Of a DNA stretch of 45,763 bases, positions 1 to 45,763 are shown one piece after another. The DNA lies in NCBI GenBank assembly GCA_009778545.1, contig WRJO01000002.1, positions 1 through 45,763 of the forward strand, in the 5' to 3' direction. The notes beneath the pieces are model-generated. The model ran no database searches. It was given only the letters and a program-made list of their open reading frames with translations, and was not told where the DNA came from. This stretch comes from Treponema sp. GTDB lineage: Bacteria > Spirochaetota > Spirochaetia > Treponematales > Breznakiellaceae. The position numbers and the translations under genes are program-made. Within the stretch, counting starts at the first letter, position 1, and the number at the start of each line of letters is the position of its first letter.

Positions 1-287
1 GGATAGGGGAGCAGGTCAAACGGGAACGGCTTGCCAGGATCATCGTTCAGCAGAAAAAGCACACGGGGATCCTGCTGAAAAAGCGGCTGGGCGCGCGGGA
101 ACGCGTTTTAATAGAGGGAATTTCACGAAAAAATGCCGATGAATTAGTAACACGCACTGAAAGGGATGAAATGGCTGTCGTCCCCGGCCCAGCCTCCATG
201 ATAGGATCATTCGCGGAAATCACCCTCTCAGGCCTTCGGGGAAACACTTTTCGAGCTAAAGAGGTACGGTTATGCCCTGGCGATTAA
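1..287 (+). CDS. miaB: MiaB-type tRNA methylthiotransferase, C-terminal fragment
   Basis: This frame is open from the window edge to TAA at 285-287 and encodes about 94 residues. It shows the end of a radical SAM methylthiotransferase: a basic helix (KRERLARIIVQQK) followed by a TRAM-like beta domain that carries the VLIEG strand and ends near GSFAEITLSGLRGNTF. MiaB adds a methylthio group to N6-isopentenyl-adenosine 37 of tRNAs. The catalytic domains lie outside the window, so RimO or MtaB cannot be excluded. The last 16 bases overlap the next gene, which suggests co-transcription and translational coupling. Confidence 0.65.
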   Translation, partial: IGEQVKRERLARIIVQQKKHTGILLKKRLGARERVLIEGISRKNADELVTRTERDEMAVVPGPASMIGSFAEITLSGLRGNTFRAKEVRLCPGD

Positions 288-547
288 TACAGTTTATTGT
301 TACTTTTATAATTTTTCTCCTGTTCATCATGCTTAATCTTGAAAACAAATGCGATATACACTTCGGCTTTGCAACTATTAAAGAAGTACCCGTTTTCCTG
401 ACGGTGTTTTCTTCGTTTATCGCCGGAATGCTCTGCGCGATTCCGTTTATCCGCAGCTTAAAGTCCCGGAAAAAGGGCGGGCAGCAGAAAGACGGCAGGC
501 AGGGCGGAAATCACGATGCCAATAACGGCAATTATGGGATTGACTAG
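272..547 (+). CDS. small LapA-like (DUF1049-type) inner-membrane protein
   Basis: The 91-residue protein has two predicted membrane helices: residues 6-21 (LIQFIVTFIIFLLFIM) and about 41-60 (VFLTVFSSFIAGMLCAI). A basic, Gly/Asn-rich cytoplasmic tail (KSRKKGGQQKDGRQGG) follows. Two helices separated by a short FGFATI-like strand resemble the LapA/DUF1049 family of lipopolysaccharide-assembly-associated membrane proteins; this rests on pattern only. It starts inside the end of the miaB-like gene and overlaps the SPOR gene downstream, so the three look like one transcript. Its role here is unknown. Confidence 0.6.
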   Translation: MPWRLIQFIVTFIIFLLFIMLNLENKCDIHFGFATIKEVPVFLTVFSSFIAGMLCAIPFIRSLKSRKKGGQQKDGRQGGNHDANNGNYGID

Positions 548-1505
548 CAGAAGCCGCACCGGCTTTTTGCTTGCCATTGTCCTGTTCCTTTTCGCGGGGA
601 ATGGGCTGTACCCGCAGAACGCCGCGCCGCTGGGCCAGTTGGGCACGGAGATACAGAAACTCGAACAAAAGCTGTCCCGTGCCGGGGTTTCCAGAACCGA
701 GCGACACGACGCCCAGGTGAGCCTTGCCCGCCTGCTGCAGCTGTCCGGCGACATTGCCGGCGCGGCGAACCGCTGGCTGGAAGCGGCCGCTTCCGATCCC
801 GGCGACGACAGCGCCCTCGTTTCCGGCGCTTTCTGCCTTGCCGCCACCGGCGAGTGGGACAGGGCCGTTTCCGCGCTCGGCCCGCTGCTCGCCGCCGGAG
901 GACGCAGCCCGGCCGCGCTGCAAGCCCGCTATCTGGAGGCCTGCCTGTACGCGCGGCTCTCCGGCAACGCATCTACCCTTGCCGCCTTTGCCGGCGACCC
1001 GGAATACGCCGCCCTGCACCCCCTTATCTACTACAGCCTCTGGCGCATTGCCGCCGAAAACCCCGCCGCAGGCAGCGCCGGAACATGGAAATCCCGCCTG
1101 CTGGACGAGTTTCCCCAAAGCCCCGAAGCCCGCGCGGCGGATACCCGAAAAACCGCCGTATCCGTCAGCGCGGTCCACAACCCGCTCTGGCTGCTCCTCC
1201 CCGGCGCGGCAAGCGCCGAACCAAGGCCCGCCGTACAGCCCGCGCCCGCCGCGAATACAGGAAGCGCCGCATCGTCAGGCGGAACTTCGTCAACAGTCCT
1301 GCAAACCGGCTTATTCGGCAGGGAAGCCAACGCCCGCGCCCAGGCCGAAGCCCTACGAAAGGCGGGCTATTCCGCATCGGTAACCCGCAGGATCGTCAAC
1401 AACGCCGAACATTGGGCGGTCACCGTCCCCGGCGGGCAAAATTCCAACAAAACCATCCAGGACCTAAAACGCGCCGGCTTCGACTCATTTCCTGTCAGAA
1501 ATTAG
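516..1505 (+). CDS. secreted TPR-like protein with C-terminal SPOR domain
   Basis: The 329-residue protein has an N-terminal signal peptide (hydrophobic FLLAIVLFLFAG, probable cleavage near LYPQ). Helical repeat sequence of TPR type covers about residues 60-200, followed by an Ala/Pro-rich linker (210-255). The last 69 residues form a SPOR domain, with VLQTGLFGREANARAQAEAL followed by the paired strand near WAVTVPGG. SPOR domains bind denuded septal peptidoglycan, so a periplasmic cell-wall or division role is likely. ATG 516 is preceded by AGGGCGG at good spacing; an in-frame ATG at 534 is possible. The gene overlaps the LapA-like gene by 32 bases. Confidence 0.75.
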   Translation: MPITAIMGLTSRSRTGFLLAIVLFLFAGNGLYPQNAAPLGQLGTEIQKLEQKLSRAGVSRTERHDAQVSLARLLQLSGDIAGAANRWLEAAASDPGDDSALVSGAFCLAATGEWDRAVSALGPLLAAGGRSPAALQARYLEACLYARLSGNASTLAAFAGDPEYAALHPLIYYSLWRIAAENPAAGSAGTWKSRLLDEFPQSPEARAADTRKTAVSVSAVHNPLWLLLPGAASAEPRPAVQPAPAANTGSAASSGGTSSTVLQTGLFGREANARAQAEALRKAGYSASVTRRIVNNAEHWAVTVPGGQNSNKTIQDLKRAGFDSFPVRN

Positions 1506-1520
1506 TTTCCAATATTTATC

Positions 1521-1617
1521 GCACAGAGGCTCAGAGGCACGGAGGAAGACAGGGGATTAGCGGTCTGTGGCCATCCTAACTTTCTATTAATTCGGTGCCT
1601 TTGTGCCTCCGTGAGAG
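1521..1617. repeat. dispersed GAGGCACAGAGG hairpin repeat, copy A
   Basis: The left arm (GCACAGAGGCTCAGAGGCACGG) is mirrored by a right arm that reads GGTGCCTTTGTGCCTCCGTGAG, with about 48 bases between them. The interior (AGACAGGGGATTAGCGGTCTG and neighbours) reappears in reverse orientation in the copy at 28500-28605, so this is one element family and not chance. It lies between the SPOR gene and the diacylglycerol kinase gene. Confidence 0.8.
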
Positions 1618-1633
1618 TTGATACGAGAATTTA

Positions 1634-1663
1634 TTGATTAAATTGCAAAATTCGTGATAAAAT
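1634..1663 (+). promoter_or_regulatory. putative promoter giving a leaderless dgk transcript
   Basis: TTGATT (1634-1639), an 18-base spacer and TAAAAT (1658-1663). The ATG of the kinase follows after exactly six bases and there is no Shine-Dalgarno sequence, so transcription would begin at or next to the start codon. Confidence 0.45.
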
Positions 1664-1669
1664 GGATGC

Positions 1670-2599
1670 ATGACCGCGCAAGGGAAACTGTGGGTTGTTC
1701 TCAATCCAACGGCAGGAAAGGGAAAGGCGGCAAAGCAGCAGCCCGTAATTGAGCGCTATTTACGCGAACATGGGCGCGATTTTGAAATATTCCTGACAAA
1801 AGGGCCGGGCGACGCGCTGAATATCGCCCACGGGCTGCCGCTGAGAGATGGCGACGCGGTAATTGCCGCCGGAGGCGACGGAACCTGCAACGAGGTCGTC
1901 AACGGGCTTTTAACGCGGCCGTTTTCGCACGGCAAGACTCCTATTTTCGGAGTTCTTCCCATCGGCAGGGGCAATGATTTTTCCTCTACGCCGGGGATAC
2001 CCACCGACATCGAAAAAGCCCTGGATATGCTGGCAGCCGGAAAACTGTCGCCGTTGGATGTAGGGCTGGTAAAAGGGGGCTTTTACCCCAATGGCCGCTA
2101 TTTTATCAACGGCCTGGGCATTGGCTTTGACACGAAGGTCGGGTTTGACGCAGCGAAGCTGAAAATTAAAAGCGGCCTTGCGTATGTGGTCGGCGCGCTG
2201 ATCAATATCATCCGCTACGATCCCTCCCCGGTAATGCACATTCGCTACGACAACACGGAGATGACGCTTCCCGCAGCGATTGTTTCAATCGTAAACGGCA
2301 GGCGCATGGGCGGCAGCTTTTACATGGGGCCGAACGCCCTGCTGGACGACGGACTCTTTGACATCTGCTGTGTGCGCCGTCCCCCTACCCGCCTTAAGCT
2401 GATCAAGATCGTTCTGCACTACCCGAAAGGAACCCAGGGTCAGTGCGAAGGTGTGTACACCGACAGGGCCGCCAGCTTTCACCTGAAAGCTCTGGAAGGA
2501 GGCATGGCCGCCCACTGCGACGGGGAAACGGTTTGCTACGACGGCAGGGAGCTGGAGATTTCCTGCATTCCCGGAGCGCTGTGGCTAATAGGGATGTAG
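1670..2599 (+). CDS. diacylglycerol kinase / lipid kinase (DagK/YegS/BmrU family)
   Basis: This 309-residue soluble lipid kinase phosphorylates diacylglycerol or a related lipid to a phosphatidate-type product at the membrane. The nucleotide-binding motif GGDGTCNEVVNGL lies at about residues 66-78, the N-terminal strand motif VVLNPTAGKGKA at 9-20, and the family GRGNDF motif at about 104-109. The length is normal for the family. It is followed after one base by an acyltransferase gene and then a HAD phosphatase, so the three probably act in phosphatidate and lysophosphatidate turnover. The start has no ribosome binding site but follows a -10-like box by six bases. Confidence 0.88.
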   Translation: MTAQGKLWVVLNPTAGKGKAAKQQPVIERYLREHGRDFEIFLTKGPGDALNIAHGLPLRDGDAVIAAGGDGTCNEVVNGLLTRPFSHGKTPIFGVLPIGRGNDFSSTPGIPTDIEKALDMLAAGKLSPLDVGLVKGGFYPNGRYFINGLGIGFDTKVGFDAAKLKIKSGLAYVVGALINIIRYDPSPVMHIRYDNTEMTLPAAIVSIVNGRRMGGSFYMGPNALLDDGLFDICCVRRPPTRLKLIKIVLHYPKGTQGQCEGVYTDRAASFHLKALEGGMAAHCDGETVCYDGRELEISCIPGALWLIGM

Positions 2600-2600
2600 C

Positions 2601-3278
2601 ATGGGCCTGCGGCGGGTAGCGGTCACCCACATACTCAAAGGGCTGCTTAACGCCCTTTGCAGAATTGACTGCCGCGAATACGTCGATGCGCTGTCAAAAA
2701 ACAAACCCCTGCTCGTGGCATTTAACCACGTTAATTTTCTTGAAGTGCCGATCCTGATTACCCACAGCTACCCCCTGCACGTAACCGGCCTGGTAAAATC
2801 GGAAACCTGGAAAAACCCCATTTTCGCGTTCCTGTTTAACACCTACCGGGCGATTCCCATCGACCGGACCAAATCGTTTGTCGAAGCGTTCCGGCATGTG
2901 CGCGAAGCGATAGACAAGGGCTTCTACATGTGCATCGCCCCGGAGGGAACGCGGAGCAAAAACGGCGTTTTGGGCAGGGGAAAGGCGGGCATCGTCCAGC
3001 TTTCCCTTGAGATGGATGTGCCGATACTGCCGGTGGCCCACCACGGCGGGGAGCGCATATGGGAGAACATGCGCCGTTTCCGCAGAACCCCGTTTTTTAT
3101 CAGGGCGGGCCGGCCGTTCAAGATACGGTTTGTGGGCAGCCCGGACCGAAAGGAACGGGAGGAAATAATGGACGAAGTGATGGGCCAGATGGCGCGCCTT
3201 TTGCCCGGGGAAATGAGGGGCGTGTATGCCGAACACGCCGAACGCGAATGTAAGTACCTGGAATTTATCAATCAATGA
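2601..3278 (+). CDS. plsC: 1-acyl-sn-glycerol-3-phosphate acyltransferase (PlsC family)
   Basis: This 225-residue protein belongs to the PlsC/LPLAT family, which acylates lysophosphatidate to phosphatidate on the cytoplasmic face of the membrane. Visible motifs are the block I equivalent NHVNFLE (about residues 42-48), PIDR of block II, and APEGTRSKNG of block III (about 113-122). Block I normally reads HX4D; here the acidic partner is Glu (H-V-N-F-L-E), a conservative but uncommon change. The gene starts one base after the lipid kinase and its stop overlaps the ATG of the HAD-IB gene by four bases, indicating one operon. Confidence 0.85.
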   Translation: MGLRRVAVTHILKGLLNALCRIDCREYVDALSKNKPLLVAFNHVNFLEVPILITHSYPLHVTGLVKSETWKNPIFAFLFNTYRAIPIDRTKSFVEAFRHVREAIDKGFYMCIAPEGTRSKNGVLGRGKAGIVQLSLEMDVPILPVAHHGGERIWENMRRFRRTPFFIRAGRPFKIRFVGSPDRKEREEIMDEVMGQMARLLPGEMRGVYAEHAERECKYLEFINQ

Positions 3279-3934
3279 TACACATCTTTGATGTTGACAA
3301 TACCGTCATACAAAAAACCAGCGCATGGTACTTCCTGCTGGAAGCGCTGAACGAAGGGGTAGTCCGTTTTTCGCAGGTACGCCGCCTTCCCCTGGAATGG
3401 CTGAAGTATAAAATTGGCCGCCCCAACATGGATTTTATTGAAGATGCCGTAAAACACCTTGCCGGAATCGAAAAAAGCGTGCTGGAACAGACGGCGCAGA
3501 ACTGCTTTGAGCGGCGGATTAAGCCCAGGATCTTCACCGGCGCGGCAGAGCTTATCGGCGAACTGCTGGCGCGGGGCGAGCGGGTCATCTTTGCCACCTC
3601 TACCCTTGACATAATCGTACAGCCGCTGGAACGATATCTGGCCGTTGAATGTTCGCTAGCAAGCGAGCTGGAATTCTCGGATGGCAGAACTACGGGAAGG
3701 CTCTGCGGGAGCAGCCTATTCGGCGGCAAGAAGAAAGACGCGGCTGTGGCCTGGCTTGAGGCAAACGGGCTGCCGGCGGCCGATGTTTGTTTTTACTCGG
3801 ATTCCTACACCGACCTGCCCCTTCTGGAATTTTGCGGCCGCGCTGCGGCGGTTAACCCCGACCGGTTCCTGGCAAAAAAGGCGAAAAAGCACGGCTGGGA
3901 GATTCTGCGGTTTACCCAAATCACCGGAAAATAG
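3275..3934 (+). CDS. HAD-superfamily subfamily IB phosphatase
   Basis: The 219-residue protein has all HAD motifs: motif I DVDNT (residues 5-9, nucleophile Asp and general acid Asp), motif II with TSTLD (about 109-113), a conserved Lys region near KKKDAAVAW, and motif IV SDSYTDLPLL. The subfamily IB cap is the helical insert after motif I. Members dephosphorylate phosphoserine or lipid and sugar phosphates. HAD-IB proteins are often adjacent or fused to PlsC acyltransferases, which fits this ATGA-coupled gene; the substrate is inferred to be a small phosphate or phospholipid intermediate. Confidence 0.85.
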   Translation: MIHIFDVDNTVIQKTSAWYFLLEALNEGVVRFSQVRRLPLEWLKYKIGRPNMDFIEDAVKHLAGIEKSVLEQTAQNCFERRIKPRIFTGAAELIGELLARGERVIFATSTLDIIVQPLERYLAVECSLASELEFSDGRTTGRLCGSSLFGGKKKDAAVAWLEANGLPAADVCFYSDSYTDLPLLEFCGRAAAVNPDRFLAKKAKKHGWEILRFTQITGK

Positions 3935-3992
3935 AACAAAAAGCCGGTTCAGTCTTCCCCTGGAAGGCATATGTTGCTACTATAGGAGTATA

Positions 3993-5183
3993 ATGAAAGA
4001 AAATATCGCCGTTCTTCCACTTTTATTCACAAAAGCGATTGGCCTCTCCGCAAAGATGCTTTACGGCTTTTACAGAGTCGGAAAAACACGCATGTTTCCG
4101 AAACATGATTTTAATTACGACCATTTTAAGAACCTCGGCCTTGTGTATTTCAAGCTGACACCGGCATGCAACCTCCGCTGCGTCATGTGCGGGCAGTTCG
4201 GCGACAAGGGCGTTATGAAGGACTGCATCGCCGAAGAAACCAAAAAGACCCTCCCGCTGGAACAGTGGAAGAAATTTATCGACGAGATTGCCCCGCAGCG
4301 GCCGGTAACCTATATCTGGGGAGGCGAGCCGTTTCTCTACCCCGACCTCTTTCCCCTGGCGCGGTACATGGTGCAGAAGGGCCTGTATGTAAGCGTGAAC
4401 ACCAACGGGACGCTGATGGAACGCCATGCCGAGGAAATTGTGCGGGACAAGTGGAGCACGATTTTTGTCTCGCTGGACGCGTTCCGCGACGTAAACGACT
4501 CGCTGCGGGGCGCGGGCGCGTATGACAAGGTTATCGCCGGATTTAACGCCATCAACCGGGAAAAGAAAAAACAAAAATCAAATTATCCTGTTTTGGGGCT
4601 TGTTACCGTGGTAACCAACCGCAATTACCTCGACCTTGCCAACCTTGCCGAAGCAAGCCGGGAGTACGACATCGAACTGCACATGATTAACCTGGGCACC
4701 TATACCAACGACAGCATCGTCGCCACCCAGCGGCAATTTATGCGGGAAAAGCTCGACACGGACATAGACTGCCTTGAAGGCTACAACACCGGCTACAACC
4801 TGGGCATCGACGCACAGAAGTTCCACGAAATTCTACAGGATATCCAGAATAAAAATTACGGCCACCCGATAATTACCGTGCCGACTCTGAACCCCGAAAA
4901 AACCCATACCTATTACGCAGAACTGGAAACGCCTGTGCGAAACCACTGCATCGTCCCCTGGTGCCAGACAAACATCAACTACAACGGCGACGTGCATTTC
5001 TGCGCCGACTATCCCGACTACATCCTCGGCAACATAACCCAGCAGCCGTTCAGGGAAATTTACAACGGGGAACGCGCCAACAAATTCCGTAAAACGATCC
5101 ACGAGTGCGAAGGGGGAATGTTCCCCGGCTGCCTGCGCTGCTATCAGAACATGCTGTTCGGCAAGAAAATAAAGGGGTATTAG
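3993..5183 (+). CDS. radical SAM protein with SPASM domain
   Basis: The 396-residue protein carries the radical SAM cluster motif CNLRCVMC (CxxxCxxC) at about residues 56-63, then GGEP and NTNG motifs of the partial TIM barrel. The C-terminal cysteine-rich SPASM segment (CIVPWC, FCADYPDY, then CEGGMFPGCLRC) binds auxiliary iron-sulfur clusters. ATG 3993 is chosen because TAGGAG lies at 3983-3988; a longer frame upstream overlaps the HAD gene out of phase. SPASM proteins modify peptides, enzymes or small molecules. No precursor peptide is visible next to it, so the substrate is unknown. It may be read with the lipid cluster. Confidence 0.85.
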   Translation: MKENIAVLPLLFTKAIGLSAKMLYGFYRVGKTRMFPKHDFNYDHFKNLGLVYFKLTPACNLRCVMCGQFGDKGVMKDCIAEETKKTLPLEQWKKFIDEIAPQRPVTYIWGGEPFLYPDLFPLARYMVQKGLYVSVNTNGTLMERHAEEIVRDKWSTIFVSLDAFRDVNDSLRGAGAYDKVIAGFNAINREKKKQKSNYPVLGLVTVVTNRNYLDLANLAEASREYDIELHMINLGTYTNDSIVATQRQFMREKLDTDIDCLEGYNTGYNLGIDAQKFHEILQDIQNKNYGHPIITVPTLNPEKTHTYYAELETPVRNHCIVPWCQTNINYNGDVHFCADYPDYILGNITQQPFREIYNGERANKFRKTIHECEGGMFPGCLRCYQNMLFGKKIKGY

Positions 5184-5213
5184 GCACTGCCCGATTGGGG
5201 CGCCGATTGGGAC

Positions 5214-5242
5214 TTGACAAAATCCGAATCATACGGCATTGT
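5214..5242 (+). promoter_or_regulatory. putative sigma-70 promoter of the DksA-like gene
   Basis: Perfect -35 TTGACA (5214-5219), 17-base spacer, -10-like CATTGT (5237-5242), followed by AAGGAG at 5257-5262 and the start codon at 5272. Confidence 0.5.
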
Positions 5243-5271
5243 ACCGGTGATTAAAAAAGGAGATGGTGATA

Positions 5272-5925
5272 ATGGCAGTTGAAAAAAAGGGTGAAAAAGA
5301 GAAAAAAACCGGAAAGGTAGCGGGCAAAGCTTCGGGAAAGGCTGCCGGCAAGGCACCTGCCAAAACTGCCGGTAAAGCAGCCGGTAAAACAGCAGACAAG
5401 GCCGGCGGAAAGGCCCCGGCAAAAACGACGGCAAAGGCCCCCGCAAAATCATCAGCCAAAACTCCGCCCAAGCCTCAGATCAAGGCCGGCGCTTCGGGCA
5501 AGACGCAGGCCAAAACACCTGCCGCAACGGCAGCCAAAGAGAAAAAAGTCCGGCAACCCGCCCCAAAGGACCTGCACGCTTTTACCGAAAAGATGGAACA
5601 GTCCCTGCAGGAACTGAAAGCGGAAATTGTCGAAAACCTAATCGCGAACAGCAACGACTTCAAGGAAATTGTCGAGGGAATGGATCCCAAAGACCTTGCG
5701 GATATCGCATCTGACGACATAGACAGGAAAATGATAGAAGCCCTTGGCTCGCAGGAGCTTAAGCGGCTCAAACTGATAGACTCCGCCCTTACCAGGATAA
5801 AGCAGGGAAAATACGGCATTTGCATAAAATGCGAGAAGCACATCCCCCAAAAGCGGCTGGAAGCTATTCCCTATGCCCTGATGTGTATTGACTGCAAATC
5901 CGAAGAAGAACGCCGTAACAGGTAG
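5272..5925 (+). CDS. TraR/DksA-type zinc-finger regulator with histone-H1-like N-terminal tail
   Basis: The 217-residue protein has two parts. Residues 1 to about 100 are a Lys/Ala/Pro-rich, disordered, histone-H1-like tail with repeated K(A/T)AGKA units. The rest is a helical segment ending in a four-cysteine zinc finger (C184, C187, C205, C208) with the family CIKC...CIDC layout. DksA/TraR proteins insert into the RNA polymerase secondary channel and tune initiation. The tail suggests added DNA or RNA binding. ATG 5272 is preferred over ATG 5263 because AAGGAG abuts the latter and lies nine bases from the former. Confidence 0.82.
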   Translation: MAVEKKGEKEKKTGKVAGKASGKAAGKAPAKTAGKAAGKTADKAGGKAPAKTTAKAPAKSSAKTPPKPQIKAGASGKTQAKTPAATAAKEKKVRQPAPKDLHAFTEKMEQSLQELKAEIVENLIANSNDFKEIVEGMDPKDLADIASDDIDRKMIEALGSQELKRLKLIDSALTRIKQGKYGICIKCEKHIPQKRLEAIPYALMCIDCKSEEERRNR

Positions 5926-5950
5926 TGGTTAGTGCTACACTAACCACTAC
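5922..5950. terminator. 13-bp perfect hairpin between convergent genes
   Basis: GTAGTGGTTAGTG, a three-base loop (CTA) and its exact complement. It overlaps the DksA stop and precedes the end of groES, so it can serve both strands; the following T-rich tract is weak. The same GGTTAGTG unit recurs as tandem repeats at 27360-27392. Confidence 0.55.
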
Positions 5951-5960
5951 TCACTTCTTC

Positions 5961-6227
5961 CTATTCGACGACTGCGATAATGTCGGCCATTTTGAGAATG
6001 AGGTGTTCTTCCCCGTTGATTTTGATTTGGGTTCCGGCGTACTTGTCGTACATCACTTTCTGACCGGCTTTGACCTTGATTACTTCCTTGTCGTCACCGA
6101 CCTCTACCACCAGGCCCTGCTGGGTCTTTTCCTGGGCGGTATCGGGGATGATTATCCCTCCGGCGGTCTTTGCCTCATTTTTCTCCAGTTTCACCATGAC
6201 ACGGTCTGCCAAAGGTTTTACCTTCAT
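5961..6227 (-). CDS. groES: co-chaperonin GroES
   Basis: The 88-residue protein begins MKVKPLADRVMVKLE and contains the mobile-loop region (AKTAGGIIIPDTAQEKTQQG) and the beta-barrel core with GQKVMYDKYAG and the LKMADIIAV end typical of GroES. It caps the GroEL folding chamber in the cytoplasm. A strong ribosome binding site (GGAGG) lies just upstream. No groEL gene is adjacent; the next gene upstream is a TPR protein, 93 bases away. No CIRCE operator is visible, so control of the heat-shock type cannot be argued from this sequence. Confidence 0.95.
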   Translation of the reverse strand: MKVKPLADRVMVKLEKNEAKTAGGIIIPDTAQEKTQQGLVVEVGDDKEVIKVKAGQKVMYDKYAGTQIKINGEEHLILKMADIIAVVE

Positions 6228-6320
6228 TTCTTATCCTCCGTTCGAGTAAATTGCGTCGCTGCTTTGCATTGACTTCAGGCTAAATATACAAAAAACGGCA
6301 TTTTAGGTCAAGATTTGATT

Positions 6321-7964
6321 TTACAAACGGCCCAATTCCATGCGCGCCCGCAGGTTGTCGGGGTTAAGGTCGAGGGCATATTCCAGCGCAAGGCGGCTTT
6401 CCTCCGTCCTGCCCTGGGTCATGTAGCAGCGGGCGATTCGGTGCTGGATGAGCGACGCCGTCTCGCGCCATCCGCTGTCGGGGGCAGACTCCAGAAGCGC
6501 CTGAAAAGCCTTTTCGTAGTTTGCCCGTGCCTGTGCCGGGGCATGGCGCGACTCCAGGACGCGGCCAAGGTTGGCCAATGCCTCCCAGGGGGCATTTTCC
6601 CCGCCAGAGGCAGCAAGGGCGTTCTCCGCCGCGTCCAGATTGCCCTCGCGGATAAAGGCCAGCGCGTCATGCACCTGCTTCCACTGCCCGTTAAAACCAT
6701 GCCGCGCGGCGGTCCTCAGCAGCAGGGCGCTTTCGCCGAAGCTGCGGTGCAGGTCAAAGTACCACGCCGCCCACCGGTACAGGCCCTCTTCCAGCGGGAA
6801 ACGTTCCAAAAGCATCCATGATTCGGCGATGGTACGGCCTGTTTCGGCGATCTCGGAGCGCCTTCTGACAATTTCCAGGTCGATAAGGGGATCGCGGGGG
6901 CTTATCGGGTCCCGCTCGGCGCCGAGGAGCGTCACCGCCCGCTGAGCATCCAGAAGGCGGCTATAGTGGATAAGGCCAAAGTCGCGGCAGGCGTCGTAGG
7001 TCTCGGCGGCGACCAGGCGCTGGTACAGGGCGGCGGCTTCCTCGCCGTCTTCCGCAGTTAGGGCAAGGTTGTACAAGGCCCGGTTTTCCGGGATGCCGTC
7101 GCCCTGCAGGACAGCCCAAATGCTGCGGGCGCTGTCGGGATACCCGGCAAGCCACAAAGCGTCCGCCTGCCGGCTCAGGGCCGCCTCGTCGTCCAAAAGG
7201 GAGAATAGTTCAGCCGAGCGCAGCATGGTTCCAAAGTCGTAGAAAAATTCGGCAGCCAGCCGGATAAGGGCGGGCGAAGGAGAACCGGCAAGCGCGTACT
7301 CAATGCCGCCGGATGCGCCCGGAATGTCCCCGGCGAAAATTTTCAGAATGATCGCGTCGGCGGCTATGGCCTGGGTGCCTTCGGTTCCGGCAGCATCGTA
7401 TGAATATCCGGCAGGCAGGCAGGCTGATGCCGTAAGGGGATCGCGGAAATCGCCGAGCAGCACATGGAGGCTCAGGTCGATCGGGGCAAAGCGCGGCTCA
7501 AAAAACAGCGGAAGCATCGCCCGCAGTTCCGCCGCGTCTTCCCGCGTTATGGCGGAGTCGTGGACAATGGCTGCGGCGGCTACAGCGGCAATCGGCGCGG
7601 AATGGGGAAAGGCAAGCGCGGCGCGGCGCGACGACTGGACATAAGCCTGTTTGAAGCGGAAATCAAAGCCCGCCATCTGCCGGCGGCGTTTTAGAATCGA
7701 AAGCCAGGACTCAACCCCCTGCACCTGCTTTTCCAGCCTGGTAAGCTCATTTTCAAAGCGGTCAAGGTCCTGGCGCAGCGTCCCCTCTTCCAGGGCCCGC
7801 CGGTATTGGTAATCGTATTGCCCAAGAAGCCGGGAGAACCTGCTTTCCTGTTCGCCTGTGACAACCCGGCCCGTAATGTATATGCCGGCAAGGGCTGCGC
7901 CGAGGATCAGCGCCAGCATGAAGCCGGAAAAGATCGTAGTTTTCAGGACGAAGTTGCTGTTCAT
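6321..7964 (-). CDS. membrane-anchored TPR-repeat protein
   Basis: The 547-residue protein has one N-terminal membrane helix or uncleaved signal anchor (residues 11-31, IFSGFMLALILGAALAGIYI), a short coiled-coil (about 55-90), then mostly helical repeat sequence. Clear TPR-like units are near the C-terminus (NLGRVLESRHAPAQARANYE, and the unit ending LEYALDLNPDNLRARMELG). The repeats probably form a periplasmic scaffold. Its start overlaps the end of nusB (ATGA), placing it in a surA-nusB-TPR transcript. No enzyme motif is seen; the partner is unknown. Confidence 0.75.
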   Translation of the reverse strand: MNSNFVLKTTIFSGFMLALILGAALAGIYITGRVVTGEQESRFSRLLGQYDYQYRRALEEGTLRQDLDRFENELTRLEKQVQGVESWLSILKRRRQMAGFDFRFKQAYVQSSRRAALAFPHSAPIAAVAAAAIVHDSAITREDAAELRAMLPLFFEPRFAPIDLSLHVLLGDFRDPLTASACLPAGYSYDAAGTEGTQAIAADAIILKIFAGDIPGASGGIEYALAGSPSPALIRLAAEFFYDFGTMLRSAELFSLLDDEAALSRQADALWLAGYPDSARSIWAVLQGDGIPENRALYNLALTAEDGEEAAALYQRLVAAETYDACRDFGLIHYSRLLDAQRAVTLLGAERDPISPRDPLIDLEIVRRRSEIAETGRTIAESWMLLERFPLEEGLYRWAAWYFDLHRSFGESALLLRTAARHGFNGQWKQVHDALAFIREGNLDAAENALAASGGENAPWEALANLGRVLESRHAPAQARANYEKAFQALLESAPDSGWRETASLIQHRIARCYMTQGRTEESRLALEYALDLNPDNLRARMELGRL

Positions 7965-8401
7965 GGCCTGGCCGCCTCCCTTTCCGCCGCAATGGTCTGG
8001 CGGATACTGTCAAGAACCCCGTTCACAAAACGAAAGGAATCGTCGGTTCCGAATTCCTTGGAAATGCCGATTGCCTCGTCAATCACGATTGAAGGGGCAA
8101 TTTCGTTTTGATACAGCAGCGTATAGACGCTCATCCTGAGGATCGCCAGATCCACCCGGTTCAGCCGCGATATGTCCCAGTTCTCCAGATGATCCTTGAT
8201 CATCCGGTCGATGGCTTTGACGTTCTCAACCGTCCCGCCTATCAGCAAACGGGAAAAAGCGGCGATGCCTTCGTCCAGGGCGGCGCGCTTATCCGCATCC
8301 AGCCAGGAAAACGCCATCAGTTCTCCCGGGGAAATATGCGCCGACTCCCAGCAATACAGGGCCTGAAACGCCAGGATGCGGCCTTTTCTGCGAGATGCCA
8401 C
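7961..8401 (-). CDS. nusB: transcription antitermination factor NusB
   Basis: The 146-residue all-helical protein starts MASRRKGRILAFQALYCWE, with the RNA-binding Arg-rich N-terminus, and ends with the conserved IDEAIGISKEFG and FVNGVLDSI motifs. NusB with NusE binds boxA RNA and promotes rRNA antitermination. Length and motif order are normal. It lies six bases after the SurA-like gene on the same strand and overlaps the TPR gene by four bases. Confidence 0.95.
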   Translation of the reverse strand: MASRRKGRILAFQALYCWESAHISPGELMAFSWLDADKRAALDEGIAAFSRLLIGGTVENVKAIDRMIKDHLENWDISRLNRVDLAILRMSVYTLLYQNEIAPSIVIDEAIGISKEFGTDDSFRFVNGVLDSIRQTIAAEREAARP

Positions 8402-8407
8402 AATCCC

Positions 8408-9451
8408 CTACCAGGTCAGGTTTCTTTCAAATATCTGAAACGTCCTGCCCGCCCTCAGTTCGGTTACCAGTTCTTCGGTCGCCTGGGCAAGCACCGTCAT
8501 TTGCCGTTCCTGCAGCAGCGAATTGCCGATGTAATCGCGGACGGTTATCCGCGTTCCGGGCTGGAAAATGTCGTCCAGTTCCAGGCTTTTCATGGCATAG
8601 GTTTCGCTTATCTTGATGATCTGATAGCCCTGCTGCCCTTCCATCAGCTTCGAAACCTCCCCCTGCCTGAGGCTGAACGCGGTGTTGATAAAATCCTGCC
8701 CCACCCGCTGCGCGGACTCCATGTTCCGGGGCATATAGCCAACATCCCCCGCCTGGTAGCCCGAATTCGGCGCCTGTCCGCGCAGGACCACTTCGTCGAA
8801 CTTGGACGCGTTGTTGCCGATCTCCCTAACGAGCCTGTCGGCCAGATCCTTGGCCCTGGTTTTTGCGGCAGCGTCGGCGCCGTAGGGAACCTGGATCATC
8901 GAGAAGCGGACGGTATCGGGCCGTACAAACTGGGCCTTCGTCAGATTATACGCGTTAAGGATCTCCGCATCGGTGGGAACCTTGATGTTTTCAATGGTGC
9001 TCTGCTTTTTCGACATCAGGTATTTCTGCACGATAAGCTGCCGGCGCACCTGGTCGCGGAACGCGGGCATCTCAAGGCCGGTTTCGTTCCTGATTGCCGT
9101 GGCAAATTCGGCATCGGTGGGCTGCCGCCCGAGAACCTGAACCATCTGTGCCTTGAGCTGGTTGATCTGCTGGTTTACTTCGTTATCGGAAATGGCGATC
9201 TTGTCCCTTTCGGCTGCCTGGATCGCCAGTTTTTCGTTGATCATCGCATCCAGGACATCGCGCCGTTCTTTCTCGTTCAGGGTACGCCGGGCGGTCCTCT
9301 CCATGCGTTCCACCTCGGTGCGGAACTGCTTGACCGTAATCGGCTCGCTCCTCGTCAGGTTGACGATAGCCGCAGGCTGCAGATCCGTCTGGGCAAAACC
9401 CCAAACAGATACAAATGCAAGCAAAACGGCCAGAAATATCGGTTTTTTCAT
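8408..9451 (-). CDS. SurA-like periplasmic peptidyl-prolyl isomerase/chaperone
   Basis: The 347-residue protein has a signal peptide (MKKPIFLAVLLAFVSVWGFAQ), a SurA N-terminal helical domain (about 30-165, with RRDVLDAMINEKLAIQAAE), then a parvulin-type PpiC domain (about 175-280, including VRFSMIQVPYG, DVGYMPR and KLMEGQQGYQIIKI) and a helical end. It should escort outer-membrane proteins through the periplasm. The start at 9451 is chosen because a signal peptide begins there and AAGGAT precedes it; an in-frame ATG at 9487 would add 12 residues. It sits directly downstream of the surface-lipoprotein locus that may supply its clients. Confidence 0.85.
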   Translation of the reverse strand: MKKPIFLAVLLAFVSVWGFAQTDLQPAAIVNLTRSEPITVKQFRTEVERMERTARRTLNEKERRDVLDAMINEKLAIQAAERDKIAISDNEVNQQINQLKAQMVQVLGRQPTDAEFATAIRNETGLEMPAFRDQVRRQLIVQKYLMSKKQSTIENIKVPTDAEILNAYNLTKAQFVRPDTVRFSMIQVPYGADAAAKTRAKDLADRLVREIGNNASKFDEVVLRGQAPNSGYQAGDVGYMPRNMESAQRVGQDFINTAFSLRQGEVSKLMEGQQGYQIIKISETYAMKSLELDDIFQPGTRITVRDYIGNSLLQERQMTVLAQATEELVTELRAGRTFQIFERNLTW

Positions 9452-9517
9452 ACTTATCCTTATATTGCCAAGTATACTATATAACAAAACAAATGATAAG
9501 CGTAAAGGTTAATGTTT

Positions 9518-11743
9518 TTATTGTTCCCCAACGAGCCAGGAAATCTCCTCCCGCTGGAAACCGCCGTCCATATGGATGCCGTAGGTTCCGCCCGAAGCCG
9601 CCCCGCCCCTTATTACGATATCGTCGTAATCCACATAACCGGGATACATTCCTTCGCAGCGCATGGTGCCGTCCATAGTCCCGCTTTGGGACATGTTTGC
9701 CGTGGTGTTGGAATTGCCGGTGAGGGCAAAATACACGCCCCTGGAAGGATTGTCATCAATGTAGAAATCCGCGTAGTTTTCCAGCCGGATGATTATCCGC
9801 GCTCCCAGGCCGGATATCGCGGCATTGTAATAGATTGATCCGCTTATCGTGCCGTACTTCGTCTCCGATCCGAGCTTGTCGGTAGCGCCCGGCTTGTGCA
9901 TGTAGGTGAGCTTTTTAAGCGCCGATTTGCCCATGGTCTTGTTGAATTCAAGCATGTACTGGGAAGGAGTCAGGGCACCCCAGCCGATGCGTTCTTCCGA
10001 CGGCGAATCCCCCCGCTCAAAGCGGTTGAGGGAAAGCACGCGGTAAGCGAACTGTCTGCCCGGCCGCGCTGCCTGATTCTGGTCGATATAGGAATAAGTC
10101 GCGGACATCGTATCGTAAGTGTACAACCCCGCGATAAAGGGGCCGTTCGCGCCCAGCCGTATATCGTTAATCTGGTTAAACCCGGCGCCCGATCCCAATG
10201 AACGCTGCACGCGGTAAAATTCGGGGGCGTCATTTTCCGGTTTTTTCCAGCTGATTCTTACCGGATACACCCCGTTTGCGTTCGCCGCCCCCATGCCGGG
10301 AATATTCTCGTACCGGCTGACGGATACCATAACCGCCGCTTCGGGGAATAGCGCCGTCGAAACACTGGTAGCGCTTTCCACGCCGCCGTTAACGGTCGAT
10401 ACCCTGAAAAATATGCCGCTGGAATTCACCGCCGCAGAAAGATACCCGTCGGCGCCAATGGTAGAAGATACGTTGCCTGCCAGGCTATAAGAATAGTCGT
10501 CCAGGCTCCACCAGATGTTGTACGTGTACATGTTCAGTTCGTTTATGCTGCCGATTGGCGGCAGCCACTTTACCGTTACGACATCGCCCGCTTTATGCGC
10601 CATAACCGTTTCCGGCGGGCTGATGACAAAACCTTCCGCAGCGTCCGCCGAAAGCGGGCTTTTGAGTTCCCTGTCATTGTTCAGCGGATCGGGGGTAATG
10701 GCCTGGACAAGGTAATAGTAATACACGCCCGGCCCTGCCGTTTCGTCGGTAAAATGGGTCTCGCTTATGCCGCCAGGAGGGGTAAGGACGCGCATCTGCG
10801 AATTCACCGAACTGTAGCGGTACACCGCGTACTTTGCCCCTGCCTCGCCTGCCGCGTCCCACTGGATGCTTATGTCGGTGCGGGAGTTCCCCCTGCCGGT
10901 ACCGGGCGGCAGCCGCACGTTCCTCGGCTCGTTCGGTGCGCCGAACACCCGCGAATAGCCGTATGCCGGAAATGACTGCAGGCTCTTGTTGCCATAGCTG
11001 TTCATCGCCCGCACCGTATAGAAAAAATTTACGCCCTGCTCTTGCGCGGCAATCCTGTTTTCGTACCAGTTCTGGTTCCCCGGAATAGCCGCCAGCAACG
11101 ACGAGTTCCCGCCCCCCTCTTCGGTACTTCTCCATATTTCATATACCACGGCAGCGCTCAGATAATCCCATCTGACCGTCACATTATCCGAAGTACCCGT
11201 CGTCGCCTGGACATTGCCCGGAGCGCACAGAAGCATGGCAAACTGCGGCTCGGTCGGATCGCTTTCCTCCAGCCCCCTCGCCGCGCTATATGCGCTGACC
11301 CGGTAATAGTACCGGTACAGGTATTCCGGCGACTCCAAATCCGGGCTAGCCAATATTATGTCTTCATAGAAGCGTCCGTACCAAATTTTTTCAAGTACCG
11401 AATAATCCTCCGGTTCCTCATACTCGCCGTTGGCATCGGGAACGGCAACCGCGCGCTCAACCATATAGTACGCCGCCCTGGGCGTTTCGTCCCAGGCAAG
11501 CCGTATCTCCGACGCGGAAAAATACTGCGCCGCCATAAAGTGCTCGGGCGTGGCGAGTTTTCCGGTGCCCTGATCCAGAAAAAGATCGCCCAGCGTGGTG
11601 GTGCTTTCCGGCGCGGCAATTTTTGCCTGAAACATTTCCACGCAGGATGCAAGGAAAAAAATACTAATTATCAATAAAAAATTAAAAACATTACATCGTA
11701 AGCTATTATTTCTTCGACGGCGGCATTTCACTTGATGGGTCAT
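9518..11743 (-). CDS. fibronectin type III lipoprotein, paralogue 1
   Basis: The 741-residue protein has a basic N-region, a hydrophobic core and a lipobox (FFLASC), so it is probably a lipoprotein processed by Lgt and Lsp. About five fibronectin-III-like beta sandwiches follow, each with the pattern ...IRLAWDE...YYMVERA... or VTVRWDY...YEIWRST. The last 100 residues form a distinct beta domain with GMYPGYVDYDD and GGTYGIHMDG. It is a close paralogue of the gene at 11880-14099, from N-terminus to C-terminal domain. It has its own promoter, downstream of a terminator. It probably binds a polymer or protein at the cell surface. Confidence 0.8.
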   Translation of the reverse strand: MTHQVKCRRRRNNSLRCNVFNFLLIISIFFLASCVEMFQAKIAAPESTTTLGDLFLDQGTGKLATPEHFMAAQYFSASEIRLAWDETPRAAYYMVERAVAVPDANGEYEEPEDYSVLEKIWYGRFYEDIILASPDLESPEYLYRYYYRVSAYSAARGLEESDPTEPQFAMLLCAPGNVQATTGTSDNVTVRWDYLSAAVVYEIWRSTEEGGGNSSLLAAIPGNQNWYENRIAAQEQGVNFFYTVRAMNSYGNKSLQSFPAYGYSRVFGAPNEPRNVRLPPGTGRGNSRTDISIQWDAAGEAGAKYAVYRYSSVNSQMRVLTPPGGISETHFTDETAGPGVYYYYLVQAITPDPLNNDRELKSPLSADAAEGFVISPPETVMAHKAGDVVTVKWLPPIGSINELNMYTYNIWWSLDDYSYSLAGNVSSTIGADGYLSAAVNSSGIFFRVSTVNGGVESATSVSTALFPEAAVMVSVSRYENIPGMGAANANGVYPVRISWKKPENDAPEFYRVQRSLGSGAGFNQINDIRLGANGPFIAGLYTYDTMSATYSYIDQNQAARPGRQFAYRVLSLNRFERGDSPSEERIGWGALTPSQYMLEFNKTMGKSALKKLTYMHKPGATDKLGSETKYGTISGSIYYNAAISGLGARIIIRLENYADFYIDDNPSRGVYFALTGNSNTTANMSQSGTMDGTMRCEGMYPGYVDYDDIVIRGGAASGGTYGIHMDGGFQREEISWLVGEQ

Positions 11744-11750
11744 ATAGTGA

Positions 11751-11779
11751 ATAATATCAAACTATCAGGCGATTTTCCA
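11751..11779 (-). promoter_or_regulatory. putative leaderless promoter of FN3 paralogue 1
   Basis: On the minus strand TGGAAA, 17 bases, then TATTAT; the ATG at 11743 follows after seven bases. No Shine-Dalgarno sequence is present. Confidence 0.4.
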
Positions 11780-11838
11780 TGTTTTTTAAGAAAATAATTG
11801 ATGTTTTTCCAGTTAATATACAAAAACAATGGAATGGT

Positions 11839-11874
11839 CAGCAGCCCCCGCATTCATCCGCTCGGGGGCCGCTG
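11839..11874 (-). terminator. rho-independent terminator after FN3 paralogue 2
   Basis: Read on the minus strand, CAGCGGCCCCCG pairs with CGGGGGCTGCTG around a 12-base loop with one mismatch. A T-rich tract (TTGTTTTTG) lies about 10 bases further on. It closes the operon that ends at 11880 and separates it from the promoter of the next gene. Confidence 0.65.
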
Positions 11875-11879
11875 AATTC

Positions 11880-14099
11880 CTAGAAGGCGATTAATGACCA
11901 GGAAATGTCATTCCGGCGCGGGAAGCCTTCCATTTGCACGCCGTAGGTGCCGCCGGCCGGCTTGCCCGACCTGAGCGTGATATTGTCATAGAACACGGTT
12001 CCCGGGTACATTCCGGTGGTAGAATAGCTCCCCGCCATGCTGCCGTTGGCATTTATGTCGGTATTGCTGGTGGTAGCGCCATTGTATACGTAATACCGGC
12101 CTTTGGTTGGATCCTGTTCGATGTACACATCGGAATAATCGGTAAACGTCATTACGCATCTTCCGGTTGTTAAGCTGGGCTGCCACGCGTTGTAGTGGAG
12201 CGTGCCGCTTATGTTGCCCCTGACCGTTTCTTCGCCGAGCTGGGAGAGGCCGGCGGGCCGATTATACCAATTAAGCTTGGTCAGCGCCGACCTGCCGCCG
12301 TAATTAGAGTTGAATTCTATTAAATACTGCTCGTATGTTACCGCGCCCCAGCCTATACGCTCATCCGAATAGATGCTCCCCTGCCCAAGCTGGTTGAGGG
12401 AAAGGACGCGGTAATAGAACTGCCTGCCAACCCGCGCCGCCGGATTCTTGTCGATATATGAATAGGTCTCCGTTGCCGAATCGTAAGTATACACACCCGG
12501 TATCGTGACAAAGGGGTCCGCACTCAGCCGCGTATCGTTGATTTGGGCAAAACCGGCGCCCGATCTTGTCGAACGCTGCACATGATAAAATGCGGGGGCA
12601 TCATCTGCCGGTTTTTTCCAGGTGATCCTTACCGGATACACACCGTTCTGATTGTGATTGCCCATATCAGAAAAATTCAGGTGCCGGCTGGCTTCAATTA
12701 TTTGCGCCGCCGCAGGGACCGGCGCCGCCACGCCGCTGGGAACGCTTTCCGCACTGCCATTTATTGTTGTTACCTTAAAATATGGACCGCCGCTTACCGT
12801 CGCCGAAAGATACCCGTCGGGACCGACAGAAGACGATACATTATCAACCAATGAAAAAAATCCATCTGGCGAACTGCCAGAAAAGATGTTGTAGGTGTAT
12901 TTTTGCAGTTCTTCAATGTTCCCTATCGGCGGCGTCCATTTTAAAATGATGCCGCTGCCCGATTTCTCCGCGATAACCGCATCCGGCGGGCTTATAATAA
13001 AGCCCTGTACAATGTCTGTCGAAAACGGGCTTTGCAGGTCCCGGCCCCCGGAAGCGGCGATAGCCTGAACTTCATAATAGTAATACAGGCCCGGTTCCGC
13101 CGTCGTATCGGTAAAGCTCGTCGCAGGGGGCATTACGATGTCAAGCAGGCGCGATGGCGCCCTATCCTCATTTTTGGGCTGATCCCTGTAATAGTAACGG
13201 TACACCGCATAGCGTATTTCTGAGGCGCCGGCGTCTACCTCGTCCCATTGAATGCTTATTTCGGCAGCAGAATCGCCCCTTCCCGTACCTGGTACGAGTT
13301 TTGCGCCTTGCGGCTCGGGCGGCGCGCCGAAAACCCGCGAAAATCCCCTGTACCTATCAGTCAGCAGGCTTTCGTTGCCATGGTCGTTTATCGCCTTTAT
13401 CATGTAGAAAAAATTGACGCCCTGCTCAGATGCGGCAATTTTATTTTCATACCAGTTCTGGTTCCCCGGAACGGTTGTTAATAGCGAATAATTCGCTCCG
13501 CTTTCTTCGGTGGTTCTATATACTTGATAACTCACGGCGCCGCTCAGGCGGCCCCAGGTTATCATGACATTATCCGATGTGCCGGTTGTCGCCTGAATAT
13601 TACCAGGCGCGCGCAGGAGCATGGCAAACTGCGGATCGGTCGGATCGCTTTCTTCGTACCTTTTCCCCGAGTTGTAAGCGCTCACACGATAATAGTACCG
13701 GTACTGAAATTCCGGCGAATCCAGCCGGGGTTCATTCAGTATTTCGTCCGTATAGAAGCGTTTGTACTCAAAACCCGTAAGCACCTCGTAATCTTCCGGT
13801 TCCTCATATTCGCCGTCGGCATCCGGAACAGAAACCGCGCGCTCTACCATGTAGTACGCCGCCCTGGGCGTTTCGTCCCAGGCAAGCTTTATCTCCGTCG
13901 CCGAATAGTACTGCGCCACCACAAAATGCGTAGGCGTTGCGAGTTTCCCTGTATCTTGGGCGAGGAATATATCGTCCAGCGTGTTGGTGCTGCCCGGCGC
14001 GGAAATTTTCATCTGAAACAATTCCGCACAGGACGCAACCAGAAACAGAGCAAATACTAATAATAGACTGATGCCGCACCGTAATGTCTTACTGCTCAT
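11880..14099 (-). CDS. fibronectin type III lipoprotein, paralogue 2
   Basis: The 739-residue protein has a signal peptide and lipobox (FLVASC), then about five FN3-like domains (for example IKLAWDETPRAAYYMVERA and VMITWGRLSGAVSYQVYRT). The C-terminal beta domain has GMYPGTVFYDN and GGTYGVQMEG, the same signature as paralogue 1. The two proteins align along their whole length and share long identical stretches such as LAWDETPRAAYYMVERAV. AAGGAG lies eight bases before ATG 14099, and the gene starts 11 bases after the giant FN3 gene ends, so it is in that operon. The ligand is unknown. Confidence 0.8.
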   Translation of the reverse strand: MSSKTLRCGISLLLVFALFLVASCAELFQMKISAPGSTNTLDDIFLAQDTGKLATPTHFVVAQYYSATEIKLAWDETPRAAYYMVERAVSVPDADGEYEEPEDYEVLTGFEYKRFYTDEILNEPRLDSPEFQYRYYYRVSAYNSGKRYEESDPTDPQFAMLLRAPGNIQATTGTSDNVMITWGRLSGAVSYQVYRTTEESGANYSLLTTVPGNQNWYENKIAASEQGVNFFYMIKAINDHGNESLLTDRYRGFSRVFGAPPEPQGAKLVPGTGRGDSAAEISIQWDEVDAGASEIRYAVYRYYYRDQPKNEDRAPSRLLDIVMPPATSFTDTTAEPGLYYYYEVQAIAASGGRDLQSPFSTDIVQGFIISPPDAVIAEKSGSGIILKWTPPIGNIEELQKYTYNIFSGSSPDGFFSLVDNVSSSVGPDGYLSATVSGGPYFKVTTINGSAESVPSGVAAPVPAAAQIIEASRHLNFSDMGNHNQNGVYPVRITWKKPADDAPAFYHVQRSTRSGAGFAQINDTRLSADPFVTIPGVYTYDSATETYSYIDKNPAARVGRQFYYRVLSLNQLGQGSIYSDERIGWGAVTYEQYLIEFNSNYGGRSALTKLNWYNRPAGLSQLGEETVRGNISGTLHYNAWQPSLTTGRCVMTFTDYSDVYIEQDPTKGRYYVYNGATTSNTDINANGSMAGSYSTTGMYPGTVFYDNITLRSGKPAGGTYGVQMEGFPRRNDISWSLIAF

Positions 14100-14110
14100 G
14101 GATTAGCTCC

Positions 14111-17100
14111 TTACTTCCACATGTCCAATCTGGCGTGAACCCAGGGGTGGCCGGCGACAATAACCATTGTCCTCTCATCAAAGGGCAGCGGGGTATTCGC
14201 ATTGGCGTCTGTTACCCGTACCAACGACGACGAGAGCGGATATTCCACATTCATATACCCGCCGGAATTTGTAAGATTGATAAACCGGATGCTTCCGGAA
14301 TACATGGCGACATCGCTGGGCCCAACACAGTTAATCGGCGATTGGGATGCCGCATCATTCCCATAGGTAACCGGCGCAACGCTCATAACGGTAGAAAGCC
14401 AGGTACCCCTATGAAGCCCGAAGCCTCCGTTAAGGGTCAAAAAGCTTACCCGATCGCCGGATAAGGTTAGCAAACTCGGCTTGTACGTCGAGTATGTCCA
14501 GTTCACCTGCGATCCGAAACTAAATTGAGGCGCTGTATACGAGACAGATCCCGATCCGTTGGTGCCTGTCGCGGGCTTGTCGTCGCCGCCGGTCAGAAAA
14601 TTATACGAAACATCCCAGCCCCTTACGTCATCGGTATCGTTATTCCCGCTGCCAACGACCAAATTTAAACCCAGCGTAATATGCAGAGAGGCGATTTTGG
14701 TAAATTCAACCACATCAATCTGCCGGGCGCCCCATTTGACGTAGTCGGTTTCCTGTTCCGAAAATGCCGGAGCGGGGCCATACACTTCTCCGTCGGAGGT
14801 TAGCACATAGGGGCGCACACAGAAGAAATGCTTGTAATCCCGCAGCACTTTTAACGGATCCGGGTCGCCGTTCATCGCCGAGGTATTGTCGACAAAGGCT
14901 TCCTGTTCGTGATGCTCCAGGTCGATATTGCCGGATGCAAGGGGGATCGAATGAACCCTTCTCCAGCTCTTGCCATGATTCCGGTTCCACACCCACACAG
15001 AGTACCCGTCAATGCCCCAGTGCAAATCGTCGCTTATGTTATTGCCAACGGTAACATCGTGCCATTGAACCAGTTCGCCAAATTCGCGCTTTGCGGGGGT
15101 ATCCCTGGGGGATGCCCGTTCGTCGCGGCTCGCCCCGGTCACCCTGGCATAGGTTAGGATATAGCCCATCATGTCATACCAGCCCCTGTCTTCGGATTCT
15201 TCGCTCTGGTACAGCGTTCTGCACATGGCAATATACCGCCGGAAATTCCCCGGCGACAGGGCCGATCCGCCGCCGTTTGATATGCCGACGACATAATCAT
15301 ACACTTCGCCCATGGTCGGCGGGGAGTCCGAATACATAACGCTCGTGTTGGTACTCACCGTCGACCAACTGCTCGTATCAGGAATGCTATAGTTTTTGCG
15401 GTACAGCGTGTAATTTGGGGTAAACCCTGCTTTGCCGACAAGGTGCTGCGGCGGATCCCAGGAAATGTTTACTTTATCTCCGCCGCCGCCTTTGGTGGCA
15501 GCAACGTTTTGTCCAAAACCGATTGCATATCCCGGTTTTTCCAGAGAATCGGCGCCGGCTGCATAGGTAACGCCCGGAACCGTGTACGAAGCGATGTCCG
15601 CATCTTTATTGTTAACGCTCCGCCCATAGGTAAAATTAACATAATCGCTGCTGCTAATGACCGGAACGATGAAGTACCGGTAAGGATAGCCCCATGCTAG
15701 CTCGTTCTGCTGATTCTTGTAGACAGGCGAATGATTCCGGTATTCGCCGTCATACTCCGCATCAGCCATATATGTATCCCTCAGCGTATATCGGGAGCCG
15801 GTCAGGGTAACCGCAGCTTTTACTGTCTGGGTGTCCCCCGGGTCCCCCAGGTCTTTTCCGGTCACGCTTGAAGCATTTTTGGGAATATAATACTGAATGC
15901 GGGCGTCGTTTCCCGTCACCAGCGCTTCCGAGTTGTCCATGACAAACTGCCGCCTGAACACATAATAGCCGGTTGCGCCGGGAACCTCATTCCATGCAAC
16001 GTCAATGTAATTTGCCGAATCCGCGACGCTTGCCTGCGCGTCAAGCTCCGCCGGCCCGATCAGCCGGGCGTTATTTTCCGTACCCGTCTCCGGGACTGAA
16101 GGAAGGGATATCTCATCGACAAATCCGCCGGTTTCTTCTTCCAGGCTAAGCCGAAGTTCCTCGTTCAGGGCATCCACTTCCAGCCATATTTTTTTGCCCG
16201 CCATGGTAACGTCATCGTACCCCAGCGGCTGGAACGGGTACTTGTACAGGTGGGCCTCGGCTTCTTCAAGGTCGTCTTTCCCGACTATATCCGCTTCGAT
16301 CCAGTCCGCGCCCGCCGAATATTTGTATTTAATCCGGTAGGTATCCGCTTTTGCAGCTTCAGTCCATTTTAAGGTAACGGTGCTGTAGGAAATGCCGGTA
16401 TCGTTTAACAAATGCGGCTCTCCAAGAGTCTGGTAGGGATCCTGCGCATATATTTTATGTCCGATAATTTCCCGGACCGGAGAACCAAAGGCGGTGTTAT
16501 CTATTTCCATAACCGGCTGTATGCCAAAATATTTGGTAACGCCGTGGTTTAGTTCCGGATCAGGCAATTTCCATACCCATCCCAGCGTGGCATCATTTAT
16601 ATGGGTCTTGACCGCATCGTATGATCCCGGTATTTCATTCCAGACATGATCCTCTCCGGCTTCATAGAGCCGGTATTTTATTTCCGGAATGTGGTGGAGG
16701 GCATCTTCATGGCCCGGATGAATTTTCCACTGGAAAGAGAACTGGCCGACATAGCCGTCCCGCACATAAAATTCATCGATCGCAAACGGAGAAGTATCTT
16801 CCGATATTTGCCAGTCGCCGATAGCGGAGACGGTGTCTACCAGGGTATCTTCGTCGGGCAGATATATTTTTACTTTGTAGGAATAAATGCCCCGGCCGTG
16901 ATGGGATTCGGTGGTCTTGCCGTTAAAGTCCATTTCCCGGCTGAACTGGTTCACTTCTTCAAACGTCAGGAAACCGCTTTCCCAGATTATCTGCTCTTCG
17001 TCCTGGCTGTTGGGATGGGGAGGATCAATAACAAGGCCGGTTGTATAATTATAGTCGGTAATCTGCTCAATGGTTTCCATAACCTTATAGAGGTATTCTT

Positions 17101-18346
17101 CGCCTTTCGTGTCAAAAATAAAAAGCAATTCCAGGCTTGCCGATTCAAACTCGTCCGCATCCTCGGGCAGGGGATTGGGAAGATAATCCGGCGCGCTGAC
17201 TCTGAGGTCTCCCTCCCGTACCGCCCAGCCAGCCGCGCTTGATATCGATCGCGTGGAGGTAATCCGCCGATCCGTTTCATCGACAAAGGACTGCACCCGG
17301 TATTCGTAATCCACATTTCTCCTGATAATGTTGTTCGGATACGAATGTTTGTCTGTCCAGCTTACCGTTTTTCCGACAACGTATTCGTCAAATGTCGCTT
17401 TGTTGCCCGTTATGCCGGCAAAGGTATCGCTGTTGCCCAGCCCGAAGTACAGGCAAATTTCGTGATAGTCGTAGGTTCCGCTTTCGGTGTATATGCGCTT
17501 GGAAATGACAAAATACAGCGGCCGCGATTCGAATTCATTTTCGCCCGTTTCCGGATTAACGCCCGTTATGACATCGACCCTTTCGGGAAGCTCAAAAGTT
17601 ATTTCTATTTCGGTCCCCGAGATTCCATGGCTGGCCCTGAGGTTTACCGGCGCGTCGGGGGTCAGGCGGCGGGCGGTTTCGGCATCGAGTATCTGGCTTC
17701 TTTCGCTGGCGCCCGGATTGCCGCTGAGGTACGCTTCCACCTGGTAGGTGTAATTGATGTTCGGGCTTAATTTGTAAAATTCCGCCTTATTCTCCGAAAG
17801 GGCCGATCCGTCTATGGTAACCTGCGCGATCTCCGTCCCTCCAAAAAAACAATACACCGTGTACATAAGGGTCTCTTTGTAGGCGGAGTCGTTCCCCATG
17901 TACCAATATACGGTCCAGACAAGTTCATCGCTTTCGTTGGTAGTTTCCGTAATGTCGCTGATTAGCGGCTGGGCAAGGCTCGTCCCCACGGTATAGGAAC
18001 TTTGCCGTGACATGTTTCCGTTCGGAAAAATTGATGCGACGCGGTAGTACACCGTTTTGCCCGGTTCTACGGCAAATGAAAAATCCGTCCTGTCCGTTTC
18101 CGCGCACCGGATAAAATCCATAAGCGGGCTGTCCGCCTTAAAGATATAATACATAGCGGCGCCGGGCGCAGAATCCCAGGAAAGGGTGATGGTGCGGCGT
18201 TCGCCATGGGAGGCGGTTACGTTATTCGGCGGCACTTCTCCCCTTCCAAAGGCAGAATCCGGCATTACCGGCTCGGGAAAGAAAACATCGCTGCAGGCGG
18301 AGTACAATAATAATGCCGCTGCTGCAATTAACACCAGTTTTTTCAT
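14111..18346 (-). CDS. giant fibronectin type III surface lipoprotein
   Basis: The 1411-residue protein has a signal peptide and lipobox (LLLYSAC), then many FN3-like beta sandwiches with strands such as ITLSWDSAPGAAMYYIFKA, VTLKWTEAAKADTYRIKYK and VDVAWNEVPGATGYYVFRR-like units. The last 150 residues are different: Gly/Ser/Thr-rich beta sequence that ends HPWVHARLDMWK. Start 18346 (MKKLVLIAAA) is chosen because GAGGA lies eight bases upstream; in-frame ATGs at 18352 and 18361 are too close to it. It lies between the beta-barrel gene and FN3 paralogue 2 with tiny gaps. It is probably exported and lipid-anchored; no enzyme domain is recognised. Confidence 0.78.
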   Translation of the reverse strand: MKKLVLIAAAALLLYSACSDVFFPEPVMPDSAFGRGEVPPNNVTASHGERRTITLSWDSAPGAAMYYIFKADSPLMDFIRCAETDRTDFSFAVEPGKTVYYRVASIFPNGNMSRQSSYTVGTSLAQPLISDITETTNESDELVWTVYWYMGNDSAYKETLMYTVYCFFGGTEIAQVTIDGSALSENKAEFYKLSPNINYTYQVEAYLSGNPGASERSQILDAETARRLTPDAPVNLRASHGISGTEIEITFELPERVDVITGVNPETGENEFESRPLYFVISKRIYTESGTYDYHEICLYFGLGNSDTFAGITGNKATFDEYVVGKTVSWTDKHSYPNNIIRRNVDYEYRVQSFVDETDRRITSTRSISSAAGWAVREGDLRVSAPDYLPNPLPEDADEFESASLELLFIFDTKGEEYLYKVMETIEQITDYNYTTGLVIDPPHPNSQDEEQIIWESGFLTFEEVNQFSREMDFNGKTTESHHGRGIYSYKVKIYLPDEDTLVDTVSAIGDWQISEDTSPFAIDEFYVRDGYVGQFSFQWKIHPGHEDALHHIPEIKYRLYEAGEDHVWNEIPGSYDAVKTHINDATLGWVWKLPDPELNHGVTKYFGIQPVMEIDNTAFGSPVREIIGHKIYAQDPYQTLGEPHLLNDTGISYSTVTLKWTEAAKADTYRIKYKYSAGADWIEADIVGKDDLEEAEAHLYKYPFQPLGYDDVTMAGKKIWLEVDALNEELRLSLEEETGGFVDEISLPSVPETGTENNARLIGPAELDAQASVADSANYIDVAWNEVPGATGYYVFRRQFVMDNSEALVTGNDARIQYYIPKNASSVTGKDLGDPGDTQTVKAAVTLTGSRYTLRDTYMADAEYDGEYRNHSPVYKNQQNELAWGYPYRYFIVPVISSSDYVNFTYGRSVNNKDADIASYTVPGVTYAAGADSLEKPGYAIGFGQNVAATKGGGGDKVNISWDPPQHLVGKAGFTPNYTLYRKNYSIPDTSSWSTVSTNTSVMYSDSPPTMGEVYDYVVGISNGGGSALSPGNFRRYIAMCRTLYQSEESEDRGWYDMMGYILTYARVTGASRDERASPRDTPAKREFGELVQWHDVTVGNNISDDLHWGIDGYSVWVWNRNHGKSWRRVHSIPLASGNIDLEHHEQEAFVDNTSAMNGDPDPLKVLRDYKHFFCVRPYVLTSDGEVYGPAPAFSEQETDYVKWGARQIDVVEFTKIASLHITLGLNLVVGSGNNDTDDVRGWDVSYNFLTGGDDKPATGTNGSGSVSYTAPQFSFGSQVNWTYSTYKPSLLTLSGDRVSFLTLNGGFGLHRGTWLSTVMSVAPVTYGNDAASQSPINCVGPSDVAMYSGSIRFINLTNSGGYMNVEYPLSSSLVRVTDANANTPLPFDERTMVIVAGHPWVHARLDMWK

Positions 18347-18361
18347 ACGCATATTCCTCAT

Positions 18362-19252
18362 CTATCTATGAAAACTTTCAAAGCCGTCAATACCGCTATC
18401 GCCGGAAACGTCGCCATCCGAATCTTCGGCATCGCCGCCACCATCGCCCGGAATAACTGGATCGGCCTTATCAACGTTCTTTTTAAACGGGTTAAACTTT
18501 GGCCGAGCCGATCCAGATTCATCGGATCGTTCGGATCGTTCGGATCGATCAGATTGTTTGACCATGTGTTTTTCGTTGGGCATTTTTCCGCTGTACCGGA
18601 CTCCCAGCCCGATTTGGTACTGATACGCGACATCAAACGGTTCCATCAGGCGGTTGCTTCCCAGGTTTCCGTTGTCGATGGATGCGACGCCGTCGATAAG
18701 CAGCGTCCATCGCGGAAGCAGCGCCAGTTCAACGCCGGCAACAGCCGCAGCGCCCATGTTAAAATAGTCCCAGCGTTCAGAATTCAGGAAAAGCATGTGC
18801 AGGGCCGGCGCCGCATGAAAATTAAATGACGATATCGCGTAGCTAAAACGGATACCGGTCAGGAAATCAATGCCAAAATGCAGTGGAAGCAGCGGATCCT
18901 GGCGCATTCCGTTAAAGGTGGCTACCAGGGGGTAATAGGCGGTCAGGCGGGCAAACGGAGTAATGTACCGCAAATTCCGTAATTCCGTGCCGGCATACAG
19001 GCCGGGCATAAAGTCACGAAAAACAAAATGGCTTCTTTCCTCCTGAAAAATAATCCGGGTGAGCCATGACGCACAAGCCCCGAAACTGAATGTAAAAAAC
19101 GGTTTGTCCCCTTCCTGCGGGGCTGGATCAGCCGCCTGCGCCGCCGCTGTTTCCCCTCCGGAAGATTCCGTTTCCTGCGCGATTACCGGGGAGCAAATTC
19201 CAAAAACCAACACCCCAACCAACAGAAGAAAAGCAAGCCTGTTAACGCCCAT
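18362..19252 (-). CDS. outer-membrane beta-barrel candidate with acidic low-complexity tail
   Basis: The 296-residue protein has a signal peptide (about residues 1-25, ending VIAQ) and then alternating amphipathic strands rich in aromatic residues (FTFSFGACASWLT, PLHFGIDFLTGIRFSYAISSF, YQYQIGLGVRYSG), as in a small outer-membrane barrel. From about residue 228 it changes to a low-complexity tail with repeated SER units and then a Gly/Asp-rich stretch (GDGGGDAEDSDGD). It lies between a small lipoprotein gene and the giant FN3 lipoprotein, all same-strand with gaps of about 15 bases, so it may form or anchor a surface complex with them. The family is not recognised. Confidence 0.65.
   Translation of the reverse strand: MGVNRLAFLLLVGVLVFGICSPVIAQETESSGGETAAAQAADPAPQEGDKPFFTFSFGACASWLTRIIFQEERSHFVFRDFMPGLYAGTELRNLRYITPFARLTAYYPLVATFNGMRQDPLLPLHFGIDFLTGIRFSYAISSFNFHAAPALHMLFLNSERWDYFNMGAAAVAGVELALLPRWTLLIDGVASIDNGNLGSNRLMEPFDVAYQYQIGLGVRYSGKMPNEKHMVKQSDRSERSERSDESGSARPKFNPFKKNVDKADPVIPGDGGGDAEDSDGDVSGDSGIDGFESFHR
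18523..18551. repeat. 9-bp in-gene repeat (TCGGATCGT)
   Basis: Three tandem, slightly decayed copies of TCGGATCGT lie inside the beta-barrel gene and encode the DRSERSERSD part of its tail. Nine-base units keep the frame when copy number changes. Confidence 0.7.
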
Positions 19253-19267
19253 GGAGGAACCGCCTCG

Positions 19268-19627
19268 TTAGTTTGAAATTTTAAACATCGTTAAAGCCAA
19301 AGTCTGACCATCGACGGTTACCCAGTTGATGTACAGAATATTTCCCCTGATATCCCATTCGCTCACGATCGTCATGCCCCTGTCGCCGACATCGGGGCAA
19401 TTCAGGGAAATAACATTATTGAGAAGGGTATAGGTTCCGTCATAATCTGTACTTGGAACGCCTACTCTCGCGGCAAATTTTCCGTCATTAAAGAAACTAA
19501 TTGAATTTCCCTTGTTGTCGGTCCATTGACCGTACAGCGGGCTGGGCTCAATGCATGCGGCAAAAATTACGCCGCATACAACTATTACCGTTAAGACAAG
19601 CTGTAAGAAGTTTAATTTGCTCTTCAT
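19268..19627 (-). CDS. small lipoprotein of unknown function
   Basis: The 119-residue protein has an N-terminal hydrophobic segment (FLQLVLTVIVVCGVIFAAC) that ends in a relaxed lipobox, then a small beta-rich domain starting GQWTDNKGNSISFFNDG, with alternating strands (GTYTLLNNVISL, NILYINWVTVDGQTL). This looks like the lipocalin-like or META-like small beta folds common in secreted lipoproteins. ATG 19627 is preferred because the signal begins there; an in-frame ATG at 19648 exists. It is first in the probable surface operon, 15 bases upstream of the beta-barrel gene. Confidence 0.65.
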   Translation of the reverse strand: MKSKLNFLQLVLTVIVVCGVIFAACIEPSPLYGQWTDNKGNSISFFNDGKFAARVGVPSTDYDGTYTLLNNVISLNCPDVGDRGMTIVSEWDIRGNILYINWVTVDGQTLALTMFKISN

Positions 19628-19801
19628 AATAACCAAAATATATAGCAAAGATTCGCGTTTTTCAATGTTTTATGCATTTTTTTGAATAATATTTTTATTT
19701 ATGGCGTTTTTATCAAAAAAATTACACTAACAGCGAAAATATCTTCATTTGGAAGCCGCGGCAGATAACTGCCAGTTACTATTTTTACAACTGCGAGTTG
19801 G

Positions 19802-21604
19802 TTATTCCAACACCGCCCGTATCCGCCTGACCCCCGCCGAGGAGGATTGCTCTTTCTGTATCCTGAATTTTCCCAGACTGCCGGTTCGTTCTACATGGGG
19901 GCCGCCGCAGACCTCTTTCGAGAAAAAAGCGTCCGCCGCGCCGATAGTGTAGACCTTTACCTGCGATTCGTACTTTTCTCCAAAAAGAGCAATCGCCCCG
20001 GAATTCAGCGCCGCGTCGAGGGAAATAATTTCAACTGAAACCGGTAAGTCGTTCATTATCTGTTCGTTGACAATGCTTTCGATTTTTTTAAGTTCTTCGC
20101 TGGTAACCGGCGCGGGGTGGGTAAAATCGAAACGCATCCGCTCAGAGGTGATATTGCTCCCTTTCTGGGCGACATGATCGCCCAGCACCGTCCGCAGGGC
20201 CTGGTGCAAAAGGTGGGTGGCGGTGTGGTACTTCGTCGTCGTTTCGCCGTGATCCTGCAATCCGCCCTTAAAAACCTGCTCGCTTCCGGCACGGGAAAGT
20301 TCCTGGTGTTTTTTGAACGCCTCGTCAAATTCGCCTCGGTTTACCTTCATGCCGTTTTCGGCGGCAAGTTCTTCGGTCAGCTCGATGGGAAAGCCGTAGG
20401 TGTCGTAGAGCTTGAACGCCAGCCGCCCCGGCATGACTTTGCGGGGGTCTTTTAACAGGTTGGGGAGGAGTTTTTCGAACTCATGCTCGCCCTTTTGCAG
20501 GGTTTCCAGGAATTTTTTCTCTTCTCTGTCTAATTCTTCAACAATGCGGGCTTTATTTTCCAGCAACTCGGGGTACGGCCCCTGCATCTGCTGAATCAGA
20601 ACCCCGGCGATGGGCGAAAGCATCAGTTCCTTTGCAATTCCGAGTTTCCGACCGTGGCGCACCGCCCGGCGGATAAGGCGGCGCAGCACGTAGCCCGCCC
20701 CCACATTGGAGGGGCTGACCGCCTTGGGATCGCCCAAAATAAACGTGGCCGCCCGCAGGTGGTCGCAGATGATCCGCACGGACTTGTCCTTTTCCTCATC
20801 CGAGCCATAGACATAGCCCGCCGCTTTTTCCACTTCGCCGCGTATGGGGGCAAAAATTTCGGTGTCGTAGACCGATGCCTTGCCGTTAAGAATGGTCACC
20901 GTCCGCTCGATGCCCATGCCGGTGTCAACGCATTTGCGGGCAAGGGGAATATAGGTTCCGGCGGCGTCCTTGTTGTACTGCATGAACACGTCGTTCCAGA
21001 TTTCCAGCCACTTGCCGCAGGCACAGCCCGGCTTGCAGTCCGGCCCGCAGGGGGCGTCCCCAATATAGTAGAACATTTCCGAATCCGGCCCGCAGGGGCC
21101 TGTAGTTCCCGCCGGCCCCCACCAGTTGTCTTCGCGGCCAAGGTAGGCGATGCGGTTTTCGGGAATGCCCATTTTTTTCCATACTTCGGCGGATTCGTCG
21201 TCGCGTGGCACTCCTTCTTCCCCTTCAAACACCGTTATTCCCAGCTTTTCCATGGGGATGCCCAGCCATTGGGGGGATGTAAGAAATTCAAAGCTCATTT
21301 CGATAGCCCCTGCCTTAAAGTAATCCCCCAGCGACCAGTTGCCCAGCATTTCGAAAAAGGTCAGGTGGCTCGTATCGCCCACGCTGTCGATGTCGCCGGT
21401 ACGGATGCACTTCTGGTAGTCCACCAGCCGCTTTCCGGCGGGATGTTCCTCGCCGAGGAGGTAGGGAACCAGCGGGTGCATACCGGCGGTGGTAAACAGC
21501 ACCGTGGGATCGTTTTCGGGCAGCAGGGACTTGCCCTGAATCTGAACATGTCCTTTGGACACAAAAAATTCTACATATTTACTGCGAAGTTCGTCGGCAT
21601 TCAT
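19802..21604 (-). CDS. alaS: alanyl-tRNA synthetase, short spirochaete-type form
   Basis: The 600-residue protein charges tRNA-Ala. It contains the class II catalytic core (LRSKYVEFFVSKGH, TLFTTAGM-like LFTTAGMHPLVPY, FFEMLGNWSLGDYFK), the tRNA-recognition helices (GYVLRRLIRRAVRHGRKLG), and the editing domain with zinc-ligand motifs H460-T-A-T-H464 and CGGPHVERTG. It then stops: the C-terminal DHHA1/C-Ala domain of the usual 870-residue enzyme is missing. Such truncated AlaRS is known from spirochaetes. The start has no Shine-Dalgarno sequence; TAGACT ends six bases before ATG. The promoter region coincides with a palindromic element. Confidence 0.97.
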   Translation of the reverse strand: MNADELRSKYVEFFVSKGHVQIQGKSLLPENDPTVLFTTAGMHPLVPYLLGEEHPAGKRLVDYQKCIRTGDIDSVGDTSHLTFFEMLGNWSLGDYFKAGAIEMSFEFLTSPQWLGIPMEKLGITVFEGEEGVPRDDESAEVWKKMGIPENRIAYLGREDNWWGPAGTTGPCGPDSEMFYYIGDAPCGPDCKPGCACGKWLEIWNDVFMQYNKDAAGTYIPLARKCVDTGMGIERTVTILNGKASVYDTEIFAPIRGEVEKAAGYVYGSDEEKDKSVRIICDHLRAATFILGDPKAVSPSNVGAGYVLRRLIRRAVRHGRKLGIAKELMLSPIAGVLIQQMQGPYPELLENKARIVEELDREEKKFLETLQKGEHEFEKLLPNLLKDPRKVMPGRLAFKLYDTYGFPIELTEELAAENGMKVNRGEFDEAFKKHQELSRAGSEQVFKGGLQDHGETTTKYHTATHLLHQALRTVLGDHVAQKGSNITSERMRFDFTHPAPVTSEELKKIESIVNEQIMNDLPVSVEIISLDAALNSGAIALFGEKYESQVKVYTIGAADAFFSKEVCGGPHVERTGSLGKFRIQKEQSSSAGVRRIRAVLE

Positions 21605-21616
21605 GGGGGGAGTCTA

Positions 21617-21848
21617 GCAAAAATCAAAAAGATTTTGAATAGCATATCAGAAATATATGCGATTTTTTCAAATTTCGGGAAAACACCCAAATTAAATTTG
21701 ATTCGGGGCCCGTCGGAGGCCAAGCGCACCGTGCGGAGCACGGCACGCTTGCCACCGACACCCTCCGATACATTTTTTGGGGTGTTTTCCCGCATGTGTG
21801 ATGGATTGGCATATATTTCTGCTGTTTTTCAAGGCTTTTGATTTTTGC
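21617..21848. repeat. long palindromic (MITE-like) element, copy 1
   Basis: Nested inverted repeats: outermost GCAAAAATCAAAA (21617-21629) with its complement at 21836-21848; next CAGAAATATATGC with GGCATATATTTCTG; innermost GGGAAAACACCC (21677-21688) with GGGTGTTTTCCC (21780-21791). The 115-base core is almost identical to copy 2, and copy 3 is a diverged copy in the other orientation. It lies directly upstream of alaS and covers most of the 414-base gap before mazE. No transposase is present. Confidence 0.85.
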
Positions 21849-21856
21849 GTAACAGG

Positions 21857-21892
21857 TATGGGGGGGGATTTTGCAGGCGGGGCGAAGGGGAC
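21857..21892. repeat. G-rich direct repeat, copy 1 (second at 23600-23633)
   Basis: A G-run followed by ATTTTGCAGGCGGGGCG appears here and again near 23600-23633, each time just after a palindromic element. It shows that flanking sequence was duplicated along with the element. The remaining bases to 21980 show nothing I can name. Confidence 0.6.
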
Positions 21893-21984
21893 TCGGCAAA
21901 TGTTTGTTATGCGTTATTTGTAGTTTTGACTCTCTCATAGAATAATACTCACTTTAAATAAGGCAAAATTCGTCCGATTGCTAC

Positions 21985-22012
21985 TTGAAATTCCTGTTTT
22001 TTGTATTATTAT
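21985..22012 (+). promoter_or_regulatory. putative leaderless promoter of the mazEF module
   Basis: TTGAAA (21985-21990), 16 bases, TATTAT (22007-22012), then six bases to ATG 22019. There is no ribosome binding site. Confidence 0.5.
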
Positions 22013-22018
22013 AGAAAC

Positions 22019-22237
22019 ATGAAACAGACAATAACACTTGAAGTTGAAAACACTACAGTCATGCAATTATTAAAAAATTTAGCAGAAATGAGCCTTGTCA
22101 AATTTGTACTAGACCAACATACCAATGACGATTTACTAATTGCACAGATAAATGAAGTTTGCAAAGAAGTAGATACATCACTGGATCCAAATGTAATGGC
22201 AGCGCAAATAGAGGTGTTGAAAGGAGATGACTGGTAA
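22019..22237 (+). CDS. antitoxin partner of MazF
   Basis: The 72-residue acidic protein has the layout of a type II antitoxin: an N-terminal strand (KQTITLEVENTT), helices, and an acidic end (EVLKGDDW) that would lie in the toxin groove. Its stop overlaps the toxin ATG (TAATG), which is typical coupling for mazEF pairs. I do not recognise the DNA-binding family; it is not a classic AbrB-fold MazE. It should neutralise the neighbouring RNase and autoregulate the operon. The AT-rich composition differs from alaS and suggests transfer. Confidence 0.7.
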   Translation: MKQTITLEVENTTVMQLLKNLAEMSLVKFVLDQHTNDDLLIAQINEVCKEVDTSLDPNVMAAQIEVLKGDDW

Positions 22238-22584
22238 TGATAAAGGGCGAAGTATGGTGGGCCAATCTGCCCGATGATCCTTATGGTTCTGAACCTGGAA
22301 AACACCGGCCTGTCCTGATAATTCAAAACGATTTATTCAATCGTAGCGACATAAGAACCACGATCTGTGCTATTATTACATCGAATATGAAACTTTCTCA
22401 AATACCACGTAACATTATATTGGAAAAAGGTGTTTCTGGTCTTGATAAAACATCCGTAATTAATTTTTCTCAAATTGCTACAATCGACAGAACAAGGTTG
22501 ATAGAACAAATTTCAATGTTACCTAAAAAATATATTGAAAAAATTAATGAAAGTATTAGATTTATTTTTGATACTGAAATATAA
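22237..22584 (+). CDS. mazF: MazF/PemK-type mRNA interferase toxin
   Basis: The 115-residue protein has the PemK/MazF fold signature: start IKGEVWWANLPDDPYGSEPGKHRPVLIIQND, with the basic KHRPVLI strand, a central T(T)ICAIITSN strand, GVSGLDKTSVINFSQIATIDRTRL and a C-terminal helix. MazF toxins cleave single-stranded RNA at short motifs and stop growth when the labile antitoxin decays. Length is normal and all core strands are present, so it looks functional. It overlaps the antitoxin stop by one base. It is AT-rich and flanked by repeat elements. Confidence 0.9.
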   Translation: MIKGEVWWANLPDDPYGSEPGKHRPVLIIQNDLFNRSDIRTTICAIITSNMKLSQIPRNIILEKGVSGLDKTSVINFSQIATIDRTRLIEQISMLPKKYIEKINESIRFIFDTEI

Positions 22585-22586
22585 AA

Positions 22587-22697
22587 TTATTTAACATACG
22601 GCACTTCATAAATCGTGCGTCTTGTGGCATTGGGGCGTACGTTATAGTTTTCAATTTTATAAATTATTCTCCAGGGAGTATAATCCATTGCGGACAT
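22587..22697 (-). CDS. possible 36-residue ORF or 3' gene remnant
   Basis: On the minus strand an open frame MSAMDYTPWRIIYKIEN... ends VPYVK and TAA, convergent with mazF. A GGGAGGG run lies five bases before the ATG and could act as a ribosome binding site. The amino-acid make-up (aromatic and basic residues in strand-like alternation) looks protein-like, but I recognise no family. It could be the surviving end of a larger gene cut off by the repeat sequence that starts at 22698. Confidence 0.3.
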   Translation of the reverse strand: MSAMDYTPWRIIYKIENYNVRPNATRRTIYEVPYVK

Positions 22698-22733
22698 CGC
22701 CCCCTCCCCCCCATTGCCGCGAATTCAGAAACA
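22698..22733. repeat. solo outer arm of the palindromic element
   Basis: The stretch with a C-run, CATTGCCGCGAATTCAGAAA matches the left outer arm of copy 3 (24023-24046, CATTACCGCGAATTCAGAAA). No inner palindrome follows, so this is a partial copy. Confidence 0.6.
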
Positions 22734-22780
22734 CAGGGGGGGCCTTGAAATAACTAAAAAATTGATACATTATTTAGAAA

Positions 22781-23299
22781 ATGAACAGCATTATTCAAAA
22801 AATGAAAAAGTTGGGTCATATGAGAATAAGAAAAATGCTCATTATTACCATAATATTGGCATTGTCACCAGCCGCATTACAGACACAGGAAATAATTCCC
22901 AATAAAATTACAGAAAAAACAAAACAAATTTCTATACTTGACGGAACAGTTCTATTGGTAATATCAGAAGGCGTTACATTTCCTTGCATTGGCATACGCC
23001 TTACCGACAAAAGTCTTAATATGGGATTAGGAACATATATGGAAATAAAAAAAAGGGGAGAATTTTATCTCATGGAGGATTGGTATGAACCAAAATATTC
23101 CAATATCAATGATGGAATAGAAGAATATTTGAACGAAATTTTTATAGATTTTTATAATGGTCTGAGACAAGAAGAACGAGGTGAAATAGTGTGGTCGGCA
23201 TTTGTACAAGAGAACGGCTTACAATTGTTTATTGATTTTGCAAATGAGATTATTGATGACGAATTTCTAAATTCACCCTTTAATGAAATTTATGGATAA
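22781..23299 (+). CDS. small secreted protein of unknown function
   Basis: The 172-residue protein has a basic N-terminus and hydrophobic core (MLIITIILALSPAALQTQ) that reads as a signal peptide. The mature part is acidic with mixed strands (ISILDGTVLLVISEGVTFPC) and a helical end (LQLFIDFANEIIDDEFL). Possible starts are ATG 22781, 22802 or 22820; none has a convincing ribosome binding site. Composition is AT-rich like mazEF. No known family is recognised. It sits between mazEF and the second palindromic element, within the accessory hotspot. Confidence 0.55.
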   Translation: MNSIIQKMKKLGHMRIRKMLIITIILALSPAALQTQEIIPNKITEKTKQISILDGTVLLVISEGVTFPCIGIRLTDKSLNMGLGTYMEIKKRGEFYLMEDWYEPKYSNINDGIEEYLNEIFIDFYNGLRQEERGEIVWSAFVQENGLQLFIDFANEIIDDEFLNSPFNEIYG

Positions 23300-23305
23300 A
23301 ATTAA

Positions 23306-23398
23306 GTGTGGGAAGTACATCTGAATCGGGGCGAGCGTTATATGGGAAGCCATGTTATCACCATCACGGGCTATACCGGAACGGATTACCACGTTTTT
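23306..23398 (+). pseudogene. remnant of a C39-like peptidase-type gene, cut by a palindromic element
   Basis: One frame reads NRGERYMGSHVITITGYTGT followed by DYHVF and then runs straight into the palindromic element. The G-S-H-V-I-T-I-T-G-Y pattern resembles the catalytic His strand of C39-like papain-fold proteins (HxVxxTGY). There is no start codon context and a stop lies just upstream at 23303-23305. The identification is tentative; that coding-like sequence ends exactly at the repeat border is directly visible. Confidence 0.35.
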
Positions 23399-23557
23399 CA
23401 AATTACGGGAAAACACCCCTGAAAAATTTACTTCGGGGCCCGTCGGAGGCCAAGCGCACCGTGCGGAGCACGGCACGCTTGCCACCGACACCCTCCGATA
23501 CATTTTTTGGGGTGTTTTCCCGCATGTGTGATGGATTGGCATATATTTCTGCTGTTT
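23394..23557. repeat. long palindromic element, copy 2
   Basis: The core from GGGAAAACACCC (23407-23418) to GGGTGTTTTCCC (23510-23521) is 115 bases and nearly identical to copy 1. Similarity continues left through TTTTTCAAATT and right through GGCATATATTTCTGCTGTTT. The left outer arm is absent, so this copy is truncated where it meets the peptidase-like remnant. It fills most of the 374-base gap before the next frame; the G-rich repeat follows at 23600-23633. Confidence 0.85.
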
Positions 23558-23673
23558 CGTAATAGCCTATTTTTTCCTATCTTATACTATACAAACACAG
23601 GGTGGGGGGAATTTTGCAGGCGGGGCGGGGGTGACAGTATCCGGTTTTGGGTTGATATGCTATAGTAACGGTT

Positions 23674-23826
23674 ATGGAAACTCGTACTAACGAAATAGTA
23701 ATAAAACCCGTAGATCAGGACACCCCCAGAAAAAATTGGAGCGAAGCGTTTAAACAAATGCACGAGATGGGAGAAGACAAACTTTATTTTCCCGATAATA
23801 ATTACGATTTTGAGTGGGAATGGTAA
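23674..23826 (+). pseudogene. decayed AbrB/MazE-type antitoxin lacking its DNA-binding core
   Basis: The 50-residue frame runs from METRT straight into NEIVIKPV and then the antitoxin tail (PRKNWSEAFKQMHEMGEDKL, ending DFEWEW). In intact family members about 30 residues of AbrB swapped-hairpin lie between the Met-rich start and the VIKPV strand; here they are gone. The toxin-binding tail is complete. TATAGT (23661-23666) ends seven bases before ATG. It may be a relic or a toxin-neutralising peptide that cannot bind DNA. Confidence 0.65.
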
Positions 23827-23962
23827 TGGAAAAGAATGTTGGGCGGTCATCGATCAAATAAGGGCAATAGACAAAAGCCGATTAAGCGGCAAAATCGGCG
23901 AACTTGGAAATAAAGATATTGCAGCTTTAAAAAATATAATCAGCGAGATGCTTGTAAAGTAA
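23822..23962 (+). pseudogene. C-terminal remnant of a second MazF toxin
   Basis: Directly after the decayed antitoxin, one frame reads ECWAVIDQIRAIDKSRLSGK, then KIGELGNKDIAALKNIISEM and ends LVK and TAA at 23960-23962. This is the C-terminal third of a MazF (VDQIRxxDKxRL, then the last helix). The N-terminal strands and any in-frame start are missing; the ATG at 23826 that overlaps the antitoxin stop, as in an intact pair, is in another frame. An internal deletion explains both halves. Confidence 0.75.
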
Positions 23963-23976
23963 TTTTTTAACATGCA

Positions 23977-23999
23977 AATCAATCATTGATTGTTTTTTA
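23977..23999 (+). terminator. possible terminator after the mazF remnant
   Basis: CAATCA, a one-base centre and TGATTG, followed by a run of T. The stem is short (six pairs, extended by A-T pairs). Confidence 0.45.
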
Positions 24000-24013
24000 C
24001 CCCCCTCCAAAAG

Positions 24014-24241
24014 CGCCTTCCACCCCCATTACCGCGAATTCAGAAATGTATGCCGTTAAAAAAAGGCGGGAAAACACCCCAGTAAATTCAACGGCGGGTG
24101 TCGGTGGCAAGTGTGCCGCGCGATCAGCGCGAGCGCAATTGGCCGCCGACAGGCCCCGAATCAAATTTAACAGGGTGTTTTCCCGTTAATTATTCCAAAT
24201 GGCATACATTTCTGTAAAAAATGCATAGGGGTGGGAGGCGT
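24014..24241. repeat. long palindromic element, copy 3 (inverted, diverged)
   Basis: Inner inverted repeats GGGAAAACACCC (24068-24079) and GGGTGTTTTCCC (24173-24184); middle arms CAGAAATGTATGCC (24041-24054) and GGCATACATTTCTG (24201-24214); outer arms with CCACCCCCAT and ATAGGGGTGG. The interior matches copies 1 and 2 only when reverse-complemented (shared AAATTTGATTCGGGGCC). It occupies most of the gap from 23963 to 24304. Confidence 0.85.
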
Positions 24242-24304
24242 TGCGAGTAATGCGGGGCTGGTTAAATTACCAATTGCGGTGTATACTATTCACGGAGGAC
24301 AACC

Positions 24305-24715
24305 ATGGATGAAGGCACAAACTGGAAGCGGAGCTTTAAGGATTATAAACAGGCCCTTGCCAACCTGAAAGACCACGTGGAGCTTGCCGGAAGCCGCAAA
24401 CTTACCACGCACGAAAGACAGGGGGCAATACAGCATTTTGACACGACCATAACCCTTGCCCATGATGTTATGACAGACTACCTTGCCAATCAGGGGATAA
24501 TCGGCATTAACGAAAGCGGAGAAACCGTGCACTATGCGTTCGATAACAACCTGATAGAAGACAAGCAGGTCTGGATAGACATGATCAACGAGCATAAACT
24601 CGCTACTGAGGCTAACGGCGAAAATAACGACGATGATTTTCTCGATTCGATAGTCAACACCTACTATTCACTGTTCACCGTGCTGGCGGAAAGGATAGAC
24701 GAACTCGAAAAATGA
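24305..24715 (+). CDS. HEPN protein of the HI0074 nucleotidyltransferase-partner family
   Basis: The 136-residue helical protein matches the HI0074 layout: W(K/E)xxFxxYxxALxxL at the start, ERQGAIQHFDTTITLAHDVMTDYL in the middle, then ALIEDKQVW-like NNLIEDKQVWIDMINEHKL. In family members the segment after WxxMxxxR reads RNxxxH, the HEPN RNase or AMPylation-site motif; here it is EHKLATEA, so Arg, Asn and His are not in place. The usual partner, an MNT-type nucleotidyltransferase, is absent on both sides. GGAGG at 24296-24300 fixes the start. It overlaps the next gene by four bases. Confidence 0.75.
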   Translation: MDEGTNWKRSFKDYKQALANLKDHVELAGSRKLTTHERQGAIQHFDTTITLAHDVMTDYLANQGIIGINESGETVHYAFDNNLIEDKQVWIDMINEHKLATEANGENNDDDFLDSIVNTYYSLFTVLAERIDELEK

Positions 24716-25104
24716 AAATAGAACTCTTTACCTTTTGCGATTTTGCCCAGGAAAGCGGCGGCAAACTGACCATCGTGGGAACCTTCGACACGATCATCTC
24801 CCGCAACTTTCCCTGCGTCCATCCCCAGCTTTCCGTGGTGATCCGCATACGCTTCGACCTGTGGGAATTTGCCAACCACCCCTTCCGCATCGAAACCCGC
24901 GACCTTAACGGCGAGATGAGCATGGAGCCCATTTCCGGCAGCCTCGATGTCAGAGGAGTCGGCAACGCCACCGCCGTCTCGCACCTGGTGTTCACCATAG
25001 GCAACCTCCGTTTTAAAAATCCCGGCGTGGTCAACTTCACCCTGTTCCTCGACGACAAGGAAGCCGGCACCATCCCCCTGTACATCAGAAAGGGCGGAGG
25101 TTAG
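24712..25104 (+). CDS. DUF6941-type protein of unknown function
   Basis: The 130-residue beta-rich protein opens MKIELFTFCDFAQESGGKLT followed by IVGTFDTI, which is the family pattern (A-x-F-C-D-x-A, then G-K-L-x-I-x-G-x-F-D). The rest alternates strands (LSVVIRIRF, TAVSHLVFTIGNLRF, VVNFTLFLDDKEAG) like a small sandwich. No catalytic motif is seen. It is ATGA-coupled to the HEPN gene and seven bases from the rsmE start, so the three are one transcript, but no functional link is known. Confidence 0.6.
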   Translation: MKIELFTFCDFAQESGGKLTIVGTFDTIISRNFPCVHPQLSVVIRIRFDLWEFANHPFRIETRDLNGEMSMEPISGSLDVRGVGNATAVSHLVFTIGNLRFKNPGVVNFTLFLDDKEAGTIPLYIRKGGG

Positions 25105-25111
25105 TCCGGGC

Positions 25112-25945
25112 GTGAACCTGATCCTCTTTGAAGAACAGGAAATCGGCAAGGCCCTTAACCGGCGCGACGAGCGGTCCATCCATCTGACAAAAGTCCTGCG
25201 AAAAAAAACCGGCGATACATTCGACGCGGGGATTCTCGGCGGCGGCAGCGGCACGGGCGCCATCGAAAAAATCGGCGCAGACGGCTCGCTGGAATTTTCC
25301 CTGGAAATACACTGCCCTGCCCTACCCCGCCTGCCCATCCGAATCGCCGTCGGCTTCCCCCGGCCCATACAGATACGCCGCCTGCTCCGCGATCTTTCCA
25401 GCCTCGGCGTCGCAGCCATCGATCTCTTCGGAACCGAGCTGGGCGAAAAAAGCTACCGCGACACCAAGCTGCTGATCGACGGCGGCGCGCGCTCTGCCCT
25501 CATCGAAGGGGCGGCGCAGTCCCGCGACACCACCATCCCCGCGCTCAACGTTTATGCCGATTTACATAACTGGCTGCACAAACACCCTTGGGAAACAGAT
25601 GCCAATGAAGGGGGGGCTGTTTCCATGCCCGATTCCTGTTCCGAAGCCTCCGGTTTCCGCCCCCCCTCCGCTTCAAAGCCGCAGGCGGCTTTTCCGCTAC
25701 CCCCCCCCATACTCATCGCCGCCGACAACGTGCGGGCCGGCGGCGCCATGTCCGGCATGGCGCAAACCAGCGGCCCCGTGACGCTGGCAATCGGCAGCGA
25801 GCGCGGCTGGTCGGACCGCGAGCGGGAAATGCTCGAAGCGGCAGGCTTTCTGCGCCTGTCCCTGGGCAGCCGCGCCCTGCGGACCGAAACCGCCTGCGTC
25901 GCCGCCGCAGTACTGGCAATAGAAAAAATCGGCGGATTGGGTTAA
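25112..25945 (+). CDS. rsmE: 16S rRNA m3U1498 methyltransferase RsmE, with in-frame insertion
   Basis: The 277-residue SPOUT methyltransferase methylates U1498 of 16S rRNA. An N-terminal PUA-like part (HLTKVLRKKTGDTFDAG) is followed by the SPOUT knot, with LAIGSERGWSDRE and the family end LGSRALRTETACVAA. The motif normally reads GPEGGW; here it is GSERGW. Between about residues 160 and 198 lies a Gly/Pro/Ser-rich stretch with C- and G-runs and a palindrome that family members lack. The start is GTG at 25112 with GGAGG 12 bases upstream. It follows DUF6941 directly. Confidence 0.88.
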   Translation: MNLILFEEQEIGKALNRRDERSIHLTKVLRKKTGDTFDAGILGGGSGTGAIEKIGADGSLEFSLEIHCPALPRLPIRIAVGFPRPIQIRRLLRDLSSLGVAAIDLFGTELGEKSYRDTKLLIDGGARSALIEGAAQSRDTTIPALNVYADLHNWLHKHPWETDANEGGAVSMPDSCSEASGFRPPSASKPQAAFPLPPPILIAADNVRAGGAMSGMAQTSGPVTLAIGSERGWSDREREMLEAAGFLRLSLGSRALRTETACVAAAVLAIEKIGGLG

Positions 25946-25954
25946 TATTCCCCC

Positions 25955-26758
25955 ATGAATCAAGATCAAGTTAAACAAAAATTGCTGGCCGTCGAAGACG
26001 CGCCGATGGAATTTTCGGTTGTTTTTTCCGGGAAAAAAAGCGGCAAGGTCAACGGCCTGTACAAGGTGGACAGCCGCGAAATAATAATTCACAACCGCAA
26101 TTTTGATCAGGGAAAAACCGGCGACAACCTGCTGTTGTACACCTCTATCCACGAGTACGCCCACCACCTCCACGCCTGCCGGCAGGGCGGCAAACTTCCC
26201 TCCCGCGCGCACAGCTCGGAGTTCTGGGCTATCTTTCACGCGCTGCTGGAAAAAGCCGAAGCGAAAAAAATCTACGTCGATGTTTTTGCCGGTTCGCCCG
26301 AACTTGCCGACCTCACCGAAACAATCCGCAAAAAATACCTCCGCGAAAACGGCGCGCTCGTCAAGGAAATGGGCAAGCACCTGCTCAAGGCCCACGAACT
26401 CTGCACCGCTATCGGCGTACGCTTCGAGGATTACGTTGACCGCATGCTGCGAATCCCCCGCACCGCCGCCAACATGGCGATAAAGATGTTCGAGTACGAT
26501 CTGAACCCCGCAACCGGCGCCGACAACATGCGTTTCCTTGCCGGCATCCGCGACCCGGAAAACCGCCAGGCCGCCGAAGCCGCCCTGATCAAGGGCAAAA
26601 GCCCCGACTCGGTAAAAGTCGCCATACGCCAAAAGAACAATGACGAAATGCCGGAAGAGCCAAAACTCCGCCTGGAAAAGGAAAAGGCCCGCCTTGAGCG
26701 CACCATCGCCTCCCTCACCAAACGGCTGGAAGAAGTGGAGAAGGAATTAGCGGAATAG
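25955..26758 (+). CDS. HExxH putative metalloprotease with C-terminal coiled coil
   Basis: The 267-residue protein has the zinc motif HEYAHH (about residues 66-71) in the helix after strand DNLLLYTSI, preceded by a beta-rich N-terminus (SREIIIHNRNF). A downstream His or Glu may be the third ligand (SSEFWAIFHALLEKAE). The last 45 residues (RLEKEKARLERTIASLTKRL) form a coiled coil. It is soluble and has no signal peptide, so it would act in the cytoplasm. The substrate is unknown. TAATAT ends six bases before ATG and there is no ribosome binding site. Confidence 0.65.
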   Translation: MNQDQVKQKLLAVEDAPMEFSVVFSGKKSGKVNGLYKVDSREIIIHNRNFDQGKTGDNLLLYTSIHEYAHHLHACRQGGKLPSRAHSSEFWAIFHALLEKAEAKKIYVDVFAGSPELADLTETIRKKYLRENGALVKEMGKHLLKAHELCTAIGVRFEDYVDRMLRIPRTAANMAIKMFEYDLNPATGADNMRFLAGIRDPENRQAAEAALIKGKSPDSVKVAIRQKNNDEMPEEPKLRLEKEKARLERTIASLTKRLEEVEKELAE

Positions 26759-26776
26759 GGTAATTGCCACCCGTTC

Positions 26777-27307
26777 TTACATAAAATTAGCGGCCACTGC
26801 CACTGCCGCGATAATGAAAATGATAATTGCAACAGGAATAGTGGCAAGGGAGATAATCGCCAAAATCCCCTTAAATTTCCACAGCGACTTGTTATTGGCA
26901 AAGGCGGTTTCCAGTTCCTGTACCGAACCGCTTTGAAAATACCCGCTGAGTTTGGAACCAAAATTAAACGTAAAGAGGGCGGGAAAAAAATAAAGCAGAG
27001 CCATGCCAATGTACAGAATCCCCATCAAAACGCCATAGGATGATCCCAAAGAAGACCCGTATTCGTACATTCCAGGTATATAGTCCCATAATCTGGACAT
27101 GGCACCGCTGAAAGCAAGAAATACCAGGCTGAATAACGCCATAAATCCGCTTCCAATAAAGCCAAGTATGCCCAAAAAGCGCAGCCAGGGCGATGCCTCC
27201 CGGAGATAACGAAGCATAGTGTCGGACAGGTACGCCCTTGCCGCCTGGGGCCTTTCCGGCACGATCTCCTGCTCGGGGCTTTCATAGGGAAATGATGAAT
27301 CTGACAT
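26777..27307 (-). CDS. DUF5362-like multi-pass membrane protein
   Basis: The 176-residue protein has a soluble Pro/Glu-rich N-terminus (1-40) and about four membrane helices: FLGILGFIGSGFMALFSLVF, the helix near GVLMGILYIGMALLYFFPAL, and two overlapping in GILAIISLATIPVAIIIFII. The ...WLRFLGILGF... and ...LLYFFPALFTF... patterns match the DUF5362 family. GGAGG lies nine bases before the start. It is convergent with the HExxH gene (18-base gap) and divergent from lgt. Function unknown. Confidence 0.6.
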   Translation of the reverse strand: MSDSSFPYESPEQEIVPERPQAARAYLSDTMLRYLREASPWLRFLGILGFIGSGFMALFSLVFLAFSGAMSRLWDYIPGMYEYGSSLGSSYGVLMGILYIGMALLYFFPALFTFNFGSKLSGYFQSGSVQELETAFANNKSLWKFKGILAIISLATIPVAIIIFIIAAVAVAANFM

Positions 27308-27356
27308 ACCGCCTCCTTAACCTATTCTACACCGGCTGCGATAAAAATTCAATGAC

Positions 27357-27392
27357 GCGCTAACCACTAGCCACTAACCACTAGCCGCTAAT
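27357..27392. repeat. 14-bp tandem repeat (CTAACCACTAGCCA)
   Basis: Two and a half units of CTAACCACTAGCC(A/G) upstream of lgt. The same CACTAACCACTA core builds the hairpin at 5922-5950, so this is a dispersed unit. Confidence 0.6.
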
Positions 27393-27397
27393 ATACT
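27392..27397 (+). promoter_or_regulatory. -10-like box of lgt
   Basis: TATACT ends six bases before ATG 27404; no ribosome binding site is present and no good -35 is visible in the tandem repeat upstream. Confidence 0.4.
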
Positions 27398-27403
27398 GTT
27401 CCC

Positions 27404-28441
27404 ATGCTGTTGTCGGTTGATTTTCCCATGTGGCTCAAACCGGAGATTATTCCCGGGCTGCCGTTCCGCTGGTACGGGCTGATGTACATCCTTGCATTCG
27501 CCACTGCCTTTCTCGTCTACCGCCGCCAGGTAAAAGAGCGGCGCTTTCCCATGACCGAGGAACAACTCTACTCGCTGTTTACCTGGGGCATACTGGGGCT
27601 GCTGCTGGGGGCGCGGCTTTTTTCCGCCCTGGTGTATTCGGGCGACCGCTACATCCTGCGCCCCTGGCTGATCTTCTGGCCGTTCGAGAACGGGCACTTT
27701 ACCGGCCTTATGGGAATGAGCTACCACGGCGGCGCGATCGGCGGCCTTTTGGGAGTGATACTTTGGGCAAGGGCAAAGCGGTTCAATTTCCGTGAAATCG
27801 GCGACATGTATGCGGCGAGCATTCCCCTGGGCTACACCTTCGGGCGGCTGGGCAATTTTATCAACGGCGAACTGTACGGCAGGGTAACGACCGGCCCCTT
27901 GGGAATGGTATTTCCCCACGCGACGCCCCTTGCGGCAAGCGAGCCATGGGTGCAGGAAGCCGCCGAAAAAACCGGCGCCGTTAGAAGCGGGCTTGTCAAC
28001 CTGCCGCGCCACCCCTCCCAGCTCTACGAGATGATCCTTGAAGGACTCGTGCTGTGGGCGATCATCTGGTTCTTCCGCAACCGCAAACCCGCAAAGGGCT
28101 TTCTCATCGGCCTGTACTTCCTGGGCTACGGGTTTTTCCGCTTTTTTATCGAATACTTCCGCGAGCCGGACGCCGACCTCGGCTACCGCATTCAGCTAGT
28201 TAAAAACACCCTGCCCACGGCGCTTGCCCATCCCCCCTTGAGCTTTTCCACCGGGCAGATCCTCTGCTTCGGCATGATTGTTTTCGGCATCGTGTGGATG
28301 ATCATCGTCTCGCGGCTGCCCGACCACGTGCCGGTTCGCGTGTACGAAAAAAGCGAAGGAAAGCCGGAAAAGGCCAAAACCACCGAAGAAAAAGCCAGCG
28401 AGCGCAACCGCCGCCGCAAACAACGAAGAAAACTGCGTTAA
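27404..28441 (+). CDS. lgt: prolipoprotein diacylglyceryl transferase Lgt
   Basis: The 345-residue inner-membrane enzyme transfers diacylglycerol from phosphatidylglycerol to the lipobox cysteine of prolipoproteins. It has about seven membrane helices, the YHGGAIGGLLG motif with the catalytic-region His, the signature GRLGNFINGELYGR, and the late motif HPSQLYE. The C-terminus (from about residue 310) is an extra Lys/Arg/Glu-rich cytoplasmic tail ending RRRKQRRKLR. It would process the many lipoproteins encoded in this window. It is divergent from the DUF5362 gene. Confidence 0.96.
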   Translation: MLLSVDFPMWLKPEIIPGLPFRWYGLMYILAFATAFLVYRRQVKERRFPMTEEQLYSLFTWGILGLLLGARLFSALVYSGDRYILRPWLIFWPFENGHFTGLMGMSYHGGAIGGLLGVILWARAKRFNFREIGDMYAASIPLGYTFGRLGNFINGELYGRVTTGPLGMVFPHATPLAASEPWVQEAAEKTGAVRSGLVNLPRHPSQLYEMILEGLVLWAIIWFFRNRKPAKGFLIGLYFLGYGFFRFFIEYFREPDADLGYRIQLVKNTLPTALAHPPLSFSTGQILCFGMIVFGIVWMIIVSRLPDHVPVRVYEKSEGKPEKAKTTEEKASERNRRRKQRRKLR

Positions 28442-28499
28442 CAGCAAATTTCGCGAAGATCTCACGCAGAGAACGCAGAGAATTTTGTTCAGTTAATTC

Positions 28500-28605
28500 A
28501 CACGGAGGCACGGAGGCACTGAGGCTATGGAAAGTTAGGATAGATGCAGACCGCTTATCCCCTGTCTTTCCCCTGCGTCCTCCGTGCCTCTGCGCCTTTG
28601 TGAGG
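28500..28605. repeat. dispersed GAGGCACAGAGG hairpin repeat, copy B
   Basis: Left arm ACACGGAGGCACGGAGGCACTG, interior with GAAAGTTAGGAT and CAGACCGCTTATCCCCTGTC, right arm ending GCCTCTGCGCCTTTGTGAGG. The interior is the reverse complement of copy A. A second small unit (CGCAGAGAACGCAGAGAA) lies just before it at 28465-28482. Together they fill the gap between lgt and the histidine kinase. Confidence 0.8.
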
Positions 28606-28624
28606 AATTGGGGAATAAATTATG

Positions 28625-30769
28625 CTATTCAGCATGTAAATACTTTCGCAGTTTATCGAGGACTTCATCGAAATCCAGGGGCTTGCCGACGTGGTTGTTC
28701 ATGCCGACTTCAAGGCATTTTTCTATGTCCTCACGGAAGACATTGGCGGTCATGGCGATGATTGGCACTTTCGCCGAACCTTTTTCCGCTTCAATCGCAC
28801 GGATTCTGCGGGTCGCCTCGTAGCCGTCCATTTCGGGCATCTGCAGGTCCATAAAGATCGCATCGTAGGGCTTTTGCATTTCCTGAAACATCTTAACCGC
28901 CATAACGCCGTTTTCGGCAGTGTCTATCGCCAGCTTTGTCGGTTCCAGAAGGGCAAGCACTATCTCGCGGTTGATATCCACGTCCTCAGCCAGCAAAATG
29001 TGGAAGTTTGAGAAATCATCTTTTTTACTGCGTGCCTTTTTAATTTCCTCGTGGTCAATACCAAAGCAGGTATTAAGGCAGTCAACAATGTCCGAATGGA
29101 ACAGGGGTTTTTGCAGATAGTGATCCACACCGGCGTTTTTGGCATCTGTTTCAATACTGCTCCACTCCGCAGCGGAGATCATGATCACCATCGAAGATTT
29201 TTCGGCGCTTTGCTGCTTGACCCTGGCCGCGACTTCTATGCCGTTCATGCCGGGCATTTTCCAGTCGATAAAGTACAGATCGTACAGGCCGTTTTTGGCG
29301 ATCAGATCCATCGCATCTTCTCCGCTTAAAGCAAGATCGCAGCGCAGGCCGAGCCGCTTTGCTTCGATGTGGAAGTATTCGAGTGTTTCGGGATGGTCGT
29401 CTACAACCAGCACGCGAAGGTCGTCCCACTTAACTTTATTTGAAAGCAGGGCTTTATTCCGCTCCTCCCCCTGCGCGGCGCGGAACGTAAAGCCAAAAGT
29501 CGATCCCCTGCCCGATTCGGAATTTACCCAGATGCGGCCGCCCATCATCTCTGCCAGCCGTTTGGATATTGCAAGGCCAAGGCCGGTCCCGCCGAACTTG
29601 CGCGAAGTGCTTGAATCGGCCTGCTGAAATGAGGTAAACAGGCGGGCCTGCTGTTCCTCGCTGATGCCTATTCCGGAATCGGTTACTTCAATTTGCACGG
29701 TGTAGACATCGTTTTCCTTTCCCGCAAGCCAGGCGGAAAGGCTTATCTTCCCGCTTTCGGGGGTGAATTTAACGGCGTTGGAAAGCAGGTTGGTAATTAT
29801 CTGCGCCAGCCGCTGATCGTCGCCGATCAGGGCGGTGGGAATCGACTCGTCCAGATTAACGGAAAAATTCTGGTGTTTTTCTTCCACGCGGAAGTTAATA
29901 ACATTCACCACTTTCTGGATCATCCGTTCAAAATCAAAATTTTCAAAGGACAGCTCCAGCTTGTTCGCCTCGATCTTGGACATGTCAAGAATATCATTAA
30001 TGACACCTAACAGATGGGTCGAGGCATCCTCAATCTTCTGGAGGCAGTACTCCTTGCGTTCAACGGAATCGGAATCTTTGGCGATGGCGGTCATGCCGAT
30101 GATCGCGTTCATGGGAGTCCGTATCTCATGGCTCATGTTTGACAGAAATTCCGACTTTGCCGCGCTGGCCCGTTCTGCTTCCTCGCGGGCGCTTTCAATA
30201 TCGGTAACGTCGTTGAAAATCGCCATCGCCCCTTCGCTGCCGCTTTCAATCGATGTCAGGGGAATAAAATTGATGATGTACTTCCGCAGTTCGCCTCCGC
30301 TCAGGCTGGTCTGCGCCGGAACGAAACGGGGCGAATTGTCAGCAAGCACTTCGGAAAGGTTTTTGGCAAAGGCCGCGATAAATTCTTCTTCGCAGATCCC
30401 TTTCAAAACATCCCGTATTTCCCTGCCGTTTTCACTGCCGTCCGATATGCCGGCGATCTTCAGAAGTATGCCGGAACAAAAAGCGATGCGCGCCGTATTG
30501 TCAAAACAGATGATGATGCCAAGGCTGTTGTCCAGCAATAATTGCAGATAACGATCCCGCACCCTCTGGGCGATTGTCTGAACGGCGAGCCGGTTTGCCT
30601 GGGCTTTGGCAAATACTTTTTCCTGTTCGATTGCGGCCTGCATGCGGCTGATTTCGCGTTCTTTTTTCCGGAGCGCTTTTTCCAGTTCGGCGATTCGCGT
30701 CTCTGCGAGCTGCGTCTCTACGAGCCGGGCCTGTTGTTCCGCTGCCGTCTGCAGGGGGTTTACTTCCAC
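28625..30769 (-). CDS. soluble hybrid sensor histidine kinase with two receiver domains
   Basis: The 714-residue protein starts with a coiled coil (residues 1-65), then a PAS domain (about 68-195, LLLDNSLGIIICFDNTARI), HisKA with phospho-acceptor H214 in NMSHEIRTPMNAIIGM, HATPase_c (about 310-440; NLLSNAVKF, DSGIGI, GGTGLGLAI), REC1 with D502 in FIDWKMPG, and REC2 with D641 in FMDLQMPEMDG. There is no membrane helix and no output domain, so it signals in the cytoplasm through phosphorelay to another protein. It lies 24 bases downstream of a FIST sensor gene, the likely input protein. Confidence 0.93.
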   Translation of the reverse strand: MEVNPLQTAAEQQARLVETQLAETRIAELEKALRKKEREISRMQAAIEQEKVFAKAQANRLAVQTIAQRVRDRYLQLLLDNSLGIIICFDNTARIAFCSGILLKIAGISDGSENGREIRDVLKGICEEEFIAAFAKNLSEVLADNSPRFVPAQTSLSGGELRKYIINFIPLTSIESGSEGAMAIFNDVTDIESAREEAERASAAKSEFLSNMSHEIRTPMNAIIGMTAIAKDSDSVERKEYCLQKIEDASTHLLGVINDILDMSKIEANKLELSFENFDFERMIQKVVNVINFRVEEKHQNFSVNLDESIPTALIGDDQRLAQIITNLLSNAVKFTPESGKISLSAWLAGKENDVYTVQIEVTDSGIGISEEQQARLFTSFQQADSSTSRKFGGTGLGLAISKRLAEMMGGRIWVNSESGRGSTFGFTFRAAQGEERNKALLSNKVKWDDLRVLVVDDHPETLEYFHIEAKRLGLRCDLALSGEDAMDLIAKNGLYDLYFIDWKMPGMNGIEVAARVKQQSAEKSSMVIMISAAEWSSIETDAKNAGVDHYLQKPLFHSDIVDCLNTCFGIDHEEIKKARSKKDDFSNFHILLAEDVDINREIVLALLEPTKLAIDTAENGVMAVKMFQEMQKPYDAIFMDLQMPEMDGYEATRRIRAIEAEKGSAKVPIIAMTANVFREDIEKCLEVGMNNHVGKPLDFDEVLDKLRKYLHAE

Positions 30770-30793
30770 AAGTCGCTTCTTTACCCGTCCAGG

Positions 30794-31951
30794 CTAGAAA
30801 ACGAGGGCGGAAAAAGTAAAATTATGAAAGCGGTTCTGCAGAGCGCCTGATTCATCCTGCACCGGACAAACTTCTCCTCCCGAATAGCCTGCCATAAAGG
30901 TCATGAGGCTGCCGTTCTCCAGCCGGTTTTCCACAAGCTTCAGTTCGCCGTCGTGATCGGGAACCAGCATCACATAGCGGGTAACGCAGGGCAGGAACAG
31001 CGCGCCGCTCTTTTTGCCGCACTTTATAACCCGGTTCATGCCTTCTTCGGCGGTCGTTAAAATGCCCTCGTTGGTTATTTCGCCTACGGCGACCGATGCC
31101 CCCGTGGGCATTTCGCCGCCACAGAGGAGGCTGCCGTCGTCGTTCACGGTGTATATCGCCAGGGCTACCGGCACCGCGCTTCCCTCGTAATAAACCATAA
31201 GCGGAGTGGTAATGGAGGCATCTTTCATTATTTCCACCCCCCTGTTTTCCATATACCTCCACGCGGGAATACCGTCAATTTTTTTCAGCAAGCAGCCTTC
31301 GGAGTCGGTAATTTTCCCCCGGTCTTTGCGAATATTCTGTGTCGGAATCGAAACAACATAGAATTCAGGATCAACCGGTCCGTGCAGCAGTATCATAACC
31401 ATACCGTTTACCGTGACATCGCCGTTTCGGAAAACATTGCAGTGTTCATAGCTCACATCGGAATTGGTGGCGAGGCTGCCCCAAAACGGAATGCCGCCGC
31501 AGACTTCGTCAAAAGCCCGGTGCATCAGCGCCCCGCTGAGATCATAAAGGTAGGGAAAAAAGGTGATGATCAACGAAGGCTTGCCGGGGAGGTTCTTGAC
31601 GGAATCCGAGTATGCGGCTTCCATCTGTTCATGATAATTGTCCGGCCCCAGCGCACCGGACATTACAGCCTCGAAGATAACTTCGTCGCTGGTCAGCACG
31701 GTAAGGGAGAGCGCATACATGCTCCGCCCGTGCTGATTGGCGCTTGCCATCGTCGTCATGCCGATAACGTCAAACGGCAGATTTTTGCATAATGCATCGA
31801 TAAACCCGGCGCTGGTAAAATCATAGTGGCATGTGATCAGGCCGATGCTGTGTTTTTTCAGGGCGCCAAGATCGAGCTGTTCGAGAATTTCGGCAATGCC
31901 GTCCTCAACCTCATCCACTTCTTCCGTATAGGCGGTCATCATCTGTATCAT
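30794..31951 (-). CDS. FIST-domain (FIST_N plus FIST_C) sensory protein
   Basis: The 385-residue soluble protein has the FIST_N pattern (LGALKKHSIGLITCHYDF, FDVIGMTTMASANQHGR, GGIPFWGSLATNSD) and a FIST_C half with LYYEG-like MVYYEGSAVP, GGEMPTGASVAVGE, and the end motif FMAGYSGGEVCPVQ. FIST proteins bind small ligands, probably amino acids, and are usually encoded next to kinases or cyclases. AAGGGGG lies six bases before the start. It forms a two-gene operon with the hybrid kinase. Confidence 0.88.
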   Translation of the reverse strand: MIQMMTAYTEEVDEVEDGIAEILEQLDLGALKKHSIGLITCHYDFTSAGFIDALCKNLPFDVIGMTTMASANQHGRSMYALSLTVLTSDEVIFEAVMSGALGPDNYHEQMEAAYSDSVKNLPGKPSLIITFFPYLYDLSGALMHRAFDEVCGGIPFWGSLATNSDVSYEHCNVFRNGDVTVNGMVMILLHGPVDPEFYVVSIPTQNIRKDRGKITDSEGCLLKKIDGIPAWRYMENRGVEIMKDASITTPLMVYYEGSAVPVALAIYTVNDDGSLLCGGEMPTGASVAVGEITNEGILTTAEEGMNRVIKCGKKSGALFLPCVTRYVMLVPDHDGELKLVENRLENGSLMTFMAGYSGGEVCPVQDESGALQNRFHNFTFSALVF

Positions 31952-32008
31952 AATTTCCCCCTTAATATGTAATACTGTACAATATTTAAAAGAATGCTAC
32001 AATGCGGT

Positions 32009-33415
32009 ATGCGGTACTACAGCACCAGAGACAAGAGCAACGCAGCCAGCTTCGCAGCAGCCGCCCTGACCGGCCTTGCCCCGGATGGCGGACTATTCGT
32101 CCCGGAAGAGATACCAGGCTATCCGCCGGCAGTACTTTCATCGCTGGGGGTCATGGGCTATCCGGAGATCGCCCTGGAAACGATCAGGCCGTTCGTGCGG
32201 GGCGAAATACCCGATCCCGTGCTGGAAGACATTGTACGCGATGCCTACCCCTTCGGCGCGCCCCTGGTCGGTGTCGGCGGTCGGTTGATCCTGGAGCTTT
32301 TCCACGGGCCGACTGCGGCGTTCAAGGACTTTGGGGCGCGTTTTATGGCGCGGGCATTTGCCTGGCTCCGGCGCGGCGAGGACAGGCCCCTGCGGATCCT
32401 TGTTGCCACATCCGGCGACACCGGCGGGGCGGTTGCGGACGGCTTTTTCGAAGTACCGGGCATTTCCGTCACGGTGCTGTACCCCAAAGGCAGAATAACC
32501 CCCCTGCAGGAGCGGCAGATCGCCGGCCTTGGCAAAAACATCAGCGCCCTTGCCGTAGAAGGCAGCTTTGACGACTGCCAGCGGCTGGTAAAAGCCGCCC
32601 TTGCCGACGAAGCTCTCAAAAAGAAAACGCCGCTGTCATCGGCGAATTCGATTAACATCAGCCGCCTCATTCCGCAGGCCGCCTACTACGCCGCCGCCGC
32701 CGGCCGCGCATTTGCCGGTAAGACAGACCCCGACAGCGAAGCAACTCCGAGAATTAAAGGAGGAAGCCTCCCCCCTGGGGCGCACTGCTTGCAAGCAAGC
32801 TCAGTTGCGCCCCCCCAATCCCCAGTCCCCAGTCCTCAGTCCCTAGTAATTCTTTGTGTGCCTTCCGGCAACTTCGGCAACCTGACCGCCGGACTCTACG
32901 CCATGAAGATGGGCGCTCCGGTGCATCAGTTTATCGCCGCCACCAACATCAACAAAACCGTTCCCGATTATCTCGCTTCGGGCGAATACCGGGCAATGAC
33001 TTCGCAGGCGACCATATCCAACGCGATGGACGTGGGCGCGCCCAGCAATTTTGAGCGCATGGCAGCGCATTTTTCCTGGGAGGAAATGCGGCGGATCATT
33101 TTGGGCGTTTCCGTCTCGGACGGCGAAACCAGGGAAACCATCGCGCGGGTGCACAAGGAAGCGGGCTACTTCCTTGATCCGCACAGCGCCGTCGGCTGGA
33201 AGGGCGTGGACAAGCTCCGTGCGGAAAACAAAATCGGCGACGGCCCGGTGACGGTACTTTCCACGGCGCACCCGGCAAAATTTTCCGAGATTGTCGAGCC
33301 GCTGGTCGGCCCCGCGCCGGTTCCCGCCTCCCTTGAACGCGCAATGAGCCGAACCGTCACTTCCCAAACAATCCCTGCCGAAGAATCCGCATTAATCGAG
33401 GTATTAGCATCATGA
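32009..33415 (+). CDS. thrC: threonine synthase, with in-frame low-complexity insertion
   Basis: The 468-residue PLP enzyme converts O-phosphohomoserine to threonine. Visible: start [26 protein letters not shown] lysine motif [15 protein letters not shown], phosphate-binding [20 protein letters not shown], and [12 protein letters not shown]. Between about residues 240 and 280 a stretch rich in Pro/Ser/Gly ([20 protein letters not shown], then [10 protein letters not shown]) interrupts the fold just before the VPSGNFGN strand; it contains a GCTTGCAAGCAAGC palindrome and CCCAGT repeats. ATG 32009 follows TACAAT by five bases without a ribosome binding site. It overlaps the next gene by four bases. 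Confidence 0.93.
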
Positions 33416-33903
33416 AAAAATGTCCGTGCGGAACGGGGCGCGATTACAATGAATGTTGCGAGCCGTATATATCAGGCAAGGCAAAAGCGCCGACAGCCGA
33501 AGCCCTCATGCGAAGCCGCTACAGCGCCTATGTTGAACACGCCGTTGACTACATCATCGATACCTGCGTTCACAAGGGCAAGGACGACATCGACTACAAA
33601 TCGACCAAAGACTGGAGCGAGCAGTCCGCCTGGCTGGGCCTGAAGATCATCGCCAGCGAAAAGGGTAGCCCCGCCGACACCGAGGGAACCGTTGAGTTTG
33701 AAGCCGCCTACGAACGCGATGGTTTGAAAGACGTTCACCACGAGAAGGCCAAATTCAAAAAAAGCGGCGACGGCGAATGGCTCTACGACGAAGGCCATGT
33801 TACACCCCTCACCATAGTCCGCACGGGGCCAAAGACCGGCCGAAACGATCCCTGCCCCTGCGGCTCCGGTAAAAAGTACAAACACTGCTGCTACGGGAAG
33901 TAA
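33412..33903 (+). CDS. YchJ-type SEC-C zinc-motif protein
   Basis: The 163-residue protein has two SEC-C zinc motifs, [13 protein letters not shown] at the N-terminus and [13 protein letters not shown] at the C-terminus, with the NTF2-like YchJ domain between them ([19 protein letters not shown], then FEAAYERDG and HEKAKFKK). This is the layout of the YchJ family; SEC-C motifs often bind ribosomes or SecB-type partners, but the function is unknown. It is ATGA-coupled to thrC. Confidence 0.88.
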
Positions 33904-33917
33904 TTCTCATTTAGTCT

Positions 33918-34013
33918 CTCACAGAGGCACAGAGGCACGGTGGGAAAAAAGGGGATTTGAAAACTACCGTTCAAAATTTTTCGATCTCTGTGCCTTGGTG
34001 CCTCCGTGTGAGG
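33918..34013. repeat. dispersed GAGGCACAGAGG hairpin repeat, copy C
   Basis: Left arm CTCACAGAGGCACAGAGGCA, right arm CTGTGCCTTGGTGCCTCCGT followed by GTGAGG. Interior differs from copies A and B. The sequence just right of it (TATTGGAG...TTATGCTATTC) resembles the flank of copy B (AATTGGGG...TTATGCTATTC). Confidence 0.75.
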
Positions 34014-34015
34014 TA

Positions 34016-34045
34016 TTGGAGATTTATGCTATTCGCGGTTATACT
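34016..34045 (+). promoter_or_regulatory. putative leaderless promoter of the metal transporter
   Basis: TTGGAG (34016-34021), 18 bases, TATACT (34040-34045), then six bases to ATG 34052. The -35 lies in sequence belonging to the repeat edge. Confidence 0.45.
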
Positions 34046-34051
34046 ATGCAC

Positions 34052-34810
34052 ATGCATTTGGCTGCTATTCAATTTGACTCTGTTTCTTTTTCCTACGGCG
34101 ATACGCCGATTTTGGAAGACGCTTCTTTCCACATTCACCGGGGGGAATTTGCCGCGCTGGTCGGACCGAACGGATCGGGAAAAACTACCGTGCTAAAGCT
34201 GATCCTGGGGCTGGAGCAGCCCGCCGCCGGGCAGATAACGCTCCTCGGCGATACCCGCGCCGGCGCGAAGCGGGACCGGCTTGGCTATGTCGGCCAGCAG
34301 TTCCCTGCCGATATGTCGTTTCCCGTCTCGGTGCGCGACGTTATCCGCATGGGGCTGCTATGCTCTTCGCGGCGGTACGGCTCAAAGGCGCGTCTCTGTG
34401 CCGACGAAGCGATGGAGCAGGCGGGGATAAGCGGCATCGCGGCGATGCGGTGGGGAGCGCTGTCCGGCGGCCAGAAACGGCGGGTGCTGGTTGCCCGCGC
34501 GCTGGCGGCGCAGCCCGAACTGCTGATCCTCGACGAGCCAGCGGCCAACATGGACGCGCAGAGCGAACAGCGGCTGTTTGAAACCCTGGGGAAGCTGAAG
34601 GGCAATGCCACCGTCCTCATCGTTACCCACGACATGGACTATGTTTCCGCGCTGACCGACCGCGTTTTCTGCATGGGCGATTCGCACCAGCACCGGGGCA
34701 TCGTGCAGCACAGGACGGAGGCGGCGGCAGAAGACAGCGCCCACCGGGGAGAAGCCGGATTGCAAAGGGTGCTGCACGGGGAAAATATCCCCGGCGACAA
34801 ATGCTGCTAA
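34052..34810 (+). CDS. ATPase of a zinc/manganese-type ABC importer
   Basis: The 252-residue ATPase has Walker A GPNGSGKTT, the Q-loop GYVGQQF, signature LSGGQKRRVLVARAL, Walker B LLILDEP and H-loop VTHD, in the ZnuC/MntB order. After the core it has a His-rich end (DSHQHRGIVQHR) that may bind metal. ATG 34052 is preferred because TATACT ends six bases upstream; ATG 34046 is in frame. The permease follows after 17 bases. No periplasmic binding protein is encoded nearby, so the metal cannot be assigned from here. Confidence 0.85.
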   Translation: MHLAAIQFDSVSFSYGDTPILEDASFHIHRGEFAALVGPNGSGKTTVLKLILGLEQPAAGQITLLGDTRAGAKRDRLGYVGQQFPADMSFPVSVRDVIRMGLLCSSRRYGSKARLCADEAMEQAGISGIAAMRWGALSGGQKRRVLVARALAAQPELLILDEPAANMDAQSEQRLFETLGKLKGNATVLIVTHDMDYVSALTDRVFCMGDSHQHRGIVQHRTEAAAEDSAHRGEAGLQRVLHGENIPGDKCC

Positions 34811-34827
34811 GGTTTAAGAGAGTAATC

Positions 34828-35667
34828 ATGGCAAATTTTTTTGACATATTGTTCAGTGCGGATTTTCCCTTTCTCAGAAACGCCCTGTTCGCCGGACTGC
34901 TCTCGTCGGTGCTGTTCGGGACCATCGGCGCGGTGGTAACGGTGCGGCGCATAGCGAGCCTTGCCGGCGCGGTTTCCCATGCCGTGCTGGGCGGCATCGG
35001 CCTTGCCCTGTACCTGTCTGCCTCAGGGATCCTTCCCGGACTGCCGCCCATTGCCGGCGCGCTGGTTTTCGCGATCCTTTCCGCCGTGATCATCGGATTT
35101 GTCTCGCTGCGGGCAAAGCAGCGCGAGGACACGGCGATTAGCGCGATTTGGGCGATCGGCATGAGCCTGGGGGTGCTGTTCATGGCAAAGACGCCGGGCT
35201 ACACCGATCCCGCCACCTGGCTTTTCGGCAACATTTTGCTCATCTCGGGCCGCGACCTCCTCCTGCTTGCTATTCTCGACATCCTCGTGCTGTTTCTGGC
35301 ATGGCGCTTCTACGCCCAGATCGAAGCGGCGTCTTTTGACGCGGAATTCGCCCGCATCCGGGGAGTCCGCCTGGACGCGCTGTTCATGATTCTGCTCGCC
35401 ATCACCGCCGTCGCCATTGTTCTCTTGCAGACCTTTGTCGGCATCATCATGGTGATCGCCATGCTTGCCCTGCCGAGCGGCTGCGCCGGCGTTTTTTCCC
35501 GCAGCCTCGGCGGCATGATGCTGTTAAGCTGTGTTTTTTCGGCGGCGTTTTCCGTCTGCGGCGTCGCCGCCGGCTGGGTCTTTGACCTCCCCGTCGGCGC
35601 GGTAACGGTCATCATCGCCGGAGCGGTGTTTTTGGCAATATCGGCATTGCGGATAATGAGGAAATAA
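34828..35667 (+). CDS. permease of a zinc/manganese-type ABC importer (ZnuB family)
   Basis: The 279-residue protein belongs to the ABC-3 family, with eight or nine membrane helices. Family features are AGLLSSVLFGTIGAVVTVRR, the AVSHAVLGGIGLA motif, REDTAISAIWAIGMSLGVLF and the late FVGIIMVIAMLALP. It pairs with the ATPase upstream to import Zn, Mn or Fe from the periplasm. ATG 34828 (MANFFDIL) is chosen for a typical N-terminus; an in-frame ATG at 34801 overlaps the ATPase gene. It is convergent with the DnaE2-like gene. Confidence 0.87.
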   Translation: MANFFDILFSADFPFLRNALFAGLLSSVLFGTIGAVVTVRRIASLAGAVSHAVLGGIGLALYLSASGILPGLPPIAGALVFAILSAVIIGFVSLRAKQREDTAISAIWAIGMSLGVLFMAKTPGYTDPATWLFGNILLISGRDLLLLAILDILVLFLAWRFYAQIEAASFDAEFARIRGVRLDALFMILLAITAVAIVLLQTFVGIIMVIAMLALPSGCAGVFSRSLGGMMLLSCVFSAAFSVCGVAAGWVFDLPVGAVTVIIAGAVFLAISALRIMRK

Positions 35668-35700
35668 ATTCTAGAAATCCCTTACGCCAGGACGCAAAAA

Positions 35701-35736
35701 GAGGTGACAGGCACTGGTGCTTTACCTTAATACCTC
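35701..35736 (-). terminator. possible terminator at the end of the DnaE2-like gene
   Basis: On the minus strand GAGGT and ACCTC enclose a smaller GCACCAGTGC hairpin, and CTTTTT follows. The stem overlaps the stop codon. Confidence 0.3.
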
Positions 35737-38700
35737 TATTCGATTGATTTCAACAGACAGCGCCCCTTCATCAACGGCAACAGAACCGTAAATCAACAAA
35801 GGCTGCTGGTCAAAAAGAAGCCTTGAATACCGGTCATACACTTGCGGAAAAATGACTGTTTCATACAGGGCAGTTTCATCTTCAAGACTTAAAAAACTCA
35901 TAGTCAGGCCGTCCTTGGTCCATACGTCTTTTTGCGTAACAGGCCAGCCGACCATTTTAACAGACCGCCCGACATATTTGCCGATATGCACAGCCTTTAC
36001 CCGATACTTAACCGCCAACACTTCATTTTTCCATAAAACAAGCGGGTGGTTATTCCGTAAAAATCCCAACGCACCATATTCTTCCCACAAGTTATTAGCA
36101 GTTTTGATTGTCTTTTTTTCCTTCGCTATCTTATTGGCGTTTGCTGTGTATGTCGGCATAATCTCCGAATCAAACAATTCTCCATTAGTCATTCCACATT
36201 TGACATTTTTCATTTCCAATAGCCGTCGTGCCTGTAACGGCCTCGAAAGGCCCTCCGCTATACTGTCAAAAACTCCCGCAGGGCAAAGGGCAATAATGTC
36301 ATCACGGTTAAGCCGAACCCTTCGTGAAAAATTATCAAGAGAAGAAAAATCACCGCTACGCTCCCGCTCTGCTATAATTGCCTCCGCTCCCGCAACAGAC
36401 AACCCCTTTATTGCCATAAACCCAATGACAACCGTCCCCCGAAAAGCGCTCTTTGCATTTGGCGGCATGGAGGCCGCTGTTTTGGTCAATTCCGCAGGAA
36501 TTGACACTGCTTTAGCTGGAGTTTGCAAAGCAAACTCCGGTGGCATAAATCCGCATGAATGCGGATTTATGCCATAATACTTCCATCGGGAAATATTTAT
36601 ATCCGGCCCTGCCGTAAAAAGCCGCATACGCCGTGCTTCCGCAATATACGCATGGGGACGGTAATAGCCCCCCTGATTGCTTAATACCGCCGCCATGAAT
36701 TCGGCTGGGTGGTGAACCCGCAAATAGGCTGATTGAAAAGACACCATAGCGTAAGACGCTGAATGAGGCTTACAGAAACTATAGCCGTCAAAACTCAACA
36801 TCATTTCCCATATCTTCTGTATTGTTTCCTCCTGTACCCCGTTTTTTCGGCAACCCGCAAAAAACTGATTTTTATGCACAGCCAGTTTTTGACCGCCCAT
36901 TTTTTTTGCAATCACTTTCCGCAGTTTGTCGGCATCCGCCTCGTTAAACCCCGCCAGAGCCACCGCCGTTTTTGAAACGTCCTCCTGATAGCAGAGTATT
37001 CCGTAACTTTCACTTAAAATATCTTCTAACAGCGGGTGCAACGGTTCCCACTTGCCCCCCTTGAGCCGCCGTACATATTCGGAAATAAACTTATTCGCCG
37101 CAGGGCGTATTATGCTGGAATGGATTACTATGTGTTCAAAATCGCCTCTATTGGTCTTTTTCTGCAATTGACGCATGGCGGGACTTTCAATATAAAAAAC
37201 CCCGATACTGTCACCCTTTGCCAACGCCTCAATCGTAGCCTTATCGTCAATCGCCCTCTCAAGCCGCCCCTGTATATGATAATCTTCATTAATCATTCGA
37301 CATTCGTCATTAGTAATTTGCTCCACAGCGTCCCTGATAACCGCCAGCGACCTGTTGCCAAGCAAATCTATTTTTACAAATCCCGCTGCTTCGGTTCCCT
37401 CTTTTTCCCAAACTAACAACGGATACCCCTCTGCCGATTTTTCAACAGGCACATAACGGCAAATTGGCCCCGGCGTAATAACTACCCCCCCGCAGTGCAT
37501 ACCCAACCCGCGGGGCAATCCCTCTATTTTCGCTGCAATCTCAAATATTTCTTTCCATAACGGATCATCAAATATTTCTGATTTTTTATTTGTTATTTGT
37601 AATTTCCTTTCAATAGCCGTTATTTCAGCGTCCCCGAAACCATAAGCCTTCGCCGTTTCCCTCAGTGCCGACCTGTACCGGAACATATTATGATTGGCAA
37701 CTCTCGCGCAATGGTCAGAACCAAACCTTTCAATAACCATTTTTATTAGTTCGTCCCTTTCGTCCCATGCAAAATCAATGTCCAAATCAGGCGGGTCAGG
37801 CCGTGCGGGGTTTAGAAACCGTTCAAAATACAGGTTATGCCGCAGCGGGTCTACATTGGTTATGCCCAAACCGTAAGATACAATGGAAGCCGCACCGGAA
37901 CCCCTGCCGCAAGTCCGTTGGCTGCCAAAGGAAGCCTTAGCCATTTTTACAATATCGTCTATGGTCAGGAAATATGATGAAAACCCTTTCTCTTTAATTA
38001 TGCCCAATTCATAATCTATGCGGCCAATTTCTCTTTCTCCCAATTCCCCATACCGCATAGCATTACCGTTATAAACACGTTCCTTTAGCTCCTTAAATAT
38101 TTCCTCTTTATTATTTATTATTTGATATTTATTATTTGTTTCGTATCCCGGAAAAATCCAGCCGTCAAACAAATCATCCAAAGTGCAAATACCCGCTATT
38201 GCTTCGGTTCCCTTGACCGCCTCCGGCCATTGCACCAGCCGGCGGTGAAGTTCTTTTGAAGAACGCAGTACCCTTTCTTTATCAGCGGTATCTTCATTTT
38301 TCAAATTACCCACGGTTTTCAGAAGCCCGATTGCCCTTAAAACACGATGAACCTGTAAATCTAACGACTGCTCCGCAGACGACTGTTCCAAAAATAGAGC
38401 GTCATCTAAAAAGGCAAGCGGAATACCAAGCCTGCGGCCAGGGCTTACAGCCCTAAAAGAAGCAGGTGTTACCGCCCCATACAAATTTTTTACCCGCCCA
38501 AAAAGAAATTCCAAAACCCCTTCATCATCGGAAGCCAGCACCAGCCCCCCTGAGTTTTCCCGCAATAAGGGCAATGGGTTAAAATGCTCTTTGTCTTTAT
38601 TCCGCAATGTAAGCAATTCACACAATCGTGAAAATCCCGCCCTATTCTCCACAAAACAGTAAACTTTTTTTTCACCACTCTGCATTCCCCATTTCCCATT

Positions 38701-38925
38701 CCACATTCCACATTCGTCATTCCACATTAATACAGTTCCGATAACCGGCCTAATACCTCTCTCTTTTGCCGCCTCAAGAATGGTATGCACCCCGTACAGA
38801 TTATTCAAATCGCAAACCGAAACCGTTGTAACTCCGAAAGAAGCCGCACGATCTAAAAGTTTTTCAGGCATATGCACTCCGTACAGGAGAGAATAAGCCG
38901 ATACCAGCCCAAGCCTAATGTGCAT
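35722..38925 (-). CDS. DnaE2-like (ImuC-type) error-prone polymerase alpha subunit
   Basis: The 1067-residue C-family polymerase keeps the active site: D380-L-D382-I-D384-F in PDLDIDF and D520 in VKIDLLGNRS. The N-terminal PHP domain is degenerate: the HxH motif is replaced by LGLVSAYS and the TDHD-like motif by CDLNNLYG, so it cannot bind metals. The thumb/finger parts (KPHSASYAMVSFQSAYL) and an OB-like end (MSFLSLEDETALYETVIFP) are present. Length and architecture fit DnaE2/ImuC better than replicative DnaE. It has at least six in-frame short repeats. AAAGGAAC precedes the start. It follows the ImuB-like gene by 42 bases. Confidence 0.85.
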   Translation of the reverse strand: MHIRLGLVSAYSLLYGVHMPEKLLDRAASFGVTTVSVCDLNNLYGVHTILEAAKERGIRPVIGTVLMWNDECGMWNGKWGMQSGEKKVYCFVENRAGFSRLCELLTLRNKDKEHFNPLPLLRENSGGLVLASDDEGVLEFLFGRVKNLYGAVTPASFRAVSPGRRLGIPLAFLDDALFLEQSSAEQSLDLQVHRVLRAIGLLKTVGNLKNEDTADKERVLRSSKELHRRLVQWPEAVKGTEAIAGICTLDDLFDGWIFPGYETNNKYQIINNKEEIFKELKERVYNGNAMRYGELGEREIGRIDYELGIIKEKGFSSYFLTIDDIVKMAKASFGSQRTCGRGSGAASIVSYGLGITNVDPLRHNLYFERFLNPARPDPPDLDIDFAWDERDELIKMVIERFGSDHCARVANHNMFRYRSALRETAKAYGFGDAEITAIERKLQITNKKSEIFDDPLWKEIFEIAAKIEGLPRGLGMHCGGVVITPGPICRYVPVEKSAEGYPLLVWEKEGTEAAGFVKIDLLGNRSLAVIRDAVEQITNDECRMINEDYHIQGRLERAIDDKATIEALAKGDSIGVFYIESPAMRQLQKKTNRGDFEHIVIHSSIIRPAANKFISEYVRRLKGGKWEPLHPLLEDILSESYGILCYQEDVSKTAVALAGFNEADADKLRKVIAKKMGGQKLAVHKNQFFAGCRKNGVQEETIQKIWEMMLSFDGYSFCKPHSASYAMVSFQSAYLRVHHPAEFMAAVLSNQGGYYRPHAYIAEARRMRLFTAGPDINISRWKYYGINPHSCGFMPPEFALQTPAKAVSIPAELTKTAASMPPNAKSAFRGTVVIGFMAIKGLSVAGAEAIIAERERSGDFSSLDNFSRRVRLNRDDIIALCPAGVFDSIAEGLSRPLQARRLLEMKNVKCGMTNGELFDSEIMPTYTANANKIAKEKKTIKTANNLWEEYGALGFLRNNHPLVLWKNEVLAVKYRVKAVHIGKYVGRSVKMVGWPVTQKDVWTKDGLTMSFLSLEDETALYETVIFPQVYDRYSRLLFDQQPLLIYGSVAVDEGALSVEINRIEVLR
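36184..36217. repeat. in-frame ATTC-type simple repeat inside the polymerase gene (one of five)
   Basis: Degenerate units of CATTCCACATT type encode KNVKCGMTNG. Similar in-frame tracts lie at 37288-37324 (NDECRMINED), 37573-37604 (ITNKKSEIF), 38103-38142 (NNKYQIINNKEE) and 38681-38729 (NDECGMWNGKWGMQ). They look like inserted surface loops and are absent from normal DnaE proteins. Confidence 0.6.
36508..36572. repeat. in-gene palindromic element P1 (double hairpin) in the polymerase gene
   Basis: TGCTTTAGCTGGAGTTTGC is followed by a first hairpin (GTTTGCAAAGCAAAC) and a second (ATAAATCCGC, ATGA, GCGGATTTAT). The reading frame stays open and encodes an extra loop (YGINPHSCGFMPPEFALQTP). The same module occurs at 38972-39041. 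Confidence 0.8.
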
Positions 38926-38967
38926 TCTATGTTCCTTTCTGCTTAAGGCGGCAGGATGCCGCTGTAT

Positions 38968-40179
38968 CTATTGCTTTAGCTGGAGTTTTGCCATAGGCGA
39001 AACTCCAATGCTTAAAATCGGCATGGATGCCGATTTTAAGCAAAGCCCCCTTGTAATCTTTCCCGCTCCGTAACGGTTTTGTATTTTGTCTACTGCTTCC
39101 TGCAATCTTTGTTTTCTAATATCCGTTTCCGGTTCAAACAAATCAACTTCAAATCCCAAAGGAGCAAGACCCTCAAGGCATAAACCGATAGACCTAATTC
39201 TTATCCGGCGTACCGCCGCCTTGTAGTAAATGCGTTCTGCTGTTGCCGCAATATCACGATCAAAAACCAAAGGCCGTTTCAGTTTTTCCCGCCCCTCCGC
39301 TTTCACGCCGTCAGCATAGACAACAGCCAGATTAACGACGCTTGCCCCTAATTTATCCCGCCGCATTGCAAGGCCGCCAAATTCCGCCAACGCTTCTATC
39401 GCCCCCCGAACAGCCGTATCGTCAATGACATTTTCATCAAAATCGGCCTGCCCGGTTATTCGCCTTTCCCTGCTTCGTTCTTCTATTCTGCTTCCGTCTA
39501 TCCCCTGAGCCATATTCCGCAGAACCGCCCCATGCTTGCCGAACAGGGCAAGGGCTTCCGTTACCGTTAATGCCGCAACTTCCCCAATTTCCCGAATACC
39601 CGTTATCGCCGCAGTTTTTAAAAGTTTCTGCCCCATGCCCGGCAATATCCGTATGTCCTGATGGGACATAAATTCCGCTTCGGTTCCGTTGTGCACCTGA
39701 ATTAAGCCAGTCGGACGTATCGTTCTTGTCGCCACTTTCGAGACCAATTTGTTGGACGCAACCGCCGCCGCAGGGCGTATCTGTGTATGGTCTATTATTT
39801 CTCGCAGTATACGGCTTGAGCAATCGCAAGGCGGCCCGAACAGTCCCGTAGTTCCGGTAATATCCAAATACACATTTCCCGCCCCGTCGTTTTCCCATAA
39901 CGGAGCGTACAGAGCCGCCACCCGCTCAAGTTCCCTGTTCATTGTTTCGTAAGCCGGAACATCGGGCGGGAGTACCGTCAAATCTTTTATTCTCCGTTCC
40001 GCAACAGCAAGAGCCATGCCCGGCGTAATCCCTTCCCTAATCGCTTCCGGCGAGCAGTCCAGGGCAAGAGAACGCCCTCCGGTTGCCCCGGCAATCACAT
40101 AAGGCCGACCCCGCAGGGTTTTGTCTTTAGCCGCCGCCACCGCCGCCTTAAAGCCGACTACGTTCAAGTGAACAATCAT
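38968..40179 (-). CDS. ImuB-like Y-family polymerase homologue without catalytic acids
   Basis: The 403-residue protein has the Y-family fold: palm (IVHLNVVGFKAAVA), GRPYVIAG-like fingers, YLDITGTTGLFG, the helix-hairpin-helix thumb (ILPGMGQKLLKTAAITGIREIGEV), and a little-finger domain. DinB enzymes need Asp8 and Asp103-Glu104 (E. coli numbering); here they are Asn6, Gly and Asn. The xxYLDITGxxxLFG form is the ImuB type, a non-catalytic scaffold that brings DnaE2 to the clamp. The end (MPILSIGVSPMAKLQLKQ) comes from a palindromic repeat. An upstream TTG at 40209 could add ten residues. The DnaE2-like gene follows. Confidence 0.82.
   Translation of the reverse strand: MIVHLNVVGFKAAVAAAKDKTLRGRPYVIAGATGGRSLALDCSPEAIREGITPGMALAVAERRIKDLTVLPPDVPAYETMNRELERVAALYAPLWENDGAGNVYLDITGTTGLFGPPCDCSSRILREIIDHTQIRPAAAVASNKLVSKVATRTIRPTGLIQVHNGTEAEFMSHQDIRILPGMGQKLLKTAAITGIREIGEVAALTVTEALALFGKHGAVLRNMAQGIDGSRIEERSRERRITGQADFDENVIDDTAVRGAIEALAEFGGLAMRRDKLGASVVNLAVVYADGVKAEGREKLKRPLVFDRDIAATAERIYYKAAVRRIRIRSIGLCLEGLAPLGFEVDLFEPETDIRKQRLQEAVDKIQNRYGAGKITRGLCLKSASMPILSIGVSPMAKLQLKQ
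38972..39041. repeat. in-gene palindromic element P2 at the 3' end of the ImuB-like gene
   Basis: TGCTTTAGCTGGAGTTTTGC, a hairpin (GAGTTTtGCCATAGGCgAAACTC with imperfect arms), then TTAAAATCGGCATGGATGCC and its complement arm. The first 16 bases and the two-hairpin layout match P1, although the second hairpin differs in sequence. Confidence 0.75.
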
Positions 40180-40180
40180 G

Positions 40181-40226
40181 TTAATTAATAAATAAATAAT
40201 AAATAACAAATAAAAAAATGCCTCCC
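40181..40226. repeat. AT-rich repeat between GGGAGG and the ImuB-like start
   Basis: Degenerate units of AATAAATAA and AACAAATA type lie between an otherwise good ribosome binding site (GGGAGG, 40221-40226 on the minus strand) and ATG 40179. The tract reads through in frame from TTG 40209. Confidence 0.6.
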
Positions 40227-40227
40227 T

Positions 40228-41010
40228 TCATTTGTTATTTAACATTTGCCCTAGTCTAATCGCGTTTCGTGCGGCCTTGCCGAGCGGGTGATTATTAAAG
40301 TAAACCAAAATCCGCTTCGCCTGTTCGGTAATCCGTTTTATCCTGTCCGCCCAAGCCTCAACTTCCTTATCCGTATACAAATAGTCGTATCGAGCATGGT
40401 CATCTTTTCCCCACCACGCTTCCTTATTCCGGCCGTGGAGCCGTATATAGGCCAGCGGAGCCGTTACAACGTCCATAGTAGGAGGCAGTTTCGGCAAATC
40501 CGGCATATCGAGGGACACCAGCGGCACGTTACGGCTTTTCATACCGTCGATTACCTTTCCGGTGTACCAGTCCGATTTTCTGAATTCCACCGCCGCCGGA
40601 ACGTCCTTAAAAACTTTCAAAAGTCTGTCCAAATACCGCCTGTTTTCGTCCTCGTACTTGAATGAGTAGGGAAACTGGAACAGAACAGCGTCCAGCCGCC
40701 CCGCCCCAAGCATAGGTTCTATCGCCGTAAGGTAGGTCTTCGCTTCCCCTTCCCACAGGCTGGGATTTATCTCATGGGTAAGGGTTTTATGGGCTTTTAT
40801 CGAAAATCGGAGGTTTTGCCCCCCGTCAACCAGCATTTTCGCCAAATTTTCAGGCTTTGGCATGGTATAGTAGGAAAAATTGAGTTCCACCGTGGGAAAC
40901 AGCCCCGCATAACAGGACAGATAGTCGCCTGGTTTTGTCCCCTCCGGGTACACCGTTCCCACCCATTCATGGTAGGAATACCCGCTTGTTCCAATTAAAA
41001 TTTCCGCCAT
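40228..41010 (-). CDS. DUF72 (YecE-type) TIM-barrel protein
   Basis: The 260-residue protein has the DUF72 order: IGTSGYSYHEWVGTVYP at the start, VELNFSYYTMPKPENL, RFSIKAHKTLTHE, DAVLFQFPYSF, AAVEFRKSDWYTG, LAYIRLHGRNKEAWWG and VYFNNHPLGKAARNA at the end. It is a TIM barrel of unknown biochemical role, often linked to iron-sulfur or nucleic-acid genes. ATG 41010 follows AGAGGT. It sits first in the minus-strand cassette with the ImuB-like and DnaE2-like genes and is divergent from the S24 repressor, so it shares the repressor's control region. Confidence 0.9.
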   Translation of the reverse strand: MAEILIGTSGYSYHEWVGTVYPEGTKPGDYLSCYAGLFPTVELNFSYYTMPKPENLAKMLVDGGQNLRFSIKAHKTLTHEINPSLWEGEAKTYLTAIEPMLGAGRLDAVLFQFPYSFKYEDENRRYLDRLLKVFKDVPAAVEFRKSDWYTGKVIDGMKSRNVPLVSLDMPDLPKLPPTMDVVTAPLAYIRLHGRNKEAWWGKDDHARYDYLYTDKEVEAWADRIKRITEQAKRILVYFNNHPLGKAARNAIRLGQMLNNK

Positions 41011-41036
41011 AATAACCTCTATACATAATCGGCCTG

Positions 41037-41082
41037 TTGCAATATAATAACATAGTGTATATAAATTATAAACAAGTGTATA
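41037..41082 (+). promoter_or_regulatory. promoter with tandem AGTGTATA operator candidates
   Basis: TTGCAA (41037-41042), 17 bases, TATAAA (41060-41065). Two direct repeats of AGTGTATA lie at 41054-41061 and 41075-41082, 21 bases apart (two helical turns), one on the -10 and one near the expected transcription start. The region also controls the divergent DUF72 gene. These are candidate binding sites of the neighbouring repressor. Confidence 0.5.
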
Positions 41083-41092
41083 GGGGTTGTCA

Positions 41093-41719
41093 ATGAAAAA
41101 CGAGGCGGAAAGGTACAAATTTATCCTGGAAAAGTCCGGCCTATCCAAAACCGATTTTGCCGAAAGCATAGGGATTTCCCGCTCCCACAGCCACCACATA
41201 GAAAGAGGCATGCAAAAACCCTCCAGGGAAGTGCTGGAGCGGCTTTCCACCATCTACAATGTAAACCTTAATTGGCTGATATACGGCAAAGGGCAGTCCG
41301 GCCTGGAAGCCGAAACCGTAGAAATTGAACTGTATAATCAGGAAGCCGCCGCAGGGTATGGGCGCGAAATAGAAGATTACATCGAAAAACAGTATATCCC
41401 CGTTCTCCATGACTTTTTGCGACCCCACAACCCCCAAAACCTGAAAGCCGTCTATGTTTCGGGGGACAGCATGATTGGAGAGCATATCAATAATGGAGAT
41501 ATTGTCATTTTTAACATCAAACAGACCGAGGGAAACGGAATATATGTGATCTCCGTTGATAATACACTGTTAGTTAAGCGGGTTGATTTTAATCCCGCCA
41601 ACAAGACCATCGAATTGAAAAGCGCAAACCCAAATTACGAACCCCGCCGCTTTTCGGGTGATGAACTGAACGACATACGGATTGAAGGGCGGGTAGTGGC
41701 ATGGTATCACAGGGTGTGA
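41093..41719 (+). CDS. self-cleaving HTH-S24 repressor (LexA/CI-like)
   Basis: The 208-residue protein has an N-terminal XRE-type helix-turn-helix (about 4-62, LSKTDFAESIGISRSHSHHI) and a C-terminal S24 peptidase domain. Cleavage site A87-G88 in EAAAGYG, catalytic S126 in SGDSMIG and K162 in LLVKRV are all present at LexA-like spacing, so RecA-stimulated autocleavage is likely. The DNA-binding half is the phage-CI/XRE type, not the winged helix of classic LexA. Start ATG 41093 with AGGGGT upstream. It is divergent from the mutagenesis cassette and probably represses it and itself. Confidence 0.88.
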   Translation: MKNEAERYKFILEKSGLSKTDFAESIGISRSHSHHIERGMQKPSREVLERLSTIYNVNLNWLIYGKGQSGLEAETVEIELYNQEAAAGYGREIEDYIEKQYIPVLHDFLRPHNPQNLKAVYVSGDSMIGEHINNGDIVIFNIKQTEGNGIYVISVDNTLLVKRVDFNPANKTIELKSANPNYEPRRFSGDELNDIRIEGRVVAWYHRV

Positions 41720-41762
41720 TAGAATTACCGTAAAGTGTAATATCATGGTTAAGGCTAAATAA

Positions 41763-44201
41763 GTGGCAAATTATAGCAGCATACAGAAGGAAGAAACTTT
41801 TAAAGCGGCAGTGTTCCGTGATTTTTTCAACGCCTCAAAATATGCCTATGAACCGAATATTGGAAATATCGACTTTATTGTAACAGAAGCAAAAACCTTA
41901 AAAGACAATATCTGGAAACGCCACTACCTATGGGCAGAAAGCAAAAAAGGCATCGCCGATATTTCCGCAATGCTCACACAGTTAGTTTTTACTATCAAAA
42001 AAACCTATGAAAAAGGTGAACACTTACCCCCGCCTTACATTGCCTGTTTTGATACCGCCAAAATAGCGTTTGTTCCTTTTCACGACATATTGCCGATTTT
42101 CAATGACAATGACGTAAACTGGAATGCCACCGCAAGCAATCATACAACTTCAGATTTTCTTAAGACCAAAAAGAAAATTGAAAAACTGTCAAAGAAGAAC
42201 ATTATCATTTTTGACTTCGATACGGATGAAAAAGAAATTGTCGATTTTATAAATAACAATCTGGTAGCCGGAAATATAACCGCCAAATTTCAGATAAATA
42301 AAAACAACTTCGTAATTATTTACAGCAAATGGCTTGAAAAGGTAAAAAAGAGTATTGCCATTGATTGGTCTCTGGTAAAAAAATCAGGTATCATAGACGG
42401 TGATTTTTTCCTTGCCGATTTGCTCTCCAAAGACAATTACACTCTAAAAGATAAACTCTTTGTTATTTTAATGAATAACCAGTATAAGTTTGATAAAAAA
42501 TTCGATAATGCGGGTTTTTCTTTGTACAAAGAAGTCGGATTTAATGACAATCAAAAAGCCCATAAGGAATTTTGGGATAGATATGAACGCCCCCCGCTGG
42601 AAGAATATTGGGATTATATTATAAACCGTAGGGATTTACTTGTACCGCAGGATATTAGGGAGCGTAAAGGTTCATTTTTTACCCCGAAACAATGGGTAGA
42701 ACTATCGCAAAAATATATCGCCGATACCTTAGGTGAAAACTGGCAGGATGAATACTATGTTTGGGATTGTGCTGCTGGAACTGGAAATCTTTTAGCCGGA
42801 CTAACTGAAAAATATAATATTTTTGCATCAACCCTTGATAAAGCCGATGTTGATGTAATGAAAGACCGCATAAAACATGGGGCAAATTTACTTGAAGACC
42901 ATGTTTTTCAATTCGATTTTTTGAACGATGATTTTACAAAATTGCCAAAAGGTTTGCATGATATTATTAAAAGTGAAAAGAAGCGAAAAAAACTTATTAT
43001 TTATATTAATCCCCCTTATGCGGAAGCGACATCCTCAAAAACTATATCTAGTACTGATTCAAAACATAAAAAAAATGTTGCCGTTAGTAAAATTAAAGAA
43101 AAATATGAAGTTTTCCTGAATCAAGCATCCAAAGAACTATTTGTTCAATTTTTATTTAGAATATATAAAGAACTAAATGGTTGTTATATCGGTAATTTCT
43201 CAAAAGTTAAAATATTACAAGGCAATCATTATAAAGAATTCAGAAAACATTTTCTTGCTAACCTAGAAAAAATGTTCATTGTCCCATCTCAAACTTTTGA
43301 TAATGTCAAAGGCAAATTTCCAATAGGTTTTTTTATCTGGAACACTCAAATTGAATCTCCATTTAAAAGCATTAAAGCAGATATATTTGATCATGACTCT
43401 ACACATATTGGTCAAAAAAATATGTTTGCCCCACAAAGTTTAAATCTCAAAGATTGGTTAAGACAATTTAATATTCAAAATAACCCGATTGCGTATTTAG
43501 TTAGAGGAAGTGGAGATGTACAAAATAACAATGTTGTTTTTATAACGCTCCAACCCTCTGAAAGTGTACTAAAAGCATCAAATGCAAGTAAAATATCGGG
43601 AGAAAACCTCATTCAAAATGCTATATTTCTAAGTGTAAGAAAAGTTATTAAACAAACATGGATAAACGATAGAGATCAATATTTATTTCCAAATTCTAAA
43701 TGGGAAAACGACGATGTTTTTAAATCTAATTGCCTAACTTTTGCATTATTTGATCAAAGTAATATTGTAAAATCAATAGAAGGAATAAATCATTGGATAC
43801 CTTACACTGCACAAGAAGTAAACGCAAAGACGAATTTTGAGAGTAGTTTTATGAATGATTTTATCAATGGCAAGATTTCAGATACATTTTCAGACGATTT
43901 ATTTTCAGAAAAAAAGAAAACAAAAAAGAAAGCGTTAGTATTTTCTAATGAAGCTAAATCAGTATTTAAAGCTGGTAAGAAATTATGGAAATACTATCAC
44001 TCGCAACCCTCTGCAAATGTAAATGCAAGCTTGTATGATATTAGAGAATTTTTTCAAGGTAGAGATGATAGCGGCAAGATGAATAACAAGAGTGGTGATG
44101 ATACTTACAATGACTTGATAAAGGAATTACGTCAGGCTTTATCATTATTAGCAGAGAAAATTACACCAAAAGTATTTGAATATGGGTTTTTAATGGAATA
44201 A
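41763..44201 (+). CDS. N6-adenine DNA methyltransferase with possible N-terminal nuclease domain
   Basis: The 812-residue protein has SAM-binding motif I WDCAAGTGNLLAG starting near residue 333 and the adenine-target motif N416-P-P-Y419. The N-terminal part contains an ID...WAESKKGIAD pattern (about residues 37-62) that resembles a PD-(D/E)xK nuclease core, suggesting a type IIG-like fusion that cuts and methylates. The C-terminal 300 residues could be target recognition. The start is GTG 41763 with only weak ribosome binding sequence. It is much more AT-rich than the core genes and is followed by AbiH after one base, so it is part of a transferred defence island. Confidence 0.8.
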   Translation: MANYSSIQKEETFKAAVFRDFFNASKYAYEPNIGNIDFIVTEAKTLKDNIWKRHYLWAESKKGIADISAMLTQLVFTIKKTYEKGEHLPPPYIACFDTAKIAFVPFHDILPIFNDNDVNWNATASNHTTSDFLKTKKKIEKLSKKNIIIFDFDTDEKEIVDFINNNLVAGNITAKFQINKNNFVIIYSKWLEKVKKSIAIDWSLVKKSGIIDGDFFLADLLSKDNYTLKDKLFVILMNNQYKFDKKFDNAGFSLYKEVGFNDNQKAHKEFWDRYERPPLEEYWDYIINRRDLLVPQDIRERKGSFFTPKQWVELSQKYIADTLGENWQDEYYVWDCAAGTGNLLAGLTEKYNIFASTLDKADVDVMKDRIKHGANLLEDHVFQFDFLNDDFTKLPKGLHDIIKSEKKRKKLIIYINPPYAEATSSKTISSTDSKHKKNVAVSKIKEKYEVFLNQASKELFVQFLFRIYKELNGCYIGNFSKVKILQGNHYKEFRKHFLANLEKMFIVPSQTFDNVKGKFPIGFFIWNTQIESPFKSIKADIFDHDSTHIGQKNMFAPQSLNLKDWLRQFNIQNNPIAYLVRGSGDVQNNNVVFITLQPSESVLKASNASKISGENLIQNAIFLSVRKVIKQTWINDRDQYLFPNSKWENDDVFKSNCLTFALFDQSNIVKSIEGINHWIPYTAQEVNAKTNFESSFMNDFINGKISDTFSDDLFSEKKKTKKKALVFSNEAKSVFKAGKKLWKYYHSQPSANVNASLYDIREFFQGRDDSGKMNNKSGDDTYNDLIKELRQALSLLAEKITPKVFEYGFLME

Positions 44202-44202
44202 T

Positions 44203-45330
44203 ATGAACAGAATAATACTTATCGGAAATGGTTTCGATTTAGCGCATGGCTATAAAACAAGTTATAAGCATTTTATTGATGATTTCTGGGAGAGTAAAGC
44301 TAATAAATTTATAACAGCTTATTTGAATGAGGAAAAAGAATTAAAAACAAAAGGTACTTGTAATATTTATTTTCAACCTGATGATGAAGTTATATCTTTA
44401 TTTGAACTCAAGTACACTCCTAAGGAAATTCCAAAGGAAATATTAGAAAAATATGGTCAAGAAAAAATGAATTCTTTTTTAATGTTTATTGGAGCAAATG
44501 CAAATAGGAATTATAAATTCACTAATCAATTTCTTTTTCAAATTACAAGTAATTTATCACTAAATAAATGGGTTGATATAGAAATAGAATATTATAAAGC
44601 ATTAATTGAATGTTCTACAGGAGAAAGAAGTATTGTTGAACTTAATAAAGAATTTATATTAATTAAAAAAGAGTTGGAGAAATATTTAATTTCAGAAATA
44701 TCAAGAAAAAGACCTCCATTACAAAGCATAAATAATTTGATTGATTCATTTATTATTAACAACAGTATTAATAATGGAATACAAGCAACATCAAGCGATA
44801 AAACTTTATTTTTAAGTTTTAATTATACAAATACAGAGCAACAATATGTTGATGAATTAAAAAATGGAACAAAAAAAGATGTTAAATGTATTCACATTCA
44901 TGGAGAAATAAATAAATCTGATAATCCAATTATTTTTGGTTATGATGATAATGCAGATGAAAAGCAAAAATCACTATTAGAAAAAGGCAATGATTTTCTC
45001 CAAAACATAAAATCATATTATTATAATGATAACATTACACAGCTACAATCATTTATAAATTCTGAAAAATATGAAATTCTTATTATGGGGCATTCATGCG
45101 GAATTTCCGATAGAACATTATTAAAACTACTATTTGAACATGAAAACTGTATGAATATTAAAATTTATTACTATGTTGATAACAATGGAAACGATGATTA
45201 TACCGAAAAGAAAATGAATATTACTCGTATTTTAGGAGAAATGTCTATAAATACAAAAATAGTACCAAAGTCCAGATGTGAACCTTTGTCTGATATATCA
45301 AGATTACTGCCTAATCCAGATGGCACATAG
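44203..45330 (+). CDS. AbiH-family abortive infection protein
   Basis: The 375-residue protein begins RIILIGNGFDLAHGYKTSYK, the AbiH glycine-rich signature (GNGFDxAHGxxTxYxDF), and contains SFNYTNTEQ (the FNYTxT motif), IHIHGEI and a late IMGHSCGISD, all family markers. AbiH proteins protect lactococci and other bacteria against phage by an unknown mechanism, perhaps NAD or nucleotide related. It starts two bases after the methyltransferase stop, so the two are co-transcribed. Very AT-rich. Confidence 0.9.
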   Translation: MNRIILIGNGFDLAHGYKTSYKHFIDDFWESKANKFITAYLNEEKELKTKGTCNIYFQPDDEVISLFELKYTPKEIPKEILEKYGQEKMNSFLMFIGANANRNYKFTNQFLFQITSNLSLNKWVDIEIEYYKALIECSTGERSIVELNKEFILIKKELEKYLISEISRKRPPLQSINNLIDSFIINNSINNGIQATSSDKTLFLSFNYTNTEQQYVDELKNGTKKDVKCIHIHGEINKSDNPIIFGYDDNADEKQKSLLEKGNDFLQNIKSYYYNDNITQLQSFINSEKYEILIMGHSCGISDRTLLKLLFEHENCMNIKIYYYVDNNGNDDYTEKKMNITRILGEMSINTKIVPKSRCEPLSDISRLLPNPDGT

Positions 45331-45373
45331 AAACAAATGGTTTTATTTTCATATAATATTAGGAGAATAAAAT

Positions 45374-45433
45374 ATGGAATGTTTGAATGTAACCAATTTC
45401 AACGGTATTCAATCAGAGGTTGCCAATGGCTAA
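45374..45433 (+). CDS. 19-residue leader peptide overlapping the DUF1016 start
   Basis: ATG 45374 is preceded by AGGAG at eight bases and the frame (MECLNVTNFNGIQSEVANG) stops at TAA 45431-45433, eight bases inside the DUF1016 gene, whose own ATG 45426 has no ribosome binding site. This arrangement makes translation of the downstream gene depend on reading the short frame. No homology is recognised. Confidence 0.45.
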   Translation: MECLNVTNFNGIQSEVANG

Positions 45434-45758
45434 AAAAGTAACCACTGCTATTACAGTAACCAGGCAAGATAAAATATTCTTTGCCGAAGTTGCGGGCATT
45501 TTGCATAAAGCCAGAGAAACTGCCTATAAAACAGTTAATACCGTAATGATTCAGACCAATTGGCAAATCGGCAGGCGGATTGTTGAGTATGAACAAAAAG
45601 GCAAGTCCCGTGCCGAATATGGCGATTATCTCATTGTCAATCTATCCCGCTATTTAACTGATATTCTGGGAACAGGTTTTTCCGAAGCAAATCTAAAAAA
45701 CTTCAGGCAATTTTTCCTGAGCTTCCCAAATGGAATTGAATTCGCTAGTGTTCTGTAA
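45426..45758 (+). CDS. DUF1016 (YhcG-type) protein, truncated to the N-terminal domain
   Basis: The 110-residue frame matches the N-terminal helical domain of DUF1016 proteins (INWQIGRRIVE-like TNWQIGRRIVEYEQKGKSRA, YGDYLIVNLSRYL, GFSEANLKNFRQFF). Family members continue for more than 200 residues, with an ELSWSHY segment and a PDDEXK nuclease. Here the frame ends at SVL and TAA, five bases before the window edge. It is thus either a truncated gene, a frameshift remnant or a natural short form; sequence beyond the edge is needed. It belongs to the defence island. Confidence 0.7.
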   Translation: MAKKVTTAITVTRQDKIFFAEVAGILHKARETAYKTVNTVMIQTNWQIGRRIVEYEQKGKSRAEYGDYLIVNLSRYLTDILGTGFSEANLKNFRQFFLSFPNGIEFASVL

Positions 45759-45763
45759 AATAC

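Follow-up and report, generated by a model that had tools for sequence, protein, structure and literature searches.

A DUF72–iPolY–DnaE2B-type operon in Treponema and the probable replacement of LexA by a divergent S24 repressor

The window, a 45,763-nucleotide stretch of a Treponema sp. contig (WRJO01000002.1), contains a three-gene operon and a repressor gene which is transcribed divergently from it (Table 1). The operon comprises the genes for a DUF72 protein, an inactive Y-family polymerase (iPolY) and a DnaE2-like polymerase, separated by 42 and 48 bp; no ImuA gene is found among these three. The DUF72 product matches PF01904 and has the TIM-barrel fold. The iPolY reading frame opens with a TTG at 40209, and an alternative TTG start for the S24 gene lies at 41087. 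The initial annotation had described a lexA-imu-dnaE2-like mutasome cassette, and its four genes are recovered where it placed them, as open reading frames with Pfam matches. The S24 gene is co-directional and closely spaced with a methyltransferase-like gene, for which PADLOC gives no match, and with abiH; both could be further S24 targets in the window.

Table 1. Genes and proposed regulatory features of the locus.
Feature	Position	Strand	Basis
DnaE2B-type error-prone DNA polymerase III alpha homologue, 1067 aa	35722..38925	-	ORF; Pfam DNA_pol3_alpha/finger; motifs; tree
Inactive Y-family polymerase (iPolY, ImuB-like), 403 aa	38968..40179	-	ORF; Pfam IMS/IMS_C
DUF72 TIM-barrel protein, 260 aa, first gene of the operon	40228..41010	-	ORF; Pfam
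XRE/CI-type HTH + S24 peptidase repressor, divergent	41093..41719	+	Pfam HTH_3 + Peptidase_S24; alignments
Proposed S24 operator TGTATATAAATTATAAACA	41056..41074	.	Inverted repeat
Remnant degenerate LexA-like box CTATACACTTGTTTAT	41068..41083	-	Two mismatches; score 10.5, p 0.004
Operon promoter, proposed -35 TTGACA, overlapping the S24 start codon	41088..41093	-	Read from sequence
Operon promoter, proposed -10 TATAAT, inside the operator, 17 bp from the -35	41065..41070	-	Read from sequence
S24 gene, proposed -35 TATACA	41020..41025	+	Read from sequence
S24 gene, proposed -10 TATAAT, 17 bp from the -35	41043..41048	+	Read from sequence

None of the three catalytic acids survives in the Y-family protein: Asn6 replaces the DinB aspartate, and Gly and Asn occupy the positions of the DinB Asp-Glu pair. 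Asn6 and Gly101 are invariant across 17 aligned sequences (those of the window and of all 18 relatives except G010 and G052). The protein carries a clamp-like motif, DLFEPE, and a RecA-NT-like tail which is followed by only about 25 residues, without a long C-terminal extension. The similarity of the window tail to RecA is modest (p 0.02 against the RecA of G021, 0.07 against that of G015 and 0.12 against that of G056), and its pattern is kept within the genus and becomes weaker in distant cassettes.

The polymerase retains the catalytic motifs PDLDIDF and VKIDLLG, and its PHP domain begins with RLGLVS where the DnaE1 of the same genome has HLHVHS, which bears out the intact catalytic aspartate and degenerate PHP domain reported initially. 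It is not the only DnaE of the genome: a second, separate copy groups with DnaE1, and the cassette polymerase stands apart from this replicative branch, as had been supposed. In the tree (36 rows reduced to 28 by removing the long-branched second DnaE of G039 and seven others, with four references then added), the cassette polymerases, two of whose 15 rows come from loci lacking DUF72, form a clade with two Bacteroidota PolY-linked DnaE sequences (support 100/98). Equating these two with DnaE2B rests on the accessible text of PMC12926913. An assignment to DnaE2A was rejected, a joint clade with canonical DnaE2 having a p-AU of 0.005 with four canonical references. Across 19 genomes the ImuA profile NF033429 matches none of the cassettes; of 14 controls, none reached its cut-off. 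Below the cut-off the profile gives one match in each of 16 of the 19 genomes; 15 of these are the recA gene and the other lies in G050. As first proposed, the cassette is an operon of the mutasome type that encodes a dead Y-family protein together with a non-replicative DnaE, but it is not ImuA-ImuB-DnaE2 and more closely resembles the iPolY-DnaE2B kind.

The arrangement is conserved among relatives. DUF72 lies directly upstream of iPolY in all 18 of their loci and dnaE2 follows iPolY in 15; in two of the remaining three the contig ends there, and in G021 dnaE2 is located elsewhere. Since both orders recur in this way, the arrangement is not due to chance. DUF72 is a regular member of the cassette and not a bystander, and the expected co-occurrence extends to the three operon genes. 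It does not extend to the fourth gene, as S24 adjoins the cassette in only four of 19 loci (the window, G003, G005 and G015). In Desulfobacterota the order lexA-DUF72-iPolY-dnaE2 is common. One could suppose that the operon is decaying or independent of damage, its regulators merely mirroring the shuffling of defence islands. Among the named loci (the best 80 of 192 confirmed matches, several on contigs shared with the G-numbered genomes), the L176 cassette (MS502-68) is indeed interrupted by transposase-like genes, and its S24 protein lacks the Ala-Gly site; furthermore, a cassette-type iPolY is not seen in 24 of 35 relatives from the same genus, many of these genomes being incomplete. However, reading frames are open and motifs invariant across the Spirochaetota and Desulfobacterota loci, and regulator sites arise more than once, which makes this explanation very improbable.

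The divergent repressor has the residues for self-cleavage, Ala87-Gly88, Ser126 and Lys162 in alignments with LexA and UmuD, in agreement with the earlier description. It was considered and rejected as a canonical LexA: its DNA-binding domain is HTH_3 and not LexA_DNA_bind, and it reaches 41 bits with TIGR00498 (cut-off 110.95). A canonical LexA, at 192 bits, is encoded elsewhere in the same genome, and LexA occurs in 54 of the 59 genomes searched, this one included. The premise that treponemes lack classic LexA consequently falls. LexA-like boxes remain in this genome at mraZ and at a radical-SAM gene.

How LexA relates to the cassette was examined with a matrix built from 12 recA, radical-SAM and mraZ sites. 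Thirteen of 15 S24-less cassette promoters contain a box at p<=0.003 (scores 12.6-22.7), though the matrix is not fully independent because its training sites were found via a pattern first read from cassette promoters. Relative to the start of DUF72, 12 of the 13 boxes lie at -25 or -28; the two failing cassettes are G038 (p 0.055) and G046 (p 0.033). The box is likewise not found at the displaced dnaE2 of G021 (p 0.84) or the lone DUF72 of G031 (p 0.88). Among eight further named loci, six pass (L163, L172, L175, L177, L183 and L186) and two, L162 and L176, do not. G020 has a strong box at its cassette, although an S24 relative is encoded elsewhere in that genome. The same matrix finds boxes upstream of both UmuD genes. 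Genome-wide, matches to the pattern barely exceed a reversed-pattern control in most genomes (6 and 6 against 4 and 4 in the window genome), and a box near -111 of recA is present in only 8 of 18 genomes, G005 and G015 not among them; in G003 the recA box is at -208. In most relatives, the operon appears to be controlled by LexA.

S24-adjacent cassettes differ. None of the four scores 12 or more for the LexA-like box (Fisher p 0.0039, with the threshold for an intact box chosen after the scores had been seen). No such site is seen before the G005 (p 0.53) or G015 (p 0.21) cassettes; a weak match occurs at -24 in G003 (p 0.015). Together with the degenerate box of the window, this weak site makes residual LexA control possible. 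All four instead carry an inverted repeat between the divergent genes. Two of the repeats read GTATAG-N6-CTATAC, and those of the window and a further cassette are diverged versions, the window repeat departing from GTATAG-N5-CTATAC at three positions. Four of five S24 promoters have the repeat at a similar offset, and in the fifth it is weak. The joint score of repeat and offset is reached by none of 2000 shuffles, the offset range having been fixed once the repeats had been seen; taken singly, neither the window operator (p 0.15) nor that of G015 (p 0.68) is significant. Furthermore, the presumed recognition helix tracks the operator type in six S24 proteins: SRSH.. (window and G020) occurs with GTATAT half-sites, and ..GYQI or NYQI (G003, G005, G015 and G064) with GTATAG half-sites, one arm being GTGTAG. 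A scan of 17 S24-less cassette promoters, allowing up to two mismatches, gave two weak matches, in G014 (one mismatch, gap 7) and G036 (two mismatches).

The L162 cassette, in genome G064, connects these two sets of observations. It lacks both a LexA-like box (p 0.40) and a neighbouring S24 gene, but carries GTATAGAATGCCTATAC. The operator results led to the expectation, set down only after the genomes had been searched, of an S24 gene elsewhere in this genome. Of nine genomes searched, G064 alone encodes a full-length relative of S24 (54%), on a contig other than that of the cassette, and the promoter of that gene contains GTATAGATTGCCTATAC, nearly the same operator as the cassette. The anticorrelation between box and S24, the shared inverted repeat and this trans case together indicate that S24 has probably replaced LexA at the operon, the regulator having been switched at least twice within one clade. 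The control by a CI-type repressor that was originally proposed is probable, but it would operate in a genome which also encodes LexA.

Two other regulatory arrangements have to be weighed. LexA may still control the operon, the targets of S24 being limited to its own gene and, in the window, the neighbouring defence-type genes. The persistence of the degenerate box and the close, co-directional spacing of the S24, methyltransferase-like and abiH genes fit such a division, as do the S24 relatives of G020 and G028, which lie away from any cassette among restriction/abi-type genes (AbiH is matched in both the window and G020). On the other hand, the inverted repeat covers the proposed -10 of the operon, the outer S24 neighbours differ among the four cassette-adjacent cases, LexA-like sites are absent or weak in the other three, and the L162 cassette has its S24 operator in trans; we judge this arrangement unlikely. 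Slightly less likely still is dual control, in which LexA and S24 would act on overlapping sites in the window as a two-key or graded switch, full replacement being confined to the other S24 cassettes. The degenerate box does overlap the inverted repeat, and LexA is available in the genome. However, the box scores below all 13 positive S24-less cassettes, one of its half-sites is degraded, and it is not kept in G005, G015 or L162.

We favour replacement by S24 and assign a probability of roughly two in three to the following model, whose regulatory parts are all read from sequence: a damage-inducible complex of iPolY and DnaE2B, perhaps with RecA, would act with DUF72, its operon being under S24 instead of LexA. 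Error-prone synthesis would fall to DnaE2B, held at the sliding clamp by the DLFEPE motif of the dead Y-family protein and at RecA by the RecA-NT-like tail of that protein; such tethering, we propose, would make ImuA unnecessary. The task of DUF72 would probably be to recognize or process either the lesion or a stalled end. Repression of the operon in most relatives would come from LexA bound to the box beside the -10. Here, an S24 dimer on the inverted repeat would cover the operon -10 and its own transcript start and so repress both divergent promoters. Once DNA is damaged, the Ser126/Lys162 dyad would cut the repressor at Ala87-Gly88 in response to RecA filaments. This inducer is assumed, as recA was not found in the window genome, which is 68% complete. 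The cleaved dimer would dissociate, turning on operon and repressor together, while LexA would retain its other targets.

If the swap is real, a bacterium can give its mutagenic polymerase a damage switch of its own, with a distinct threshold, and leave other SOS genes to LexA. Beyond this, we tentatively raise a broader reading, more doubtful than the model itself: DUF72 might be a standing translesion subunit or lesion processor (of iPolY-DnaE2B and, in two same-genus genomes, of UmuDC), and CI-type repressors might repeatedly oust LexA at this operon alone. Induced mutagenesis would then be uncoupled from the rest of the SOS response, with LexA kept elsewhere. With a real swap, one genus would offer natural before-and-after pairs of SOS rewiring, in LexA-box and S24-operator cassettes. 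In addition, the near-constant presence of DUF72 gives a testable role to a common family of proteins whose function is unknown, and direct tests become possible on a mutasome of the DnaE2 type that lacks ImuA.

Comparison with known systems places the locus among several partial counterparts. Searches of the literature on Treponema with LexA and ImuB found none, and no paper among the matches listed describes a DUF72-iPolY-DnaE2 cassette or a spirochaete CI-type SOS repressor. The canonical lexA-imuA-imuB-dnaE2 cassette shares an operon with a dead Y-family protein and DnaE2, and lexA is often upstream in Desulfobacterota versions of the present one. The window differs in lacking ImuA in the operon and the long ImuB-type C-terminal extension, its DnaE falls in a separate clade, and DUF72 occupies the ImuA position. 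Closer is the putative DnaE2B-iPolY-RecA mutasome (PMC12926913, accessible text), with a DnaE2 outside DnaE2A, a linked inactive PolY, an operon without ImuA and the grouping with Bacteroidota PolY-linked DnaE. This likeness rests on the DnaE clade and the linked inactive PolY of the window. In contrast to that system, the window cassette has DUF72 as a near-constant first gene, a term absent from the main text of that paper, whose accessible text does not deal with regulation. Among the ten papers listed for DUF72, only one, in its accessible text, ties this family to a translesion polymerase: DUF72 is enriched beside polB2 (PMC11791011), but that is a B-family system and the enrichment is 'to some degree'. 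As far as the literature was searched, DUF72 as a near-constant cassette partner is new.

Regarding the regulator, DdiA of Myxococcus xanthus (PMC12288472) is likewise an XRE-family regulator acting on dnaE2 beside LexA. However, it is a 120-codon protein, for which the accessible text gives no evidence of cleavage, and a direct or indirect activator of dnaE2. In Bacteroidetes, a non-canonical LexA with a CI-type HTH and an S24 domain is the SOS repressor (PMC8565304, accessible text), so that an alternative CI-type SOS switch is not new in itself, contrary to the initial annotation. The two repressors share the domain plan and the self-cleavage residues and, as predicted for the S24 protein of the window, a palindromic operator with an N5-type spacer and targets which include their own promoter and translesion polymerase operons. 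The Bacteroidetes protein governs the SOS response broadly in a phylum that has no canonical LexA, whereas the S24 protein of the window would, as far as seen, serve one operon beside a resident canonical LexA. It is this probable single-operon takeover that, as far as the literature was searched, is new.

The operon in the window comprises genes for a DUF72 protein, a Y-family protein and a DnaE homologue, separated by gaps of 48 bp and 42 bp respectively (see the table below). The window is one entire contig (G000:C2) of a 1.99 Mb genome which is 68% complete. Among the loci listed (the best 80 of 192 confirmed matches), the cassette has its closest named relatives in 'Treponema sp.' assembled from metagenomes; judging by their isolate codes, these presumably come from termite and cockroach guts. 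The methyltransferase-like protein behind the S24 gene (NPPY motif) has no match in Pfam and PADLOC searches; in one relative (G010) a gene 68% identical to it is divergent to an S24-less cassette.

Features of the window and of related loci
Feature	Position	Strand	Basis or remark
DUF72	41010-40228	-	ORF + Pfam
Y-family protein	40179-38968	-	ORF + Pfam
DnaE homologue	38925-35722	-	ORF + Pfam
XRE/CI-type S24 repressor	41093-41719	+ (divergent from operon)	ORF + Pfam
Degenerate LexA-like box	41068-41083		p 0.004
Methyltransferase-like protein, AbiH protein, start of DUF1016 protein	41763-45758	same as S24	3' of S24
Degenerate ATTCNNCATT-like repeats, period ~7 bp	36177-36214, 37281-37318, 38099-38136, 38670-38742		within dnaE2 frame
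Degenerate ATTCNNCATT-like repeat	40227-40247		DUF72 end
Putative S24 operator GTATAG-N6-CTATAC	G003, G005		read from promoters
Putative S24 operator GTGTAG-N5-CTATAC	G015		read from promoter
Putative S24 operator GTATAT-N5-ATA(A/T)AC	window, S24 relative of G020		read from promoters
UmuD-like-UmuC-DUF72 operon	L275:5389-7811 (G012)		LexA-like box immediately upstream
UmuD-like-UmuC-DUF72 operon	L276:2338-4862 (G022)		LexA-like box immediately upstream

The Y-family protein lacks all three catalytic acids: aligned with DinB, it shows HLN for HVD and GN for the DE pair, and Asn6 and Gly101 are invariant among 17 aligned sequences. It has no long C-terminal extension. A clamp-type motif (DLFEPE) is kept, and the residues after it resemble the N-terminus of RecA (p 0.02, 0.07 and 0.12 for similarity to each of three RecA proteins), an arrangement known, from parts of PMC11791113 and PMC12926913, for RecA-binding Y-family proteins. 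In the DnaE sequence the catalytic aspartates are intact and the PHP start is degenerate, just as the initial annotation had described for its DnaE2-like polymerase. The protein also carries a 42-residue insert (789-830) that almost all of six compared relatives lack. Of 32 DnaE sequences placed in a tree, the 15 encoded by cassettes (two at loci without DUF72) form a single clade (100/99) which pairs with two Bacteroidota PolY-linked DnaE (100/98) and is separate from DnaE1 and four canonical DnaE2. In terms of PMC12926913, the pair resembles DnaE2B plus an inactive PolY (iPolY), a module thought, according to a portion of that paper, to rely on RecA in place of ImuA. A single group of cassette DnaE and canonical DnaE2 was rejected (p-AU 0.005, four canonical references). 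The window operon holds no ImuA gene. Across 19 genomes an ImuA model gave a sub-threshold match in 16, which fell on recA in 15 cases and was left unchecked in one; as no control passed the cut-off either, this is a weak test.

Treponemes were initially annotated as generally thought to be without classic LexA. This does not apply here: the window genome encodes a canonical LexA (192 bits, LexA_DNA_bind domain), and LexA exceeds the family cut-off in 54 of the 59 genomes searched. A palindromic box adjoining a TTGACA is common to the cassette promoters of relatives that lack S24. In the window genome, among others, the pattern read from these promoters is also matched at mraZ and at a gene for a radical-SAM protein that has helix-hairpin-helix domains. 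Near -111 of recA, sites occur in 8 of 18 genomes and are absent from G005, G015 and eight others; that of G003 lies at about -208. We built a matrix from twelve non-cassette sites (recA, radical-SAM gene, mraZ), which is partly circular because these were found with the cassette-derived pattern. Of 15 S24-less cassette promoters, 13 have a strong LexA-like box (p<=0.003) by this matrix, and 12 of those boxes sit at -25 or -28 relative to the DUF72 start; the two UmuD genes are likewise preceded by one. Counted genome-wide, matches to the pattern barely outnumber those to its reversed control in the majority of 20 genomes (6 and 6 versus 4 and 4 in the window genome). LexA probably controls the operon in most relatives. 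In another relative (G021:C11, L278:4971-7898), dnaE2 lies apart from DUF72-iPolY, and the matrix found no LexA-like box before it (p 0.84). LexA-like boxes near the division genes mraZ-mraW in several genomes (G000:C13:11088-11103 in L129; G015, L153; G021, L112) may connect SOS to cell division.

The S24 gene adjoins the cassette in four of 19 loci (the window, G003, G005 and G015), and the outer genes behind it differ. All four of these cassettes have box scores below those of the 13 positive S24-less ones; the anticorrelation (0/4 versus 13/15) gives a Fisher p of 0.0039 at a threshold chosen after the scores were seen. In the window, the degenerate box alone is left. In the S24 promoters an inverted repeat, the putative operator, lies some 28 bp upstream of the S24 start. 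Its joint score was reached by 0 of 2000 shuffles; in single-promoter shuffle tests neither the window copy (p 0.15) nor that of G015 (p 0.68) was significant. Two presumed recognition-helix types among the S24 proteins correspond to two operator types. Around the predicted window promoters, the repeat overlies the proposed operon -10 and the S24 transcript start, and the proposed operon -35 overlaps the S24 start codon. In Spirochaetia bacterium MS502-68 (L176:1173-4918), transposase-like genes interrupt the cassette; a divergent S24 gene lies nearby, its product having Arg-Gly where other S24 proteins have Ala-Gly.

The cassette at L162 has neither a LexA-like box nor an adjacent S24 gene, yet its promoter contains a perfect GTATAG-N5-CTATAC, so an S24 gene was expected elsewhere in that genome. 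Among nine genomes searched for S24 relatives, that of L162 alone has a full-length one (54%), on a different contig, where it neighbours a DNA methylase gene; the promoter of this S24 gene bears the same 17-mer with one change. Of the other eight, G070 gave a weak partial match (33%) and seven none. Two genomes, G020 and G028, speak against a one-to-one rule: their S24 relatives lie apart from any cassette, amid defence-like genes, and the G020 cassette retains a strong LexA-like box. The G020 relative (69%; L149, G020:C42) heads a unit of two genes (406 and 341 aa) which had no PADLOC match; adjoining it are type I restriction-like genes and one for AbiH.

On the iPolY+DUF72 tree, S24-type and LexA-type cassettes are intermixed in one clade (8 rows, 100/100). 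Monophyly of the S24-type cassettes was rejected (p-AU 0.0038), and therefore at least two regulator switches, in one direction or the other, are implied. We give odds of about two in three to the reading that the operon is a translesion operon of the iPolY-DnaE2B kind in which an S24 repressor has taken the place of LexA in the window lineage; the figure is slightly lowered mainly by the partly circular choice of training sites for the LexA-box matrix. Repressor binding and cleavage at this locus, like damage induction and mutagenesis, are what we infer from sequence.

DUF72 is also the third gene of an S24/UmuD-like-UmuC (with DUF4113)-DUF72 operon in two cassette-less genomes of the same genus, and stands on its own in a third (G031). 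As far as literature searches go, including the main text of PMC12926913, DUF72 as a near-constant cassette member would be new. The same searches suggest novelty for the S24 takeover of a single operon next to a resident LexA. Spirochaete sets of DnaE1 and DnaE2 (PMC3919608, in part) and divergent spirochaete LexA motifs (PMC3108266, in part) are already published. CI-type S24 repressors run the SOS response, including imuA-imuB-dnaE2 and dinB-dnaE operons, in Bacteroidetes, a group in which canonical LexA had not been found (sections of PMC8565304). A Chryseobacterium plasmid has the same divergent plan as the window locus.
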